From assembly GCF_019264375.1 (NCBI RefSeq), contig NZ_JAHVAI010000013.1, positions 62,001 through 126,000 on the forward strand: DNA of 64,000 bases. The letters run 5' to 3'. Of this stretch, positions 1 through 64,000 are shown piece by piece. The position numbers and the translations under genes are program-made. The notes under the pieces were generated by a model that had not been told where the DNA came from, ran no database searches, and saw nothing but the letters and a program-made list of their open reading frames with translations. This stretch comes from Sedimentimonas flavescens. GTDB taxonomy: Bacteria > Pseudomonadota > Alphaproteobacteria > Rhodobacterales > Rhodobacteraceae. Numbering within the stretch: the first letter of the stretch is position 1; each line of letters starts with the position of its first letter.

Positions 1-465
1 CTGGCCGAGGCCGGGCATGGTCCGCGCGTCGCCACCATCCAGAACGAGTATTCGCTGATGTGCCGCCTCTACGATACTGACATGGCCGAGATGGGCGTGC
101 ATGAGCAGGTCACGCTGCTGGCCTATTCGCCGCTGGCCGTAGGGATGCTGAGCGGCAAGTATTCCGGTGGGGCGGTGCCCGAAGGCTCGCGCCGCTCGAT
201 TGTGCGCGAGTTGGGCGGACGCTCGAACGCGCGGGCTTTCAAGATCGCCGATCATTATGTTGCTCTGGCGCGGCAGGCGGGGCTCGACCCGGTGACCATG
301 GCCATCGCCTGGACGCTGAGCCGCCCGTTCCCGATCGTGCCGATCCTGGGGGCAACCTCGGTCGCGCAGCTGGACAAGTCGCTCGACGCGGCGGGGATGG
401 AGCTGCCGAGCGATCTGCTGCGTGAGATCGAAAGGACGCATCATGCGCATCCGATGCCGTTCTGA
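1..465 (+). CDS. Aldo/keto reductase, C-terminal part (5' end outside window)
   Basis: The frame is open from base 1 and ends in TGA at 463-465, so the N-terminus with the catalytic Asp-Tyr-Lys residues lies outside the window. What remains matches the C-terminal third of the NADPH-dependent aldo/keto reductase barrel: an IQNEYSL strand near the start, an AYSPLAVGMLSGKY segment, and the cofactor-binding end PILGATSVAQLDKSLDAA. The family reduces aldehydes and ketones with NADPH in the cytoplasm; the substrate cannot be told from this part. The next gene starts 1 base after the stop, so co-transcription is likely. Confidence 0.85.
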   Translation: MAEAGHGPRVATIQNEYSLMCRLYDTDMAEMGVHEQVTLLAYSPLAVGMLSGKYSGGAVPEGSRRSIVRELGGRSNARAFKIADHYVALARQAGLDPVTMAIAWTLSRPFPIVPILGATSVAQLDKSLDAAGMELPSDLLREIERTHHAHPMPF

Positions 466-466
466 G

Positions 467-793
467 ATGCGCGCGCTTACCCTGTCCCTAGCCGCTGCGG
501 TGTTGCTGGTCGGCTGCAAGCCCGATGACGGCAAGCTGGAACCCGTGGGCGAGTCGCTGATGCAGCTGGAGCAGGCCGCCTGCGAAAAGCGCGGCGGCGA
601 GTGGAAATCTGACGGCAGCGCGCGGTTTTGCCTGAACCGCACCCGCGATGGCGGCCAAAGCTGCCGCACCGCGCGCGATTGCGAAAGCGCCTGCCTTGCG
701 CGCTCGATGACCTGCGCGCCGGTCAAGCCGCTGGTCGGCTGCAACGAGGTGATCACGAGCGGTGGGCTGCGGGTGACCGAATGCGTCGACTGA
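467..793 (+). CDS. Cysteine-rich small lipoprotein, unknown function
   Basis: A 108-residue protein. I chose the ATG at 467 because it gives a clean lipoprotein signal with a lipobox ending LLVGC at Cys17; the frame stays open upstream only inside the previous gene. The mature part carries eight further cysteines (contexts AAC, RFC, QSC, RDC, SAC, MTC, VGC, TEC), enough for four disulphides in the periplasm, and is otherwise polar. I do not recognise the family; the spacing loosely recalls small disulphide-stabilised growth-factor or Kazal-like folds, which is only a resemblance. It overlaps the next lipoprotein gene by 13 bases. Confidence 0.7.
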   Translation: MRALTLSLAAAVLLVGCKPDDGKLEPVGESLMQLEQAACEKRGGEWKSDGSARFCLNRTRDGGQSCRTARDCESACLARSMTCAPVKPLVGCNEVITSGGLRVTECVD

Positions 794-1278
794 TCCCGGC
801 GCTTTTGTGCCTGCTGGCTGCCTGCGCCGCGCCGCCGCCCGAGCAGGGTCTGCGTAACCGCGAGGCGATGATCTCGTCTGCGGTGGTCTTCGATCCGGCG
901 CGTTTTGCCGGGCGCTGGCATGTCGCCGCAAGCGGTGTTCCGGGCTGCGCGGGCGCCGCGCAGGACTGGGCGCTCGATGGGCGCGGCGCCTATGTGCTTA
1001 GCGGCATCGACTGCGCGGGAACGCGCCCGGCGCATCTGACTGGCCGTGCGGTCATCACCGGCCCCGGCGCGCGCTTTGCTCCGGATGCGGGGTTCGGGCG
1101 TGCCCCGGTCTGGGTGCTCTGGGTCGATCAGGATTATCGCATCGCCGTTCTGGGCACGCCGGAGGGGCAGTTCGGTATGATCGTCACGCGCGAGCTTCCC
1201 CCGCGCGCCGATCTGATGGCCGCGGCGCAAGAGGTTCTGGCCTTCAACGGCTACGATCTGCGGCGGATCGGGCGGTGA
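781..1278 (+). CDS. Lipocalin-like outer-membrane lipoprotein
   Basis: A 165-residue protein starting at ATG 781, inside the end of the preceding gene. The first 15 residues form a lipoprotein signal with lipobox LLAAC (Cys15). The mature region has the lipocalin signature near its start, FAGRWHVAASGVPGC, which corresponds to the G-x-W motif of bacterial Blc-type lipocalins, and later VLWVDQDYRIAVLGTPEG, which resembles the second conserved region. Lipocalins form a beta-barrel that binds hydrophobic ligands; in bacteria they sit in the outer membrane. The stop overlaps the GTG start of the next gene by 4 bases. Family call moderate, ligand unknown. Confidence 0.65.
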   Translation: MRRLIPALLCLLAACAAPPPEQGLRNREAMISSAVVFDPARFAGRWHVAASGVPGCAGAAQDWALDGRGAYVLSGIDCAGTRPAHLTGRAVITGPGARFAPDAGFGRAPVWVLWVDQDYRIAVLGTPEGQFGMIVTRELPPRADLMAAAQEVLAFNGYDLRRIGR

Positions 1279-2171
1279 CTCTGCTCTGGGTCTGGGTGAC
1301 GCTGGCCGCCGCCGCCGTGCAGACCCTGCGTTTCATGTTGCAAAAGCGCCTGACCGGAACCGGCCTTTCGACCGGTGGCGCGACCTTCTCGCGCTTTCTT
1401 TTCGGGGCGCCGATTGCTGCGTTGGCGGCGGTTCTCACCCTTGCCATGGCGGGGGGCGAGGTGCCTGTGCCCGGGCCGCGCTTCTGGGCGTTCGCGCTGG
1501 CTGGCGGGGCCGCGCAGGTCGCCGCGACCTTCCTGACCGTCGCGCTGTTCAAGCTGCGCAATTTCGCGGTGGGCGTGGCCTTCACCAAGACCGAGACGGT
1601 TCAGGTCGCCGCCTTCTCGGTGCTGGTTCTGGGAGAGGCCGTGACGCCCCTTGGTTGGTTCGGGATCGCGCTTGGGCTGGTGGGTGTGCTCTTGCTGTCG
1701 CGCACCCCGCGCGGCACGGCCTTTTCGGCGCGCGCGGTGGTTTATGGTGTGCTCGCAGGGGGGCTCTTCGGGCTTTCGTCCATCGGCTATCGCGGCGCGA
1801 CGCTTGAACTGATGCCCGCCGCCTTCTTTACCCGCGCCATCGTGACGCTGGCCTGCGTGACCTTCGCGCAAAGCCTTGGCATGGCGCTTTACCTGCGTTT
1901 GGTCGAGCCGAGAGAGCTCGGGCGCGTGATCCGGGCCTGGCGGCGCACGATCTGGGTAGGCGTGACGGGGGTTGCAGGCTCGGCGGGTTGGTTCACGGCC
2001 TTTGCGCTGATGAACGCGGCCTATGTGCGCGCCCTTGGTCAGGTCGAGATCGTCTTCACCCTGATCGTATCCGTGCTGGTCTTCCACGAGCGGCTGAGCC
2101 CCCGCGAGGGGGCCGGGATCGCCCTTGTCGTGGCCTCGCTGATCGCGATCGTGCTGGCGCAGTCGGTCTAG
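1275..2171 (+). CDS. EamA/DMT-family transporter
   Basis: A 298-residue membrane protein starting with GTG at 1275, overlapping the previous stop in a GTGA arrangement. It has about ten hydrophobic helices in two halves, the layout of the duplicated EamA domain of the drug/metabolite transporter superfamily. A conserved-looking block at the end of the first half (KTETVQVAAFSVLVLGEAV) and its counterpart in the second half (GQVEIVFTLIVSVLVFHERL) mark the repeat. Family members export metabolites or amino acids across the inner membrane; the substrate is not predictable. Its stop overlaps the convergent NUDIX gene by 4 bases. Confidence 0.85.
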   Translation: MTLLWVWVTLAAAAVQTLRFMLQKRLTGTGLSTGGATFSRFLFGAPIAALAAVLTLAMAGGEVPVPGPRFWAFALAGGAAQVAATFLTVALFKLRNFAVGVAFTKTETVQVAAFSVLVLGEAVTPLGWFGIALGLVGVLLLSRTPRGTAFSARAVVYGVLAGGLFGLSSIGYRGATLELMPAAFFTRAIVTLACVTFAQSLGMALYLRLVEPRELGRVIRAWRRTIWVGVTGVAGSAGWFTAFALMNAAYVRALGQVEIVFTLIVSVLVFHERLSPREGAGIALVVASLIAIVLAQSV

Positions 2172-2884
2172 TCGATCCGACGGAACACCGAGCGCGCGCC
2201 CGAGTTGTCGAAGAACGGCACGCTCGCGGGTGGCGCGATCTGCGCGCCCGACTCGGCCAGAACCGCCTGAACCTCGGCCAGAACAACCTCGGTGATGAAG
2301 GGCAGGTTCAGCGCGCGGGCCTCGGCCATCGGCACCCAGTGCAGGTGTGAAAGCTCGTCGCAGGCGCGCGAGAAATCCTCGGGGTCGGTGGAAAGATCCG
2401 CCGCGTCGATCAGGAAGAAGCGGGCGTCAAAGCGGCGCGGCCGGCCCGGAGGCGTGATCGCGCGGAACACGAAATGCAGCGGCGCGGCCGAGGGCGTCAT
2501 GCCCTGCGCGGCAAAGCCCGTCCAGTCGGCGGGCGGTGCGATGGGCCATTCGCCACGTGTGCCCAGGATTTGTCCGGTTTCTTCCCACAACTCGCGCACG
2601 GCGGCGGCGGCAAGGGCGTGGCCGATCCGGGCGGGGGCCTCGACATCGAGGCGCCGCGCACAGGTGGCATTCAGCGGGCTGCCAAAGGGGATCTCCGCAT
2701 CGCCCTGATCCAGCGCGCCGCCGGGGAACACATATTTCGAGGGCATGAAGGCCGCGCCTGCGCCCCGCATCCCCATCAGAACGCGCGGGGCACCGGGGCC
2801 GTCACGGCGCACGACCAGAACAGTCGCCGCGTGGCGGATGGCCGTCTTGTCGGCGGAGGGTGCTGCCAGGGCCGTCTCAGTCAT
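2168..2884 (-). CDS. NUDIX hydrolase
   Basis: A 238-residue protein. I chose the ATG at 2884 (MTETALAAPS) because it overlaps the upstream DUF983 stop by only 8 bases and gives a normal NUDIX N-terminus; nine more codons are open upstream. The NUDIX region starts with the strand KYVFPGGAL, and after an insertion continues AAAVRELWEETGQILG, giving the R-E-x-x-E-E-x-G core that binds Mg2+. The inserted stretch between the GG and REL parts is typical of the longer NudL/CoA-type NUDIX branch. The enzyme should hydrolyse a nucleoside diphosphate linked to another group, substrate unknown. It forms a two-gene operon with the DUF983 gene. Confidence 0.85.
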   Translation of the reverse strand: MTETALAAPSADKTAIRHAATVLVVRRDGPGAPRVLMGMRGAGAAFMPSKYVFPGGALDQGDAEIPFGSPLNATCARRLDVEAPARIGHALAAAAVRELWEETGQILGTRGEWPIAPPADWTGFAAQGMTPSAAPLHFVFRAITPPGRPRRFDARFFLIDAADLSTDPEDFSRACDELSHLHWVPMAEARALNLPFITEVVLAEVQAVLAESGAQIAPPASVPFFDNSGARSVFRRID

Positions 2885-3281
2885 GCACAACATCTCCGGC
2901 GCCGAACCCATGCATCCGGCGCGACCATTGGATCGCGACGATCGCCCCCTTCATGCGCGGCAAAAGCGCCAGCGACAGCGCGACCGTGCCGGTCAGGAAG
3001 ATCGCGATCATGGTCAGCGGGGTGGGGCGGAAGGCAACGAAGAACCACAGCATCAGCGGCGCCATCAGATGGCCCACGATCAGGATCGTCAGATAGGCCG
3101 GGCCGTCGTCCGCGCGGTGATGCTCCAGCACTTCGCCGCAATCGGGGCAGGACGTGCGCACCTTGAGATAACTTTCCAGCAGATTGCCCCGGCCGCAGGC
3201 GGGGCAGCGGCACATCAGGCCGCGGCGGATGGCGGCGCCGACGGGGCGGTCGTCCTCGGTGTCATGGCTGGCTGCGATCAT
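2877..3281 (-). CDS. DUF983 family membrane protein
   Basis: A 134-residue protein. The ATG at 3281 is preceded on its strand by GGGAG, a good ribosome-binding site, so I prefer it to the longer frame. Two CxxC pairs, in CRCPACGRG and SCPDCGEV, form a likely zinc site in the N-terminal part. Two hydrophobic helices follow (about residues 60-85 and 90-110). The motif ADDGPAYLTILIVGH is characteristic of DUF983, a family of unknown function found mainly in alphaproteobacteria. It overlaps the NUDIX start by 8 bases, so the two are probably translated together. Confidence 0.85.
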   Translation of the reverse strand: MIAASHDTEDDRPVGAAIRRGLMCRCPACGRGNLLESYLKVRTSCPDCGEVLEHHRADDGPAYLTILIVGHLMAPLMLWFFVAFRPTPLTMIAIFLTGTVALSLALLPRMKGAIVAIQWSRRMHGFGAGDVVHD

Positions 3282-3459
3282 CGACTTCTCCCTTTGCGCC
3301 TTTATCGACCGAATGTGGGGCAGAAGCAAAGCCTAAGCGCTGCGGGCAATGCGTTCACGCCTGTGTGAGCCTGCGCGCGTTGCGACGGAAACCCGAAAGA
3401 GCGGCGTTTGGACTGATGGGAGCAGCGCAGACCGCGCCGCAGGAAACAGGAGAAAGACG

Positions 3460-4158
3460 ATGAAACGCAGCATCAAACAGGCTCTTGTCGGGGTTTTGCT
3501 GGCCGGGACGGCCCTTGCCGCGGTGCCGGCTGTGGCGCAGCAGATGAATGGTCAGCCCCAGATGCGGGCGCAGATGCAAGATGGCACCGGCCCGATGGCG
3601 GGCGGCATGGGCGCAGGCCCGATGGGCGGTGCCGGAATGATGGGGCAGATGGGCGACGCTGACATGGGCGATGGCCCGATGGGCATGATGTTCGACCGCT
3701 TTGATACCGACGGCGACGGGACTGTCACCAAGGAAGAAATCGCCGCCAAGCGCGCGGCCGACGCGGTTGCGCTGGATGCCAATGGCGACGGCAAGCTGAG
3801 CGCCGAGGAACTGGTTGCCGCCGATATGCGCCGGATGCAGCAGCGCGTGGAAGAGCGTGTGAAGGCGCGCATCGCGGCTCAGGATATTGATGGCGACGGG
3901 ATGCTGTCGGCGGCCGAGCTGGCGATGCCCGATATGCCGGCGATGATGTTCCAGCGTCTTGATACCAACGGTGATGGTGCGCTGGACAAGGACGAACTCG
4001 CTGCGGCCAAGGCGCGGAAGCAGGGCCGTATGGCAGAGCGCGGCGGCCATAGTCATGACGGCAAGCACATGGGCGGTCACATGGGTGGCATGCGCCATGG
4101 CGGCCAGCAGGACGGCATGATGGGCCAGCGCTGGATGATGAACCCGCAAGGGAACTAA
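3460..4158 (+). CDS. Secreted Met/His-rich EF-hand protein
   Basis: A 232-residue protein; ATG 3460 follows AGGAGAAAGACG-like ribosome-binding sequence. A signal peptide ends near AVA-QQ (residue 27). Residues 28-78 are Met/Gly-rich. Four EF-hand loops follow, starting at Asp82, Asp106, Asp142 and Asp168, each with the D-x-[DN]-G-D-G pattern and Glu at position 12. The tail (195-232) is His- and Met-rich (HSHDGKHMGGHMGGMRHGG). EF-hands bind Ca2+; the Met/His stretches suggest binding of a soft metal such as copper, which is inference. It lies directly upstream of an ECF sigma operon whose third gene is CpxP-like, so an envelope metal-stress role is plausible. Confidence 0.8.
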   Translation: MKRSIKQALVGVLLAGTALAAVPAVAQQMNGQPQMRAQMQDGTGPMAGGMGAGPMGGAGMMGQMGDADMGDGPMGMMFDRFDTDGDGTVTKEEIAAKRAADAVALDANGDGKLSAEELVAADMRRMQQRVEERVKARIAAQDIDGDGMLSAAELAMPDMPAMMFQRLDTNGDGALDKDELAAAKARKQGRMAERGGHSHDGKHMGGHMGGMRHGGQQDGMMGQRWMMNPQGN

Positions 4159-4240
4159 GCACGGCCCGGCCCGGGGTCAGCGCCTCGGGCCGGTTGTCCA
4201 AATTGCCTTTGTCCGGGATTCGGGCTAGGCGGGGACGAGT

Positions 4241-4825
4241 ATGGACATGGCATTCGACGCGCTTTCCGACGCCTCGGACGAGGCCTTGCTGGTTCTCTAT
4301 GGTAATGGAGACCCTGCGGCCGCGCGTTCGCTGACGCTGCGCATGGGGCCGCTGGCCTTTCGTGTCGCGATGCGGATGCTCGGCGATCGGGCCGAGGCAG
4401 AGGATCTTGCGCAGGAGGCCATGCTGCGGCTCTGGAAGATCGCGCCCGAGTGGCGTCAGGGTGAGGCAAAGGTTTCGACCTGGCTCTACCGCGTGGTGAC
4501 CAACCTGGCGACCGATCGGCTGCGTCGCCGCCGCGGCGTGGGGCTCGATGACGCGCCCGAGGTGGCCGACGGGGCAGCCTCGGCGGTTGAGCGGATGATC
4601 GACGCGGATCGTGCCGCCGCGCTGCAACTGGCGCTTGATCAGCTGCCCGCGCGGCAGAGGCAGGCGGTGATCTTGCGCCATCTGGAGGGCCTCGCGAACC
4701 CCGAGATCGCCGCAGCGATGGAAATCGGGGTCGAGGCCGTAGAAAGTTTGACGGCGCGTGGAAAGCGCGCCTTGGCAGCCCTGCTGGAGGGGCGACGGGA
4801 AGAATTGGGGTATGGTCATGACTGA
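4241..4825 (+). CDS. ECF sigma factor (sigma-70 family)
   Basis: A 194-residue extracytoplasmic-function sigma factor. Region 2 is clear (AEDLAQEAMLRLWKIAP, then STWLYRVVTNLATDRLRRR, which contacts the -10 element). Region 4 has the helix-turn-helix LPARQRQAVILRHLEGLANPEIAAAMEIG. It directs RNA polymerase to a small stress regulon. The stop overlaps the next gene by 8 bases, the usual position for an anti-sigma factor, and the third gene is a periplasmic CpxP-like protein. The upstream EF-hand gene could be a target. I could not identify a convincing ECF-type promoter by eye. Confidence 0.85.
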   Translation: MDMAFDALSDASDEALLVLYGNGDPAAARSLTLRMGPLAFRVAMRMLGDRAEAEDLAQEAMLRLWKIAPEWRQGEAKVSTWLYRVVTNLATDRLRRRRGVGLDDAPEVADGAASAVERMIDADRAAALQLALDQLPARQRQAVILRHLEGLANPEIAAAMEIGVEAVESLTARGKRALAALLEGRREELGYGHD

Positions 4826-5186
4826 CGAAAAGGCGAAAGGGTTGGCGCTCGACGATTTCTTTGCCGCCGCCCGCAGCGATCTGCCCGAGCCCTCGGGCGT
4901 GTTTCTTGCGCGTGTTCTGGAGGATGCCGAGGCGGTTCAGGCCGGGTTCGCCGCCGTGCCGACGGCGCCGCCGCGTGCGGGGCTGTTCGCGCGCTTTGCC
5001 GATCTTGTCGGCGGCTGGCCTGCCTTGGGCGGTATGGTGACAGCAACGCTTGCCGGAGCCTGGATCGGGTTTGTCGGGGTGGACCGGATCGACACCATCT
5101 CGGGGGCCTATTTTGCCTCGGCGGAGACGCTCGGGACGGTTAATCTCTTGCCGGACGGGGACCTTCTGGCCCTGGCCGCGGAATGA
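4818..5186 (+). CDS. Small membrane protein, candidate anti-sigma factor
   Basis: A 122-residue protein starting at ATG 4818 (an in-frame ATG at 4812 is also possible). The cytoplasmic part, about 65 residues, is acidic and helical (ALDDFFAAARSDLPEPSGVFLARVLEDA). One hydrophobic segment follows (WPALGGMVTATLAGAWIGFVG, about residues 72-92), and about 30 residues would lie in the periplasm. Position directly after and overlapping an ECF sigma gene plus the single membrane span suggests an anti-sigma factor, but no ZAS zinc motif (HxxxCxxC) is present. The role is inferred from context only. Confidence 0.6.
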   Translation: MTDEKAKGLALDDFFAAARSDLPEPSGVFLARVLEDAEAVQAGFAAVPTAPPRAGLFARFADLVGGWPALGGMVTATLAGAWIGFVGVDRIDTISGAYFASAETLGTVNLLPDGDLLALAAE

Positions 5187-5196
5187 CGGGGGAGCG

Positions 5197-5697
5197 ATGA
5201 CGCAGGAAAATAGCACTGCCAAACCGGCAAGCGGCACGCCGACCTGGGTGCGCGTGTTGCTGGGCGTGTCGCTGACGCTGAACCTGCTGGTTGCAGGGGT
5301 CGTGGTGGGCGGCATTCTGGGGCATGACCGTCATCCGTCGCGTCCCGAGATCGAAGAGGTCAATCTGGGGCCCTTCACCGGCGCCTTCTCGCGTGACGAC
5401 CGCGAGGCGATGCGCCGTGCAGCTGACGCGGAGGGGCTGAGCTTCCGTGCCATGCGGCGCGAGGCCCGCGAAGATCTCGACGCCCTTATTGGTGCGTTGG
5501 AGGCCGAGCCCTGGGATCAGGGCGCCGTCGCGGCGATGATCGGCCGCTACCGCGAGCGCACGCTTGGTCGGATCGGCATCGGCGAGCGGCTGATGATCGA
5601 GCGGCTCGAACAGATGCAGCCCGCAGAGCGGCGCGCTTTTGCCGAACGTCTGCGCCAAGGCTTCGATCATGGTCGCATGCCGCCGCGGGATCGCTGA
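5197..5697 (+). CDS. Periplasmic heavy-metal-sensor / CpxP-like membrane-anchored protein
   Basis: A 166-residue protein with GGGGGAG-type ribosome-binding sequence before ATG 5197. Residues 20-41 (VRVLLGVSLTLNLLVAGVVVG) form an N-terminal anchor. The rest is a charged, helical periplasmic domain rich in Arg and Glu (SRDDREAMRRAADAEG, EQMQPAERRAFAERL). This matches the metal_resist/CpxP-like group often found with ECF sigma factors, which sense misfolded proteins or metals. It is the third gene of the sigma operon, 10 bases after the candidate anti-sigma gene. It faces the convergent pleD gene across only 3 bases. Confidence 0.7.
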   Translation: MTQENSTAKPASGTPTWVRVLLGVSLTLNLLVAGVVVGGILGHDRHPSRPEIEEVNLGPFTGAFSRDDREAMRRAADAEGLSFRAMRREAREDLDALIGALEAEPWDQGAVAAMIGRYRERTLGRIGIGERLMIERLEQMQPAERRAFAERLRQGFDHGRMPPRDR

Positions 5698-5700
5698 TCC

Positions 5701-7092
5701 TCAGGCGGCGTTGTCGCATGAGGCGGTGGTCACCCGGTTGCGGCCCTCGCGCTTGGAGCGCATGAGCGCCTGATCTGCCGCGTCCAAAACCGCCGAGACC
5801 GGGTCGGTGCCGTCACTGGTCGTTACACCCACGGAAATCGTGACCGCGACATTCCCGGCATCGGCCGGCAATGCGAAGGGTGTGGCCTCGATCGCACGGC
5901 AGATCGCAGAAGCGATGGCTTCGGCTTGTGGCAAAGAGGTCTCGGGCAGGGCTATCAGGAATTCCTCCCCGCCAAAACGGGCCAGTAGATCCTGTTCTCG
6001 CAGGCAGTTGCGCAGGCGCTGTGCGACATCGGTCAGGACGGTGTCGCCTGCAGCATGGCCGAAGGTGTCATTGACCTCCTTGAACCGGTCTAGGTCGAGA
6101 GCCATGAGCGCGAAGCCTTGCCCGCTGGTCCTGGCCTGATCGGCGAGACTGCCCAGTCGTTGCAGGGCGTAGCGGCGGTTGTGGAGCCCTGTCAGGGGGT
6201 CGGTCATCGCAAGTCTGAGCCCGTCGGCGACAAAGCTCCGCTTGCGGTCTCGCGTCCGCTTCCGCTCCAGCTGCATCGAAAGGCGCAGCGCGGCTTCCTG
6301 CGTTTGGGAGGGTTGCGTGACGTCGATGGGCAGCACATCATCGGCGCCCATGTCCAGCGCCATGACAACCGTATCGCTATCGCTGCGCGCCGGTGCGATG
6401 CAGATGACCGAATTGCGCGACTGCGCGCGCGAGCGCAGTTCGGACATCAGGCGCAGCCCGTCGCCGGGCTGGGTGCGGTCGGTCGCGATCACATAGGCAT
6501 CCGGTGCTTGCGTCGCCGTCTGCCCGAGCGCATCGCTGGCGCTCAGGCTTTCGACCCGGTCGTTCGGTAGATCCCGTGCAAGCGCATCGGTCCAACGCGA
6601 TGCCGTGTCGCGATCCGGCGCGATGACAGCGACCCGTGCGGCAGGCGCGAAATGTGACGAGGGTTCAGCAAGGCCCCAGTCACGACAGGCAGCCTCTCCG
6701 ACGCGCAGGTCCTGCTCGGTCTCGCGGGCGCGCAGCAGGCTGCGCAGCCGCGCCATCAGGATGCTTTCGTCCACGGGCTTGGCCATGAAATCGTCAGCAC
6801 CCGCGCGCAAGGCCGCAAGCCTGTCCTCGGGCGCGGGCGTCGCGCTGAGCACGATCACGGGAAGGGTGGCTGTTGACGGATGTGCCTTGATCTGGCGGCA
6901 AAGGGCAATGCCATCGATATCGGGAAGGTGCATGTCCAGCAGCAGCAGATCCGGCGCCTCCTGCGCGATCTGGCGCAGAACCTCCGCCCCGGTCCAGGCC
7001 TGAACGGTATCATACCGGGCTGCCGAAAGCTTGACCTTCAACATGATCCGGTTCGTCGCAACATCATCCACGATCAGGATTTTTCCTGCCAT
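5701..7092 (-). CDS. pleD: PleD-type response regulator diguanylate cyclase (REC-REC-GGDEF)
   Basis: A 463-residue protein that makes cyclic-di-GMP from two GTP. The first receiver domain (2-120) has the acidic pair Asp9-Asp10, phospho-acceptor Asp53 (LLLLDMHLPD) and Lys105. A second, poorly conserved receiver (about 150-280) is the adaptor domain seen in PleD. The catalytic GGDEF domain (290-463) has GGEEF at 374-378. The product-inhibition I-site RxxD (R365-D368) lies five residues upstream, so feedback control is expected. Phosphorylation by a kinase encoded elsewhere should drive dimerisation. It diverges from a DUF3572 gene, an arrangement I recall as common around pleD in alphaproteobacteria. 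Confidence 0.92.
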   Translation of the reverse strand: MAGKILIVDDVATNRIMLKVKLSAARYDTVQAWTGAEVLRQIAQEAPDLLLLDMHLPDIDGIALCRQIKAHPSTATLPVIVLSATPAPEDRLAALRAGADDFMAKPVDESILMARLRSLLRARETEQDLRVGEAACRDWGLAEPSSHFAPAARVAVIAPDRDTASRWTDALARDLPNDRVESLSASDALGQTATQAPDAYVIATDRTQPGDGLRLMSELRSRAQSRNSVICIAPARSDSDTVVMALDMGADDVLPIDVTQPSQTQEAALRLSMQLERKRTRDRKRSFVADGLRLAMTDPLTGLHNRRYALQRLGSLADQARTSGQGFALMALDLDRFKEVNDTFGHAAGDTVLTDVAQRLRNCLREQDLLARFGGEEFLIALPETSLPQAEAIASAICRAIEATPFALPADAGNVAVTISVGVTTSDGTDPVSAVLDAADQALMRSKREGRNRVTTASCDNAA

Positions 7093-7187
7093 GGCGATCC
7101 GAACTCCCTTACCCTGAAACGATACCTCCTGTAGCTATGCGTCGATAAGGTTAACAAACTCTTTCACGCCGTAAGGGGGCAGGGGAA

Positions 7188-7466
7188 ATGCAGCATGAAT
7201 CGGCGCAGGTTCTGGCCATTCGCGCACTTGGCTGGCTGGCCGGTCAGGATGAGATCTTCGACGCCTTTCTTGCCGCCTCGGGGGCTGCGGCAAGCGATGT
7301 GCGCGCGATGGCCTCTGATCCCGGTTTTTTGTGCGCGATGCTCGATTTCCTCATGCAAAGCGATGCCTGGGTGATTACCTGTGCCGGTGATCTGGGCGTG
7401 CCCCCCGAGGTGCTGCAAGGCGCGCGTGCGGTGCTTGGCGGTGGCGATCAGAGGCACTGGACCTGA
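7188..7466 (+). CDS. DUF3572 family protein
   Basis: A 92-residue acidic helical protein with the features of DUF3572: start LAIRALGWLAGQDEIFDAFL, then a middle block DPGFLCAMLDFLMQSDAWVITCAGDLG. Function unknown; it carries no signal peptide or membrane span and should be cytoplasmic. The start at ATG 7188 follows GGGGGCAGGGGAA. It is divergent from pleD and ends 9 bases before the HAD phosphatase gene, so it may head a small operon with it. Confidence 0.8.
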   Translation: MQHESAQVLAIRALGWLAGQDEIFDAFLAASGAAASDVRAMASDPGFLCAMLDFLMQSDAWVITCAGDLGVPPEVLQGARAVLGGGDQRHWT

Positions 7467-7475
7467 GGGGATGAG

Positions 7476-8174
7476 ATGACGCGGATAGCCGGGATTCTGT
7501 TTGACAAGGATGGAACGCTCTTTGATTTCAACGCTACCTGGGCGGTTTGGGCGCATGGGGTGATTGAGCGGCTGAGCCGCGGCGATGCCGGGCTAGCCGC
7601 GCGGATGGCGGACGCGATCGGGTTTCTGCCCGCGCAAATGCGTTTCGCCTCGGGGTCGCCCGTCATCGCGGGCACCCCGGCCGAAGTCGCGGGGTATCTG
7701 CTGGCGCATCTTCCGGGCCGCGCGCTGGATGAACTGGTGGCCGAGCTGGACGCGGCCGCGCAGACGGCGCCGCAGGTGGCGGCGGTTCCCCTCGCTCCCT
7801 GTCTGGGCGAGTTGCAAGCGCAGGGTCTGCGTCTGGGCGTCTGTACGAACGATTCTGAGGCCGCCGCGCGCGCACATCTGGATGCGGCCGGGGTCGCGCA
7901 GCTTTTCGACATGATTGTGGGCTATGACAGTGGCTATGGCGAGAAGCCCGCGGCGGGGCCGCTGCTGGCCTTCGCGCAAAGGGTCGGGCTGGAGCCCGCG
8001 ACGATTGCGATGGTGGGTGACAGCCCGCATGATCTTCATGCCGCTCGGGCGGCGGGCATGGTTGCGGTGGGCGTGCTGAGCGGCCCTGCCGACGAAGCGA
8101 CCCTTGCACCACTGGCCGATGTCGTTCTGCCCGACATTTCGGCACTTGCCGCATGGGTAGGGCGTCGGGGCTGA
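7476..8174 (+). CDS. HAD-superfamily phosphatase (phosphoglycolate phosphatase-like)
   Basis: A 232-residue cytoplasmic hydrolase. Motif I is ILFDKDGTLFDF, with the nucleophile Asp and the general acid two residues later. Motif II is the Thr in GVCTNDSEAAA. Motif III Lys is in YGEKPAAGPLL, and motif IV is MVGDSPHDLHAARAAG, which binds Mg2+. The helical cap lies between motifs I and II (about 20-95), as in the Gph/CbbZ branch. It removes phosphate from a small molecule; the specific substrate is not readable. The ribosome-binding sequence GAGGGGATGAG precedes ATG 7476. Confidence 0.85.
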   Translation: MTRIAGILFDKDGTLFDFNATWAVWAHGVIERLSRGDAGLAARMADAIGFLPAQMRFASGSPVIAGTPAEVAGYLLAHLPGRALDELVAELDAAAQTAPQVAAVPLAPCLGELQAQGLRLGVCTNDSEAAARAHLDAAGVAQLFDMIVGYDSGYGEKPAAGPLLAFAQRVGLEPATIAMVGDSPHDLHAARAAGMVAVGVLSGPADEATLAPLADVVLPDISALAAWVGRRG

Positions 8175-8238
8175 CGGCGCCTCTGGCCAAGCACATGCCC
8201 ACCGGCTAGCGTGAAGCGAGATCGCAAGGAGGCGGGCC

Positions 8239-9981
8239 ATGATCGGGGCAAGAGTGCAGTATCTTCTGTTGGGTATCGCGGGCGGCCTGGCGTTCTGGCT
8301 GCTTCAGCAGATCGACGAAGAGATTGCGGCCGGGCGCCTGCTGCTCGCGCTCGGCGTCTTCTCGGTGACGTTCTTCGGCGGTGCCCTTGGGATGCTGAGC
8401 GAGCTTGGCCTACGGCGCTCGGTGATTGGTGCGGCGGGGCTGGGCGTGGTCGTTTCGCTCTTGGCGCTTTGGGAAAGCCTCGGGTTTGCTACGGCCGGCC
8501 AGATGCTGTCGGCGGGTCATGCACTCGTCGCCGTCGCGACCGTCGCGGCCTTGCCGGTGCCGTTCCTGATCGCGGCTGGCTTGCCCGGCGGCAAGGGCTG
8601 GTCCGACTACCGCATCCTGTTCATGGAAAGCTGGAATATCGTCGTGCGATACGGTGCGGCCTGGCTTTTCGTCGGGATCGTCTGGATGGTCCTGATGCTG
8701 GGGGGCGAGTTGCTGGAGCTTGTGGGGATCACCTTCCTCACCGAGATTCTGCGCGAAGATATTGTGGTCTCGCTTGTTTGCGGCGCGGCCCTTGGCCTGG
8801 GGCTATCGGTGGTGGCCGAGATGTCCGACATGGTCTCACCCTACCTTCTGCTGCGCTTGCTGCGCCTGTTGACGCCGGTGGTGCTGGCGCTGGTGGTGAT
8901 CTTTCTGGCCGCGCTTCCGGTGCGCGGGCTGACGCATCTGTTTGGCGGCATCTCGCCAAGCGGCGTTCTACTAGGCATGGCCTGGGCGTCGATTTCCCTC
9001 ATTTCCATCGCGGTTGATCAGGACGATATCGAGGCCGTGCACGGCCCGCTTCTGGCCTGGGCCGGGCGCGGGCTTGCGCTGGTGTTGCCGGCGCTTGCGG
9101 CGCTTGCGGGGTGGGGTATCGCGCTGCGCGTGCAGGACCACGGCTGGACGCCCGACCGGGTGATGGCGGCCACGGTGGCGGCGGTCGTTCTGGGCTATGC
9201 GGGCCTCTATGCGCTGAGCGTGCTGGCGGGGCGGGGCTGGATGGTCTGGATCCGGCGCGCCAATATTGTAATGGCGCTTGCCCTCATCGCGCTTGGGGTG
9301 CTGTGGCTTTCGCCGCTGATCAACCCCGAGAAGATCTCGACCCACTCGCAGATGGCGCGGTTCGCGGCGGGTGAACTGACGCCCTCCGAACTGCCGCTGT
9401 GGGAGTTCAAGAGCGAATGGGGCAACCCAGGCGCGCTTGCACTGGCCGAGTTGCAGCGAACGGCGCAGGACCCCGCGCAGGGCGATCTTGCGAAGCGGCT
9501 GGAGAAGTTGGCCAGCGCCGAGAGCCGGTATGATCTGCCGGGGCCCGACGAAACCGATCTTGATCTTCAGGTCGACGGCCTTCGCGGTGCTGTGACCACC
9601 GTGGCTGCGGGCGGTGAGGCGCCCGAGGCGCTCTGGATCGAGCTTGTGCGTATGAACGCGCCGGGCTACGCGGCGGATTGTGCGACCAAGACCGCGGCGG
9701 GGAACGGGCGTTGTGTTCTCGTTCTGGCCGACTTCCGGCCTGAAGTGCCGGGCGAAGAGGCCATTTTCTTCCGCGCCCGGCCGGATGGTGCGCTTGAGAC
9801 CCAAGCCTATCGCGCCGAGGGAGGGCGGTGGCTGACGACGGCGGCGGTGCCTCTGGTCGGGGCCGGGTCGATGCCTGCGGATGTGCTGATCGACACGCTC
9901 TCGGGGCAGGCCCCTGCGCTGGTTCCCTCGGGTATCATGGCGCTTGAGATCGGCGGTGCGAAGTTCACCGTTTCGCCCTGA
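8239..9981 (+). CDS. DUF4153 multi-pass membrane protein
   Basis: A 580-residue inner-membrane protein. The first 370 residues hold about eleven hydrophobic helices, including LLLGIAGGLAFWLL and ITFLTEILREDIVVSLVCGAALG. The last 210 residues form a soluble domain with ordinary composition (HSQMARFAAGELTPSELPLWEFKSE). This layout, long hydrophobic region plus polar tail, fits DUF4153, a family of unknown function. AAGGAGG at 8225-8231 is a strong ribosome-binding site for ATG 8239. It is a single gene between the HAD phosphatase and the H-NOX-like gene. Confidence 0.75.
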   Translation: MIGARVQYLLLGIAGGLAFWLLQQIDEEIAAGRLLLALGVFSVTFFGGALGMLSELGLRRSVIGAAGLGVVVSLLALWESLGFATAGQMLSAGHALVAVATVAALPVPFLIAAGLPGGKGWSDYRILFMESWNIVVRYGAAWLFVGIVWMVLMLGGELLELVGITFLTEILREDIVVSLVCGAALGLGLSVVAEMSDMVSPYLLLRLLRLLTPVVLALVVIFLAALPVRGLTHLFGGISPSGVLLGMAWASISLISIAVDQDDIEAVHGPLLAWAGRGLALVLPALAALAGWGIALRVQDHGWTPDRVMAATVAAVVLGYAGLYALSVLAGRGWMVWIRRANIVMALALIALGVLWLSPLINPEKISTHSQMARFAAGELTPSELPLWEFKSEWGNPGALALAELQRTAQDPAQGDLAKRLEKLASAESRYDLPGPDETDLDLQVDGLRGAVTTVAAGGEAPEALWIELVRMNAPGYAADCATKTAAGNGRCVLVLADFRPEVPGEEAIFFRARPDGALETQAYRAEGGRWLTTAAVPLVGAGSMPADVLIDTLSGQAPALVPSGIMALEIGGAKFTVSP

Positions 9982-10038
9982 GCGCCTTGGGGAATTGTTA
10001 ACGGGCCTGTCCTAACGTGCCTCTGGGACGGAGGCATC

Positions 10039-10626
10039 ATGCACGGCTTGATCAACAAATCGATTCAGGCGTTTCTGCGCGCAAATTACGGCCAAAGGCT
10101 ATGGTTGCAGGTCGCCGAGCGTGTCGGTTTCGATTCCGAGGGGTTCGAGGCGATGCTGCGATATGACGATCAACTGACCGAGGATCTGCTGCAAGCTTCG
10201 GTCGAGGCGCTCGACAAGCCGCGCGGTGTGTTGCTGGAGGATATTGGCGCTTATCTCGCCTCGCTTGAGCCGATCAGGCGGCTGCTGCGCTTTGGCGGAG
10301 AGGATTACTGGGAATTCCTGCAATCGCTCGATGAATTGCAGGGTCGGGGTCAGATGACGTTGCCCGACCTGGAGTTGCCTGAACTGGCCCTGCGAACGCT
10401 GCGTGGGGCGCAGTTCATTCTGGATGTGGACGGGACGATACCGGGCTGGGGGGCGGTCATGACGGGCCTTTTACGAGCCATGGCCGATGACTACGGCGCC
10501 TTGGCAATGATCGAAGAGGCGGAGGCCGCCGAGGGCAGGGAGGCCGTGCAGGTGGTTTTGCTGGAGGCGGCTTTCAACGAGGGGCGGCGGTTCGATCTGG
10601 CGCGCCCTGTCGGGAGTAGCCGATGA
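10039..10626 (+). CDS. H-NOX-like domain protein lacking the haem ligands
   Basis: A 195-residue protein with the H-NOX (haem NO/O2-binding) fold: N-terminus MHGLINKSIQAFLRANYG, the block EDYWEFLQSLDEL, then GWGAVMTGLLRAMADDYG. Set against the soluble guanylate cyclase beta-1 H-NOX, the proximal haem His of EFLQNLDALH is Gln101 here, and the YxSxR propionate-clamp residues correspond to Val130, Gly132 and Ile134. Haem binding of the usual type is therefore unlikely. The stop overlaps the GGDEF gene start (ATGA), and that partner has an HNOBA-like region, so the two probably form a complex that controls c-di-GMP synthesis by some other signal. The alignment was made from memory. Confidence 0.8.
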   Translation: MHGLINKSIQAFLRANYGQRLWLQVAERVGFDSEGFEAMLRYDDQLTEDLLQASVEALDKPRGVLLEDIGAYLASLEPIRRLLRFGGEDYWEFLQSLDELQGRGQMTLPDLELPELALRTLRGAQFILDVDGTIPGWGAVMTGLLRAMADDYGALAMIEEAEAAEGREAVQVVLLEAAFNEGRRFDLARPVGSSR

Positions 10627-11675
10627 GCGCGCCCTGTGCCTGCCAGAACTGGGTGCGTCTTGCACGGGGGCTTGGCCCGGATGCCTTGGGGCAGCTGATG
10701 CCGATGTTTCTCTGGCTTGACCCGCAAGGACGGATCAGCGCCCTCGGCCCGGCGCTTGGCAAGATCCTGGGGCCGGGTCGCATACTTGGATCGCGCTTCG
10801 AGCAGCATTTCCGGTTGCGTTGCGCGCGGGCGGGCCGGTCCGGCGTGGCCTCTGCGCTCGATGGCCGTCGCCGGATCAGCCTGTCGCTGCGCGTGCGCCC
10901 CGAGATCACCCTGCGCGGCTCGGTTGCCGATGTTGGGCTTGGGGCGGCGGACGGGTTGCTCTTAAACCTCAGCTTCGGGATTCATCTTGCGGAAGCCGTG
11001 CGCGAGTTCGGCCTGACGGAAACCGATTTCGCACCGTCGGACATGGCGATGGAACTGCTCTACCTGCAAGAGGCCAAGGCGACCGTGTTGAACGAGTTGC
11101 GCGCCCTGACCGTGCGGCTGGAGGATGCCCGCCGCTCCGCGCTGAGCGAGGCGCAGACCGACCCACTGACCGGGGTCGCGAACCGCAGGGCTTTCGATCT
11201 GGCACTGGAACGCCTGATCCGCGGTCTCGGGCGCGGCGGGCAGAGCTTCGCGTTGGCCCATGTGGATCTGGATTACTTCAAGTCGGTCAATGACACGCTT
11301 GGGCATGCCGCGGGCGATCAGCTGTTGCGCAACGTCGCGCGGGTGCTTGAGGAAGAGACCCGCCGGAGCGATCTGGTCGCGCGTGTCGGCGGCGACGAGT
11401 TCGTGCTGCTGCTGCGCGGCGCGACCGATCCCGAACGTCTCCAGTCACTTGGCGCGCGGATCATCGCACGGCTGGAAGAGCCGTTCACCTATGGCGAGCA
11501 GACCTGCCGGATCTCGGCCTCGATCGGTGTCGCGCTCTCGCCCGATTACGATGAGCCGACCGCCGAGGCGATGCTGGCCGATGCGGATGCCGCGCTTTAT
11601 CTGTCTAAGCGGCTGGGCAAGGGGCGCTGCTCGCTGGCCGCGCCACAGGCGGATGCCGAAGGGATGCGCGCCTAA
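10623..11675 (+). CDS. HNOBA-GGDEF diguanylate cyclase
   Basis: A 350-residue protein. Residues 20-150 resemble the HNOB-associated (PAS-like) domain found in partners of H-NOX proteins; the block SFGIHLAEAVREFGLTETDF at 117-136 is typical. A short coiled coil (150-178, AKATVLNELRALTVRLEDAR) leads into the GGDEF domain. The active-site loop is VGGDEF (GGDEF 256-260) with an intact inhibitory I-site RxxD (R247-D250), so it should make cyclic-di-GMP and be product-inhibited. It overlaps the H-NOX-like gene by 4 bases, which fits a sensor-cyclase pair. No membrane span is seen. Confidence 0.88.
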   Translation: MSAPCACQNWVRLARGLGPDALGQLMPMFLWLDPQGRISALGPALGKILGPGRILGSRFEQHFRLRCARAGRSGVASALDGRRRISLSLRVRPEITLRGSVADVGLGAADGLLLNLSFGIHLAEAVREFGLTETDFAPSDMAMELLYLQEAKATVLNELRALTVRLEDARRSALSEAQTDPLTGVANRRAFDLALERLIRGLGRGGQSFALAHVDLDYFKSVNDTLGHAAGDQLLRNVARVLEEETRRSDLVARVGGDEFVLLLRGATDPERLQSLGARIIARLEEPFTYGEQTCRISASIGVALSPDYDEPTAEAMLADADAALYLSKRLGKGRCSLAAPQADAEGMRA

Positions 11676-11735
11676 CGTCATCGGTGCGTTACATTTTTCT
11701 TTCCAGTCCCGAGGCGGATCGGGTAGGGCTTGCGC

Positions 11736-12344
11736 ATGAAGCAGGGCTTTCCCATTGCGGCGCCGGGGATGCGGATCGGCATTCTGGGTGGATCGTTCGA
11801 TCCTGCCCACGAGGGACATGCGCATATCACCCATCAGGCGATCCGGCATTTCGGGCTGGACCGGGTGTGGTGGATGCTCAGCCCGGGCAATCCGCTCAAG
11901 GCGCGCGGTCCGGCGCCAATGGCGCTGCGCATAGCGCAGGCGCGCCGGATCATTCCCGACCCGCGCGTCGATATTACCGATCTCGAGACCCGGCTGGGCA
12001 CACGCTACACCGCCGAAACGCTCTCGCGCCTGTTGCCGCTTTATCGCGGCGTGCAGTTTGTCTGGCTGATGGGGGCTGATAACCTGGTGCAATTCGATCG
12101 CTGGGACAATTGGCAGGAGATCATGCGGATGGTCCCCGTTGGGGTTCTGGCCCGGCCTGGATCGCGCCTGGCCGGAAAATGCGCCCGCGCGGCGCGGATC
12201 TTTGACGCGCATCGCCTCCCGGCCGAGCAATCCCACCGCCTGCCGCTGGCGCAGCCGCCCGCCTGGTGCTTCGTCGATATGCCGATGTCCGATCTGTCGT
12301 CCTCGGCGATCCGGGCGCGAGGTGACTGGCGCGGCACGGCTTGA
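11736..12344 (+). CDS. nadD: Nicotinate-nucleotide adenylyltransferase
   Basis: A 202-residue enzyme that joins nicotinate mononucleotide and ATP to give deamido-NAD in NAD synthesis. The nucleotidyltransferase motif [11 protein letters not shown] lies at residues 18-28, with His25 and His28 binding the ATP phosphates. The second signature, [12 protein letters not shown], is near the C-terminus. ATG 11736 is the start I prefer; a TTG at 11730 and an ATG at 11769 are alternatives, and the last would begin just before the first strand. It sits alone between the cyclase gene and dacB; the nearby dacB may be co-transcribed. Confidence 0.93.
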
Positions 12345-12399
12345 AGCCGCGCAAGCTTGCGCGCTAGGCTGCGGCAAGGGCTTCGGTGCGGAGTAGGCG

Positions 12400-13809
12400 A
12401 TGCAGCTTTCACGACGTCATATGATCTTCGGGGCGGGGGCGCTTGCCTGCGTCATTCCGCGTGTCTCCTGGGCGGCTGGTGGGGCGGATGGCCTGATCGC
12501 GGGCCTGAGCGGGGATGTCAGCTATGTCGTAGCCGATCTGGCCAGCGGCAAGATACTTGGCGCGCGCAACGCAGAGAAGGCCATGCCCCCGGCGTCCACC
12601 GTCAAGGCGATCACCTCGCTTTACGCGCTGGAGACCTTGGGGGGCGGGTATCGCTTCGCCACCCGGCTGATTGCGACCGGGCCGATTTCGGGCGGTGTGC
12701 TTCAGGGCGATCTGGTGCTGGCGGGTGGCGGCGATCCGACGCTGACGACCGACGATCTGGGCGATATGGCCGCGCAACTGGCAGCGTCCGGGCTGCGCGG
12801 GGTCAGTGGGCGCTTCCTCGTCTGGGGCGGGGCCTTGCCCTACGCGCCCGAGATCGCGGGCGATCAGCCGATCCATGTCGGCTACAACCCGGCGATCTCG
12901 GGTCTGATCCTCAACTTCAACCGCGTGCATTTCGAGTGGCGCCGTGCCGGGAAGGGCTGGCAGATCGGCATGGATGCGCGGGGCGAACGGTTCCAGCCCA
13001 AGGCCTTCACCGCCGAGGTCGCCTTGGCGAACCGCAAGTCGCCGCTGTTCACCTATGCCAATTCGGGCGGGAAGGAGCATTGGACGGTCGCCGCGAGCGG
13101 GTTGAACAAGCATGGCAGCCGCTGGCTGCCGGTGCGCAACCCCGATGCCTATGCGGGTGACGTATTCCAGACGCTGGCGCGTGCTCAGGGGCTGGCGCTG
13201 CCTGCACCGCGATCCGTGCGGGATATGCCGGGCGGCACGGTTCTGGTCGAGCACCGCTCGGAACCGCTCGGCGTCATCTTGCGTGGCATGCTGAAATACT
13301 CGACCAACGTGACCGCCGAGGCGGTGGGCATGACGACGAGCACCGCGCGCGGCGCGCCTGCGGGGCGCGGCCAATCGGGCGCGTCGATGGGGCAATGGCT
13401 TGCGGCGCGCATGGGCGGGTCGGGGGCGCGGTTCGCCGATCACTCGGGGTTGGGCGCCGAGTCGCGCATTTCCGCGCAGGAGATGGTGCGTGCGCTTGCG
13501 CAGCTTGGCCCCGGCATGGGACTGCGCGACTTGATGAAGGGGTTCGATCTGCGCGACGACGCGGGGCGCAAGATGCAGAACCAGACGCTCCAGATCGAGG
13601 CCAAGACCGGCACGCTGAACTTCGCCTCGTCGCTGGCGGGCTACATGACCGGGCGCAACGGGCGGCAACTTGTCTTCGCGATCATGACGGCGGACATGAA
13701 CCAGCGCCGCCGCACGGCGGGCCAGGAAACGCCGGCAGGATCACGCGAGTGGATCCGCCGCTCGAAAATCCTGCAAAGCCGCCTGCTGGAGCGCTGGTCC
13801 GCGCTTTAA
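12400..13809 (+). CDS. dacB: D-alanyl-D-alanine carboxypeptidase/endopeptidase, PBP4 type (S13)
   Basis: A 469-residue exported penicillin-binding protein that trims or cleaves peptidoglycan cross-links. The N-terminus SRRHMIFGAGALACVIPRVSWA is a signal peptide with a twin-arginine look. The three serine-enzyme motifs are present: S66-T-V-K69 (nucleophile), S301-T-N303 and K402-T-G404. The long insert between the first two motifs (about 110-290) is typical of the S13/DacB family, as is the length. It is followed after 3 bases by the convergent TerB-like gene. Confidence 0.92.
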   Translation: MQLSRRHMIFGAGALACVIPRVSWAAGGADGLIAGLSGDVSYVVADLASGKILGARNAEKAMPPASTVKAITSLYALETLGGGYRFATRLIATGPISGGVLQGDLVLAGGGDPTLTTDDLGDMAAQLAASGLRGVSGRFLVWGGALPYAPEIAGDQPIHVGYNPAISGLILNFNRVHFEWRRAGKGWQIGMDARGERFQPKAFTAEVALANRKSPLFTYANSGGKEHWTVAASGLNKHGSRWLPVRNPDAYAGDVFQTLARAQGLALPAPRSVRDMPGGTVLVEHRSEPLGVILRGMLKYSTNVTAEAVGMTTSTARGAPAGRGQSGASMGQWLAARMGGSGARFADHSGLGAESRISAQEMVRALAQLGPGMGLRDLMKGFDLRDDAGRKMQNQTLQIEAKTGTLNFASSLAGYMTGRNGRQLVFAIMTADMNQRRRTAGQETPAGSREWIRRSKILQSRLLERWSAL

Positions 13810-13812
13810 GCC

Positions 13813-14244
13813 TCAGAGCTTGACGTGACGCACCTTGGCGCCCCACTCGATGGCAACCGCGTGGAGGCGGTCGATCGCCATCTCGCCGCGAATCTCCTCA
13901 AGCATCCGCAGCTCGGGCTGATGCAGCACGCCATCGGCGGCGGCCACGTCGCAGGCCAGCGCATAGGCGGTTTCATATAGCTTCTGAGGTAGGGCTGCGC
14001 GCACGAGGCCAAAGAGCGCCTCAAGCCCCTCTTCCTCTTCAAAGAGCGAATAGACGGTCTGCGCGACGGGACGGATGCGGTCGATGTCATAGGTGGCGAA
14101 GATCGGCATGTGGTTCACCATCCGCTCGATCGCGACCAGTTCCGATGTCCGGATGTTCTCATCCGAGGCCGAGACCGCGACCATGACGGCGACAAGCGCG
14201 TCTTGCGGGGAAAGCGAGGGCAGGGTGTCGGTCACGGGGGGCAT
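13813..14244 (-). CDS. TerB-like (tellurite resistance) family protein
   Basis: A 143-residue all-helical acidic protein. Two TerB-type repeats are visible: [31 protein letters not shown], and later [22 protein letters not shown], each with the A-x-D-G/E-x-hx-x-x-E pattern that binds metal in TerB. Members have been linked to tellurite tolerance and membrane stress, but the function in most bacteria is unknown. It faces lysK across about 100 bases of divergent promoter region. Confidence 0.75.
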
Positions 14245-14340
14245 CCTTTCACTGGTTCTGTGGGCAAATTATTGACGATTGCGCCCCCGTTCAATAGGTG
14301 GGTCGCGAATGGGCGCATGGGGCGCCCGGTGAGGTGTGAA

Positions 14341-15948
14341 ATGACGAGCCTTCGTGACGCAGCGATGAAATCCAAAGCCTGGCCCTTCGAGGAAGCCCGC
14401 CGGGTTCTCAAGCGTTACGAAAAGAAAGACCCGGAGAAGGGCTACGTGCTCTTTGAGACGGGCTATGGCCCGTCGGGTCTGCCGCATATCGGCACCTTCG
14501 GCGAAGTGGCGCGCACCACGATGATCCGCCGCGCCTTCGAGACGATCTCGGACATCCCCACGCGCCTGCTGTGCTTCTCGGACGATATGGACGGGATGCG
14601 CAAGGTGCCGGAAAACGTGCCGAACCAGGATCTGCTGAAGGCCAATATCCAGAAGCCGCTGACCGAGGTGCCCGACCCGTTCGAAGAGTTCGAGAGCTTC
14701 GGCCACCACAACAACGCGATGCTGCGCCGTTTCCTTGATACCTTCGGGTTCGAGTATGAATTTGCCAGCGCGACCGAGTATTACAAGTCGGGCAAGTTCG
14801 ACGCGATCCTGCTGAAGGCCGCCGAGAAATACGATGAGATCATGGCGATCATGCTCAAGTCGCTGCGCGAGGAGCGTCAGCAGACCTATTCGTGCTTCCT
14901 GCCGATCCACCCGGAAACCGGGCGCGTGCTTTACGTGCCGATGAAGAATGTCGATGCCAAGGCCGGCACGGTGACCTTCGACGACGAAGAGGGGCGCGAG
15001 TGGACGCTGCCGATCACCGGCGGCAATGTGAAGCTGCAATGGAAGCCCGATTTCGGCGCGCGTTGGGCCGCGCTCGACGTCGATTTCGAGATGTATGGCA
15101 AGGACCACTCGACCAACACGCCGATCTATGACGGGATCTGCCGCGTGCTAGGTGGCCGCGCGCCCGAGCATTTCACCTATGAGCTGTTCCTTGATGCCAA
15201 TGGTGAGAAGATCTCGAAGTCCAAGGGCAACGGTCTGTCGATCGACGAGTGGCTGACCTATGCCTCGACCGAGAGCCTGAGCTACTTCATGTATCTTAAG
15301 CCCAAGACCGCCAAGCGCCTGTGGTGGGATGTGATCCCGAAGATGGTGGACGAGTATCACCAGCAGCTGCGTGCCTATCCCGATCAGGACATGGACCAGC
15401 AGGTGAACAACCCGGTCTGGCACATCCACGGCAGCAACCCGCCTGAGTCGAAGATGGTGGTGCCGTTCGCGATGCTGCTCAACCTCGCCTCGGTGGCCGG
15501 TGCGACCGACAAGGAGGGGCTGTGGGGTTTCATCAAGCGTTACGCGCCCGAAGCCACGCCCGAGACGCATCCCGACCTCGATCAGGCGGCCGGGTTTGCG
15601 GTGCGCTACTTCCACGATTTCGTCGCGCCCGAGCGTCAGTTCCGCCTGCCGAGCGATCAGGAGCGCGCTGCGATGGAGGATCTGGCGGCCCGCCTCGAAG
15701 CACTGCCCGATCAGGATCTGCACCTGACCTTCGCCGATGCGGACCCCTCGGAAGCGTTGCAGACGATGGTCTTCGCGGTTGGCAAGGAGCATGGGTTCGA
15801 GAACCTGCGCGAGTGGTTCCAGGCGCTTTACGAGGTGCTTCTGGGCGCGTCGCAGGGGCCGCGTTTCGGCGGGTTCATCGCGCTTTACGGCGTGAAAGAG
15901 ACCATCGCGCTGATCAATCGCGGTCTTGCGGGCGAACTGGCGGCCTGA
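14341..15948 (+). CDS. lysK: Lysyl-tRNA synthetase, class I
   Basis: A 535-residue class I enzyme that charges tRNA-Lys. The HIGH-type motif is PHIGTFGE (His49) and the KMSKS motif is KISKSKG at 290-296. These Rossmann-fold signatures exclude the class II LysS. I start it at ATG 14341 after GAGGTG; the open frame upstream runs into the divergent TerB-like gene. Class I LysRS is found in archaea and in alphaproteobacteria, so it supports the organism call. The stop TGA (15946-15948) abuts the convergent CHAD stop with no spacer. Confidence 0.95.
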
Positions 15949-16800
15949 TCATCCGGCGCGCCAGAGTTTGAACCAGCGCCCCCACCGGTCCGCTAGGGCC
16001 TCGGGCGGTTCGGCAAAAAGACGGGAGCCGAGGCGGAATGCCTCGGCTTCCTGCGTTTTCTGGATCTGCCGGATATGGTGGCGTAGGGCTTTCGCCGCGT
16101 CATGCGGTAGATGGGTGGGCGCGGCTTCGGCCAGCACGGCGAGGTCGTGGTGCTGGCCAAGCAACTCACCCAAGGTGTCGACGATCTGAGCGTGGCCCTG
16201 CATCTTCTCGGGCCAGATCGGCTCTAGCAGGCGCGTATGATACCAATGGTGCTTTGTTCGCGACCGCCAGGCGTGCAGGGCCTCATCGGTTGGATCATGC
16301 TGCGCGCGCGCCATCCGGGCTTGCGCTTGTGCGTAGCTCTTGCTCAGGCCGGGGGCGAGCGCCTTCCAACCCTTGCCGATCACGCTCCAATGTGCGGCGC
16401 GGTCGCGGATGGTGGCGATGTTTTGCGCGAAGGTCTCAAGGGCTTCGTGCTGGAGGGCCGTTGCAGTGACATCCGACAACCGTTCGTGCATCAGTTCCGC
16501 CTCGGCGGAGCCCTGCGCGATACCTTGCAGGGTCTCGCGCATGACCTCGGCGTCGCGCAGTTTCGCGATCCCGGCGGCGGCATCGCGCAGGGCGGCGTTT
16601 TCTTTGGCAAAGCTCTCGAAGCGCGGCGCGACAAGACGCAAGAGCCCACGCGTCTTCTTGGTTGCCTTGCGCAACTCGTGAATGTGCGCGGCGCCTTCGG
16701 GCGTCCGTGCGAGTTCCGCCGCGAATGATAGCTCTTCGGTTGCGATGCGGCGCAGCATCGCGGTGGTGTCGGTGTCGTCGGCTTGCAGGCGGTAAGGCAT
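15949..16800 (-). CDS. CHAD domain protein
   Basis: A 283-residue protein from ATG 16800 (MPYRLQADDTDTT); 50 more codons are open upstream but look non-coding. It consists of two helical CHAD repeats with the conserved histidine contexts HIHELRKATKKTR and ALHAWRSRTKHHWYH, and a His-rich later part (LPHDAAKALRHHIRQ). CHAD domains bind polyphosphate and locate to polyphosphate granules. No CYTH phosphatase domain precedes it, so it is a stand-alone CHAD protein. No strong ribosome-binding site is seen, which leaves some doubt about the start. Confidence 0.85.
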   Translation of the reverse strand: MPYRLQADDTDTTAMLRRIATEELSFAAELARTPEGAAHIHELRKATKKTRGLLRLVAPRFESFAKENAALRDAAAGIAKLRDAEVMRETLQGIAQGSAEAELMHERLSDVTATALQHEALETFAQNIATIRDRAAHWSVIGKGWKALAPGLSKSYAQAQARMARAQHDPTDEALHAWRSRTKHHWYHTRLLEPIWPEKMQGHAQIVDTLGELLGQHHDLAVLAEAAPTHLPHDAAKALRHHIRQIQKTQEAEAFRLGSRLFAEPPEALADRWGRWFKLWRAG

Positions 16801-17018
16801 GGTGCGGTCAGTCTGGAGGCTTGCCCATTTGGTAGCAAGCCGCTGCGTCGGTTTCGTGACACGGCGAGCGTTCGCTGCCCTCAGCACATTTTTAACCCTG
16901 GCGGCTAGTTCTGGCGCGGCCGGTGCGGCGGGCGCCCCGTGCATTTCCATGACGAACCGCCATCGCGCCGCTTCATGCCGGTGGCGCTCGGGTGGGACTG
17001 AACCAAGAGGAACCTCGA

Positions 17019-19307
17019 ATGAACATTGCGGTTACGGAGGGTCTGGCGCTAATGCCGCCGGCTTTCGAGCTGGGGCTTGATGTGTGGTCGAGCGCAGACG
17101 GAACGGCTGGATCGGCATCCTATCAGGGCGCGGCGAATGCGGCGATCGTTCCGGCCGATCAGGATTTTGGCGCCTGTCTGGAGCTGACCAAGACCCATTC
17201 CACCCAAAAGCTGCGCTACATGGGCCAGACGCCGATCCTGCCTGGCGCCTATCTGCGGATCACGGCGCGCGTCAAGGCGATCAGCGGCAACCTGCCCATC
17301 GTGCGGATCGCCGCCTACGCGATGAATGCTTCGGGCCACGTCGCGGGGCTGGTCGAGCGCTCGGCCGAGATCGCGCTGGAAAGCTATGGGCAGGTGGTGA
17401 GCGTGTCCGCCATCGTCGGCACGGGGCAGCGCGTGGGCGTGGACATGCCCTGGGGCACCCAGCCCAGCTACGGTCACTTCGGGATCGACCTGACCGGCGC
17501 AAACGGCGGCGTCGTGCGCATTGATGACATCGTGATCGAAGATGTGACCGAGGTTTTCCTGCGCGATATGATGGACTGGGTTGATGTGCGCGATTACGGC
17601 GCGCGGGGCGATGGCGTGACCGATGACCGAGCGGCCTTCATCGCGGCCGACAATGCCGCCAACGGGCGTATGATCGTGGTTCCCAAGGGCAGCTACCTGA
17701 TCGGCTCGACGCTGTCGATCAATGCGCCGATCCGCTTTGTCGGCACACTGGTCATGCCCACCGCCGCGCGGCTTTCGCTGATGTCGAGCTTCGACTTCCC
17801 CACCTATGCCGAGGCCTTCGGGGGTGAGCTTGCCGGCCTGAAGAAGGCGCTTCAGGCGCTGTTTGCCTATACCGATCATAATTCGCTCGACCTGAAAGGC
17901 CGCCGGGTTGAGGTGACCGAACCGATCGACATCAAGGCCCTTGCGCCGGATCTGAGCAGCTTCTCGAACCGCCGTGTGCTGCGCAACGGCCAGCTGAACG
18001 TGATCGACGGCGCGGTCTGGGCCGATACGGTTGTGACCTCGCAGGCGACCTATTCCATCAGCGCCCCCGAGACGCTGACCGGCGTCGCCAACATCGCCAA
18101 TATCCCGGTCGGTGCGCGCGTGTCGGGCACGGGCGTCGGGCGCGAGGTCTATGTGCGCGCGGTCAATGTGGGTGCTGACTCGCTGACGCTGTCGCACCCG
18201 CTGTTTGGCGGGGCGGGGACGCGCACGCTGACCTTCACGCGCCACAAATACGTACTCGATTTCTCGGGGCTTGCGAAGCTCGACCGCTTCAACATCGACG
18301 ATGTCGAAATCCTGTGCAACGGCGAGGCCAGCGCGATCATGCTGCCGCCCTCGGGGCAGATGTTCCATGTGCGCGACTGCTACATCAACGCGCCGAAGGA
18401 CAAGGGGATCACCTCGATCGGCACCGGCTGCCAGGACATGCTGATCGACCGCTGCCAGTTCCTGTCGAACGAAAGCCAGGTCCCGGCGACGCAGCGCGTC
18501 TCGGTCGCGTTCAACGCAAATGCCAATGACACCAAGATCCGGGATTCGCGCTTCGTGCGCTTCGGGACGACGATGATCCTGCACGGGACGGGGCACCTGA
18601 TTGTCGGCAATCACTGGTTCCAGGGCGATGAGGAAACGAACGGCGCCCGCATCGCGGGCCTCGTGTTCACCCAGACCAATGTGCAGTCGGCGGTGACGGG
18701 GAACTACATCGACAACTCGGTGATCGAGTGGACGAACGAATACGATCCAACCCCGAATTTCGGCAACGAGTATTCCTTTGGCGGCCTGACCGTCACCGGC
18801 AACACCCTTGTCAGCCTCGACGCAGCGCCCTGGTTCACCTGGTTCTCGATCAAGCCCTATGGTTCGGGGCATTTCATTCACGGGCTGAACATCTCGTGCA
18901 ACGTGTTCCGCGCCATCAACGGCGAGGTCGATCGCATCGAGAAGGTGGACACGACCTATGCCGACCTCGATCGCTCGCGCTTTCGCAATATCCAGATCGA
19001 GGCGAATACCTTCAACGGCGTCGGGCAGTTCGTCTGCAACCCGGTTTTCCTGCAGGTCGATCAGTCGACGGCCCAGACGGTCTGGACGGTGACGCCGGGT
19101 GCCTATCTTCCGTTTGGCGGGTGGGCGCGGAATGTGGAAAGCGTTCTGGCCGAGGGGATGATCACCAACAACTCCGGCTCGCGCGTTTCGTCGATGCCCT
19201 ATGTGGTGGTCGAGCAGGGAGCCGCCAAGCAGGATGTCACGCTGAACTGGGCCGAGGCCGCCAAGGGGCGCGTCCAGATCAAGATCCGTTGCGATAATCC
19301 GAACTGA
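17019..19307 (+). CDS. Large beta-helix protein, pectate-lyase-3 / GH28-related
   Basis: A 762-residue protein; ATG 17019 follows AAGAGGAACC. Residues 1-175 look like a beta-sandwich carbohydrate-binding module (ELTKTHSTQKLRYMGQTP, then ITARVKAISGNLPIVRIAAY). At about 185 the signature VDVRDYGARGDGVTDDRAAF begins a right-handed parallel beta-helix of the Pectate_lyase_3 family, which fills most of the rest. There is no signal peptide, so it is cytoplasmic or exported by an unusual route. Relatives include pectinolytic enzymes and phage tailspikes. It is flanked by unrelated housekeeping genes and ends at a strong hairpin terminator. Possible role in modifying or building an envelope glycan. 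Confidence 0.75.
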   Translation: MNIAVTEGLALMPPAFELGLDVWSSADGTAGSASYQGAANAAIVPADQDFGACLELTKTHSTQKLRYMGQTPILPGAYLRITARVKAISGNLPIVRIAAYAMNASGHVAGLVERSAEIALESYGQVVSVSAIVGTGQRVGVDMPWGTQPSYGHFGIDLTGANGGVVRIDDIVIEDVTEVFLRDMMDWVDVRDYGARGDGVTDDRAAFIAADNAANGRMIVVPKGSYLIGSTLSINAPIRFVGTLVMPTAARLSLMSSFDFPTYAEAFGGELAGLKKALQALFAYTDHNSLDLKGRRVEVTEPIDIKALAPDLSSFSNRRVLRNGQLNVIDGAVWADTVVTSQATYSISAPETLTGVANIANIPVGARVSGTGVGREVYVRAVNVGADSLTLSHPLFGGAGTRTLTFTRHKYVLDFSGLAKLDRFNIDDVEILCNGEASAIMLPPSGQMFHVRDCYINAPKDKGITSIGTGCQDMLIDRCQFLSNESQVPATQRVSVAFNANANDTKIRDSRFVRFGTTMILHGTGHLIVGNHWFQGDEETNGARIAGLVFTQTNVQSAVTGNYIDNSVIEWTNEYDPTPNFGNEYSFGGLTVTGNTLVSLDAAPWFTWFSIKPYGSGHFIHGLNISCNVFRAINGEVDRIEKVDTTYADLDRSRFRNIQIEANTFNGVGQFVCNPVFLQVDQSTAQTVWTVTPGAYLPFGGWARNVESVLAEGMITNNSGSRVSSMPYVVVEQGAAKQDVTLNWAEAAKGRVQIKIRCDNPN

Positions 19308-19330
19308 TCCGGTCCCGCGATCGGCCGGAA

Positions 19331-19362
19331 AGAAGGGCGCCCGTTTGGGCGCCCTTTCATTT
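19331..19362. terminator. Rho-independent terminator, probably bidirectional
   Basis: A perfect 8-bp GGGCGCCC stem (19335-19342 and 19347-19354) with GTTT loop is flanked by A-rich sequence on the left and TTTC/TTTTT on the right. It lies between the convergent beta-helix and HugZ-like genes and can serve both strands. Confidence 0.8.
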
Positions 19363-19851
19363 TTGCGCCAGATCCTCGGCGCTCAACCGATAGGCCCGCG
19401 CGAAGCCGCCGTTAAGAAGGCCCGACAGGAGCCGAAACTCGACGAAGAAGAAGCCCGGCAGGTCGATGTAGAGCCTGGCCTTGGGATGATCGGCAAGCCA
19501 TCTGTCACGCGCGACGGCGCCGCGCGGGTCATCCGGGGGCAGGGCGTGCGCCTCGGCCTGAAGGCTTAGCCGCGGATGGGTCAGTGGATCGCCCTTGGCG
19601 CCCGGCTCACCCAACAGAAGGCCCGCCCGTGCGTCGTGCCGCAATGCCCGGCTGTGCGCCGAAAGGCCCGATAGCAGGGCCCAAAGCCCGCCTTCGGGGG
19701 CCGGGCCCAGGGCGATGCGGCTGACCGAGGGAAAGCCCGTCTCGGGGTCGATAACGGCGAGCGATCCATGCCGCGCTGCGGAAATCAGATCATGCGCAAG
19801 TTGGCGCGCCTCGTTGTCGGTGGTGCGGATCGGGGATTGGGGCGGTGCCAT
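19357..19851 (-). CDS. HugZ-like pyridoxamine-phosphate-oxidase-fold protein
   Basis: A 164-residue cytoplasmic protein starting at ATG 19851 (MAPPQSPIRTTDNEARQLAHDL). The split-barrel flavin/haem-binding fold is suggested by RHGSLAVIDPETGFPSVSRIALGP, by LLLGEPGAKGDPLTHPRLSL, and by DLPGFFFVEF near the end. HugZ proteins act in haem use; others in the group bind FMN or F420. The classical C-terminal haem-binding domain of HugZ is missing, so this is the short form. The 100 extra upstream codons are rejected as non-coding. Confidence 0.75.
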   Translation of the reverse strand: MAPPQSPIRTTDNEARQLAHDLISAARHGSLAVIDPETGFPSVSRIALGPAPEGGLWALLSGLSAHSRALRHDARAGLLLGEPGAKGDPLTHPRLSLQAEAHALPPDDPRGAVARDRWLADHPKARLYIDLPGFFFVEFRLLSGLLNGGFARAYRLSAEDLAQK

Positions 19852-20299
19852 CCGGGGCCTCCTGCAAGGATCTGCGGGGTCTCTGGGTGCAATGCGTAGC
19901 AATGCGCGCACCGCCGGACAAGCGGTGCTTGATACGCGAATGAGTCGCGAATCATCGTAGGAAAGTCGCAAACGCAGATCGTGCCCGAGACGCGCTAGCG
20001 CTGGCGTCCTCAAAGCGATCCAACGGCTAGGGCTGCGCATCTGGTGCCCGCCCTGTTCCTTGCGAAGGCATCCGGATGCTGCCGGCTCAGTGGGGCGGCA
20101 GCCCGTTGGCAGCCCCCCGCACTTCCCGCGATCAGAGATTCGGCTGCGCAACGTGGGCACGAATCAGCCCTGCGTGCTGCGCTGCGGCATCGGAGTTGTG
20201 GCAAAAAGCATTGATATCGCAGAAGTTCGGGGGTCGGGTCGGTCGGCCACGGAAATGAAAAATCTCACGCAGCCGTGAACTGGCAAGGGTATGAAAGAA

Positions 20300-20320
20300 A
20301 ATGTCAAATTTTCGGACATT
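20300..20320. promoter_or_regulatory. Inverted repeat AATGTC-N9-GACATT, candidate acs operator
   Basis: A perfect 6-bp palindrome, AATGTC at 20300-20305 and GACATT at 20315-20320, lies in the A+T-rich part of the region upstream of acs, about 180 bases before the start codon. The arm centres are about 15 bases apart, which suits a dimeric regulator. The regulator is not known. Confidence 0.4.
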
Positions 20321-20360
20321 CCAGTAACATTAACATAATTATCTTTTTTGTTGTGAAGAA

Positions 20361-20371
20361 ATTTACAGAAA
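20361..20371 (-). promoter_or_regulatory. TTTCTGTAAAT motif upstream of acs
   Basis: Read on the minus strand, this 11-mer is identical to bases within the palindrome upstream of the ScfR-like gene (58936-58946). Here it sits in a looser palindrome, AATTT-TCTGT-AAATT. A shared operator for the ScfR-like protein is inferred. Confidence 0.4.
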
Positions 20372-20502
20372 ATTCAATTTCTATTAGGGGGTTACATGAA
20401 ACCTGACAATTGGTTTAAAGTGCCGTTGGGGTAGGATGTCTCTGACTTGTTCGGGGGCGGGTTGCGGCCTTGTGCCGCTGGTTTTTCTAGGGAGGATTGG
20501 CC

Positions 20503-22473
20503 ATGGCGGCTCAGGAGCAGGCAAACGCAGCGCCCGACGTGCGTGAAGTTCCGGCTGGATTTGAGAATGCTCACGCGAACACGCAGAAATATCTGGAGAT
20601 GTACCGTGAGTCTGTTGAAAACCCGGACGCGTTCTGGGGCCGTGAAGGCAAGCGTCTGGACTGGATGACGCCCTATACCAAGGTGAAGAACACGGACTTC
20701 ACCTATGGCAAGGTTTCGATCAAATGGTTTGAGGACGGCGTTCTGAACGCCTCGGTGAACTGCATCGACCGCCACCTGAAGGATCGCGCGCTGCAGACTG
20801 CGATCATCTTCGAACCCGATGATCCGGCTGAGCCTGCCCAGCACATCACCTACAAGGAGCTGTCCGAGAAGGTGAACCGGATGGCGAACGTCCTGCTGTC
20901 GCAGGGCATCATGCGCGGCGACCGCGTTGTCATCTACCTGCCGATGATCCCGGAAGCGGCCTATGCGATGCTGGCCTGTGCCCGTATCGGCGCGATCCAC
21001 TCGATCGTCTTCGCCGGCTTCTCGCCGGACGCTCTGGCGAACCGCATCAACGACTCGGGCGCGAAACTGGTGATCACCGCCGACTTCGCTCCGCGCGGTG
21101 GTCGCAAGACCCCGCTCAAGGCCAACACCGACGCCGCGCTGCTGCATTGCTCGGACAAGGTGCGTTGCCTTGTCGTGAAGCGCACTGGCGACCAGATCTC
21201 CTGGGTGCAGGGCCGCGACGTCGACCTGCTCTACCTGATGGATCACGTCTCGCCCGACTGCCCGCCGCGCCCGATGAACGCCGAAGATCCGCTGTTCATC
21301 CTCTATACCTCGGGTTCGACCGGCAAGCCGAAGGGGGTCGTGCACACGACCGGCGGCTATCTGGTCTATGCCTCGATGACGCATCAATACACCTTCGACT
21401 ACCATGACGGCGATGTCTTCTGGTGCACCGCGGACGTGGGTTGGGTGACCGGCCACAGCTACATCGTCTATGGTCCGCTGGCCAATGGCGCCACGACGAT
21501 CATGTTCGAGGGCGTGCCGACCTATCCGGACGCGGGCCGCTTCTGGGAGGTCTGCGAGAAGCACAAGGTCAACCAGTTCTACACCGCGCCGACGGCGATC
21601 CGCTCGCTGATGGGGCAGGGGCCGGAATGGGTTGAGAAGTACGACCTCTCGAGCCTGCGCGTTCTGGGTTCGGTGGGTGAGCCGATCAACCCCGAAGCCT
21701 GGGTGTGGTACGACAAATACGTCGGCAAGGGCAAATGCCCGATCGTCGACACCTTCTGGCAGACCGAGACCGGCGGCCACATGCTGACGCCGCTTCCGGG
21801 CGCGACGCCCACCAAGCCCGGCTCGGCCACCAACCCGTTCTTCGGCGTCAAGCCGGTGATTCTGGACGCGGCGACCGCCGTGCGTCAGGGCGAGACCGAG
21901 GCCGAGGGCGTGCTGTGCATCTCGGACAGCTGGCCGGGTCAGATGCGCACCCTCTGGGGCGATCACGAGCGCTTCCAGGAAGCCTATTTCGCGCAGTATC
22001 GCGGTTACTACTTCACCGGTGACGGCTGCCGCCGCGACAAGGACGGCTACTACTGGATCACCGGCCGCGTCGATGACGTCATCAACGTCTCGGGCCACCG
22101 GATGGGCACGGCCGAAGTGGAATCCGCGCTGGTTGCGCACCCGACCGTGGCCGAGGCCGCCGTTGTGGGCTACCCGCACGACCTCAAGGGCCAGGGCATC
22201 TACGCCTATGTCACGCTGATGAACGACATCGAGCCGACGGACGAGCTGCGCAAGGAGCTTGAGAAGTGGGTCCGCACTGAGATCGGCCCGATCGCCAAGC
22301 CCGATATCATCCAGTGGGCCCCCGGCCTGCCCAAGACCCGTTCGGGCAAGATCATGCGCCGCATCCTGCGCAAGATCGCCGAGAACGATTTTGGCTCGCT
22401 CGGCGACACCTCGACGCTGGCCGATCCTTCGGTGGTTGACGATCTGATCGCCAACCGTGGCAACAAGGGCTGA
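20503..22473 (+). CDS. acs: Acetyl-CoA synthetase (AMP-forming)
   Basis: A 656-residue enzyme that activates acetate with ATP and CoA to acetyl-CoA, AMP and pyrophosphate. The adenylate-forming signature [11 protein letters not shown] is at 268-278, WWQTETGG-type motif [11 protein letters not shown] in the middle, and the C-terminal catalytic loop [11 protein letters not shown] has Lys616, the residue acetylated by Pat/AcuA-type enzymes in homologues. ATG 20503 follows AGGGAGGA. Adenylate kinase starts 5 bases after the stop. The gene opens an acetate uptake and sensing run that extends to 30174. It is probably regulated through the long A+T-rich upstream region. Confidence 0.97.
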
Positions 22474-22477
22474 AACG

Positions 22478-23170
22478 ATGGCAACTGATAACAACGCAGT
22501 CGCGACGACGCCCGCCGTTCTGATCCTGCTCGGCCCCCCCGGGGCCGGGAAAGGCACCCAGGCCCGGATGCTCGAAGAGCGTTTCGGCCTGGTGCAACTC
22601 TCGACCGGCGATCTGCTGCGCGCCGCCGTTGCGGCGGGCACGCCTGCTGGCCTCGCCGCGAAAGCGGTGATGGAGGCCGGTGGCCTCGTCTCGGATGAGA
22701 TCGTGCTGAACATCCTGCGTGATCGCTTGGGCGAGCCGGACGTGACCGCAGGCGTGATCCTCGACGGCTTCCCGCGCACGGCGGGTCAGGCCGAGGCGCT
22801 CGATGCGCTCCTGTCCGAGGCCGGTCAGCGGGTCACCGCGGCGATCAGCCTTGAGGTGGATGACGAGGCAATGATCCAGCGCGTCGCTGGCCGCTATACC
22901 TGCGGCAGCTGCGGCGAGGGCTATCATGACGACTTCAAACAGCCCGTCCAGGCGGGTGTTTGTGACAAATGCGGAGGCACGGAGTTCAAGCGCCGGGCCG
23001 ACGACAACGCCGAGACGGCGCGTGCAAGGCTGGTCGCCTACCACGCCCAGACGGCACCGCTGATCGCCCACTACGGGGCCCTCGGCGTTCTCGAGAAGAT
23101 CGACGCGATGGGTAACATCGACGAAATCGCCTCGGGTCTCGGGTCGATCGTGGAACGCGTATCGGCTTAA
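22478..23170 (+). CDS. adk: Adenylate kinase with zinc-binding LID
   Basis: A 230-residue kinase (AMP + ATP to 2 ADP). The P-loop GPPGAGKGT is at 19-27 and the AMP-binding segment LSTGDLLRAAV follows. The LID domain has four cysteines, C142, C145, C162 and C165 (CGSC and CDKC), the zinc-binding type. It begins 4 bases after acs ends, so it is almost certainly co-transcribed and would remove the AMP made by Acs. Alphaproteobacteria normally also carry an adk beside ribosomal-protein genes, so this may be a second, specialised copy; that cannot be checked here. Confidence 0.93.
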   Translation: MATDNNAVATTPAVLILLGPPGAGKGTQARMLEERFGLVQLSTGDLLRAAVAAGTPAGLAAKAVMEAGGLVSDEIVLNILRDRLGEPDVTAGVILDGFPRTAGQAEALDALLSEAGQRVTAAISLEVDDEAMIQRVAGRYTCGSCGEGYHDDFKQPVQAGVCDKCGGTEFKRRADDNAETARARLVAYHAQTAPLIAHYGALGVLEKIDAMGNIDEIASGLGSIVERVSA

Positions 23171-23184
23171 TTTTGGGGGAGGGG

Positions 23185-23203
23185 CGGGCCCGTTCCGGGC
23201 CCG
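23185..23203 (+). terminator. Intercistronic GC hairpin after adk
   Basis: Two copies of the palindrome CGGGCCCG (23185-23192 and 23196-23203) separated by TTC can form a strong 8-bp hairpin. There is only a short T run (TTTCGG), so partial termination or mRNA protection is more likely than full termination. Confidence 0.45.
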
Positions 23204-23232
23204 TTTCGGAAAAAAAACAGGGAGTTACGCTT

Positions 23233-23490
23233 ATGGCGGACAAATCTTCGTCCAATGCCTACTGGAGAGCGAATATCCGGACCATCCAGCTGTATCTGGT
23301 GATCTGGTTCGTCTGCTCGTTCGGCTTTGGCATCCTTCTGCGCCCGATGCTGTCGGGCATTGGCATTGGCGGCACCGATCTGGGCTTCTGGTTTGCTCAG
23401 CAGGGCTCGATCATCGTCTTCTTGATCCTGATTTTTGCTTATGCCGCGCGCATGAACAAACTGGATAAAGAACACGGCGTGGAAGAATAA
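23233..23490 (+). CDS. DUF4212 small subunit of the sodium:solute symporter
   Basis: An 85-residue membrane protein with two hydrophobic helices: LYLVIWFVCSFGFGILL and GSIIVFLILIFAYAARMN. The N-terminus ANAYW-type motif SSNAYWRANIRTIQLYLV and the C-terminal LDKEHGVEE are typical of DUF4212, a small partner encoded directly upstream of VC_2705-family acetate-type symporters. ATG 23233 follows AGGGAG. The symporter gene begins 15 bases after its stop. It probably helps assembly or stability of the transporter. Confidence 0.9.
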   Translation: MADKSSSNAYWRANIRTIQLYLVIWFVCSFGFGILLRPMLSGIGIGGTDLGFWFAQQGSIIVFLILIFAYAARMNKLDKEHGVEE

Positions 23491-23505
23491 GGGAGAGCAG
23501 GGACA

Positions 23506-25233
23506 ATGGATCAGTTTACCCTAAACCTTCTCGTGGTGGGTGCGACTTTCGCGCTCTACTTCGGGATCGCGATCTGGGCCCGCGCGGGCTCGACCGCAGA
23601 ATTCTACGCGGCCGGTGGCGGCGTTCACCCGGTTCTGAACGGTATGGCGACCGGCGCTGACTGGATGTCGGCCGCGTCGTTCATCTCGATGGCCGGTATC
23701 ATCGCTTTCGGTGGCTACGACACCTCGGCCTACCTGATGGGCTGGACCGGTGGCTACGTGCTTCTGGCGATGCTTCTGGCGCCTTACCTGCGCAAGTTCG
23801 GCAAGTTCACCGTGCCGGAATTCATTGGTGACCGCTTCTACTCGGGCACCGCGCGCGTTATCGCCGTTATCTGCCTTCTGATCGCGTCGATCACCTACGT
23901 TATCGGTCAGATGTCGGGCGTTGGCGTTGCCTTCTCGCGCTTCCTCGAAGTCGAGGCTTCGACCGGCCTGTTCATCGGCGCCGCGGTCGTGTTCGCTTAT
24001 GCCGTTCTTGGCGGCATGAAGGGCATCACCTACACGCAGGTCGCTCAGTACGTCGTTCTGATCATCGCCTACACCATCCCGGCGATCTTCATCTCGCTCA
24101 ACCTGACCGGCAACCCGATCCCGGCTCTCGGCCTGTTTGCCGACGCCAAGTCGACCGGTGAGCCGCTGCTGACCACGCTGAACGGCATGCTCGCCGACCT
24201 CGGCTTCAGCTCGTACACGCAACAGTCCGACACCACGCTGAACATGTTCCTGTTCACGCTGTCGCTGATGATCGGTACTGCGGGTCTGCCCCACGTTATC
24301 GTGCGCTTCTTCACCGTTCCCAAGGTGTCGGACGCCCGTTCGTCGGCTGGCTGGGCGCTGGTGTTCATCGCGCTGCTCTACCTGACGGCTCCGGCCGTGG
24401 CGGCGATGGCACGCATCAACCTGGTCAACACCGTTTATCCGGAAGGCACCACCGCTGCGCCGCTGGCGTACGAAGCTCGTCCGGATTGGGTCAAGAACTG
24501 GGAGAAGACTGGTCTTCTCAAGTTCGAAGACAAGAATGGCGATGGCCTGATCAACTACGTTGCTTCGAAAGATGCCAACGAGCTTGACGTGAACCGCGAC
24601 ATCATCACCCTGGCGAACCCGGAAATCGCTGACCTGCCTGGCTGGGTTATCGCTCTGGTTGCTGCCGGTGGTCTGGCTGCCGCTCTGTCGACCGCTGCGG
24701 GCCTGCTCATGGCGATCTCGTCGGCTGTGTCGCACGACCTGATCAAGGGTCAGATCAACCCGGGCATCTCGGAAAAAGGCGAGCTTCTGGCCGCCCGTGT
24801 CTCGATGGCCGTTGCGATCGTTCTGGCGACCTACCTGGGTCTGAACCCCCCGGGCTTCGCGGCGCAAACCGTGGCTCTTGCCTTCGGTCTGGCAGCTTCG
24901 TCGATCTTCCCGGCGCTGATGATGGGTATCTTCTCGAAGCGTGTGAACTCCAAGGGCGCCGTTATGGGTATGCTCGCGGGTTTGCTGACCACCCTCGTGT
25001 ACATCTTCCTTCACAAGGGCTGGTTCTTCGTCGCAGGCACCAACAGCTTCACCGACGCCGACCCGCTGTTCCTCTCGATCAAGTCGACCTCGTTCGGCGC
25101 GATCGGTGCGATGATCAACTTCGCGGTCGCCTACTTCGTGTCGAACGCGACCGACGATGTTCCGGCCGATGTGCAGGAACTGGTCGAGTCGATCCGCATC
25201 CCGAAAGGCGCTGGCGCGGCCACCGGCCACTAA
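23506..25233 (+). CDS. Cation:acetate-type symporter (VC_2705 family of SSS)
   Basis: A 575-residue inner-membrane protein with about 13 helices. The sodium:solute symporter core is visible in GADWMSAASFISMAGIIAFGGYD and in PEFIGDRFYSGTARVIAVIC. A soluble loop near 342 (DKNGDGLINY) has an EF-hand-like pattern. Relatives take up acetate or other short-chain monocarboxylates with Na+ or H+. The gene uses many GCT and GTT codons compared with its neighbours, as highly expressed genes do. It is preceded by its DUF4212 subunit and followed by two hairpins and the DUF294 gene. Confidence 0.92.
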   Translation: MDQFTLNLLVVGATFALYFGIAIWARAGSTAEFYAAGGGVHPVLNGMATGADWMSAASFISMAGIIAFGGYDTSAYLMGWTGGYVLLAMLLAPYLRKFGKFTVPEFIGDRFYSGTARVIAVICLLIASITYVIGQMSGVGVAFSRFLEVEASTGLFIGAAVVFAYAVLGGMKGITYTQVAQYVVLIIAYTIPAIFISLNLTGNPIPALGLFADAKSTGEPLLTTLNGMLADLGFSSYTQQSDTTLNMFLFTLSLMIGTAGLPHVIVRFFTVPKVSDARSSAGWALVFIALLYLTAPAVAAMARINLVNTVYPEGTTAAPLAYEARPDWVKNWEKTGLLKFEDKNGDGLINYVASKDANELDVNRDIITLANPEIADLPGWVIALVAAGGLAAALSTAAGLLMAISSAVSHDLIKGQINPGISEKGELLAARVSMAVAIVLATYLGLNPPGFAAQTVALAFGLAASSIFPALMMGIFSKRVNSKGAVMGMLAGLLTTLVYIFLHKGWFFVAGTNSFTDADPLFLSIKSTSFGAIGAMINFAVAYFVSNATDDVPADVQELVESIRIPKGAGAATGH

Positions 25234-25245
25234 GCGTTTGGGCTT

Positions 25246-25300
25246 GGGTGGCGCTCCGGCGCCACCCCACAAAATCCCGGGTCGCCCGACAGGGCGACCC
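25246..25300 (+). other. Two tandem perfect hairpins between symporter and DUF294 genes
   Basis: Hairpin 1 is GGGTGGCGC-TCCG-GCGCCACCC (25246-25267). Hairpin 2 is GGGTCGCCC-GACA-GGGCGACCC (25279-25300). Both have 9-bp perfect stems with four-base loops and no T run. They probably block 3' exonucleases and stabilise the upstream symporter message, or attenuate read-through into the sensor genes. Confidence 0.65.
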
Positions 25301-25322
25301 TCCTTCTCCGGAGAAAGTCATT

Positions 25323-27149
25323 ATGGGCGGCGCACAACAGGCCATTATCGCGTTTCTTGAGAGCGTCCATCCTTATGACAACCTGCCGCGGGACGAGTTG
25401 GTGCGCGTCGCCAGTTCCTTCAGCCGCAGGGAGGTTCCCGCCGGAACCGACATCTATCGCAAGGACGACAAGCTTGAGGGCCTCTACCTGATCAAGTCGG
25501 GCGGGGTCGAGATCACCGAGGAGAACGGTGCCCTCGTGTCGATCCTTGGGCCGCGCAACTCGTTCGGCGAGCGCGGGCTGATGCGCGAAGGTATCGCCGT
25601 CACCAGCGCAAAGGCGACCGAGCAGACCGTGCTTCTGATGCTCCCGCTGGCCGAATTCGCCCGCCTGAGTGACGAGTTCCCTCCCTTCAAGCGGTTCTTC
25701 AACCGCACCCGCGGGCGCGAGTCGCGCCAGGCCGATATCGCGACGATGAAGATCGCCGATCTTCTGGCGCGCAAACCGATGAGCTGTTCGCCCGATGCGA
25801 CGGTGCGCGAGGCCGCGCAGATCATGCGCGATTCCCATGTCTCTTCGCTCGGCGTGACCGAGGGTGACAAGCTGCGCGGCATCGTCACTGTGCGCGATCT
25901 GTCCAACAAGGTGCTGGCGGGCGGGCTGAGCCCGGATGTGCCGGTGCGCGAGGTCATGACGCCCGATCCGATCTCGCTGCCGCTCAGTGCGCTTGGGTCG
26001 GACATCCTGCACATCATGCTGGAACGCCGTATCGGCCATCTGCCGATCGTCGAAGGCGGCCGCTTCGCCGGGATGATCACCCAGACGGACCTGACCCGCT
26101 TCCAGGCGGTCAGCTCGGCCGTGCTGATCCGCGACGTGGCTGGCGCCGACAGCGTCGAAGAGATGGCGGCGGTCACCGCGCGCATCCCGCAGCTTCTGGT
26201 GCAACTGGTCGGCGGGCATCACAGCCACGAGGTCGTTACCCGGCTGATTACCGATATCGCCGATGCCGTGACGCGGCGCCTGCTGGCCATGGCCGAGGCC
26301 GAGCTTGGCCCGGCGCCCGTGCCCTACCTCTGGCTGGCCTGTGGTAGCCAGGGCCGACAGGAGCAGACCGGCGTCAGCGATCAGGACAACTGCCTGATCA
26401 TCGACGATGCCGTGACGCCCGACGACATGGTTTACTTCCGCAAACTCGCCAAGATCGTCTCGGACGGGCTGCATGCCTGCGGCTACGTTTATTGCCCCGG
26501 CGACATGATGGCGACGGCTGATCGCTGGTGTCAGCCCGCGCGGGTCTGGCGCGACTATTTCCACGGCTGGATCAACAAGCCGAACCCCGAGGCGCAGATG
26601 CTCGCCTCGGTGATGTTCGACCTGCGCCCCATTGGCGGCAATGGCCCGAGCCTCTATCAGAGCCTGCAAGAAGAGACGCTGGAGATCGCCGCGCGTAACT
26701 CGATCTTCGTGGCGCATATGATCTCGAACTCGCTCAAGCACACGCCGCCACTTGGCCTGATCCGCGGTTTCGCGACGATCCGTTCGGGCGAGCATCGCAA
26801 TCATATCGACATGAAGCACAATGGCGTGGTGCCGGTCACCGATCTGGGCCGCGTCTATGCGTTGCAGGGGCGGTTGACCGCCGCCAACACTCGGGCGCGT
26901 CTGCTCGGTGCCGAGGAGGCGGGGATCATCTCGGCCTCGGGCGCGCGCGATCTGATCGAGGCCTATGACCTGATCGCCACGATGCGGCTTGAGAACCAGT
27001 CGCACCTGATCAAGGCAGGGCGGAAGCCGGACAACTATCTGGCGCCGTCGGACCTGTCGGATTTTGAGCGCTCGCATCTGCGCGACGCTTTCGTGGTGGT
27101 GCGCACGATGCAGTCGGCCGTCGGACACGGCAAGGCAGCAGTGAGCTAA
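25323..27149 (+). CDS. cNMP-binding / CBS / DUF294 nucleotidyltransferase
   Basis: A 608-residue cytoplasmic regulator; ATG 25323 follows GGAGAAAG. Domains in order: cyclic-nucleotide-binding-like (10-125, YLIKSGGVEI and FGERGLM), paired CBS domains (about 150-270, VREAAQIMRDSHVSSLGVTEG and LPIVEGGRFAGMITQ), DUF294 nucleotidyltransferase (300-440) and DUF294_C. The transferase motif is G341-S-Q-G-R, then the metal-binding Asp353 and Asp355 in SDQDN, as in GlnD-type enzymes. CBS pairs commonly bind AMP, ADP or ATP. It follows the symporter, an arrangement I recall as conserved in acetate clusters. Its protein target is unknown. Confidence 0.88.
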   Translation: MGGAQQAIIAFLESVHPYDNLPRDELVRVASSFSRREVPAGTDIYRKDDKLEGLYLIKSGGVEITEENGALVSILGPRNSFGERGLMREGIAVTSAKATEQTVLLMLPLAEFARLSDEFPPFKRFFNRTRGRESRQADIATMKIADLLARKPMSCSPDATVREAAQIMRDSHVSSLGVTEGDKLRGIVTVRDLSNKVLAGGLSPDVPVREVMTPDPISLPLSALGSDILHIMLERRIGHLPIVEGGRFAGMITQTDLTRFQAVSSAVLIRDVAGADSVEEMAAVTARIPQLLVQLVGGHHSHEVVTRLITDIADAVTRRLLAMAEAELGPAPVPYLWLACGSQGRQEQTGVSDQDNCLIIDDAVTPDDMVYFRKLAKIVSDGLHACGYVYCPGDMMATADRWCQPARVWRDYFHGWINKPNPEAQMLASVMFDLRPIGGNGPSLYQSLQEETLEIAARNSIFVAHMISNSLKHTPPLGLIRGFATIRSGEHRNHIDMKHNGVVPVTDLGRVYALQGRLTAANTRARLLGAEEAGIISASGARDLIEAYDLIATMRLENQSHLIKAGRKPDNYLAPSDLSDFERSHLRDAFVVVRTMQSAVGHGKAAVS

Positions 27150-27158
27150 GGGGTAACG

Positions 27159-27686
27159 ATGGTCAACGATTTCATCACCATGCTGGCAGCGGCCTTTCTG
27201 GCCGTCGTCGTGGTTTTCGCGGCACGCCATGCGCTGCGTAAGATCCTCGGCGTACAGCTGCCCAAATGGGCGATGCCTGCGACGGCCGGTGTGGCAATGC
27301 TGTTCGCCACGATCTGGAGTGAATACGCTTGGTATCCGCGCCTGCGCGCTGGCCTGCCCGAGACCGCGACGATCCTGCGCACGGTCGAGGAGAGCAAGCC
27401 GTGGCGGCCCTGGACCTACGTATTCCCGATGACGGTGCGGGCGATGGCGCTGGATCGCGGCACGGTCCGCCATCCTGCACCGGGGATCGCACAAACCGAA
27501 CTCTTGTTGATGCAGCGTTGGATGCCGGTACAGCCGGTCAGCGTTGCCTATGACTGCGAAAATGCGGCGCGCGCCGATCTTGTGGAGGGGGCGCAGATCA
27601 ACCCGGATGGCACGCTGACGGGGGCCGAATGGTACCCGTTGGATGCCACCGATGAGGGACTGAAGGCCGCCTGTCTGGGAGGATGA
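27159..27686 (+). CDS. Membrane-anchored protein of unknown function in the acetate run
   Basis: A 175-residue protein starting at ATG 27159 (9 bases after the DUF294 gene). Two N-terminal hydrophobic helices (FITMLAAAFLAVVVVFAARHAL and AMPATAGVAMLFATIW) are followed by a soluble domain of about 120 residues. It contains WSEYAWYPRLRAGLPE and a segment CENAARADLVEGAQINPDGT. I do not recognise the family. Its stop overlaps the response-regulator start (ATGA), so it belongs to the same transcript and may pass a signal to that pair. Confidence 0.75.
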   Translation: MVNDFITMLAAAFLAVVVVFAARHALRKILGVQLPKWAMPATAGVAMLFATIWSEYAWYPRLRAGLPETATILRTVEESKPWRPWTYVFPMTVRAMALDRGTVRHPAPGIAQTELLLMQRWMPVQPVSVAYDCENAARADLVEGAQINPDGTLTGAEWYPLDATDEGLKAACLGG

Positions 27687-28084
27687 ACATGGCCGACGGT
27701 GGGAGGAAACATCGTGTCCTTATCGTGGAGGATGAGGACAACATCGCAATCGCGCTCGACTATCTGATGAGCCGCGAGGGCTTCGATCACGACCGCATCG
27801 CCACCGGTGCGGGCGCGATCGATCGCATCCGTGCGACACATCCCGATCTGGTGCTTCTGGATGTCATGCTGCCCGAGGTATCGGGCTATGAGATCTGCCA
27901 GGAAATCCGGGCCGATACCGGTCTGAGCGACGTGAAGATCCTGATGATGACCGCGCGCGGCTCCGCCATGGAGCGGCGCAAGGGGCTTGCCCTCGGGGCT
28001 GACGGGTTCATCGCAAAGCCGTTCGAACTCAAGGAATTGCGTGACGAGGTGCATCGTCTTCTCGATGAGGGAGCGCAGACATGA
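27683..28084 (+). CDS. REC-only response regulator
   Basis: A 133-residue single receiver domain with no output domain. Phospho-acceptor Asp60 (VLLDVMLPEVSG), acidic pocket Glu16-Asp17, switch Thr90 and Lys112 are all present, so it should be phosphorylated. It is translationally coupled on both sides: ATGA with the gene before, and its stop overlaps the ATG of the exonuclease-kinase-like gene. The partner kinase-like protein has lost its phosphorylated His, so phosphate may come from another kinase such as the CrbS-like protein at 61081. The output partner is unknown. Confidence 0.88.
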   Translation: MNMADGGRKHRVLIVEDEDNIAIALDYLMSREGFDHDRIATGAGAIDRIRATHPDLVLLDVMLPEVSGYEICQEIRADTGLSDVKILMMTARGSAMERRKGLALGADGFIAKPFELKELRDEVHRLLDEGAQT

Positions 28085-30174
28085 CCCTGGCCAATCTCAG
28101 CCTCCGTTTGCGCGTCTTTCTGTTTTTTGCCGCGCTGGCGGCTGGGAATATCGGCGCCCTGGTCGCTGGAATGGTCTTCGGGTTTGAAAAGCTGGGCGTG
28201 CCCGAGGCGCTCGATGGTTTCATCATCGGCGGCACGGTCGCCGGTTTCGTGATCCTCGGGTTGATCACCGGCGTATGGTTCCTGTTCGACGAAAACGTGG
28301 CCAAGCCGATTGAGCGGCTTGCAGGCGGGATGCGCGCGCGCACCCACGCCGAGGTCGCCTCGGAGCTCGACCAGTCCTCCGGCCGTTATCTGGGCGATCT
28401 GGCCCCCGCAGCAGCCGCCGTCACGCAGCATCTGGCCGAGACGCGCTCGGCCCTCATTGAGTCGGTGCAGCGCGAAACCAACCGTCTTGCGCGCGAGAAG
28501 GAGCGGCTCGAGGCGTTGCTTTCGGACGTTCCCGTGGGGGTTTTGCTGTGCACCCCGGACCATCAGCTGGTTTTCTACAACGGGCAGGCGGTTGACCTTT
28601 TAGGTGGCGGCCATGCGCCGGGCCTTGATCGCCGGGTGTTTGATTACCTGCACCAGGCGCCGGTCGCCCATGCCTATGCACGTCTGATCGAGACCGACGA
28701 TCCCGACGCCGCCTCGGACTTGCTGTGTTCCACGGTGGCTGACGGCAAGGTGCTGGCTGCCCGTATGCGCCTGTTGTCCGAGGGAGAGGATCGTCACATC
28801 ACCTCCCGCCCCGGCTATGTTCTGACCCTGCGCGATGTGTCGGGCGACATGCGCGCCCATGCGCAGCGAGAGCAGCTGATGGACGAGCTGTTCGACCGGA
28901 TCCGCCGCCCTGCCGCGGCGCTGCAATCGCTGACCGGGGTACTGACCGCGGATGACGGCCCGTCGGGCGCGGCACGCGACAAGGTGCGCTCGGCTGCGCG
29001 AACCGAGGCGCTGATGCTGGCCGATGCGATCCATACCCTCTTCGAGCGTCACGAGGCCAACCGCGCCGACTGGTGGCCGCTCGGGATGATCCGGGCTTCG
29101 GACCTTGGCGATGCGGTGCGTGCGCGGGTCGAGGCCGATCACGGTCAGATCGAGATCGAGGCCGCGCCGCTCATGTTGCGCTGCGAGGGTTTTGAGATGG
29201 TTGCGCTTCTCGGAACGCTGACGTCGCGGCTAGAGGGCCGCTCCGCGTTCCGCCTTGAGATCTCCGAGGAAGAGGGCGGTGCGCTGATTGCACTGGAATG
29301 GCATGGTGCACCCGTGCCGATCAGCGAGCTTGAGCAATGGCTCGATGCTCCGCTTGAAGTAGGCATGGCCGATGTGACCGGGCGGCGGGTGCTTGTGACC
29401 CACGCCAGCGAGATCTGGCCCGAGCCGATGGCTGGCGGACGGGGGCGGCTCTGCATCCCGCTGCGCGAGGCCCGCCGCGTCACCAAGCGCCCCAAGCCGA
29501 TCCCGCGCGCGGTGGTTTACGATTTCGAACTCCTGGGCCAGGTGCGCGACGCCGAGGTTGCCGCAACGCCGCTGGAACGGCTGACCTATGTGGTCTTCGA
29601 TACGGAAACCACAGGCCTTTTGCCGACCGAGGGTGATGAGATCGTGCAGATCGCCGCCGTGCGTATCGTGAACGGGCGCCGGGTCGAGACCGAAGTGTTC
29701 GACACGCTCGTGAACCCGCACCGCAGCATCCCCCCGGCCTCGACCGAGGTGCACGGAATCTCGGATGCGATGGTCGTCGATGCGCCCGATATCGTCGAAG
29801 TCGGACGGCGTTTCCATAAATTCGCCGAAGGGGCGGTTCTGATCGCCCATAACGCGCCCTTCGATATGGAGTTTCTGCGCCGCAAGGAATTGTCGATCGG
29901 GGAGCATTTCGACAACCCGATCCTCGATACGGTTCTGCTGTCGGCGGTGGTGTTCGGCCAGTCCGAGACGCACAGCCTTGATGCGCTGACCCATCGCCTC
30001 GGGATCACGATCCCCGAGGAGGCGCGTCACACCGCGATCGGCGACACGGTCGCAACGGCGGATGCCTTCCTCAAGCTGCTGCCGGCGCTGAAGGCGCGCG
30101 GACTGAACACCTTTGGCGAGGTCGTGGCAGAGGTGCGCAAACACGGGCGGCTGCTCAAGGACCTCAACGCCTGA
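28081..30174 (+). CDS. Membrane pseudo-histidine-kinase fused to DEDDh 3'-5' exonuclease
   Basis: A 697-residue protein. Two membrane helices (VFLFFAALAAGNIGALVAGM and GFIIGGTVAGFVILGLITG) lead into a HAMP-like linker, a coiled coil (115-150), a PAS-like domain (155-250), and a dimerisation/ATPase-like region (255-480). At the H-box position the phosphorylated His is replaced by Asp272 (ELFDRIRRPAAAL), and no N- or G-box is recognisable. The C-terminal 200 residues are a DnaQ-type exonuclease with DTETTG (Asp507, Glu509), HNAPFDMEF (Asp595) and HTAIGDT (His650, Asp655): a complete DEDDh set. The nuclease should be active; the kinase part probably only senses or scaffolds. Confidence 0.85.
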   Translation: MTLANLSLRLRVFLFFAALAAGNIGALVAGMVFGFEKLGVPEALDGFIIGGTVAGFVILGLITGVWFLFDENVAKPIERLAGGMRARTHAEVASELDQSSGRYLGDLAPAAAAVTQHLAETRSALIESVQRETNRLAREKERLEALLSDVPVGVLLCTPDHQLVFYNGQAVDLLGGGHAPGLDRRVFDYLHQAPVAHAYARLIETDDPDAASDLLCSTVADGKVLAARMRLLSEGEDRHITSRPGYVLTLRDVSGDMRAHAQREQLMDELFDRIRRPAAALQSLTGVLTADDGPSGAARDKVRSAARTEALMLADAIHTLFERHEANRADWWPLGMIRASDLGDAVRARVEADHGQIEIEAAPLMLRCEGFEMVALLGTLTSRLEGRSAFRLEISEEEGGALIALEWHGAPVPISELEQWLDAPLEVGMADVTGRRVLVTHASEIWPEPMAGGRGRLCIPLREARRVTKRPKPIPRAVVYDFELLGQVRDAEVAATPLERLTYVVFDTETTGLLPTEGDEIVQIAAVRIVNGRRVETEVFDTLVNPHRSIPPASTEVHGISDAMVVDAPDIVEVGRRFHKFAEGAVLIAHNAPFDMEFLRRKELSIGEHFDNPILDTVLLSAVVFGQSETHSLDALTHRLGITIPEEARHTAIGDTVATADAFLKLLPALKARGLNTFGEVVAEVRKHGRLLKDLNA

Positions 30175-30177
30175 GGA

Positions 30178-30519
30178 TCAGACGATCTCCAGAACGGCCT
30201 CGGGTGGGCGCCCGAGGCGCGCCGCCGTGTCGCTCAGGACCAGAGGGCGTTCGATCAGCTTGGGCTGCGCCGCCAGCGCGGCCAGGATCGTCGCGGTGTC
30301 CGCTTCGCGCGTCAGCGCCGCGGGGCGCTCCGCCTCTTTCCAGCGCACAAGCGTTTCGGCGGGCTGGTCCAGCAGGGCCAGTGCTTCGGCAAGCTCGGCA
30401 ACGCTCGGCGGATCGGTGAGGTAAAGCCGCACCTCGGGCGTCAGTCCGCGCGCCTCAAGCAGCGCGAGCGTCTCGCGCGACTTGCTGCAGCGCGGGTTGT
30501 GCCAGATCGTCAGAGCCAT
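30178..30519 (-). CDS. arsC: ArsC-family arsenate reductase-like protein
   Basis: A 113-residue thioredoxin-fold protein. It opens with [20 protein letters not shown], where the Cys in RCSKSR is the reductase nucleophile. A conserved Arg near the end (IERPLVL) fits the E. coli ArsC/Spx/YffB group. It may reduce arsenate with glutaredoxin, but many members of this group have no proven activity. Its start overlaps the end of pyrD by 10 bases. No other ars genes are in the window, so the arsenic role is uncertain. Confidence 0.82.
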
Positions 30520-31562
30520 TTGTCGCGCCCCGTACCCACGGCTTGCGAGACCGAGCCGAACCCGTCGCGCGCCAGCAGCGCATCGAGGCCGCGCGCGATC
30601 TCGGCGGCCAGTGACAGCCCGCCATAGACCATCGCGGTGTAAAGCTGCACGGCCGAGGCGCCCGCGCGGATCTTTTCATACGCCTGTTCTGCGGTGCTGA
30701 CCCCGCCAACCCCGATCAGCGGCAGCTTGCCCTGCGTGAGACGGAACATCTGCGCCAGCACGCGCGTGGACTTTTCGAACAATGGCTGCCCCGAAAGGCC
30801 GCCTTGCTGGCCACGATCTGCACTTTTCAAACCATCGCGCGAAAGCGTCGTGTTCGTGGCGATCAGACCGTCGATGCCCGCGTCAAGCGCGACCTCGGCG
30901 ATCTCCTCCAGTTCCGCCGCGCTCAGATCGGGTGCGATCTTGAGGAAAACCGGGATACGGCGCGGCAGTCCGTTGCGCGTATCGATCACCCCGGCCAGCA
31001 GTGCCGAGAGCGCCTCTTTGCCCTGAAGGTCGCGCAGCTTCTCGGTGTTGGGGGAGCTGACATTGACCGTGGCGAAATCGATATGCGGCCCGGCATGGCG
31101 CAGGACGGTGGCGAAATCGGCCGCGCGGTCGGCGCTGTCCTTGTTCGCGCCAAGGTTCAGGCCCACGGGGATACCGGCGGGCTTGGCGGCCAGACGGGTG
31201 GTGATCGGCTCCATCCCCTCGTTGTTGAAGCCAAAGCGGTTGATCGCGGCGTTATCCTCGGTCAGGCGCCACAGGCGCGGGCGCGGGTTGCCCTCTTGCG
31301 GGCGCGGCGTGGCGGCACCGACCTCAAGGAAACCAAAGCCCGAGCGCATCAACTGCGGCAGGGCCACGGCGTTCTTGTCATAGCCCGCGGCCAACCCGAT
31401 CGGGTTAGCCAGATCGAGGCCCGCAAGCTGCATCGCCAGACGCGGCGAGGTGATGGGGCCGGGAAGCGGCACCAACCCCGCGCGCAGCGCGCGCAGCGAC
31501 AGGCCATGGGCGGTCTCGGGGTCGAAGCGGTGCAACAGCGCCAGCCCGGTGCGTTCGATCAT
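30510..31562 (-). CDS. pyrD: Dihydroorotate dehydrogenase, class 2 (quinone)
   Basis: A 350-residue membrane-associated enzyme that oxidises dihydroorotate to orotate with FMN and quinone in pyrimidine synthesis. ATG 31562 starts [19 protein letters not shown], the typical N-terminal membrane-binding helices of class 2. Further signatures are [46 protein letters not shown], and [17 protein letters not shown] (FMN phosphate site). It starts 2 bases after the DUF952 stop, and overlaps arsC, forming a three-gene operon. Confidence 0.95.
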
Positions 31563-31564
31563 GT

Positions 31565-31903
31565 TCACAGCAAACCCTCGGGGAAGATATGGCCGGTCGC
31601 GCCAAGCGGCAGGGAGCGATCCCAGGCCACCTCGGGCAGTTCCAGCGGACGGTAAAGATGCGGAAACAGCGCTCCACCGCGCGAGGGCTCCCATTTCAGG
31701 TCGGGGCCAAGCGCCTCGGCATGAACGGCCACCAGCACCAGATCGCTTTCGGTCGCGAAATGCTTGGCGGCGGTTTCGGCCACTTGTGACGCGGTCGAGA
31801 AATGGATGAAGCCGTCGGCCAGATCGACCGGAGCGCCAAGGGTGCGGCCCGCGTCACGGAACGCATTCCATTCAGGGCGGCGAAAGATCTTGTAAATCAG
31901 CAT
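31565..31903 (-). CDS. DUF952 family protein
   Basis: A 112-residue cytoplasmic protein from ATG 31903 ([12 protein letters not shown]). The block [23 protein letters not shown] is typical of DUF952, as is [19 protein letters not shown]. The fold has been likened to ADP-ribosyl-transfer-type folds, but no function is established. It is the first gene of the run leading to pyrD and arsC, 2 bases before pyrD. Confidence 0.85.
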
Positions 31904-32074
31904 GGCAACCAAATGCCCTGTGCCCGGAAAATGGTCAATCCCGGCAATGCACCGATATGGCGCCAAGTCACCGCCCTGTTACGCATGGCCGCTAGCCAAA
32001 GTCGGACCGCAACCTTTGACAGCGCGAGAAACTGACCTCACAGTAAAAACTGTCTGACAACACCGGAGGGTTCG

Positions 32075-33658
32075 ATGCAAGCTCGTTTCCTGGCCTCAGC
32101 CGCAGCGCTCGCGCTTTCGGCGGGCACGGCTTCGGCCGATTACACGCTGCATGTGCTGCATATCAACGACATGCACAGCCGCATTGAAGAGATCAACAAA
32201 TACGACTCCACCTGTTCGGCCGAGGATTCGGCCGAAGGCAAGTGCTTTGGCGGCGTTGCGCGCGTGACCACCAAGATCAACGAGTTGCGCGATGCGATCA
32301 AAGCCGAGGGCGGCAATGTGATCGTGCTGGACGCGGGCGACCAGTTCCAGGGCTCGCTGTTCTACACGACCTACAAGGGCGCCGACACGGCCGAGTTCAT
32401 GAACAAGATCGGCTTCGACGCGATGGCCGTCGGTAACCACGAATTCGACGATGGCCCCGAAGGGCTGGCGGGTTTTCTGGAGAAGGTCTCGTTCCCGGTG
32501 CTGTCGGGCAACCTCGACCTGAGCCAGTCGAACGTGCTCAACGGCAAGGTCAGCGACACGGTCGTGCTCGAGGTCGGCGGCGAGAAGGTCGGCATCGTTT
32601 CGGCGCTGGCGACCGATACGGTCGAGACCTCCTCGCCCGGTCCGGCGGTGCTTTTCCAGGACGAGGCCGAGAGCCTGAAGGCCGATGTGGCCGCGCTTGA
32701 GGCCGAGGGTGTGAACAAGATCATCGCACTGACCCATGTCGGCTTCGTCAAGGACAAGGCGCTTGGCGAGGCGGTTGCCGGGCTCGATGTGGTTGTCGGT
32801 GGCCACTCGCACACCAAGTTCTCGAACACCGAGGAAGGGGCTGAAAAATACCCGACGATGGCGGGTTCGGTGCCGGTCGTCTCGGCCTATGCCTATTCGA
32901 AATACGTCGGCCATCTCGTGCTGACCTTCGACGATGCGGGTATGCTCAAGGATGCCTCGGGTGATACCGTTCTGCTCGATGCCTCGGTTACCCCTGATGC
33001 CGCGATCGCCGCGCGCGTGGCCGAGCTGGCCAAGCCGCTTGAAGAAGTGCGCGCCAGGGTCGTGTCCGAGACCACCACTGAGGTCGATGGCTCGCGCGAT
33101 AATTGCCGGCAGATGGAATGCGCCATGGGGAACCTTGTGGCCGATGCGATGCTCGACCGTGTGAAGGGGCAGGGCGTCAGCATTGCCATCCAGAACGGTG
33201 GCGGTCTGCGCGCTTCGATCGACGCGGGTCCGGTGACCATGGGCGAGGTTCTGACGGTGCTGCCGTTCCAGAACACGCTCTCGACCTTCGAGGCGAAAGG
33301 CTCGACCATCGTCGCGGCGCTGGAGAACGGCGCGAGCCAGCTTGAGGAAGGCGCGGGCCGCTTTACTCAGGTTGCGGGCCTGAAATACACGCTTGACCCG
33401 GCACAACCGGCAGGCAGCCGGATCTCCGACGTCATGGTGATGGACGCGGGCAGCTGGATGCCGATCGACCCGGCGAAAGTCTATGGCGTGGTGACCAACA
33501 ACTACGTTCGTCAGGGCGGCGACGGTTACAAGATGTTCGATAGCGAGGGCATGAACGCCTATGACTACGGCCCGGACCTCGCCGATGTGACGGCGGAGTA
33601 TCTGGCCAAGGTCGGCCCCTATACCCCGGCGCTCGATGGGCGGATTACCCGCAAGTAA
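32075..33658 (+). CDS. Periplasmic 5'-nucleotidase / UDP-sugar hydrolase (UshA-like)
   Basis: A 527-residue exported enzyme; the signal peptide ends near ASA-DY (residue 21). The metallophosphatase part has HINDMHSR (Asp32, His34), DAGDQFQG (86-93), GNHEFDDG (Asn121, His122), and GGHSHT later. The C-terminal nucleotidase domain has MGNLVADAMLDRV and AIQNGGGLRASI, and FTQVAGLKYTLDP. It removes phosphate from periplasmic nucleotides so that nucleosides can be taken up. A Cys pair (C47, C57) sits in an early loop. It has its own UUCG-loop terminator and stands as a single gene. Confidence 0.93.
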   Translation: MQARFLASAAALALSAGTASADYTLHVLHINDMHSRIEEINKYDSTCSAEDSAEGKCFGGVARVTTKINELRDAIKAEGGNVIVLDAGDQFQGSLFYTTYKGADTAEFMNKIGFDAMAVGNHEFDDGPEGLAGFLEKVSFPVLSGNLDLSQSNVLNGKVSDTVVLEVGGEKVGIVSALATDTVETSSPGPAVLFQDEAESLKADVAALEAEGVNKIIALTHVGFVKDKALGEAVAGLDVVVGGHSHTKFSNTEEGAEKYPTMAGSVPVVSAYAYSKYVGHLVLTFDDAGMLKDASGDTVLLDASVTPDAAIAARVAELAKPLEEVRARVVSETTTEVDGSRDNCRQMECAMGNLVADAMLDRVKGQGVSIAIQNGGGLRASIDAGPVTMGEVLTVLPFQNTLSTFEAKGSTIVAALENGASQLEEGAGRFTQVAGLKYTLDPAQPAGSRISDVMVMDAGSWMPIDPAKVYGVVTNNYVRQGGDGYKMFDSEGMNAYDYGPDLADVTAEYLAKVGPYTPALDGRITRK

Positions 33659-33678
33659 GCGGCCGAAAATGCCAATGC

Positions 33679-33707
33679 AGCGGGGGCTTCGGCCCCCGCT
33701 TCTTCTT
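33679..33707 (+). terminator. Rho-independent terminator with TTCG loop
   Basis: Stem AGCGGGGGC (33679-33687), loop TTCG, arm GCCCCCGCT (33692-33700), followed by TCTTCTT. It ends the 5'-nucleotidase gene. Confidence 0.85.
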
Positions 33708-33750
33708 GCGTGCCCCGGTTCTGCGCCTAGGATCGCCGCAGGAGGAGCCA

Positions 33751-35013
33751 ATGGACAGCCAGACACCCCAAACCCTGTTGCGCGCGATGTTCGACGCGGC
33801 CGTGGCCGCCGCCGATCCGATGCGCGTCATCCCCGCGCATCTGCCGCCGCGCCCGGCCGGGCGGGTGGTTGTGGTCGGGGCGGGCAAGGCCTCGGCCCGG
33901 ATGGCCGAGGCGGTTGAGACGGTTTGGGCCCCCTGCGAGGGGCTGGTAATCACGCGCTACGGCTATGCGCGCCCGACGCGGGGCATCGAGATTGTCGAGG
34001 CCGCCCATCCGGTGCCCGACGCCGCCGGAGTCGCGGCCACGCGGCGAATGTTGACGCTGCTTGAACGGCTGGGGCCGGACGATTTCGTTCTGGCGCTGAT
34101 TTCTGGTGGCGGCTCGGCGCTGCTTTGTGCTCCGGCGGGAGATCTGACGCTGGCGGATAAGCAGGCGGTCAATGCCGCGCTTCTGGCCTCTGGCGCGCCC
34201 ATCGACCAGATGAACACGCTGCGCAAGCATTTAAGCGCGGTGAAGGGCGGGCAACTGGCGGCAGCGGCCTATCCGGCGCGGATGCTGGCGCTGATGATCT
34301 CGGATGTGCCCGGGGATGATCCGGCCTTCATCGCCTCAGGGCCGACGGTGGGGGATGCGCGCGGAATTGACGCGGCGCGCGCCATCGTTGCGCGCTACGG
34401 GATCGCCCTGCCACCGGCGGCCGAGGCGGTGCTGGCCCAAGGCGGGCGGGTTCTGGCGCCGGACGATCCACGTCTGAGCCGCACCGAGACCCGGATCATC
34501 GCCGCCCCCGCGCAATCGCTGGCGGCGGCGGCCGAGGTCGCGCGGGCAGCGGGGGGCGATGTGCGGATGCTCGGCGATGCGCTGGAGGGTGAGGCCCGCG
34601 ATCTCGGCCGGGCGCAGGCGCGCATGGCGCGGGAATTGGCGACCTCGGGGTTGGATCGGCCGCTTGTGCTGCTGTCGGGCGGCGAATGCACGGTGACGCG
34701 GGTTGCCGGGTCGGACGGTGTCGGCGGGCCGAATGCCGAGTTCGCCCTTGCCGCAGCGCTGGAATTGCAGGGCGCGCCGGGTATCTACGCGATTGCCTGT
34801 GATACAGATGGCGTCGATGGCGCGGCCGAGGTTGCGGGCGCGATCATCGGCCCCGATACTCTGGCGCGAGCCGAAGCCACGGGGCTGGATGCGCAAGCCG
34901 CGCTGGCCCGTCAGGACAGCCACGGCTTTTTTGCGGGGGTCGCAGGGCAGGTGGTGACTGGCCCGACGCTGACCAATGTCAACGATTTCAGGGCCTTCCT
35001 GATCCTGCCTTAG
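33751..35013 (+). CDS. ttuD: Glycerate 2-kinase / hydroxypyruvate reductase TtuD-type
   Basis: A 420-residue protein of the MOFRL/DUF4147 family. It has VVVGAGKASARMAEA at the N-terminus, ISGGGSALLCAP as the nucleotide loop, NTLRKHLSAVKGGQLA, and ISDVPGDDPAFIASGPT. The MOFRL end is LSGGECTVT and later ACDTDGVDGAAEVAGA. The enzyme phosphorylates glycerate to 2-phosphoglycerate; older annotations call it hydroxypyruvate reductase. ATG 33751 follows AGGAGG. Glycerate can come from glyoxylate, and the ureidoglycolate branch of purine breakdown nearby releases glyoxylate. Its stop overlaps the convergent epimerase stop by 4 bases. Confidence 0.9.
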   Translation: MDSQTPQTLLRAMFDAAVAAADPMRVIPAHLPPRPAGRVVVVGAGKASARMAEAVETVWAPCEGLVITRYGYARPTRGIEIVEAAHPVPDAAGVAATRRMLTLLERLGPDDFVLALISGGGSALLCAPAGDLTLADKQAVNAALLASGAPIDQMNTLRKHLSAVKGGQLAAAAYPARMLALMISDVPGDDPAFIASGPTVGDARGIDAARAIVARYGIALPPAAEAVLAQGGRVLAPDDPRLSRTETRIIAAPAQSLAAAAEVARAAGGDVRMLGDALEGEARDLGRAQARMARELATSGLDRPLVLLSGGECTVTRVAGSDGVGGPNAEFALAAALELQGAPGIYAIACDTDGVDGAAEVAGAIIGPDTLARAEATGLDAQAALARQDSHGFFAGVAGQVVTGPTLTNVNDFRAFLILP

Positions 35014-36035
35014 ACGCCGTAATAGTCGCGATACCAGGCAACGAAGGCCTTCACCCCCTCAGGCACACGGGTCTTGGGCGCGTAGCCGGTAAGGTGCTTG
35101 AGAAGGCTCGCATCGGCCCAGGTGGCGGGTACGTCGCCGGCCTGCATCGGCATCAGGTTGCGCGTGGCGGAGCGGCCCGTGGCGGACTCGATCGCGGCGA
35201 TGAAATCGGTCAGTTGCACGGCGTCGGAATTGCCGATGTTCACCACGCGCCAGGGCGCCACGGGCGAGAGGCTGTCGCCCTCTGGCACCTCTCCGTTCTC
35301 GGGGCGGACGGGCGGCGTGTCGATCAGCAGGCGGATGCCCTCGACCAGATCCTCGACAAAGGTGAAGTCGCGCTTCATGTCGCCGTAATTGTAGACGTCG
35401 ATCGGCTCACCGTTCAGGATCGCCTTGGTGAACTTGAAAAGCGCCATGTCGGGGCGGCCCCAAGGCCCGTAGACCGTGAAGAAGCGAAACATCGTCACCG
35501 GCAGGTTGAAGAGATGCGCGTAGCTATGCGCCATGGCCTCGGTTGCCTTCTTTGTCGCCGCGTAGAACGACATCTGGTGATCGGCCTTGTCGGTCTCACG
35601 GTAGGGCATCTCGGTATTGGCGCCGAAGACCGAGGAGGTGGAGGCCAGAAGCAGGTGTTGCGGCGGATAAGCGCGGGCGGCCTCAAGCAGTTCGAACGTG
35701 CCAGTGATGTTGCTGTCGAGATAGGAGCGCGGGTTCTCGATCGAGTAGCGCACGCCCGCCTGTGCGGCGAGGTGGATGACGATGTCGGGGCGCTCATCCG
35801 CCATCAGGCTCATCAGTAGACCCGGCGTTTCCACCCGGTCGTTCACCGCGCGGAAATTGGGGTTTTGCAGCAGCATGGACTGGCGGCGCTCTTTCAGCGC
35901 GACGTCGTAATAGTCGGTCATCGCGTCGAGGCCGATCACGCGGAACCCGTCGGCGAGCAGGCGCTTGCAGGTGAAGTAGCCGATGAACCCGGCCGAGCCG
36001 GTGACGAGAGCGGTGCGTTGGGTGGTGGGCGTCAT
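35010..36035 (-). CDS. NAD-dependent sugar epimerase (UDP-glucuronate 4-epimerase-like)
   Basis: A 341-residue extended short-chain dehydrogenase. The NAD loop is TGSAGFIG (12-19). The catalytic set is the Ser/Thr in STSSVFG and Y158-x-x-x-K162 (SFYAATKKATE). Motifs RFFTVYGPWGRPDMA and DFTFVEDLVEGI match the UDP-glucuronate/galacturonate 4-epimerase group used in capsule or lipopolysaccharide synthesis. ATG 36035 (MTPTTQ) is the start closest to the Rossmann strand. It is a lone surface-sugar gene here and may not belong functionally with its neighbours. Confidence 0.9.
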   Translation of the reverse strand: MTPTTQRTALVTGSAGFIGYFTCKRLLADGFRVIGLDAMTDYYDVALKERRQSMLLQNPNFRAVNDRVETPGLLMSLMADERPDIVIHLAAQAGVRYSIENPRSYLDSNITGTFELLEAARAYPPQHLLLASTSSVFGANTEMPYRETDKADHQMSFYAATKKATEAMAHSYAHLFNLPVTMFRFFTVYGPWGRPDMALFKFTKAILNGEPIDVYNYGDMKRDFTFVEDLVEGIRLLIDTPPVRPENGEVPEGDSLSPVAPWRVVNIGNSDAVQLTDFIAAIESATGRSATRNLMPMQAGDVPATWADASLLKHLTGYAPKTRVPEGVKAFVAWYRDYYGV

Positions 36036-36096
36036 CGGATGTCCTGCTGCGCGGTTTGCCCCTGCATAGCCCGGCGCGCCGCCCAAGAAAACCGTT

Positions 36097-36585
36097 TCAG
36101 GCGGTGACGGTGAAGGGCGCGGGCAGATGGACCTCTTCGAGGTTCGGGGTCGCGCCGATCCGGTCGATGACGGCGAAGAGGCCGGGTTCGGCCAGCGGCG
36201 TCAGAACGCCGTGCCAGGTGCCGCGAAGCAGGTTGATGCCCTGCGCCCCGTTCGTCAGGAAAGCGCGCGGCGAGCCGGGCTGGCCGTTTTCGTCGGGGGC
36301 GACGATAACAAGGAACGGATCGGCAGTCATCGGGAGGAAGGCCTGGCTGCCCTCGGGGTGACGTTCGAGCAGATCGCAGCGGTAGGGAAGGGCGCGGGGA
36401 ACGGCCTTGAAGATCGAGATCCCGGCGCGCCCGCCTGTGTCGTCGCCGAAGTCGAGCTGCGCGCGGTCGTGGAAGCGGCCGCAAAGCCCCGCGTTGATCA
36501 GCTTGTCGGGGGCACCTGTGGCCGCGAGCACATCACCGAAGGGGGCGAAGGCCACGGGCGTCAGGGGTTCGGCGCGGATCTGCAT
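36097..36585 (-). CDS. allA: Ureidoglycolate lyase
   Basis: A 162-residue protein that splits ureidoglycolate into glyoxylate and urea, the last step of allantoin use. It begins MQIRAEPLTPVAFAPFGDVL and shows GINLLRGTWHGVLTPL and EGSQAFLPM, typical AllA segments of a cupin-like fold. ATG 36585 is right before the first conserved strand. It lies downstream of allE and puuE-uraD on the same strand, separated from allE by 77 bases holding a dispersed GC-rich repeat. An operon puuE-uraD / allE / allA is likely. Confidence 0.93.
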   Translation of the reverse strand: MQIRAEPLTPVAFAPFGDVLAATGAPDKLINAGLCGRFHDRAQLDFGDDTGGRAGISIFKAVPRALPYRCDLLERHPEGSQAFLPMTADPFLVIVAPDENGQPGSPRAFLTNGAQGINLLRGTWHGVLTPLAEPGLFAVIDRIGATPNLEEVHLPAPFTVTA

Positions 36586-36607
36586 GGGGTGCTCCGGGTT
36601 GGGAAGG

Positions 36608-36660
36608 CCGGGGGTTTCACACCCCCGGACCCCCGTGGGATATTTCGGCCACGTTGAAGG
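36608..36660. repeat. Dispersed intergenic repeat, copy 1
   Basis: A hairpin CCGGGGG-N7-CCCCCGG is followed by GACCCCCG, then TGGGATATTT, then GGCCACGTTGAAGG. The same arrangement, with small differences, occurs at 52946-52995. Both lie between genes of nucleobase catabolism. I recall similar GACCCCCG-GGATATTT elements scattered in Rhodobacterales genomes. Confidence 0.75.
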
Positions 36661-36662
36661 GG

Positions 36663-37493
36663 TTAGCGCGCGAAGGGGCCGCGCAGTTTGGCGTGGCGGT
36701 TGACGTCCTTGTAGAGCAGGTAGCGGAACGGGCCGGGGCCGGCGGCGTAGCAGGCCTGCGGGCAATAAGCACGCAGCCACATGAAATCGCCCGCCTCGAC
36801 CTCGACCCAGTCGGTGTTGAGCTTGTAGACCGCCTTGCCTTCGAGGACGTAGAGGCCATGCTCCATCACATGGGTTTCCTCGAACGGGATAAGACCGCCC
36901 GGCTGGAAGGTGACGATATTGACATGCATGTCGTGGCGCAGGTCGGTCGGATCGACGAAGCGGGTGGTGGCCCACCGGCCATGCGTGTCGGGCATGGCGA
37001 TGGGGGCGATCTCGCGCTCGTTCGTGACGAAGGCTTCGGGGGCGGGCAGGCCGTGGGCGCGCTCGTAGAGTTTGCGCATCCAGTGGAAGCGCAGAGGGTG
37101 GTCGGCGCCGTTGCGCACATGCCAGGCGCAACCGGGCGGGATATAGGCGTAGCCGCCTGCGGAAAGCTCATGCTCCTGACCGTCGAGCGAGAGCCACATC
37201 TCGCCATCGGTGACGAAGAGGACGTGTTCGGCGCCCTCCTCCGGATCGGGGTTGTCCGAGCCGCCGTCGGGGCCGACCTCCATCACATATTGGCTGAAGG
37301 TTTCGGAGAAGCCGGTCATCGGGCGGGCGATCAGCCAGAGCCGTGTCTCGGTCCAGCCGGGCAGGTAGCTGGTGACGATGTCCGAAAAGCAGCCCTTGGG
37401 AATGAAGGCATAGGCCTCGGTGAAAATGGCGCGGCCGGTCATCAGGGCGGTTTGCGGGGGCAGACCCCCGGGGGGCGTGTAATAGCCGGTCAT
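36663..37493 (-). CDS. allE: (S)-ureidoglycine aminohydrolase, bicupin
   Basis: A 276-residue bicupin that removes ammonia from (S)-ureidoglycine to give ureidoglycolate. The first cupin has VLFVTDGEMWLSLDG and YAYIPPGCAWHVRNG. The second has FEETHVMEHGLYVLEGKA, whose His and Glu residues bind Mn2+, and EAGDFMWLRAYCPQACYA near the end. Its ATG overlaps the TGA of the PuuE-UraD gene by 4 bases, so they are translationally coupled. It sits between allantoin formation (puuE-uraD) and ureidoglycolate cleavage (allA), though the step between (allantoate amidohydrolase) is not encoded in this cluster. Confidence 0.93.
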   Translation of the reverse strand: MTGYYTPPGGLPPQTALMTGRAIFTEAYAFIPKGCFSDIVTSYLPGWTETRLWLIARPMTGFSETFSQYVMEVGPDGGSDNPDPEEGAEHVLFVTDGEMWLSLDGQEHELSAGGYAYIPPGCAWHVRNGADHPLRFHWMRKLYERAHGLPAPEAFVTNEREIAPIAMPDTHGRWATTRFVDPTDLRHDMHVNIVTFQPGGLIPFEETHVMEHGLYVLEGKAVYKLNTDWVEVEAGDFMWLRAYCPQACYAAGPGPFRYLLYKDVNRHAKLRGPFAR

Positions 37494-38905
37494 GGCAGTT
37501 GATCCTTCAGGCGCAGGTAGGCGATCCGCTCGACCTGGGCGCAGGCTGTGGTGAATTCTTGCTCGGGGCTGTTGGCGATCCGGGTCTCGAAGGCGCGCAG
37601 GATGCCCGCCTTGTCATGGTCGCGCACGGCGATGATGAACGGGAAGCCGAAGCGGGCGGTGTAGGTGTCGTTGAGACGGGTGAAGGCCGCCCGCTCGTCA
37701 TCGGTCAGCGCATCAAGCCCGGCGCTGGCCTGTTCCGAGGTGCTCTCGGCGGTCAGGCGTTTGGCCTGCGCGAGTTTGCCCGCAAGATCGGGATGGGCGC
37801 GCAGCACGCCCATGCGCTCGTCGGGGCTGGCCGAGCGGAACATGCGGGCAAGCGCGTTGTGTAGCCCGATGGCACTGTCATGGGCAGGGCCGAGTTCGAG
37901 ATCGAAGGCGCGTTCCGCGATCCAGGGGCTGTGCTCGAAGATCGAGCCGTAGCGGGTGACGAAAGTGGTGCGGTCCATCTCACTTGGGCGCTCGAAGTGC
38001 ACGGGTGGGTGGGTGGCGGCCCAATGCGCCGCGATCTGGCCGCGGGTGGCGAACCAGACGCCCTCGTGCCCGCGTGCATAGTCGAGGAAGCGCTTCAGGC
38101 CCGCGACCTTGCCGGGGCGACCGATCAGGCGGTTGTGCAGCCCGACCGAGAACATCTTGGCCTGACCCGCCAGCCCCTCGGCATAGAGCGTGTCGAAGGT
38201 GTCCTTGAGGTAGGTGAAGAACTGCTCGCCCTCGATATAGCCGGGTGCCGTTGCAAAGCGCATGTCATTGGCTTCGAGCGTGTAGGGGATGACCAGTTGA
38301 TCGCGCCCGGCGATGTGGCGCCAGTAGGGCAGATCGTCGTCATAGGTGTCCGAGATCCAGTCGAAAGCGCCCGTTTCGGCGGTTAGCCGCACGGTGTTGA
38401 CCGAGCAGCGGCCGGTGTACCAGCCGCGTGGGGGGGCGCCCACGACCTCGGTATGCAGACGGATCGCCTCGGCAATCTGGCGGCGCTCCTCGTCTTCGGG
38501 CATGTCCTTGTGCTCGACCCATTTCAGGCCGTGGCTGGCAATCTCCCACCGCGCAGATTTCATCGCGGCGACCTGTTCGGGGTTGCGCGCAAGGGCGGTG
38601 GCGACGCCATAGATCGTAACCGGGATGTTGAGGCCGGTGAACAGCCGGTGCAGCCGCCAGAAGCCCGCGCGCGCGCCGTATTCGTAGATCGACTCCATGT
38701 TCCAGTGCCGTTGGTCGGGCCACATGGCCGCGCCTGCGATGTCGGACAGGAACGCCTCGGAGGCCGCGTCGCCATGCAGGACGTTGTTTTCGCCGCCTTC
38801 TTCGTAGTTCAGCACCATCGAGATCGCGATGCGCGCCCCGCCGGGCCAGTCTGCGTCGGGGGGATTGGCGCCGTAGCCGCGCATGTCTCGGGGGTAGCGG
38901 ATCAT
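37490..38905 (-). CDS. puuE: Allantoinase PuuE fused to OHCU decarboxylase UraD
   Basis: A 471-residue fusion. Residues 1-305 are PuuE, a metal-independent polysaccharide-deacetylase-fold allantoinase ([45 protein letters not shown]). Residues 310-471 are UraD, which decarboxylates OHCU to (S)-allantoin: catalytic His371 in [17 protein letters not shown] at 388-397 and [10 protein letters not shown] at 418-427. The fusion joins two successive steps, making and opening allantoin. It diverges from uraH, which makes the OHCU, and overlaps allE by 4 bases. UraD and PuuE are separate proteins in many bacteria. Confidence 0.95.
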
Positions 38906-38955
38906 TGGGGTCTCCGATCTTTTACTTGCCGATCAAAGGCCGAAACCGGCGCTGG

Positions 38956-38973
38956 CGCAAGGGGTGCCTTGCG
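38956..38973. promoter_or_regulatory. Palindrome CGCAAGG-N4-CCTTGCG in the puuE/uraH divergent region
   Basis: A perfect 7-bp inverted repeat (38956-38962, 38967-38973) lies in the 111-base gap between the divergent puuE-uraD and uraH genes. The position suits an operator that controls both directions of the urate pathway. The regulator is not visible in the window. Confidence 0.4.
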
Positions 38974-39016
38974 GGGTTGGCGGGGCGGGCGCATAGTTGC
39001 CCAAAAGGAGGGCGAG

Positions 39017-39373
39017 ATGGACGGATACCTGACGACGCATGTGCTCGATACCGCCCGGGGCGTTCCGGCCGAGGGGTTGCGCATAGAGCTTTACGCCCAT
39101 CGCTACGGTGGGCGGGAGAAGATTGCCGAGGCCGTGACCAATGCCGACGGGCGCACCGATGGCCCGATTCTGCCCAAGGGGGATTTCGGCCCGGGTGAGT
39201 ATGAACTGGTCTTCCATGCGGGCGATTATCTGCGCGCTTCGGGCCAGGCCGGGGCGTCGCCGCTGTTTCTCGACCTCGTGCCGATCCGCTTCGGGATCAG
39301 CGATGCGGGCGCGCATTACCATGTGCCGCTGCTGCTCTCGCCCTACGGCTATTCCACCTATCGCGGCAGCTGA
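39017..39373 (+). CDS. uraH: 5-hydroxyisourate hydrolase (transthyretin-like)
   Basis: A 118-residue enzyme that hydrolyses 5-hydroxyisourate to OHCU. It begins [17 protein letters not shown] and ends with the family tetrapeptide YRGS, the hallmark of the hydrolase as opposed to vertebrate transthyretin. The active-site His in THVLD and the internal [19 protein letters not shown] block are intact. ATG 39017 follows AAAAGGAGGGCGAG. It is followed by puuD, the urate oxidase that supplies its substrate, after 133 bases. Confidence 0.95.
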
Positions 39374-39506
39374 GCCGCTCAGCGCCCGGCGCGGGCGTGA
39401 CGTTGTGAGAATGCATGGGCGCCCCCACCGCGCGTAGAGCGCCACGGATTGAGGGCTTGCCGTTTTCACGATGGCGGCGGAAGCTGCAGGAAAAAACGAG
39501 GGTCCG

Positions 39507-40733
39507 ATGCTCGACTATACCTTCTGGCTGGAATGGGCGCAGTTCGCCGTGCGCTGGCTGCATGTGATCACCGCGATCGCCTGGATCGGCTCATCCTTCT
39601 ATTTCATCGCGCTCGATCTGGGCCTGCGCCCCGAGGAAGGTGCGCCGAAGGGCGTCCATGGCGCCGCCTGGCAGGTGCATGGCGGCGGCTTCTACCATAT
39701 CCAGAAATACCTGGTCGCGCCCGAGCGGATGCCGGCGGATCTGACCTGGTTCAAATGGGAAAGCTACATGACCTGGGTGTCGGGCTTTGCCATGCTGGTC
39801 CTGGTCTATTGGGCGGGCGCGCAGTTCTACCTGATCGACCCGAGCGTCGCGGACCTGCCGGTCTGGGCAGCGATCGCGATCTCACTGGGTTCGCTGACCA
39901 TCGGCTGGATCGCCTATGACCTGATCTGCAAGTCGCGCTTTGGCGACGACAACACGCGGCTGATGCTGTTTTTGTATGTCGTGCTGGTGGTGATGGCCTG
40001 GGGCTATACGCAGGTCTTCTCGGGGCGGGCGGCGCTGCTGCATCTGGGCGCGTTCACCGCCACCATCATGTCGGCCAACGTCTTCTTCATCATCATCCCG
40101 AATCAGAAAATTGTGGTGGCCGACCTGATGGCGGGCCGCGCGCCCGATCCGAAATACGGCAAGATCGCCAAGCAGCGCTCGACCCATAACAACTATCTGA
40201 CGCTGCCGGTGCTCTTCCTGATGCTGTCGAACCACTATCCGCTGGCCTTCGCGAGCGAGTGGAACTGGTTGATCGCCTCGCTTGTCTTCCTGATGGGCGT
40301 GACGATCCGGCATTTCTTCAACACCCATCACGCGCACAAGGGAACGCCTTGGTGGACCTGGGGGGTCACGGCGGTGCTGTTTGCGCTGGTCGTTTGGCTC
40401 TCCAACCTGACCGGCCCGCAGGAAGAAATGGACGAGGCTACCCTGCCGCCCGCCGCGCAGCGTTTTGCCGAGGCGCCGGGGTTCGAGGCGGTGACGGATA
40501 TCGTGATGGGGCGCTGCTCGATGTGCCATGCCGCCGAGCCGGGCTTTGACGGGATCGGGCGCGCGCCCAAGGCGGTGTATCTGGAGACGCCCGCGCAGAT
40601 CGCCAATGCCGCGCATCAGATCTATGTGCAATCGGGGCTGACCCATGCGATGCCGCCCGCCAATCTCAGCTTCATGGAACCCGACGAGCGCGCGCAGATC
40701 CGCACATGGTATCGCGCCGCGACCGAGGGCTGA
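39507..40733 (+). CDS. puuD: Membrane urate oxidase PuuD with C-terminal cytochrome c
   Basis: A 408-residue inner-membrane protein. About eight helices make the DUF989 urate hydroxylase part (VRWLHVITAIAWIGSSFYF at the start, THNNYLTLPVLFLMLSNHYPL in the middle). The C-terminal domain has one haem c motif, C337-S-M-C340-H341, so electrons from urate can be passed to the respiratory chain instead of O2, avoiding H2O2. The product, 5-hydroxyisourate, is taken by UraH encoded just upstream. ATG 39507 follows ACGAGGGTCCG. Confidence 0.95.
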   Translation: MLDYTFWLEWAQFAVRWLHVITAIAWIGSSFYFIALDLGLRPEEGAPKGVHGAAWQVHGGGFYHIQKYLVAPERMPADLTWFKWESYMTWVSGFAMLVLVYWAGAQFYLIDPSVADLPVWAAIAISLGSLTIGWIAYDLICKSRFGDDNTRLMLFLYVVLVVMAWGYTQVFSGRAALLHLGAFTATIMSANVFFIIIPNQKIVVADLMAGRAPDPKYGKIAKQRSTHNNYLTLPVLFLMLSNHYPLAFASEWNWLIASLVFLMGVTIRHFFNTHHAHKGTPWWTWGVTAVLFALVVWLSNLTGPQEEMDEATLPPAAQRFAEAPGFEAVTDIVMGRCSMCHAAEPGFDGIGRAPKAVYLETPAQIANAAHQIYVQSGLTHAMPPANLSFMEPDERAQIRTWYRAATEG

Positions 40734-40865
40734 GGCGCGCAGCGTGCGCAATGGGGTCCGGAACAATTGCCGAGGTGGCCTTGCAGGGGCCTGCCCGCGC
40801 CACTAAGACTCCGGTAAAGGACTTCGAATAATCGTTTCGCGAGATACGCAGGGAAGGGCAGGCCA

Positions 40866-41495
40866 ATGAAAGACCCGATGGACCTCTACATGAACACGCT
40901 GGTGCCGATGGTGGTCGAACAGACCTCGCGCGGCGAGCGTGCCTATGACATCTATTCGCGTCTGCTCAAGGAGCGGATCATCTTCCTCGCGGGTCCGGTT
41001 CATGACGGCATGTCCACGCTGATCTGCGCGCAGCTCCTGTTCCTCGAGGCCGAGAATCCCTCGAAGGAAATCGCGATGTATATCAACTCGCCCGGCGGGG
41101 TGGTGACCTCGGGCCTGTCGATCTACGACACGATGCAATACATCCGCCCCAAGGTCTCGACGCTGGTGATCGGCCAGGCGGCCTCGATGGGCTCGCTGCT
41201 GCTGACCGCGGGCGAAAAGGGGATGCGCTTCTCGCTGCCGAACTCGCGCGTGATGGTGCACCAGCCCTCGGGCGGCTACCAGGGCCAGGCGACCGACATC
41301 ATGATCCACGCGCAAGAGACGCAAAAGCTCAAGCGGCGCCTGAACGAGATTTACGTCAAGCACACCGGCAACGAATACGACAAGGTCGAGGCCGCGCTGG
41401 AGCGCGACAACTTCATGTCCGCCGAAGAGGCCAAGAACTGGGGCCTGATCGACGAGATCCTCGACAGCCGCGGCAAGGTCGAAGAGGCCAAGTGA
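40866..41495 (+). CDS. clpP: ATP-dependent Clp protease proteolytic subunit
   Basis: A 209-residue serine protease. The triad is Ser107 ([10 protein letters not shown]), His132 (VMVHQPSGG) and Asp181 (ERDNFMS). It forms the tetradecameric chamber used by ClpX and ClpA. The N-terminal propeptide is short ([16 protein letters not shown]), and Met5 at 40878 is an alternative start. clpX follows after 116 bases on the same strand, the common clpP-clpX order. Confidence 0.97.
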
Positions 41496-41611
41496 TCCCG
41501 CCGCTTGCGACGGAATTTTGACATTGTGATGGACGGGGGGCTGTCCTAGACTTTTGGAAAGGCAGCCCTTCAAAGGCCCCGGAGCACTCCGGGACAGCGC
41601 AGAGGACGACG

Positions 41612-42877
41612 ATGGCTAACAACAACGGCTCAGACAGCAAGAACACGCTCTACTGCTCGTTCTGCGGCAAGAGCCAGCACGAGGTGCGCAAGCTGATTGC
41701 GGGCCCCACTGTGTTCATCTGCGACGAATGCGTCGAGCTGTGCATGGATATCATTCGCGAGGAAACGAAGACCGGCGGCCTCAAGGCCACCGACGGCGTT
41801 CCGACCCCGCGCGACATCTGCAAGGTTCTGGACGATTACGTGATCGGGCAGGAGCACGCTAAGCGCGTCCTCTCGGTCGCCGTGCACAACCACTACAAGC
41901 GGCTCAATCACAGCGCCAAGACCGATATCGAGCTGGCGAAGTCGAACATCCTGCTGATCGGCCCGACCGGCTGCGGCAAGACGCTGCTGGCGCAGACGCT
42001 GGCGCGCATCCTCGATGTGCCCTTCACCATGGCCGATGCAACCACGCTGACCGAAGCCGGTTACGTGGGCGAGGATGTCGAGAACATCATCCTCAAGCTC
42101 CTGCAGTCCTCGGAGTACAACGTCGAGCGCGCGCAGCGCGGCATCGTCTATATCGACGAGGTCGACAAGATCACGCGCAAGTCTGACAACCCCTCGATCA
42201 CCCGCGACGTGTCGGGCGAGGGTGTGCAGCAGGCGCTCCTGAAGATCATGGAAGGTACCGTGGCCTCGGTTCCGCCGCAGGGCGGGCGCAAACATCCGCA
42301 GCAGGAATTCCTGCAGGTGGACACCACGAACATCCTGTTTATCTGCGGCGGCGCCTTTGCCGGTCTCGACCGGATCATCGCGCAGCGCGGCAAGGGTTCG
42401 GCCATCGGCTTCGGTGCCGAGGTCAAAGACCCCGAATCGCGTGGTGCGGGTGAGCTGTTCAAGGAGCTTGAGCCGGAAGACCTGCTGAAATTCGGCCTGA
42501 TCCCGGAATTCGTCGGGCGTCTGCCGGTGATCGCAACGCTCGAAGATCTCGACGAGGCGGCGCTGATCACCATCCTGACCGAGCCGAAGAACGCCTTGGT
42601 CAAGCAGTACCAGCGCCTGTTCGACATTGAGGGCGTCAAGCTGACCTTCACGCCGGATGCGTTGAGCGCGATTGCCAAGCGCGCGATCAAGCGCAAGACC
42701 GGTGCGCGCGGCCTGCGCTCGATCATGGAGGACATCCTGCTCGACACGATGTTCGAGCTGCCGGGACTCGATGGCGTGCAGGAGGTCGTGGTGAACGAGG
42801 AGGCCGTGGACAAATCCGAGGCCAAGCCGCTTCTGATCTACGCGGATGCCAAGAAAGAACCCAAAACCGCCGGTTAA
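41612..42877 (+). CDS. clpX: ATP-dependent Clp protease ATPase subunit
   Basis: A 421-residue AAA+ unfoldase that feeds substrates to ClpP. The N-terminal zinc domain has C15-x2-C18 and C37-x2-C40. Walker A is GPTGCGKT (117-124), Walker B is VYIDEVDKI, and the pore loop and sensor regions are normal ([28 protein letters not shown]). ATG 41612 follows AGAGGACGACG. A strong terminator closes the clpP-clpX unit. Confidence 0.97.
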
Positions 42878-42884
42878 GGTGGGG

Positions 42885-42909
42885 ACGGCGGGCCAAGGCC
42901 CGCCGTTTT
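42885..42909 (+). terminator. Rho-independent terminator after clpX
   Basis: Stem ACGGCGGGCC (42885-42894), loop AA, arm GGCCCGCCGT (42897-42906), then TTTT. It ends the clpP-clpX transcript. Confidence 0.85.
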
Positions 42910-43000
42910 GCTCTCCGGGGTCTGCAAATCGCGCCCAAATCACTGGACCTTGCCGCGCCCTGCGCTATAAGGGGCCAAGCAAGCTCTGCGGAGGATAGAC

Positions 43001-43375
43001 ATGAAATTCCTGCTTCGCCTTCTGACCTGGTGGAACGGCCAGACCCTCGGCACCCAGATCTTTACCGCGCGCAAGGGCGTGAAGGTCGGCGAGGACGAGC
43101 AGGGCAACGTCTATTACCAGACCGCCGATGGCAAGCGCCGCTGGGTGATCTACAACGGCGAGGTTGAGGCAAGCCGCATTTCGCCCGACTGGCACGGCTG
43201 GATGCACTTTACCTATCCCGAACCGCCGACCAAGCAGCCGCTGCCGCACAAATCCTGGGAACTGCCGCACAAGGACAACCGCACCGGCCTGGCCGATGCC
43301 TATGTTCCCGCCGGGTCGATCCGTCGTGCGTCGCTGATCGAGCGTCGCGATTACGAGGCTTGGCAGCCGGAGTGA
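43001..43375 (+). CDS. NDUFA12-like complex I accessory subunit
   Basis: A 124-residue protein similar to the mitochondrial complex I subunit NDUFA12/B17.2. Features are [22 protein letters not shown] at the start, [22 protein letters not shown] in the middle, and [13 protein letters not shown] later. In alphaproteobacteria it joins complex I or assists its assembly. The start at ATG 43001 follows GCGGAGGA. It begins the conserved series NDUFA12-like, mlaD, DUF2155, aat. Confidence 0.93.
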
Positions 43376-43399
43376 GGCTGCCCCTTCAAGGAGGGCGGC

Positions 43400-43849
43400 A
43401 TGAGTGAAAATCGCGTAGAAGTGTTTGCAGGGGCGGTCGTTCTGGCCGTCGCGGTTGGTTTCATGGTTTGGGCCGGGCGTGATTCCGGGCCGAGTTCCGG
43501 CACTTATCCGCTGCATGCCTCGTTCCGTTCCGTCGAGGGAATCGTTGTCGGCACCGACGTGCGCATGGCGGGCGTGAAGGTCGGCAGCGTGACCGAGATC
43601 AAGCTCGACCCCCAGACCTTCTTCGCCGACACCACGCTCGCGCTGCGCGACGACATTCAGCTGCCCGACGATTCGGCCGCGCTGGTCTCGTCCGAGGGGC
43701 TCATGGGGGGCTCGTTTGTCGAGCTGGTCCCCGGTGGCAGCCTCGAGACGCTGGCGGAAGGCGACGAAATTCTCGACACTCAGGGGGCTGTCTCCGTGCT
43801 GGCGCTGATGATGAAATTCGCGGGCGGAAGCTCGCAGGAAGGGCAGTAA
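43400..43849 (+). CDS. mlaD: MlaD-type lipid transport protein (MCE domain)
   Basis: A 149-residue inner-membrane-anchored protein. One N-terminal helix (VEVFAGAVVLAVAVGFMVWAG) is followed by an MCE domain (YPLHASFRSVEGIVVGTDVRMAGVKVGSV, SSEGLMGGSFVELVPGG). MlaD hexamers belong to the Mla ABC system that moves phospholipids between membranes. The other mla genes are not in this window, as is usual for this alphaproteobacterial location. Its stop overlaps the next gene by one base (TAATG). Confidence 0.9.
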   Translation: MSENRVEVFAGAVVLAVAVGFMVWAGRDSGPSSGTYPLHASFRSVEGIVVGTDVRMAGVKVGSVTEIKLDPQTFFADTTLALRDDIQLPDDSAALVSSEGLMGGSFVELVPGGSLETLAEGDEILDTQGAVSVLALMMKFAGGSSQEGQ

Positions 43850-44217
43850 TGATCCGTTTGGCGATGCTGGCGCTGGTGCTGGGCAGCGGCGCGGCGATGG
43901 CGCAGGACACGCCCGAGGGGCTGGCCGAGGCGCCCGGCGCGATTCTGCGCGGCCTCGACAAGGTGGCAGGAACCTCCTCGGATATCATTCTCTCCGCAGG
44001 ACAGACGGCCGAGTTCGGCTCGATCAGCGTGACGCTGCGCGAATGCCGCTATCCGGCGGACGACCCGTCCTCCAACGCCTATGCCTATCTGCTGATCAAT
44101 GAGAAGGGCGCAGCGCAGCCTGCCTTCGCGGGTTGGATGATCGCCGACAGCCCGGCGCTTTCGGCGCTGGATCATCAGCGCTATGACGTCTGGGTCATTC
44201 GTTGCAAGATGGAGTAA
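43849..44217 (+). CDS. DUF2155 exported protein
   Basis: A 122-residue exported protein with signal peptide MIRLAMLALVLGSGAAMA. Mature features ILRGLDKVAGTSSDI, EFGSISVTLRECRYP and AFAGWMIADSPALSALDHQRYDVWVIRC mark DUF2155, which is an alphaproteobacterial family of unknown function. Two Cys (in LRECRYP and VIRCKME) could pair. The last 37 bases overlap the convergent aat gene. Confidence 0.88.
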   Translation: MIRLAMLALVLGSGAAMAQDTPEGLAEAPGAILRGLDKVAGTSSDIILSAGQTAEFGSISVTLRECRYPADDPSSNAYAYLLINEKGAAQPAFAGWMIADSPALSALDHQRYDVWVIRCKME

Positions 44218-44819
44218 GCGTCGGGGATCGGCGGTGCGGTGAAATCCGCGTCCATCGCCAACGCCGCAGCCAGCCTTCCGCGATACTCCGCGCGCGAGAT
44301 TTCCGTGGCGCCCAGGCTTGCCAGATGCGGCGTCAGGTATTGCGTGTCGAAAAGCGTAAAGCCCGCGACGCGCAGGCGGTCCACCGTATAGGCCAGCGCG
44401 ACTTTTGAGGCATTGCTAGCGCGCGAGAACATGCTCTCGCCGAAGAAGGCCCCGCCAAGGGTGATACCATAGATCCCGCCCATCAGTCGCCCGTCCTGCC
44501 AGGTCTCGACGCTATGGGCAAAGCCCGCGGCGAAGAGTTCGTCATAGAGATCGAAGAGCGGCCCGTTGATCCAGGTCTCGGGGCGTTCGGCGCAGCCCTC
44601 GACAACGGCGCGAAAGGCGGTGTCGGTTCGAATAGTGAAGGTTTCACGCCGGATGGCTTTCGCCAGCGAGCGCGAAATGTGGAAATTTTGTAGATCGAAA
44701 ATGCCGCGCCGCTGTGGGTCGAACCAGTGCAACTCGGGCGCATCGCGGCTTTCGGCCATCGGGAAGATGCCCTGGGCATATCCCGATAGCAGCATCCGCG
44801 CTGTCAGCTTTATCGCCAT
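44181..44819 (-). CDS. aat: Leucyl/phenylalanyl-tRNA-protein transferase
   Basis: A 212-residue enzyme that adds Leu or Phe to N-terminal Arg or Lys of proteins, marking them for ClpAP. ATG 44819 (MAIKLTARMLLSGYAQGIFPMA) is the usual family start; 18 more codons are open upstream. Signatures are ELHWFDPQRRGIF, GGIYGITLGGAFFGESMFSR and LFDTQYLTPHLASLGA. Its 3' end overlaps the convergent DUF2155 gene by 37 bases. Confidence 0.95.
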   Translation of the reverse strand: MAIKLTARMLLSGYAQGIFPMAESRDAPELHWFDPQRRGIFDLQNFHISRSLAKAIRRETFTIRTDTAFRAVVEGCAERPETWINGPLFDLYDELFAAGFAHSVETWQDGRLMGGIYGITLGGAFFGESMFSRASNASKVALAYTVDRLRVAGFTLFDTQYLTPHLASLGATEISRAEYRGRLAAALAMDADFTAPPIPDAYSILQRMTQTS

Positions 44820-44893
44820 GCCCGTCCCCGAGATCGTCCCGCGCGGCAAGCATGGTCTGATTCCGCCCGGCATTCAAACCGATTGGAGCTAAT

Positions 44894-44916
44894 GAAAACG
44901 CCCCCTTTCGGGGGCG
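44894..44916 (-). terminator. Rho-independent terminator of accBC
   Basis: On the minus strand, stem CGCCCCC (44916-44910), loop GAAA, arm GGGGGCG (44905-44899), then TTTT. It lies just after accC. Confidence 0.85.
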
Positions 44917-44924
44917 CATCGCGA

Positions 44925-46271
44925 TCAGCCGAAGGTCTTGGCGAGCCACTTCTCGAGCCAGTGGATCGAGTAGTCGCCCTTCTGGATATCGGGCTCGGCC
45001 AGCAGTGAGTGGAACAGCGGAACGGTCGTATCCACGCCGTCCACGATCAACTCGCCCAGGGCGCGGCTTAGGCGGGCCAGCGCCTCATCCCGGTCGCGGC
45101 CATGCACGATCAGCTTGCCGATCAGGCTGTCGTAATAGGGCGGGATCTTGTAGCCGTCATAGAGCGCCGAATCCATCCGAACACCCAGCCCGCCGGGGGC
45201 GTGATACTGGGTGATCTTGCCGGGGCAGGGGCTGAAGTTCGGCAGCTTCTCGGCGTTGATCCGCACCTCGATCGCGGCGCCACGGATCGTCAGGTCTTCC
45301 TGGCGGAAGTCCATCGGCAGGCCCGCAGCGACGCGGATCTGTTCGCGCACGAGATCGACGCTGAAGATGGCCTCGGTCACCGGGTGTTCCACCTGAAGGC
45401 GGGTGTTCATCTCGATGAAGTAGAACTCGCCATCCTCGAACAGGAACTCGATCGTGCCAGCGCCCGAGTATTTCAGCTCGGCCATGGCGTCGGCGCAGAT
45501 GCCGCCGATGCGGGCGCGCTGCTCGGGGGTGATGCAGGGGCCGGGGGCCTCTTCGAAGACCTTCTGGTGACGACGCTGGAGCGAGCAGTCACGCTCACCC
45601 AGATGCACGGCGCGGCCCTTGCCGTCGCCGAAGACCTGGATCTCGATGTGACGCGGCTTCTGGAGGTATTTCTCCATATAGACTTCGTCATTGCCGAAAG
45701 CGGCCTTGGCCTCGGAGCGCGCGGTGCGGAAGGCGATTTCCAGCGCCTCTTCGTTCTGCGCGACCTTCATCCCCCGACCGCCGCCGCCGGCGGTGGCCTT
45801 GATGATGACCGGATAGCCGATCTCGGCCGCGACGCGCTTGGCGGTCTCGTAATCCGGCACACCGCCGTCCGAGCCCGGAACCACCGGAATCCCGAGGTTC
45901 TTTGCGGTCTCCTTGGCGGTGATTTTGTCGCCCATGATGCGGATATGCGCAGCCGAGGGGCCGATGAAGGTGATGCCGTGGTCTTCGAGCACCTGAACGA
46001 AGGTCGCGTTCTCGGACAGGAAGCCATAGCCGGGGTGGATCGCCTGCGCGCCGGTGATCTCGCAAGCGGCGACCAGCGCGGGGATCGACAGGTAGCTTTC
46101 GGCCGAGGAGTTCGGGCCGATGCAGACGCTCTCGTCCGCCATGCGCACATGCATCGCGTCGCTATCGGCGGTGGAGTGCACCGCGACCGAGGCGATCCCC
46201 ATCTCGCGACAGGCGCGGATCACGCGCAGCGCGATCTCGCCGCGGTTGGCGATCAGGATCTTGTCGAACAT
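44925..46271 (-). CDS. accC: Acetyl-CoA carboxylase biotin carboxylase subunit
   Basis: A 448-residue ATP-grasp enzyme that carboxylates biotin on BCCP in the first step of fatty acid synthesis. It shows [19 protein letters not shown] at the start, [14 protein letters not shown] as the ATP loop, [21 protein letters not shown] and [14 protein letters not shown] (metal and bicarbonate site). The start is 10 bases after the accB stop. Together they form the accBC operon ending at a terminator. Confidence 0.97.
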
Positions 46272-46281
46272 GGGGGCCCCC

Positions 46282-46779
46282 TTACTCGACGATCATCAGC
46301 GGAGTGCCGAACTCGACGGGCGAGGCGTCATCGATCAGGATGCGCTTCACGGTGCCCGATTTCGGTGCGGGGATGTGGTTCATCGTCTTCATCGCCTCGA
46401 CGATCAGCAGCGTCTGGCCTTCCTTGACCGCATCGCCGACCTTGACGAAGGCCGAGGCGCCGGGCTCGGGCGACAGGTAAACGGTGCCGACCATCGGCGA
46501 GGTCACGGCGCCGGGGTGGGCGGCCGGGTCAGCCTCGGCTGCGGCGGCGGGGGCAGCAGCAGCGGGCGCGGCCGCCGGGGCCGGAGCGGCCATCGGCGCG
46601 GCGGCGTAAACCGGGGCGGGGGCGGCAACGACCGTCGCCTGCTTGACCACGCGCACCTCAAGGCTGTCATCCTCGCCATACTCGCGCACGACGGAAAGCT
46701 CCGTCAGCTCATTCTTGTTCAGAAGCTCTGCCAGCGCCTGAATGAATGCCACGTCGTTTTCATGGGATTGTTTGCTCAT
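46282..46779 (-). CDS. accB: Biotin carboxyl carrier protein
   Basis: A 165-residue carrier. The biotin-accepting Lys131 is in [10 protein letters not shown] long Ala/Pro linker (52-85) separates the N-terminal helical region from the biotinyl domain (92-165). It carries CO2 between AccC and the carboxyltransferase. The gene begins the accBC operon; the shared 301-base gap to the divergent preT gene holds its promoter. Confidence 0.96.
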
Positions 46780-47080
46780 GCCGTCCTCGAAGGGTGGTGT
46801 CGGTTCTCTTGTCGGCCCTTTTTGAGAGGTGGGCCGCGCCTTGATATGGGGGGGTTATACGCCAGCACAACGTGGGAGGAAAGCGCCAACGACTGTCCCG
46901 GCGTCATCCTTTGTCGCAGGCAAGGCCGGTGTTTGCGCCTAAAAAAGCGCCGTTTCGCGGCGAGGGAGGGCTGAAAATCCGCGATATTGGCCGGAAAGCG
47001 ATTTTCTGAATTTTACCACTTGATAAAATTTCTACCTGTGGCAGCGTTGGAAAAAACAACGCCAGTCAGGGAGGTCCGAC
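46780..47080. other. Divergent intergenic region between accB and preT
   Basis: About 300 bases with no gene. The part near preT is A+T-rich and contains an AATTTTA-N8-TAAAATT inverted repeat (47009-47030). No clear consensus promoter could be assigned by eye for accB. Confidence 0.6.
47009..47030. promoter_or_regulatory. Inverted repeat AATTTTA-N8-TAAAATT upstream of preT
   Basis: A perfect 7-bp palindrome, 51 bases before the preT start. The right arm overlaps TGATAAAAT, which resembles an extended -10 element, so a bound protein would block transcription. It does not match the TGACC-N4-GGTCA pattern found near the RutR-type genes. Confidence 0.45.
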
Positions 47081-48418
47081 GTGACCACAAGCCAGCTTAC
47101 ACCCGGTATCGCGCCGGGGCGGCTTTCGCCGGAACAATATTGCGAGAACTTCGCCGATGTCGCGCCGCCGCTGGGCGCGCATGAGGCGCGCGTTGCGGCG
47201 GACCGCTGCTATTTCTGCCATGACGCGCCCTGCGTTACGGCCTGTCCGACCTCGATCGACATTCCGCTGTTCATCCGCCAGATCGCCACGGGCACGCCCG
47301 ACGCGGCGGCCAAGACGATCCTGTCGCAGAACATTCTGGGCGGCATGTGCGCCCGCGTCTGCCCGACCGAGAACCTCTGCGAGGGGTCATGCGTGCGTGA
47401 AACCGCCGAGGGAAAGCCGGTCGAGATCGGTCTTTTGCAGCGTTTCGCCACCGATACGCTGATGGAGAAGGGCGCGCATCCCTTTGCCCGCGCGGCCGAG
47501 ACCGGCAAGCGCGTGGCCGTGGTCGGGGCGGGGCCTGCGGGCCTGTCCGCCGCGCACCGTCTGGCGATGAAGGGCCATTCGGTCACGCTCTACGATGCGC
47601 GCGCCAAGCAGGGTGGGCTGAACGAATACGGCATTGCCTCGTATAAGGCGCCGGGCCGCTTTGCGCAGGCCGAAGTCGAGTGGCTGATGCAGATCGGCGG
47701 TATCTCGGTGGTTCAGAACTGGGCGCTTGGCCGCGCGGGCGATGGCGCGCTTGAGGATCTGCTGGCTGAATACGATGCGGTCTTCCTTGGCATGGGGCTT
47801 GCGGGCGTGAATGCGCTGCGCCTGCCGGGCGAGGAACTGGCCACCCCGGCCACCGAATTCATTGCTGAACTACGTCAATCCACCGATCTGGCCACCCTGC
47901 CGATCGGGCGCAAGGTGGTGGTGATCGGCGGGGGTATGACCGCTGTCGATGCCGCCGTGCAGTCGAAACTGCTGGGCGCCGAGACCTCGACCATCGTCTA
48001 TCGCCGCAGCCAGGCCGAAATGCCCGCCTCGGCGCATGAACAGGAACACGCGGCCACCAGCGGCGTGCGTATCATGACCTACGCGGCGCCCGTGGCGATC
48101 CACAAGGTTGCGGACGGGCTTGAGGTCGAATTCGCCCGCACCGAGATGACCGGCGCGGGGCTTCGCAAGCTTGATGACACCTTCCGCCTCAAGGCCGATC
48201 AGGTCTTTACCGCGATCGGTCAGGCGCTTGGGCCGCTGCCCGAGGGGGTCACGACCGCTGGCGGCAAGATTGCCGTGGACGGTGCGGGCCGCACCTCGGT
48301 CGCGAAAGTCTGGGCCGGGGGCGACTGCGCCGTAGGCGGCGACGATCTGACCGTGACGGCCGTGGCCGAGGGCCGCGATGCCGCCGAAGACATCCACCAA
48401 TATCTGATGGGGGCCTGA
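47081..48418 (+). CDS. preT: Dihydropyrimidine dehydrogenase, NAD-binding subunit
   Basis: A 445-residue flavoprotein. It begins with GTG 47081 after GGGAGGTCCGAC. The N-terminal half has four-Cys iron-sulphur motifs (CYFCHDAPCVTACP and CARVCPTENLCEGSC). Then comes the FAD site VAVVGAGPAGLSAAHRLA and the second nucleotide site VVVIGGGMTAVDAAV. It passes electrons between NAD(P)H and the PreA subunit in reducing uracil and thymine. preA starts 3 bases after its stop. Confidence 0.95.
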   Translation: MTTSQLTPGIAPGRLSPEQYCENFADVAPPLGAHEARVAADRCYFCHDAPCVTACPTSIDIPLFIRQIATGTPDAAAKTILSQNILGGMCARVCPTENLCEGSCVRETAEGKPVEIGLLQRFATDTLMEKGAHPFARAAETGKRVAVVGAGPAGLSAAHRLAMKGHSVTLYDARAKQGGLNEYGIASYKAPGRFAQAEVEWLMQIGGISVVQNWALGRAGDGALEDLLAEYDAVFLGMGLAGVNALRLPGEELATPATEFIAELRQSTDLATLPIGRKVVVIGGGMTAVDAAVQSKLLGAETSTIVYRRSQAEMPASAHEQEHAATSGVRIMTYAAPVAIHKVADGLEVEFARTEMTGAGLRKLDDTFRLKADQVFTAIGQALGPLPEGVTTAGGKIAVDGAGRTSVAKVWAGGDCAVGGDDLTVTAVAEGRDAAEDIHQYLMGA

Positions 48419-48421
48419 TCC

Positions 48422-49720
48422 ATGGCTGACCTGCGTTCCGAATTCATCGGCATCAAATCTCCGAACCCGTTCTGGCTGGCCTCAGCGCCGCCCACCGACA
48501 AGGAATACAACGTCCGCCGCGCTTTCGAGGCCGGTTGGGGCGGCGTCGTGTGGAAGACGCTCGGCTCTGAGGGGCCGCCCGTCGTCAACGTCTCGGGGCC
48601 GCGCTACGGCGTGATCCACGGCGCTGACCGTCGGGTGCTTGGCATCAACAACATCGAGCTGATCACCGATCGCCCGCTTGAGGTGAACCTGCAAGAGATC
48701 AAGTCGGTCAAGCGCGACTACAAGGATCGCGCGCTGATCGTCAGCCTGATGGTGCCCTGCGACGAGGAAAGCTGGAAGGCGATCCTCAAGCGCGTCGAGG
48801 AAACCGAGGCCGACGGGGTCGAACTGAACTTCGGCTGCCCGCATGGCATGGCCGAACGGGGCATGGGCTCGGCCGTGGGGCAGGTGCCGGAATATATCGA
48901 GATGGTGACCCGCTGGGTGAAGCAGTACTCGCGCATGCCCTGCATCGTGAAGCTGACGCCCAACATCACCGACATTCGCAAACCGGCGGCTGCCGCCAAG
49001 CGCGGGGGCGCCGACGCGGTCAGCCTGATCAACACGATCAACTCGATCACCTCGGTCAACCTGGACGAGTTCTGCCCCGAGCCGATGATCGACGGCAAGG
49101 GCACCCATGGCGGCTATTGCGGCCCGGCAGTGAAACCCATCGCGCTGAACATGGTGGCTGAAATCGCGCGTTCGGCTGAAACCGCTGGCATACCGATCTC
49201 GGGCATCGGCGGGGTCACCACCTGGCGCGACGCGGCCGAGTTCATGGCGCTTGGCGCGGGCAACGTGCAGGTCTGCACGGCGGCGATGACCTATGGCTTC
49301 AAGGTCGTGCAAGAGATGATCTCGGGCCTGTCGGATTACATGGACCAAAAGGGCTTTGCCTCAACCGCCGAGATCGTCGGGCGCGCGGTGCCCAAGGTCA
49401 CGGACTGGCAGTATCTCAACCTCAACTACGTCACCAAGGCCGAGATCAATCAGGACGACTGTATCAAATGCGGTCGCTGCTATGCGGCCTGCGAGGATAC
49501 CTCGCACCAGGCGATCGCCGTTGATGAGGAACGCGTCTATTCGGTGAAAGACGAGGAATGCGTGGCCTGCAACCTCTGCGTCGATGTCTGCCCGGTCGAT
49601 TGCATCACGATGCGCAAGCTGCCGCTCGGCGAGGTCGATCCGCGCACGGGCCGCGAGGTCGCGCCCTACGCGAACTGGACGACCCACCCCAATAACCCGA
49701 GCGCGCAGGCCGCCGAATAA
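48422..49720 (+). CDS. preA: Dihydropyrimidine dehydrogenase, catalytic subunit
   Basis: A 432-residue subunit that reduces uracil or thymine to the dihydro form. The N-terminal FMN barrel has FGCPHGMAERGMGSAVGQ and ISGIGGVTTWRDAAEF (phosphate site). The C-terminal part has two 4Fe-4S motifs, CIKCGRCYAAC and CVACNLCVDVCPVDC. It works with PreT. The next steps, dihydropyrimidinase and carbamoyl-amidase, are encoded at 53012 and 51690, so the full reductive pathway is here. Confidence 0.96.
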   Translation: MADLRSEFIGIKSPNPFWLASAPPTDKEYNVRRAFEAGWGGVVWKTLGSEGPPVVNVSGPRYGVIHGADRRVLGINNIELITDRPLEVNLQEIKSVKRDYKDRALIVSLMVPCDEESWKAILKRVEETEADGVELNFGCPHGMAERGMGSAVGQVPEYIEMVTRWVKQYSRMPCIVKLTPNITDIRKPAAAAKRGGADAVSLINTINSITSVNLDEFCPEPMIDGKGTHGGYCGPAVKPIALNMVAEIARSAETAGIPISGIGGVTTWRDAAEFMALGAGNVQVCTAAMTYGFKVVQEMISGLSDYMDQKGFASTAEIVGRAVPKVTDWQYLNLNYVTKAEINQDDCIKCGRCYAACEDTSHQAIAVDEERVYSVKDEECVACNLCVDVCPVDCITMRKLPLGEVDPRTGREVAPYANWTTHPNNPSAQAAE

Positions 49721-49774
49721 CACGGCTTGCCCCTCTCCCGGCAGCGCGGCATCCTGCCGGGGGAGGCTTCCGCA

Positions 49775-50065
49775 ATGCAGATACTGAACATCACGCGATG
49801 GCCGCTGATCCTGCTCCTCCTCGGGGCGGGGGCCTCGGTGGCATTGCTTTCCTTCACCTCGTTCAATCTCGTGACCTTGGCGATGGCAAATTTCGATGTC
49901 ATCGGCCGCGCGGGGCTTGTCGCGCTACGGGACGGCGCGCTTTGGCAACTGGGCGAGATTGGTCTTTACGGCGCGATCTCGCTTGGTTGCTGGATGGTCT
50001 TCAAGATCTTCGAGTCCGAGGTGATCCTGCGCTATCGCGATTGGGCCAAGCGTTCCACCAAATGA
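49775..50065 (+). CDS. Small two-helix membrane protein, unknown
   Basis: A 96-residue protein from ATG 49775 after GGGGGAGG. Two hydrophobic helices are seen: PLILLLLGAGASVALLSF and GLYGAISLGCWMVFKIF. It is followed by a basic tail (RYRDWAKRSTK). No family recognised. It sits between preA and the convergent rutR-like gene, and may be co-transcribed with preTA. Confidence 0.65.
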   Translation: MQILNITRWPLILLLLGAGASVALLSFTSFNLVTLAMANFDVIGRAGLVALRDGALWQLGEIGLYGAISLGCWMVFKIFESEVILRYRDWAKRSTK

Positions 50066-50079
50066 CCCGGGCAACGGCC

Positions 50080-50700
50080 TCAGGGCGCCAGAAGCCGTTC
50101 GAACAGCATGTCGAGGAAATTCCCCGCTTCTGCGAAAGGGTCATGCCCCGGGCCGAGGATCGCGCGCACCTGCACGTCGAAATCGGCGTAATGCTGGGTT
50201 AGCGCCCAGATCGAGAAGATCAGGTGATAGGGATCGACGGGGGCAAGCTTGCCCGCCTCGACCCACGTCCGGATGACGCCTGCCTTTTCGTCGACCAGCG
50301 CCTTGAGGTCACCCTCAATACCATCGATGAAGCGCGGCGCGCCTTGCAGGACCTCGTTGGCGAACAGCCGGCTTTCGCGCGGCATCTCGCGGCTCATCTC
50401 GAGCTTACGGCGCATGTAGCCCATGATCTCGGCCTTGGGGTTGCCCTCGGGGTCAAGCGCGCGCAGAGGTGCCAGCCAGATATCCATCAGCCCGCTGAGA
50501 AGCTCGACATGGATCGCTTCTTTCGAGGGGAAGTAATAGAGCAGATTGGGCTTCGACAACCCGGCTGCCTGCGCGATCTGGTCGAGTGTCGCTCCACGAA
50601 AACCTTGCGCCGAAAACACCTCGAGCGCGGCATCGAGGATCGCTTCGGTGTTGCGGCGCTGGATGCGCGTCTGCGGTCGCTGCGGCGAAGTATCTGTCAA
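50080..50700 (-). CDS. rutR: TetR-family regulator, RutR-like
   Basis: A 206-residue repressor. I prefer TTG 50700 (MTDTSPQ), which follows AGGGGGCTCTCC; an ATG at 50739 would add 13 residues. The HTH is GATLDQIAQAAGLSKPNLLYYFPSKEA, and the ligand domain has DIWLAPLRALD, then PVDPYHLIFSIWALTQHYADF. These match E. coli RutR, which binds uracil or thymine and controls pyrimidine use. It is convergent with the small gene at 49775 and lies in the pyrimidine catabolism region, next to a second copy of the family. Confidence 0.9.
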   Translation of the reverse strand: MTDTSPQRPQTRIQRRNTEAILDAALEVFSAQGFRGATLDQIAQAAGLSKPNLLYYFPSKEAIHVELLSGLMDIWLAPLRALDPEGNPKAEIMGYMRRKLEMSREMPRESRLFANEVLQGAPRFIDGIEGDLKALVDEKAGVIRTWVEAGKLAPVDPYHLIFSIWALTQHYADFDVQVRAILGPGHDPFAEAGNFLDMLFERLLAP

Positions 50701-50890
50701 TGGAGAGCCCCCTGTTCCGGGCGGCCTATAGCCTAGCATATTTCGCGATTCAACGCGAGATCGGGGTTTTCTGGACGTTTTGCCTAGGGTCGTTGTTCTT
50801 TTTGCACAGTTTGCGGTATCATCCTTCCCTTACGTCGCCCATTTGCCCGCTTCATCCCGTTTTGTCGCGGCGTCCGGAGCACCGGAGCGG

Positions 50891-51559
50891 TCAGTTTGAC
50901 GGCGAAACGCCGATTCCACGCAGGATGATGGTCTTGACGCTTGCCTTCGCCGCAGCCCAGTCGGCATTGCTGAGCGGCCCGCCATTCAGCGTCTCGATCT
51001 GGTGGCCGAAATCGGCATAGTGCTGGGTCGTGGCCCAAAGCATGTAGAGCAGATGCGCGGGGTCTACCGGGGCCATCTTGCCCTCGGCGATCCAGCGCCG
51101 GATGACGGCGCAGCGCCCCTCGGTCCATTCGCGCAGCGTGGTTTCGAGATAGTCCTGGATCACCGGCGCGCCATGCATGACCTCCGAGGCCCAGACCTTC
51201 GAGCCATTGGGATATTTGCGCGAGATTTCCATCTTGGCGTCGATATAGGCGCCGATCCCCTCGCCGGGGCCGGCGGCATCGTCCATGGCGTTCGCGGCCT
51301 TGAGCCAGATCTTGAAGATCCGCTCGACCACCTTGCGGTAGAGCTCTTCCTTGGTGGCGAAATAGTAATGCAGGTTGGCCTTGGGCAGCCCGGCCATATC
51401 GGCGATCAGTTGCATGGTCGCGCCACCGAAACCGGCCTCGGCAAAGACCGTTTCGGCGGCTTTCAGGATCGCGTCTTCATTGGCCTTGCGGGTGGCTGCC
51501 CGCGTGGCCGAAAGGTTTCGCCTAATTTTTGGGCGCTCGCCACCGACTGCATCATCCAT
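50891..51559 (-). CDS. TetR-family regulator, RutR-type paralogue
   Basis: A 222-residue repressor; ATG 51559 (MDDAVGGE) follows CCGGGGGG on its strand, and an ATG at 51583 lies within a probable operator, so I prefer the shorter form. The HTH is GATMQLIADMAGLPKANLHYYF, and the ligand domain has the RutR-type end PVDPAHLLYMLWATTQHYADF. It diverges from the amidase gene across a 130-base gap with two tandem operators, so it likely represses itself and the pyrimidine operon. It differs from the RutR-like copy, so the two may respond to different ligands. Confidence 0.88.
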   Translation of the reverse strand: MDDAVGGERPKIRRNLSATRAATRKANEDAILKAAETVFAEAGFGGATMQLIADMAGLPKANLHYYFATKEELYRKVVERIFKIWLKAANAMDDAAGPGEGIGAYIDAKMEISRKYPNGSKVWASEVMHGAPVIQDYLETTLREWTEGRCAVIRRWIAEGKMAPVDPAHLLYMLWATTQHYADFGHQIETLNGGPLSNADWAAAKASVKTIILRGIGVSPSN

Positions 51560-51582
51560 CTGCGCGCCCCCCGGATTTTCCA

Positions 51583-51598
51583 TTGACCGAATGGTCAG
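51583..51598. promoter_or_regulatory. RutR-type operator 1
   Basis: TTGACCGAATGGTCAG: TGACC-N4-GGTCA palindrome close to the E. coli RutR consensus TTGACC-N4-GGTCAA. It covers the region just before the regulator start. Confidence 0.75.
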
Positions 51599-51615
51599 AA
51601 CATGGCTCCCTGAAT

Positions 51616-51631
51616 CTGACCATACGGTCAG
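51616..51631. promoter_or_regulatory. RutR-type operator 2
   Basis: CTGACCATACGGTCAG: same TGACC-N4-GGTCA pattern, 33 bases from site 1 (about three helical turns), so two dimers could bind the same face of the DNA and block both divergent promoters. Confidence 0.75.
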
Positions 51632-51689
51632 AAAAAGATTCGTCGCAAGAGGGCATAAATCGCCCCGCAGCCGACAGGGAGAATGAACG

Positions 51690-52940
51690 ATGTCTGCACC
51701 CGGAGAGAACCTCCGCATTAATTCCGCGCGCCTTTGGGACAGCCTGATGGAGATGGCCAAGATCGGCCCCGGCGTGGCGGGTGGTTGCAACCGTCAGACC
51801 TTGACCGATGACGACGCCACCGGACGCGCGCTGTTTCAGGAATGGTGCGAGGACGCGGGCCTGAGCATGGGCGTGGACCAGATGGGCACGATGTTCATGA
51901 CGCGTCCCGGCGAAGACCCTGACGCCCTGCCGGTCTATGTTGGCAGCCATCTCGACACCCAGCCCACGGGCGGGAAATATGACGGGGTTCTCGGGGTCCT
52001 GGGCGCCTTGGAGGTCGTGCGCACGCTCAACGATCTCGGGATCAAGACCAGGCATCCGATTGTCGTCACCAACTGGACCAACGAAGAGGGCGCGCGGTTC
52101 GCGCCTGCGATGCTGGCTTCGGGCGTGTTCGCGGGGGCGATTCCGCTCGATTACGCCTATGGCCGGACGGATATGGAGGGCGCAAGCTTTGGCGCCGAGC
52201 TGGAGCGGATCGGCTGGAAGGGCGAGGAAGAGGTCGGCGCGCGCAAGATGCACGCCTATTTCGAACTGCATATCGAGCAAGGACCGATCCTTGAGGCCAA
52301 GGAAAAAACCATTGGTGTGGTGACCCATTGCCAGGGCCTGTGGTGGCTGGAGTTCACCCTGACCGGCAAGGAGGCGCATACCGGCTCGACCCCCATGCCG
52401 ATGCGGGTGAATGCGGGTCTGGCGATGGCGCGGATCTTCGAGATGGTGCAGGAGGTCGCGATGGCCGCCCAGCCCAATGCCGTGGGCGGCGTGGGGCAGG
52501 TGAAATTCGCGCCGAATTCGCGCAACGTGCTGCCGGGCAAGGTGGTGTTCACCGTCGATATTCGCTCGCCCGATCAGGCGAAGCTGGACGGGATGCGCGC
52601 CGAGATCGAGAAGCGCGCGGCGGTGATCTGCGAAGAGCTAGGTGTGGGCTGCGCCGTCGAGCCGGTCGGGCATTTCGACCCGGTGACCTTCGCGCCCGAA
52701 CTGGTGGGCCGCGTGCGCAAGGCGGCCGAGACGCTCGGTTATAGCCATCTCGATATCATCTCGGGCGCGGGACACGACGCCTGCTGGGCCGCGAAGGTCG
52801 CGCCTGCAACGATGGTGATGTGCCCCTGCGTAGGCGGGCTGAGCCATAACGAGGCCGAGGAGATCAGCCCGGAATGGGCGGCGGCAGGCACGGATGTGTT
52901 GTTGCACGCAGTTCTGGAAACCGCCGAGATCGTCGGCTGA
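51690..52940 (+). CDS. Zn-dependent beta-ureidopropionase / N-carbamoyl amino acid amidase
   Basis: A 416-residue M20-type hydrolase of the hydantoinase/carbamoylase group. The binuclear metal residues are His87 (GSHLDTQ), Asp98 (KYDGV), Glu132 and Glu133 (NEEGARF), His194 (LHIEQG), and the late His in GLSHNE. It releases beta-alanine, CO2 and NH3 from N-carbamoyl-beta-alanine, the third step of the reductive pyrimidine pathway. It lies in front of the dihydropyrimidinase gene with a dispersed repeat between them. Regulated through the two RutR-type operators. Confidence 0.92.
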   Translation: MSAPGENLRINSARLWDSLMEMAKIGPGVAGGCNRQTLTDDDATGRALFQEWCEDAGLSMGVDQMGTMFMTRPGEDPDALPVYVGSHLDTQPTGGKYDGVLGVLGALEVVRTLNDLGIKTRHPIVVTNWTNEEGARFAPAMLASGVFAGAIPLDYAYGRTDMEGASFGAELERIGWKGEEEVGARKMHAYFELHIEQGPILEAKEKTIGVVTHCQGLWWLEFTLTGKEAHTGSTPMPMRVNAGLAMARIFEMVQEVAMAAQPNAVGGVGQVKFAPNSRNVLPGKVVFTVDIRSPDQAKLDGMRAEIEKRAAVICEELGVGCAVEPVGHFDPVTFAPELVGRVRKAAETLGYSHLDIISGAGHDACWAAKVAPATMVMCPCVGGLSHNEAEEISPEWAAAGTDVLLHAVLETAEIVG

Positions 52941-52945
52941 GCGCG

Positions 52946-52995
52946 GCCGGGGGCTCTGCCCCCGGACCCCCGGGATATTTGGGCCACATTGAAGG
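52946..52995. repeat. Dispersed intergenic repeat, copy 2
   Basis: Hairpin CCGGGGG-N5-CCCCCGG, then GACCCCCG, GGATATTT and GGGCCACATTGAAGG; near-identical to 36608-36660. It lies between the amidase and dihydropyrimidinase genes, in the same direction as the transcription. Confidence 0.75.
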
Positions 52996-53011
52996 CCATG
53001 GGAGAGTTGTC

Positions 53012-54463
53012 ATGACCACTGTGATCAAGAACGGAACCATCGTCACCGCCGACCTGACCTACAAGGCGGATGTGCTGATCGAGGGCGGCCAGATCATCGA
53101 GATCGGGCGGGATCTGAAGGGTGATGAGGTGCTGGATGCCTCGGGGTGTTATGTGATGCCGGGCGGGATCGACCCGCATACCCACCTCGAGATGCCCTTT
53201 ATGGGCACCTACTCCTCGGACGATTTCGAAAGCGGCACGCGCGCGGCCTTGGCGGGCGGCACGACCATGGTGATCGACTTTGCGCTGCCGAGCCCCGGGC
53301 AGGGGCTGATGGATGCGCTGAAGATGTGGGACAACAAATCGACCCGCGCGCATTGCGATTACAGCTTCCACATGGCGGTGACTTGGTGGAGCGAGCAGGT
53401 CTTCAACGAGATGAAAGAAGTCGTTGATCGCGGCATCAACTCGTTCAAGCATTTCATGGCCTACAAAGGCGCGCTGATGGTGAATGACGACGAGTTGTTC
53501 GCCTCGTTCAAGCGCTGCGCCGAGCTGGGGGCACTTCCGCTGGTCCATGCCGAGAACGGCGATATCGTGGCCGAGATGTCGGCCAAGCTGCTTGCCGAGG
53601 GCAATGTCGGCCCCGAGGCCCATGCCTATTCGCGCCCCCCGGCGGTCGAGGGCGAGGCTACCAACCGCGCCATCATGATCGCCGACATGGCGGGCGTGCC
53701 GCTTTACGTCGTGCATACCTCTTGCGAGGAGGCGCATGAGGCGATCCGCCGGGCGCGGATGCAGGGCAAGCGCGTCTATGGCGAGCCGTTGATCCAGCAC
53801 CTGACGCTGGACGAGAGCGAGTATTTCAACACCGATTGGGACCATGCCGCGCGCCGCGTCATGAGCCCGCCCTTCCGCAACAAGCAGCATCAGGACAGCC
53901 TCTGGGCCGGGCTTGCCTCGGGTAGTCTGAGTGTTGTGGCGACCGACCATTGCGCCTTCACGACAAAGCAGAAGCGTTTCGGGGTGGGCGATTTCACCAA
54001 GATCCCGAACGGCACCGGCGGGCTTGAAGATCGCATGCCGATGCTGTGGAGCGCAGGCGTCAATACGGGTCGGATCACGATGAACGAGTTTGTGGCCGTG
54101 ACCTCGACCAATATCGCCAAGATCATGAACATGTATCCCAAGAAGGGCGCGGTTCTGGTGGGGGCGGATGCCGACCTCGTTGTCTGGGATCCGGCGAAGA
54201 GCAAGACGATCTCGGCCACGAGCCAGCAATCCGCGATTGATTACAACGTCTTCGAGGGCAAGGAAGTGACCGGCCTGCCGCGCTATACGCTCTCGCGCGG
54301 GGTGGTGACGGTCGAGGATGGCACCTTCAAGGGCCGCGAGGGGCATGGCGAATTCGTTGCCCGGCAGCCCGGCACGCCTGTTGGCCGGGCGCTCTCGACC
54401 TGGAAAGAGCTCACCGCGCCGCGCCCGGTCTCGCGCTCTGGCATTCCCGCGTCGGGCGTGTAA
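53012..54463 (+). CDS. hydA: Dihydropyrimidinase
   Basis: A 483-residue zinc amidohydrolase that opens the ring of dihydrouracil and dihydrothymine. Metal residues: His56 and His58 (DPHTHLEMPF), carboxylated Lys152 (MAYKG), the His in LVHAENG and VVHTSCEEAHEA, and Asp312 (ATDHCAF). The substrate is the product of PreTA and the product goes to the amidase encoded just upstream. ATG 53012 follows GGGAG. The C-terminal tail (about 25 residues) is longer than the core and ends in a Pro/Arg-rich stretch. Confidence 0.95.
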   Translation: MTTVIKNGTIVTADLTYKADVLIEGGQIIEIGRDLKGDEVLDASGCYVMPGGIDPHTHLEMPFMGTYSSDDFESGTRAALAGGTTMVIDFALPSPGQGLMDALKMWDNKSTRAHCDYSFHMAVTWWSEQVFNEMKEVVDRGINSFKHFMAYKGALMVNDDELFASFKRCAELGALPLVHAENGDIVAEMSAKLLAEGNVGPEAHAYSRPPAVEGEATNRAIMIADMAGVPLYVVHTSCEEAHEAIRRARMQGKRVYGEPLIQHLTLDESEYFNTDWDHAARRVMSPPFRNKQHQDSLWAGLASGSLSVVATDHCAFTTKQKRFGVGDFTKIPNGTGGLEDRMPMLWSAGVNTGRITMNEFVAVTSTNIAKIMNMYPKKGAVLVGADADLVVWDPAKSKTISATSQQSAIDYNVFEGKEVTGLPRYTLSRGVVTVEDGTFKGREGHGEFVARQPGTPVGRALSTWKELTAPRPVSRSGIPASGV

Positions 54464-54532
54464 TCGAAGGGGGCGGGGAGCCGCCCCTACCCTCAGGATC
54501 AACGACAGAACGATAAGAGAGACGCAATTCCC

Positions 54533-55312
54533 ATGCCGGTGATCGAAGCCAAGGACCTGAACCTGACGTTCCAGACGAATGACGGGCCGGTCCACGCGCT
54601 CAAGGATGTCAATCTGGCCATCGAGAAGGGCGAGTTCGTCTCGTTCATCGGGCCATCGGGCTGTGGCAAGACCACCTTCCTACGCTGTATCGCGGCGCTG
54701 GAGACACCGACGGGGGGCAGCCTGACGGTGAATGGCATGTCGCCCGACGATGCGCGCAGGGCGCGATCTTATGGTTACGTGTTCCAGGCGGCGGGGTTGT
54801 ATCCGTGGCGCACCATCGCGGGTAACATCAAGCTGCCGCTGGAGATCATGGGCTATTCCCGCGCCGAGATGGATCAGCGGGTCGAGAAAGTGCTCGACCT
54901 TGTGGACCTCGGCGGCTTTGGCAAGAAGTTCCCTTGGCAGCTTTCGGGCGGAATGCAGCAGCGCGCCTCGATCGCGCGGGCTTTGGCCTTTGATGCCGAG
55001 ATCCTGCTGATGGATGAACCCTTCGGCGCGCTGGACGAAATCGTGCGCGACAAGCTGAACGAAGAGTTGCTGAAGTTGTGGAAACGCACCGGGAAAACCA
55101 TCGGCTTCGTCACCCACTCGATCCCCGAAGCGGTCTATCTGAGCACCAAGATCGTGGTCATGTCGCCGCGTCCGGGCCGGATTACCGATATCATCGACAG
55201 CACCCTGCCGCGCGATGAGCGGCCGCTGGAGATCCGCGACAGTGCCGAGTTTCTGGCCATCGCGCACCGGGTGCGCGAAGGGCTGCGCGCGGGGCACGCC
55301 TATGACGAATAA
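54533..55312 (+). CDS. ABC transporter ATPase, nitrate/taurine/pyrimidine type
   Basis: A 259-residue ATPase of the SsuB/TauB/ThiZ group. Walker A is GPSGCGKTT (40-48), signature LSGGMQQRAS, Walker B ILLMDEPFGALD, and switch His in VTHSIPEAV. It forms an uptake system with the two permeases and the binding protein downstream. Its place after hydA suggests uptake of pyrimidines or their derivatives; the exact substrate is inferred. Confidence 0.92.
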   Translation: MPVIEAKDLNLTFQTNDGPVHALKDVNLAIEKGEFVSFIGPSGCGKTTFLRCIAALETPTGGSLTVNGMSPDDARRARSYGYVFQAAGLYPWRTIAGNIKLPLEIMGYSRAEMDQRVEKVLDLVDLGGFGKKFPWQLSGGMQQRASIARALAFDAEILLMDEPFGALDEIVRDKLNEELLKLWKRTGKTIGFVTHSIPEAVYLSTKIVVMSPRPGRITDIIDSTLPRDERPLEIRDSAEFLAIAHRVREGLRAGHAYDE

Positions 55313-55378
55313 GCGGCAGATGTTTTCCCGGCTTGGGCAGTTCGGAGCCGATACATCGTTGGGCTGCGGAGGCAGATC

Positions 55379-56242
55379 ATGAAATCCGTGCTTCCGATCC
55401 TGACGGTTCTCGCGGCGATTGTCGTCATCTGGTACGGCGCGGCAGTCGGGCTGAACAGCAAATGGACCTACGATCAGGCCGCGCGTGCGGGGCAGGAGGT
55501 CTCGTTCAGCCAGCTTCTGCGCGATACGATGACGCAAGAGCGCCCCGTCCTGCCGGCGCCGCATCAGGTGGCGAAGGGCCTGTGGGAAGGTGTCGCGGGG
55601 CAAAAGATCACCTCGAAGCGCAGCCTGGTCTATCATGGCGGGGTGACGTTCTCGGCCACCATGGCGGGGTTTGTGCTCGGCGCGGTGGCGGGCATCCTTT
55701 TGGCCGTCGGGATCGTGCATAACCGGGCCATGGACATGAGCGTGATGCCTTGGGCCATCGCCAGCCAGACCATCCCGATCCTTGCCATCGCGCCGATGGT
55801 GATCGTGGTGCTCGCCAGCCTGGGGATCAAAGGCCTGTTGCCGAAGGCGATCATCGCCGCTTACCTGAGCTTTTTCCCGATCCTCGTGGGGATGGTGAAG
55901 GGGCTGCGCGCGCCTGACGGGATGCAGCTTGACCTGCTGCGCACCTATAACGCCAGCGGGTCCGAAACCTTCTGGAAGCTGCGGCTGCCCTCGTCGATGC
56001 CCTATTTCTTCGCCTCGCTGAAGGTGGGGATCGCGGCGGCGCTTGTGGGCACCATCGTGGCCGAATTGCCTGCGGGCGCGACCCAGGGCCTTGGCGCGCG
56101 GCTCTTGTCGGGCAGCTATTACGGTCAGACGATTCAGATATGGGCGGCGCTGTTCGCGGCGGCGGTTCTGGCGGCGGTTCTGGTGATCGCGGTCGGCGCG
56201 GTCGAGAAGGTAGTGCTGCGCAAGATGGGGATGGCCCGATGA
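55379..56242 (+). CDS. ABC transporter permease 1
   Basis: A 287-residue permease with an N-terminal anchor (SVLPILTVLAAIVVIWYGAAVG), a large external loop, then four to five helices. The binding-protein-dependent transport EAA loop is NASGSETFWKLRLPSSMPYFFASLKVG. It belongs to the same group as SsuC/ThiX. Its stop overlaps the next permease start (ATGA). Confidence 0.88.
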   Translation: MKSVLPILTVLAAIVVIWYGAAVGLNSKWTYDQAARAGQEVSFSQLLRDTMTQERPVLPAPHQVAKGLWEGVAGQKITSKRSLVYHGGVTFSATMAGFVLGAVAGILLAVGIVHNRAMDMSVMPWAIASQTIPILAIAPMVIVVLASLGIKGLLPKAIIAAYLSFFPILVGMVKGLRAPDGMQLDLLRTYNASGSETFWKLRLPSSMPYFFASLKVGIAAALVGTIVAELPAGATQGLGARLLSGSYYGQTIQIWAALFAAAVLAAVLVIAVGAVEKVVLRKMGMAR

Positions 56243-57084
56243 GTGCGTTGATCTCAGCCTTTGTCTTCTGGGCCGCAGCCACCGCGCTGAACGGATGGAT
56301 CGCCCGAAGCTACCCGAGTGCCCGCTGGGCCAAACTCTTCGTGCCCGCACTGTTCGGTGCGACGCTCTTGATCCTGTGGGAGGGGCTGGTGCGTGGCCTC
56401 AATGTCAGCCCGGTCATCCTGCCCGCGCCCTCGGCCATCGCCGCGCGGTTCGCGGAAAGCACCGATGTGCTCTGGGGCGATTTCGCCCAGACGATCCTCA
56501 AGGGCGCGCTGGCGGGTTACGTGATCGGCTGCGGCGCGGCGGTGCTGGTGGCGATCGCGATTGACCGCTCGCCCTTTCTCAAGCGCGGGCTTCTGCCGGT
56601 AGGCAATTTCGTGGCCGCGCTGCCCATCGTGGGGATCGCGCCGATCCTGGTGATGTGGTTCGGCTTTGATTGGCAGTCGAAGGCGGCGGTGGTGGTGATG
56701 ATGGTGTTCTTCCCAGTGCTGGTGAACATGGTGGCGGGGCTGGCGGCGACCGATCAGCTGCAGCGCGACCTGATGGCCACCTATTCGGCCAGCTACCGTC
56801 AGACTTTGGCCAAGTTGCGCCTTCCCGCGGCGATGCCCTTCCTGTTCAATGGGCTCAAGATCGCCACGACCCTGGCGCTGATCGGGGCGATCGTTGCCGA
56901 ATTTTTCGGCAGCCCGACGCGGGGCATGGGCTTTCGCATTTCAACGGCGGTCGGGCAGCTTGATATGCCGCTCGTCTGGTCCGAAATTGCAGTAGCGGCC
57001 CTGGCTGGTTCGGGCTTCTTCGGACTGATGGCGCTGATCGAAAAGGCGGTGACCTTCTGGCACCCCTCGCAACGCAGGCGCTGA
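56239..57084 (+). CDS. ABC transporter permease 2
   Basis: A 281-residue permease from ATG 56239 (MSALISAFVFWAAATALNG). It has about six helices and an EAA loop YSASYRQTLAKLRLPAAMPFLF. Two distinct permeases point to a heterodimeric channel. The periplasmic binding protein gene follows 46 bases later. Confidence 0.88.
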   Translation: MSALISAFVFWAAATALNGWIARSYPSARWAKLFVPALFGATLLILWEGLVRGLNVSPVILPAPSAIAARFAESTDVLWGDFAQTILKGALAGYVIGCGAAVLVAIAIDRSPFLKRGLLPVGNFVAALPIVGIAPILVMWFGFDWQSKAAVVVMMVFFPVLVNMVAGLAATDQLQRDLMATYSASYRQTLAKLRLPAAMPFLFNGLKIATTLALIGAIVAEFFGSPTRGMGFRISTAVGQLDMPLVWSEIAVAALAGSGFFGLMALIEKAVTFWHPSQRRR

Positions 57085-57130
57085 GTTTTCAACACCGGGA
57101 AAATACCCGGGTTCAACAGTGGAGAGAGTG

Positions 57131-58111
57131 ATGAAGAAATTTCTGATCGGTGCGGCGCTGGCCGCGCTCGCTGCCGGGACGGCGACGGCCGAAGAGGTCA
57201 AGCTGCAACTGAAATGGGTCACCCAGTCCCAGTTCGCGGGCTACTACGTCGCCAAGGAAAAGGGCTTCTACGACGAAGAGGGCCTTGATGTCATGATCAT
57301 GCCGGGCGGCCCGGATATCTCGCCCACGCAGGTCATGGCTGGCGGCGGCGCCGATGTGACCGTGGACTGGATGCCCTCGGCGCTGGCGGCGCGTGAAAAG
57401 GGCCTGCCGCTGGTCAACATCGCCCAGCCGTTCAAGTCTTCGGGCATGATGCTGACCTGCCTCAAGGAGACCGGGATCACCGGGCCGGAAGATTTCAAGG
57501 GCAAGACCCTTGGCGTCTGGTTCGGCGGCAACGAATACCCGTTCCTGAGCTGGATGGCGACGCTTGGCATTCCGACCGATGGCTCGGAGGGCGGCGTCAC
57601 GGTTCTCAAGCAGGGCTTCAACGTCGATCCGCTGCTGCAAAAGCAGGCGGCCTGTATCTCGACCATGACCTATAACGAATACTGGCAGGTGATCGACGCA
57701 GGGCTCGCCCCCGAGGATCTGGTGACCTTCAAGTATGAGGACGAGGGCGTTGCGACGCTGGAAGACGGCCTCTATGTATTGGAATCGAACCTCGCGGACC
57801 CGGCCTTCAAGGAGAAGATGGTCAAGTTCGTGCGCGCCTCGATGAAGGGCTGGAAATACGCCGAGGAGAACCCGGATGAAGCCGCTGGAATCGTTCTGGA
57901 CAATGACGAATCCGGCGCCCAGACCGAGGCCCACCAGAAGCGCATGATGGGTGAAATTGCCAAGCTCACCGCTGGCTCGAACGGCGCGCTGGATCCGGCT
58001 GACTATGAGCGCACGGTGAAGATCCTGCTCGGCGGCGGCTCGGACCCGGTGATCTCGGCCGCGCCGACCGGCGCCTATACGCTGGACATCACTGACGAAG
58101 CCCTGAAATAA
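57131..58111 (+). CDS. ABC substrate-binding protein, NMT1/THI5-like
   Basis: A 326-residue periplasmic protein; signal peptide ends at TATA-EE (residue 20). ATG 57131 follows GTGGAGAGAGTG; an in-frame GTG-like start four codons upstream is less likely. Family marks: LKWVTQSQFAGYYVAKEKGFY, EGLDVMIMPGGPDISP, and ADVTVDWMPSALAAREKG. This fold binds hydroxymethylpyrimidine-like or related nitrogen compounds. With the adjacent ATPase and permeases it should import a pyrimidine. Ends at a strong terminator. Confidence 0.9.
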   Translation: MKKFLIGAALAALAAGTATAEEVKLQLKWVTQSQFAGYYVAKEKGFYDEEGLDVMIMPGGPDISPTQVMAGGGADVTVDWMPSALAAREKGLPLVNIAQPFKSSGMMLTCLKETGITGPEDFKGKTLGVWFGGNEYPFLSWMATLGIPTDGSEGGVTVLKQGFNVDPLLQKQAACISTMTYNEYWQVIDAGLAPEDLVTFKYEDEGVATLEDGLYVLESNLADPAFKEKMVKFVRASMKGWKYAEENPDEAAGIVLDNDESGAQTEAHQKRMMGEIAKLTAGSNGALDPADYERTVKILLGGGSDPVISAAPTGAYTLDITDEALK

Positions 58112-58129
58112 GGCTTCGCACAGATCCCG

Positions 58130-58157
58130 AAAGGCGCGCCCCGGCGGCGCGCCTTTT
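58130..58157 (+). terminator. Rho-independent terminator after the ABC operon
   Basis: Stem AAAGGCGCGCC, loop CCGGC (58141-58145), arm GGCGCGCC (58146-58153), then TTTT. It closes the pyrimidine transport operon. Confidence 0.85.
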
Positions 58158-58217
58158 GCGTTTCAGCACCCGTTAACCCGATTGTGTTTCGCTATGCCAA
58201 AGCACGGGGAGGCGTTG

Positions 58218-58643
58218 ATGCAGGACGTGAAGCGATATTCCGAGGATCGGCTGCCCCGATCCCTGGTTCTGGGGGGCGGTGGCCTCTTGCTGGCCGTGGT
58301 GGCAGGGCTGTTCTGGCTGGTCTGGGAAAGCCAATTTGCCGCCCCCGCCGGTTATCTGTTCGACACGCCCACCCAGCCGGTCGAGGCAGGCTATTGTCTG
58401 GCCGTGGCGCAGGCGGTGGGTGCGGGCGGCGTGCCTGTTGGAGGACCGATTTCGGAGGCGCAGGATTTCTGGATCGCGCGGCTGCGCGGATATACCTCGG
58501 ACATGGCGCGGCCGATTGCGGCAGGGCAGGCCGCCCTGGCGCGCGACATGGCGCAGACGGATCGGGTCTGGCTGCTCGACGCGATGGAGGCATGTATGCG
58601 TCGCGCCATCACCTATGGGGCTCATTTCCGCTCGTTCGACTGA
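58218..58643 (+). CDS. Membrane-anchored protein of unknown function
   Basis: A 141-residue protein; ATG 58218 follows GGGGAGGCGTTG, though ATG 58194 is also in frame. One helix (SLVLGGGGLLLAVVAGLFWLVW) anchors a periplasmic domain of about 100 residues that has LFDTPTQPVEAGYCLAVAQAV and DAMEACMRRAITYGAHFRSFD. Two Cys in this domain could pair. Not recognised. It lies between a terminator and a small lipoprotein gene. Confidence 0.6.
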   Translation: MQDVKRYSEDRLPRSLVLGGGGLLLAVVAGLFWLVWESQFAAPAGYLFDTPTQPVEAGYCLAVAQAVGAGGVPVGGPISEAQDFWIARLRGYTSDMARPIAAGQAALARDMAQTDRVWLLDAMEACMRRAITYGAHFRSFD

Positions 58644-58751
58644 CGGTGCAATATTCGCCAGATGACCTCACGGCAGTTGATGCAGATCAGGGCTTGCCTT
58701 GAAACTAGACTGCATAGTTCAGTTAAGGCGGCAAGCTAGAAGAGGTGAATC

Positions 58752-58898
58752 ATGCTTGGGAAGAAGACGATCGTTGCGCTGTTCATGGCCGTGGCGGTGA
58801 TGGCGGGCTGTGCCCAGATCGAGGAAGAGGTCGGCCAGTGCGAGCCGGGCGTTGCCGACATCTCGCAAGTGGCGACCGCGGTTCCGAACTGTCTGTGA
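58752..58898 (+). CDS. Small lipoprotein, 48 residues
   Basis: A short gene: ATG 58752 after GAAGAGGTGAAT, TGA at 58896-58898. The signal ends in the lipobox VMAGC (Cys20). The mature part is only 29 residues with two further Cys (C30, C47) that could pair. It resembles small entericidin-like lipoproteins in size only. Function unknown. Confidence 0.6.
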   Translation: MLGKKTIVALFMAVAVMAGCAQIEEEVGQCEPGVADISQVATAVPNCL

Positions 58899-58932
58899 TG
58901 ACGCGGCGGGCGGTGCCTTGGGTGCCGCCCGC

Positions 58933-58980
58933 AGATTTCTGTAAATCTGTTTGAAATGCGGGTAATTGGCTGTAAATCTG
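58933..58980. promoter_or_regulatory. ScfR-like gene operator region (CTGTAAATCTG repeats)
   Basis: AGATTT-CTGT-AAATCT is a palindrome at 58933-58948. CTGTAAATCTG occurs twice, at 58939-58949 and 58970-58980, 31 bases apart (three helical turns), just upstream of the ScfR-like gene. Part of it recurs upstream of acs. Autoregulation is likely. Confidence 0.6.
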
Positions 58981-59004
58981 GTGTGAATCAGCAAGGAGCA
59001 GCCC

Positions 59005-60327
59005 ATGGCCCGTTCGGCCCTGACCGGAACCCGCATTCGCGAGCGACGCACCGCGCTGCGCATAAAGCAGGCCGATCTGGCGCGTTCCGTGGGGATCTCT
59101 CCGGCTTACCTCAACCTGATCGAACACAACCGCCGCCGCGTGGGCGATGAATTGCTAGGCCAGATAGCCGGTGCGATGGCGGTCGATCCTGTCGCGCTGT
59201 CCGAAGGCGCCGAGGGGGCACTGTTCGACGGTCTGCGCGAGGCAGTCGCCGGGGCGGAGGCGGAGGGCGGCGCGCATATGGCCGGGATGCCCGAGCTGGA
59301 GCGGATCGAGGAATTCGTGGGTCGCTTTCCCGGTTGGGCCGCGATTCTCGCTGGACGACAGGCACGGGTGAACGCGCTGGAGCGTGTGGTTGAAAGCTAT
59401 TCGGAGCGGATGGCGCAGGACCCCTTCCTGCTGGCCTCGCTGCACGAGGTGCTTTCGGCGGTGACCTCGCTGCGCTCGACTGCGGCGATCCTGGTTGAGA
59501 CGGACGATATCGAACCCATCTGGCGCGCGCGCTTCCTGCGCACCATCCAGGAAGAAAGCCTGCGCCTGTCCGAGACCGCCGAGGCGCTGGTGGGCTATCT
59601 TGATGACCTGGAGGAGGCCGAGACCGGCCTCAGTTCGCCGCTCGAGCAGGTCGAGGCCTGGCTGTCGGCGCGCAACTGGCATCTTGAGGAACTGGAGGAG
59701 GCGACCCCGCCGCCGCCCGAGGCATTGATCGCGGGCGTAGCCGAGCTCGCCTCAAGCGCGGCGCGCAAGCTGGCGATCGCACATATCGAACGCGCGCAGG
59801 CCGATGCGCGCGCCCTGCCGCTGGAGGCCTTCCGTGACGCCGTAGCCGAGCTGGGCATGGATCCGGCGCTGCTGGCAACGCGCTTCGGCGCGCCTCTGGG
59901 CGCGGTGTTCCGGCGTCTTGCCACCTTGCCTCTGGCCGAGGGCGCGCAACCGGTGGGCCTTGTGATCTGCGACGGCTCGGGGGCGCTGACCTTCCGGCGC
60001 GGTGTGCCGGGCTTTGCCCTGCCGCGCTTTGGAGCGGCGTGCCCGCTCTGGCCGCTCTACGAGGCGCTTGCGCGTCCGATGCAACCGGTCCGCAAGGTTG
60101 TGGACATGGCCGGGCGCTTGCCCGAACGTTTCCTGACCTACGCCATCTGCCAACCCAGCCAGCCCGGCGGTTTTGATGGGCCCGTGCTGATGGAGGCGAT
60201 GATGCTGATCCTGCCGCCCCCGCCCGAGCGCGCGCCGGGCGAGAGGGCCATCGGCTCGTCCTGCCGGATCTGTCCGCGCGGGGAATGTGCAGGGCGCCGC
60301 GAGCCCTCGATCCTGTCCGAGGCCTGA
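59005..60327 (+). CDS. ScfR-like XRE regulator with DUF2083
   Basis: A 440-residue regulator. The N-terminal HTH is RIRERRTALRIKQADLARSVGISPAYLN. The middle region and the DUF2083 C-terminal end carry LPLEAFRDAVAELGMDPALLATRFG and a final cluster CRICPRGECAGRREPSI. This fits the short-chain fatty acyl-CoA regulator (ScfR) family, which controls propionate and acetate use, e.g. PccR of Rhodobacter sphaeroides. The gene is followed by a REC-only regulator and a CrbS-like kinase. ATG 59005 follows AAGGAG. Confidence 0.87.
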   Translation: MARSALTGTRIRERRTALRIKQADLARSVGISPAYLNLIEHNRRRVGDELLGQIAGAMAVDPVALSEGAEGALFDGLREAVAGAEAEGGAHMAGMPELERIEEFVGRFPGWAAILAGRQARVNALERVVESYSERMAQDPFLLASLHEVLSAVTSLRSTAAILVETDDIEPIWRARFLRTIQEESLRLSETAEALVGYLDDLEEAETGLSSPLEQVEAWLSARNWHLEELEEATPPPPEALIAGVAELASSAARKLAIAHIERAQADARALPLEAFRDAVAELGMDPALLATRFGAPLGAVFRRLATLPLAEGAQPVGLVICDGSGALTFRRGVPGFALPRFGAACPLWPLYEALARPMQPVRKVVDMAGRLPERFLTYAICQPSQPGGFDGPVLMEAMMLILPPPPERAPGERAIGSSCRICPRGECAGRREPSILSEA

Positions 60328-60392
60328 GTGCGGGGTTTGACAGTTCTCACGCGGCCCGCAATAGTCGGTTCGGGGAAGAGGAGGAAGCGCCG

Positions 60393-60785
60393 ATGTCTGG
60401 AAAGCATGTGCTTCTTGTCGAGGACGAGCCGCATATCGCCGAGGCGATCCGGTTCATTCTGACACGGGCGGGCTGGAAGGTCTCGCTTGAGGCTGACGGC
60501 GCGCAGGCCTATGCCCGCATTGGCAGCGAAAGGCCCGATGCGGTGATCCTCGATCTGATGCTGCCGGGCAGTTCGGGGCTCGATATCCTGACCAGTCTGC
60601 GTGGGGATGCCACGCTGGCAGAGCTGCCGGTGCTGATGCTGAGCGCCCGTGGGCAGGTGCGCGACCGCGATGCCGCAACGCGGGCGGGTGCGACGGCCTT
60701 CCTGGCCAAGCCTTTCGCCAATGGCGATGTTCTTGCGATGCTCGACGAGATCGTCACGCGCGCCAAAGAGCAGCGGAGCGCCTGA
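60393..60785 (+). CDS. REC-only response regulator beside the CrbS-like kinase
   Basis: A 130-residue receiver domain with no output domain. Phospho-acceptor Asp54 (VILDLMLPGSSG), acidic Glu10-Asp11-Glu12, Ser84 and Lys106 are present. ATG 60393 follows GAGGAGG. It is the probable partner of the kinase at 61081, separated by a small membrane-protein gene. Unlike Vibrio CrbR, it has no DNA-binding domain. It could shuttle phosphate to the REC-only protein at 27683 or bind a target directly. Confidence 0.88.
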   Translation: MSGKHVLLVEDEPHIAEAIRFILTRAGWKVSLEADGAQAYARIGSERPDAVILDLMLPGSSGLDILTSLRGDATLAELPVLMLSARGQVRDRDAATRAGATAFLAKPFANGDVLAMLDEIVTRAKEQRSA

Positions 60786-60786
60786 C

Positions 60787-61077
60787 ATGCCACAGACGGG
60801 CCAGCCGCTTTTCCTCGCCCGCAGATCCTACCGTCGCAGGCGCATGATGGATGCGGTGCGGATGTTGCCCGTGCTGGGGATGGTGCTGTTCATGCTGCCA
60901 AGCCTTTGGTTGCCGGGCGAAACCCCCCGACCTGATACCGGCCGCGGCGGGCTTTATATTTTCGCCGTCTGGGCCGGGCTGGTGGTGCTGGCCTTCGGCC
61001 TAGCGCGCGGCCTTGCCCCCGCGATGGAAGAAGAAGAGCGCACCGAGGAATTACCGCTTCAGGAAGAGGACGGCTGA
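60787..61077 (+). CDS. Small two-helix membrane protein
   Basis: A 96-residue protein: basic N-terminus (RRSYRRRRMM), helix 1 (MLPVLGMVLFMLPSLWLP), helix 2 (LYIFAVWAGLVVLAFGLA), acidic tail (EEEERTEELPLQEEDG). ATG 60787 starts 1 base after the regulator stop; the kinase gene starts 3 bases after its own stop. A conserved accessory of the sensor is a reasonable guess. Confidence 0.7.
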   Translation: MPQTGQPLFLARRSYRRRRMMDAVRMLPVLGMVLFMLPSLWLPGETPRPDTGRGGLYIFAVWAGLVVLAFGLARGLAPAMEEEERTEELPLQEEDG

Positions 61078-61080
61078 TCG

Positions 61081-63786
61081 ATGCCTTTCAACGTCCTCGT
61101 CGCGGTTTGTCTGGCCTATGTATTTCTGCTGTTCCTAGTGGCCTTCGTGGCCGAACGCCGGGCGCAGCGCGGTCGACTGAGATTCCTGCACCGTCCCATC
61201 GTCTATACCCTGTCGCTGTCGATCTATTGCACCGCCTGGACCTTCTATGGCGCGGTGGGCTACGCCGCGCGCTCGGGGCTTGAATTCGTCACCATCTACC
61301 TTGGGCCAACCTTGGTCTTCGTCGGCTGGTGGTGGATCCTGCGCAAGCTCGTGCGGATCGGGCGGGCGCAGCGGGTGACCTCGATCGCCGACCTGATTTC
61401 CAGCCGTTATGGCAAGTCGAACCTGCTGGGCGTGATCGTCACGCTGATGTCGGTGGCGACCTCGGCGCCCTATATCGCGCTGCAATTGCAATCGGTGACG
61501 CTGAGCTTCGGCGTGTTCGCCGCCGATACGCCCGAGGGGTGGGCGCTGCCCGATCAGGGTTCGACCGCGCTGTGGATTGCCGCGGGCCTCACACTGTTCA
61601 CCATCCTCTTCGGCACCCGTAACCTTGATGCGAACGAGCGTCACCACGGCGTTGTCATGGCCATCGCGCTTGAGGCGGTGGTCAAGCTGGTCGCGCTGCT
61701 GGCGGTGGGGGTATTCGTCGTCTGGGGTATTGCCCATGGGCCGCTGGATGTTCTGGCGCGCACAGATGCCTCGCCTATCGCCGACTGGGATCTGAAACCG
61801 GGCCGTTTCGCGGGGCTGATCTTCGTTTCGGCGGCGGCGATCCTGACCTTGCCGCGCATGTTCCAGGTGCTGGTTGTCGAGAACGTCGATGAGCGCCATC
61901 TGGCCACCGCAAGCTGGGCCTTCCCCGGCTATCTGATGCTGATGAGCCTCTTTGTCATGCCCATCGCGGTGATCGGGCTCGAGGTGATGCCCGCAGGCTC
62001 GAACCCCGACCTTTTCGTGCTGACGCTGCCGCTGTCGCAGGGGCAGGGTAACCTTGCGCTGTTGGCCTTTCTGGGGGGCTTCTCCTCGGCCACCTCTATG
62101 GTCATCGTCGCGGCGATTGCACTGGCGACGATGGTGTCGAACCATATCGTGACGCCTCTGTGGCTGGCTTTGGGAAGCCAGCGCGGCAAGGAGATGGGCG
62201 ATATCCGCGGCCTCGTGCTGATGTCCCGGCGGCTTTCCATCGCGGTCGTGCTGGGGATGGGCTATGGCTATTACAGCATGTCGGGCGGCTCTGCGGCGCT
62301 GGCTTCGATTGGCTTGATCGCCTTCGTCGGGGCCGCGCAGGTGCTGCCTGCGCTGCTCGGCGGGATGTTCTGGCGTGGAGCCACCCGGATGGGCGCGGTG
62401 GCCGCGTTGCTGACCGGCTTTGCGATGTGGCTTTACACGCTGTTTCTGCCGTCCTTCGGCGAAAGCGGTCTGATCTCGGCCCAGGTCATGGCGGCAGGGC
62501 CTTTCGACATTGGCTGGCTGCGGCCGCAGGCACTGTTTGGGATCGACGCGCTCGACCCGCTGTTGCACGCGCTGTTCTGGAGCCTGCTGTTCAACACCAT
62601 CTCGTTCATGGTGTTCTCGACGGCCTCCTTCCCCGGCCCGATGGAGCGTCTTCAGGGCGTGGCCTTCGTGAATATCTTCGAGCAGACGCCGGGCGCGCGT
62701 AGCTGGCTGCGCGGTCAGGCCGAGGCTGAGGACCTGCTGTCGATGGCGCAGCGCATCCTGGGTGCAGAAGAGGCACAGCGGTTCTTCCAGGCGCAGGCGG
62801 CGGGGCAGGGCAAAGAGGGCTTCCTGCCCGACCCGACGCCCGATTTCCTCGCGCGGCTTGAGCGGCAGCTGGCCGGTTCAGTCGGCGCGGCCACGGCTCA
62901 TGCGATGATCTCGCAGTTGACCGGGGGCAGTTCGGTCTCGGTGCAGGATCTGATCGCGGTGGCTGGCGAGGCGGCCGAAATCAAGGAATACTCGGCCCAG
63001 CTTGAGGCGAAATCCGAGGAACTGGCCCGCACCGCCCGCGCGCTGCGCGATGCCAACGAAAAGCTGACCTCGCTGTCGGTGCAGAAAGACGCCTTCCTGG
63101 GCCAGATCAGCCACGAGTTGCGCACGCCGATGACCTCGATCCGGGCGTTCTCCGAGATTCTGATGGAGCCCGATCTGCCCGACGCCATGCGCTCACAATA
63201 TGCCGAGATCATCCATGAAGAGGCCCGCCGCCTGACGCGTCTGCTCGACGATCTGCTGGATCTGAGCGTGCTGGAAAACCGCAAGGTGCAGTTGAATGTG
63301 GGCGTGGCCAACCTGCATGACCTGCTCAACCGCGCGGTGCAGTCGGCCTCGAACACCCGGCCCGAGCGTTCGTTCCGGGTCGAGCGTGACTTCCCGTCTG
63401 AACATATGCCGGTCTTCACCGATACCGACCGTCTGGTGCAGGTCTTCATCAACCTGATCTCGAACTCGCGCAAGTATTGCGACAATGAGCGCGCCGTGCT
63501 GCGCATCGAGGTGAAGAAGCGCGGCCAGAAGGTTCAGATCGACTTCATCGACAATGGCTCGGGCATCCCCAAGGCGAGCCAGGCGCTGATCTTCGAGAAA
63601 TTCTCGCGGCTGACGGATACGAGCCGCGCGGGCGGGGCGGGTCTTGGTCTCGCGATCTGCCGCGAGATCATGGCCAATCTGGGCGGCAAGATCGACTACG
63701 TGCCGGGTCAGGGGGGGGCTGCCTTCCGCGTGACCTTGCCGTTGCGACGCCGCGAGATGGAAGAGGCGGCGAAGGCCTCGGCCTGA
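61081..63786 (+). CDS. CrbS-like symporter-histidine kinase
   Basis: A 901-residue sensor. The first 480 residues form an SSS-family symporter-like membrane part (about 13 helices; starts NVLVAVCLAYVFLLFLVAFVAE). A STAC-type segment follows (FLARLERQLAGSVGAATAHAM, about 595-620), then a coiled coil and HisKA with H678 (QISHELRTPMTS). The ATPase domain has N795 (NLISNSRKY), DNGSGIP at 824 and GGAGLGLAI. CrbS-type proteins sense acetate or a related solute and control acs. Unlike Vibrio CrbS I see no PAS or C-terminal receiver domain. Confidence 0.92.
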   Translation: MPFNVLVAVCLAYVFLLFLVAFVAERRAQRGRLRFLHRPIVYTLSLSIYCTAWTFYGAVGYAARSGLEFVTIYLGPTLVFVGWWWILRKLVRIGRAQRVTSIADLISSRYGKSNLLGVIVTLMSVATSAPYIALQLQSVTLSFGVFAADTPEGWALPDQGSTALWIAAGLTLFTILFGTRNLDANERHHGVVMAIALEAVVKLVALLAVGVFVVWGIAHGPLDVLARTDASPIADWDLKPGRFAGLIFVSAAAILTLPRMFQVLVVENVDERHLATASWAFPGYLMLMSLFVMPIAVIGLEVMPAGSNPDLFVLTLPLSQGQGNLALLAFLGGFSSATSMVIVAAIALATMVSNHIVTPLWLALGSQRGKEMGDIRGLVLMSRRLSIAVVLGMGYGYYSMSGGSAALASIGLIAFVGAAQVLPALLGGMFWRGATRMGAVAALLTGFAMWLYTLFLPSFGESGLISAQVMAAGPFDIGWLRPQALFGIDALDPLLHALFWSLLFNTISFMVFSTASFPGPMERLQGVAFVNIFEQTPGARSWLRGQAEAEDLLSMAQRILGAEEAQRFFQAQAAGQGKEGFLPDPTPDFLARLERQLAGSVGAATAHAMISQLTGGSSVSVQDLIAVAGEAAEIKEYSAQLEAKSEELARTARALRDANEKLTSLSVQKDAFLGQISHELRTPMTSIRAFSEILMEPDLPDAMRSQYAEIIHEEARRLTRLLDDLLDLSVLENRKVQLNVGVANLHDLLNRAVQSASNTRPERSFRVERDFPSEHMPVFTDTDRLVQVFINLISNSRKYCDNERAVLRIEVKKRGQKVQIDFIDNGSGIPKASQALIFEKFSRLTDTSRAGGAGLGLAICREIMANLGGKIDYVPGQGGAAFRVTLPLRRREMEEAAKASA

Positions 63787-63856
63787 GATTTCAACGCTTT
63801 GTAAAGACTGATCTGCGAATCCTTGCGGCTCGCGCCATGGGGATTGGGCGGTTCGA

Positions 63857-64000
63857 ATGACCGAAGATCAGCAGCACTCAGTCATGCGCCGGAAGGCGTC
63901 CTCGGGGCAGCCTGCGGTTGTCACGGCGCCAGCAACGGCAGCGCGGGCGATCCCGCTGGCGCTTGCGCGCACGGCCGAGGGGATGGGCTTGCCGCTGCGC
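63857..64000 (+). CDS. Partial gene, possible FliM/FliN-family protein N-terminus
   Basis: Open frame from ATG 63857 to the window end (48 codons): MTEDQQHSVMRRKA, then an Ala-rich region and RAIPLALARTAEGMGLPLR. The pattern RRK plus PARAIxLALARxAE recalls the N-terminus of a FliM/FliN-related flagellar-motor-like protein in Rhodobacterales. The rest is outside the window, so this is tentative. Confidence 0.4.
   Translation, partial: MTEDQQHSVMRRKASSGQPAVVTAPATAARAIPLALARTAEGMGLPLR

Follow-up and report, generated by a model that had tools for sequence, protein, structure and literature searches.

A predicted pseudo-histidine-kinase fused to a DEDDh exonuclease, its kinase core kept almost only beside a REC-only protein

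The gene at 28081..30174 of the window, by which we mean the whole 64,000-nucleotide stretch of Sedimentimonas flavescens DNA that was analysed, encodes a pseudo-histidine-kinase fused to a DEDDh exonuclease, and judging from its homologues it represents a conserved family present outside the Alphaproteobacteria too. As the comparison of loci shows at the level of sequence, the dead kinase core has been maintained almost exclusively in lineages that have retained the adjacent REC-only protein as well; upon loss of the REC, the core appears to have decayed or to have been excised, leaving a membrane-PAS-exonuclease behind. This co-loss provides natural with/without controls. We consider it probable, if not strongly so, that the protein is a membrane-anchored, signal-controlled exonuclease whose dead kinase core serves as a docking platform for the phosphorylated REC (REC~P), with a separate kinase as the donor, and that it forms an RNA-directed arm of the acetate/monocarboxylate response. 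The first-pass annotation had proposed a sensory nuclease controlled from the membrane with a REC-only partner, an idea to which the conservation of the nuclease site, the kinase fold retained in the structural models and the repeated co-loss of REC and core lend support as a prediction.

Protein architecture and operon context

Open throughout as a single reading frame, the gene (all features discussed here lie on the + strand) encodes 697 aa, arranged as a membrane hairpin, a PAS-like region, the DHp and CA parts of a kinase, and the DEDDh exonuclease. The predicted hairpin (about residues 8-72, 28102..28296) is marked by hydrophobic stretches and by AlphaFold2 (AF2) helices at 8-38 and 41-89, and the PAS-like region (residues 153-252, 28537..28836) by weak PAS_4 and PAS_8 matches and a low-confidence AF2 structure. 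Of the HAMP/PAS-like sensory parts originally claimed, PAS was recovered, but weakly, with Pfam matches below the cut-off (E 0.001-0.003), whereas HAMP had no Pfam match in the 697-aa protein and was dropped. The search of the protein's own genome returned one full match only, namely the protein itself; a second match, 36% identical, comprised the exonuclease part only and lies in a 238-aa frame elsewhere. A full-length AF2 model built with 36 homologues reached a mean pLDDT of 76.5 and a pTM of only 0.36, the latter counted against our best explanation; CA and exonuclease were mostly confident, PAS and linker poor. By Foldseek, the sensor half of this model matched WalK, VicK-like proteins, LOV-kinase chimeras, HK853-RR468 and DivL, and the nuclease half epsilon, PolC, DinG, RNase T and ExoX. 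Conservation, taken as the mean for the commonest residue, was highest in the exonuclease (0.87) and lowest in the DHp and CA regions (0.60 each).

The DHp-like helices (residues 254-289 and 297-331, 28840..29073), which emerged from sequence alignment, AF2 and Foldseek, contain the codons of D272 (28894-28896), at the phospho-His site, and of R275 (28903-28905), and the CA (ATPase) fold (residues 335-463, 29083..29469; AF2 and Foldseek), devoid of ATP motifs, contains that of W446 (29416-29418). D272 occupies the position of the H-box His as placed by the R-x-P motif (D-R-I-R-R-P), just as the annotation had read it; in an alignment of 79 sequences, with the window's own protein included and L051 and L058 omitted, this position is D in 76, E in two and A in one, and position 275 is R in 79/79. 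A look for a normal HisKA His nearby did return H260 (59/79), yet it lies 12 residues ahead of the site so defined and was ruled out as phospho-acceptor. None of the 87 long members, meaning those with a kinase core, has His at the kinase site, and 73 of them have D or E (65 of the 74 accompanied by a REC). The dead kinase thus looks ancestral to the family, and a death of the kinase within the Rhodobacteraceae was rejected in favour of one that was dead beforehand.

Neither HisKA nor HATPase_c gave a Pfam match in the 697-aa protein at E<=1, a threshold at which HisKA matched 3/49 relatives and HATPase_c 2/49. A separate AF2 model of the DHp-CA part, built with 49 homologues, reached a pLDDT of 92 and a pTM of 0.75, and its best match among solved structures (Foldseek) was DivL (4q20), followed by LvrB and HK853; the TM-scores of these fold matches were about 0.4-0.46 and their RMSD was high, as a different relative placement of the two subdomains would produce. 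The earlier statement that no ATPase boxes are recognisable therefore applies to the motifs, which are gone, but not to the domain, which persists as a fold. Alignment and model together show the ATP motifs and the kinase site to be lost and the predicted fold retained. An active histidine kinase was rejected on the missing His and HATPase_c match, though the DHp-CA fold is kept.

The exonuclease domain (residues 501-670, 29581..30090; Pfam and alignment) matches RNase_T (PF00929) over residues 504-663 at E 3.1e-39, covering profile positions 1-164 of 164. All five catalytic residues listed by the annotation are in place: D507, E509 and D595 are identical in 79/79 aligned family sequences, and H650 and D655 in 78/79, with one gap each. 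The site is complete and the predicted enzyme seemingly intact. Its identity as DnaQ (DNA polymerase III epsilon) was rejected, with 114.8 bits for TIGR01406 against a cut-off of 222.7, and the domain stayed below all curated equivalog cut-offs compared.

The gene closes a run that comprises, in this order, acetyl-CoA synthetase (acs, 20497..22473; TIGR02188 1023.1 bits, cut-off 724.95), adenylate kinase (adk, 22457..23170, start codon uncertain; profile match), a symporter small subunit (DUF4212, 23173..23490; profile match), a VC_2705-type sodium/solute symporter (23506..25233; TIGR03648 822.6 bits, cut-off 320.75), a protein with cNMP-binding, two CBS, DUF294 nucleotidyltransferase-like and DUF294_C domains (25248..27149, start codon uncertain), a small membrane protein of 175 aa (27159..27686), and the REC-only response regulator (27683..28084; 133 aa, profile match and alignment). 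Its designation as an acetate gene run stands as far as the true acs is concerned, which scored above its cut-off, but not for the symporter, which is of the VC_2705 type and far below the ActP cut-off. Among 133 loci from the window's taxonomic family (coded f1), excluding two of 135 with less than 4.5 kb upstream, 132 have DUF294 and 131 the symporter ahead of the exonuclease in the same orientation, and the small membrane protein is conserved in 122. Fusions of exonuclease, CBS and DUF294 occurred in 11/289 sampled alphaproteobacterial genomes (two reported with one internal stop, one in two pieces; domains confirmed for L289). Within the DUF294 protein, a G-S...D-Q-D stretch resembles what we take to be a nucleotidyltransferase site.

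The REC gene overlaps the upstream gene and the downstream pseudokinase-exonuclease gene by 4 bases each, which suggests translational coupling. D60 and K112 are present in 118/118 distinct REC sequences (143 rows with repeats) and T90 in 115/118; the annotated position at the end of an operon, next to an intact REC-only partner, was borne out. In a coevolution analysis of REC and DHp (mutual information with APC; 160 pairs, 121 non-redundant), the top 50 were not enriched for the helix-helix interface expected, a null result that we counted against our best explanation.

Joint loss of the REC-only protein and the kinase core

In genome contigs 224 relatives were confirmed, and the best 80 of these 224, 56-97% identical in their best segment, belong to Rhodobacteraceae, Paracoccaceae, Rhodobacterales or their genera, with three labelled only Alphaproteobacteria. 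The sensor-half profile was found in 13/385 of the alphaproteobacterial genomes sampled, counting the window's own, and the exonuclease profile in 139/296 f1 genomes, of which the window's own and three with partial matches (G643, G596, G606) were set aside, and 135 neighbourhoods were examined. Furthermore, the exonuclease profile with long frames was also found in other classes of the phylum, where 20 loci were chosen among the best non-f1 matches. Sixteen of these (L272-L281, L283-L288) are long fused forms, all with an adjacent REC except L272. Of the other four, L282 lacks a REC and is of the short form, L289 and L290 have the exonuclease joined to CBS-DUF294, and L291 is a separate small protein.

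The f1 loci fall into two forms, a long one with the kinase core and a short one in which the membrane-PAS part leads directly onto the exonuclease. Counting as adjacent any same-strand REC no more than 700 bases away, the faint RECs of L100 and L233 included, the 135 f1 loci comprise 50 long forms with REC, 11 long forms without, 74 short forms without (one of them, L189, at a contig edge and not evaluable), and no short form with REC. The long forms that lack a REC are themselves altered: R275 is present in 56/58 long loci with REC (a set that includes eight from other Alphaproteobacteria) versus 3/11 without, and W446 in 58/58 versus 0/11. For an acidic residue at 272 the figures are 53/58 and 7/11, and its presence in 7/11 REC-less long forms was among the points counted against our best explanation.

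Taken as a core signature, R275 plus W446 is intact at 72 of 74 loci with an adjacent REC and at one of 88 without; 72 of these 162 loci thus have both, 87 neither, and three are exceptions. L132, perhaps misaligned, and L135 have a REC and lack R275, whereas L102 has the intact signature and its REC about 5 kb away. A true exception is L107, which has lost the core but has a REC beside the live kinase at a distance of 3.6 kb. These four loci were also set against our best explanation, as was the post hoc choice of the signature. On a tree of the 162 loci, from which the kinase core sequence, L189 (contig edge) and L289-L291 were left out, the REC state changes at least 11 times. Supported branches gave seven independent pairs. 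In these, the core changed in the same direction as the REC in 7/7 for 132 of 200 random pairings; in the remaining 68, six of seven agreed and the seventh did not differ, and opposite pairs were absent. The resulting p of 0.0156-0.0312 is generous, since we settled on the signature only once the difference had been seen. Tests of independent pairs by length only gave no opposite pair, with too few pairs for significance.

Is the REC truly missing from these genomes? The best REC match in 27 REC-less f1 genomes, from the 85 REC-less loci, reached 133.6 bits, versus 205.9-214.7 bits in six control genomes, a contrast flattered by the presence of the control RECs in the query alignment. When 29 RECs were kept out of the query, 24 exceeded 133.6 bits and five scored 19-92, so that a strongly diverged REC would be missed. 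Finally, a single deletion cannot remove both elements, since the membrane-PAS coding, which is retained, stands between the REC upstream and the core downstream.

Candidate phosphodonor, proposed mechanism and alternatives

An intact transporter-like histidine kinase at 61081..63786 is a candidate phosphodonor for the REC. Its HisKA and HATPase_c domains were matched and its translation contains HELRTP; the membrane half (residues 6-461) matches PDB 10ed, named a histidine kinase, at E 1e-69, and residues 43-941 are 43% identical to the kinase of L280, while the first 641 residues gave no Pfam match at E<=10. A faint match of 77 aa (E 0.001) connects it with the window's symporter, and homologous kinase ORFs in L098, L108, L275, L285 and L286 contain internal symporter matches at E 2e-4 to 1e-6. 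Homologues, identified by the membrane half against L280, lie near 17 loci, namely 16 of the 30 non-f1 loci and L239, the only f1 locus with such a kinase close by. The kinase half falls within the examined stretch, with HELRTP, at 12 of these 17 loci and runs off it at five; L102 and L107 show another gene order, with intervening genes. Near the other 14 of 30 non-f1 loci, no such kinase above 150 bits was found in the stretch examined, which, like the single f1 locus, was entered against our best explanation; among these, L289-L291 are without a sensor and L104 has a kinase fragment at a contig edge. Next to the kinase in the window are a second REC-only protein (60390..60785; profile match), which shares 43% identity with the first over 106 residues, and a ScfR-like regulator (PF09856), which stays below the RamB cut-off. 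This neighbouring REC may be the kinase's real target, a further point against our best explanation, or the kinase may phosphorylate either REC.

In the mechanism that we favour, the transporter-like kinase, here 31 kb away, would probably phosphorylate the REC, and REC~P would then dock on the DHp helix around D272 and R275, as DivK~P does on DivL. With the PAS region as a putative second input, both inputs could shift the dimer and thereby switch or position the C-terminal exonuclease, whose most plausible substrate would be RNA, making it a post-transcriptional branch of the acetate/monocarboxylate response beside the DUF294 protein. In favour of this mechanism we also count the fusions of exonuclease to CBS-DUF294 and the need for pp_0353 in Pseudomonas putida growing on pyruvate. 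Control of the exonuclease would in this way be linked to the DUF294 nucleotidyltransferase and to monocarboxylate uptake, and lineages without REC would operate a simpler PAS-exonuclease.

The short forms bear directly on another, rather unlikely explanation, by which the exonuclease is constantly on, the membrane-PAS-kinase part anchors and dimerises it near the transporter, and the REC stabilises or places it without any switching. Since the core-less forms keep anchor and exonuclease (the 74 f1 loci without adjacent REC, one not evaluable), the core would be unneeded for the basic job, as this explanation demands; however, the REC-facing Arg and W446 are kept for as long as the REC is, and the near-invariant D60, T90 and K112 of the REC would be needless for a mere anchor. 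The gene neighbourhood invites a further reading, to which we give little credence, in which the exonuclease serves as an eraser, removing nucleotides that the DUF294 protein has attached to a protein or to an RNA end. A precedent for such an attach/remove pair is GlnD, with its uridylyltransferase and HD parts. The fusions of exonuclease, CBS and DUF294 in 11/289 genomes, the upstream DUF294 gene in 132/133 f1 loci and the G-S...D-Q-D stretch, whose likeness to a nucleotidyltransferase site we presume, would all fit, but we know of no DUF294 target, and the gene linkage fits other roles too. Also against an eraser, the single deletions of pp_0353 and pp_0354 in P. putida differ on pyruvate. 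Carried to its end, this reading would make nucleotide removal the output of a two-component system, running from the transporter-like kinase through the REC-only protein to a membrane pseudokinase-exonuclease that reverses DUF294 nucleotidyl marks or tails in a GlnD-like write/erase cycle, a scheme that we hold to be quite improbable.

Highly unlikely, in our view, is a pseudokinase acting as a sink or phosphatase for REC~P in a wider acetate network, with an exonuclease that is unrelated or devoted to DNA repair. An acid at the H site and the lost ATP motifs would suit a sink or phosphatase, and a domain of the PolC/epsilon type would suit repair; yet many lineages drop REC and core and keep the sensor-exonuclease in the same operon, the DnaQ cut-off was missed, and DivL is no phosphatase (PMC4211667). 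If our preferred mechanism, a REC~P-docked membrane exonuclease, is true, two-component signalling would directly control a nuclease, with a dead kinase as the receptor for a phosphorylated REC, and DivL would be one case of a broader design in which nucleic-acid degradation can be the output. Moreover, the pairing of DUF294 and exonuclease offers a way into a nucleotidyltransferase family that is still uncharacterised and is tied to acetate/pyruvate use.

Relation to known systems

Titles and abstract openings in the open PMC literature revealed neither a kinase-exonuclease fusion nor a pseudokinase-REC control layer. Part of the link from an RNase_T protein and its CBS-domain partner to monocarboxylate use has already been published. 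In P. putida, pp_0353 (RNase_T) lies in an operon with pp_0354 (CBS domain), and deletion of pp_0353 slowed growth on pyruvate, not on 20 mM acetate, the pp_0354 mutant likewise lacked an acetate defect, and the two single deletions had different pyruvate phenotypes (PMC9927547). That both mutants grew on acetate without a defect is a further observation counted against our best explanation. The authors saw no sign of a role of pp_0353 in DNA consumption and offered mRNA decay as a speculation (PMC9927547). Furthermore, Pflu5625 of P. fluorescens, from the CrbS/R regulon, is described as having cAMP-binding, CBS and nucleotidyltransferase domains.

The PP_0353/PP_0354 pair, a target of MxtR/ErdR, thus resembles the system described here, likened by family name, in its operon of an exonuclease-family gene and a CBS-domain gene and in its tie to acetate and pyruvate, but differs in that the passages considered mention no sensor or kinase part. 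An intact kinase half, and perhaps a transporter-like membrane half, is what the kinase at 61081..63786 has in common with kinases of the CrbS/MxtR/CbrA type. The DEDDh domains of PolC-type and epsilon (DnaQ) proteins have the same fold and the same five catalytic residues, whereas the exonuclease here is joined to a membrane sensor.

The closest parallel to the kinase core is DivL of Caulobacter, the best solved fold match, which likewise has a kinase fold without phospho-His, a single-domain REC partner and PAS ahead of the core. To bind DivK~P, DivL can do without the Tyr that stands in for its His but not without R553, at H+3, and it neither autophosphorylates nor dephosphorylates DivK (PMC4211667); R275 also sits at H+3. 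Because this Arg is kept, the REC chemistry is intact, and the Arg tends to be lost with the REC, the dead kinase may, by analogy, be a receptor for REC or REC~P, with the exonuclease as its output. The two proteins part ways at the site itself and downstream of it: DivL has Tyr and regulates the kinase CckA, whereas the protein described here has Asp or Glu and carries an exonuclease output of its own.

Apparent loss of the kinase core in one clade

In the 162-locus tree, nine loci from other genomes (L157, L178, L185, L186, L198, L204, L205, L208, and L216) form one clade. Seven of them are long forms with a degenerate core and the other two are short forms, the latter having the membrane-PAS part joined directly to the exonuclease. 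Here, the kinase core seems to be in the process of being lost, with loss of the REC-only response regulator coming first. Sinirhodobacter sp. WL0062 carries two copies of the pseudokinase-exonuclease gene, namely L003, which is intact, and L051 (NODE_23), whose open frame spans only 235 aa, its best segment being 72% identical.

Operon neighbours and exonuclease fusions

The adenylate kinase gene (window 22457-23170) is placed between acs and the symporter genes, and its product could serve to recycle AMP formed in the Acs reaction. The small membrane protein (window 27159-27686), for which a family search gave zero matches above the cut-off, is kept in 122 of the 133 loci of the window's own family. 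In other Alphaproteobacteria, an RNase_T-type exonuclease like that of the window was found fused to CBS-CBS-DUF294-DUF294_C (11/289 genomes), for instance at L289 (537-2648, minus strand); a second example of an exonuclease-CBS-DUF294 fusion, L290, is adjoined by symporter genes.

A possible second sensing cluster in the window

At window 59005-63786, 31 kb distant from the pseudokinase-exonuclease operon, consecutive genes encode a ScfR-like regulator, another REC-only protein besides that of the operon, and a transporter-like histidine kinase that is intact; together they may represent a second acyl/acetate-sensing cluster.
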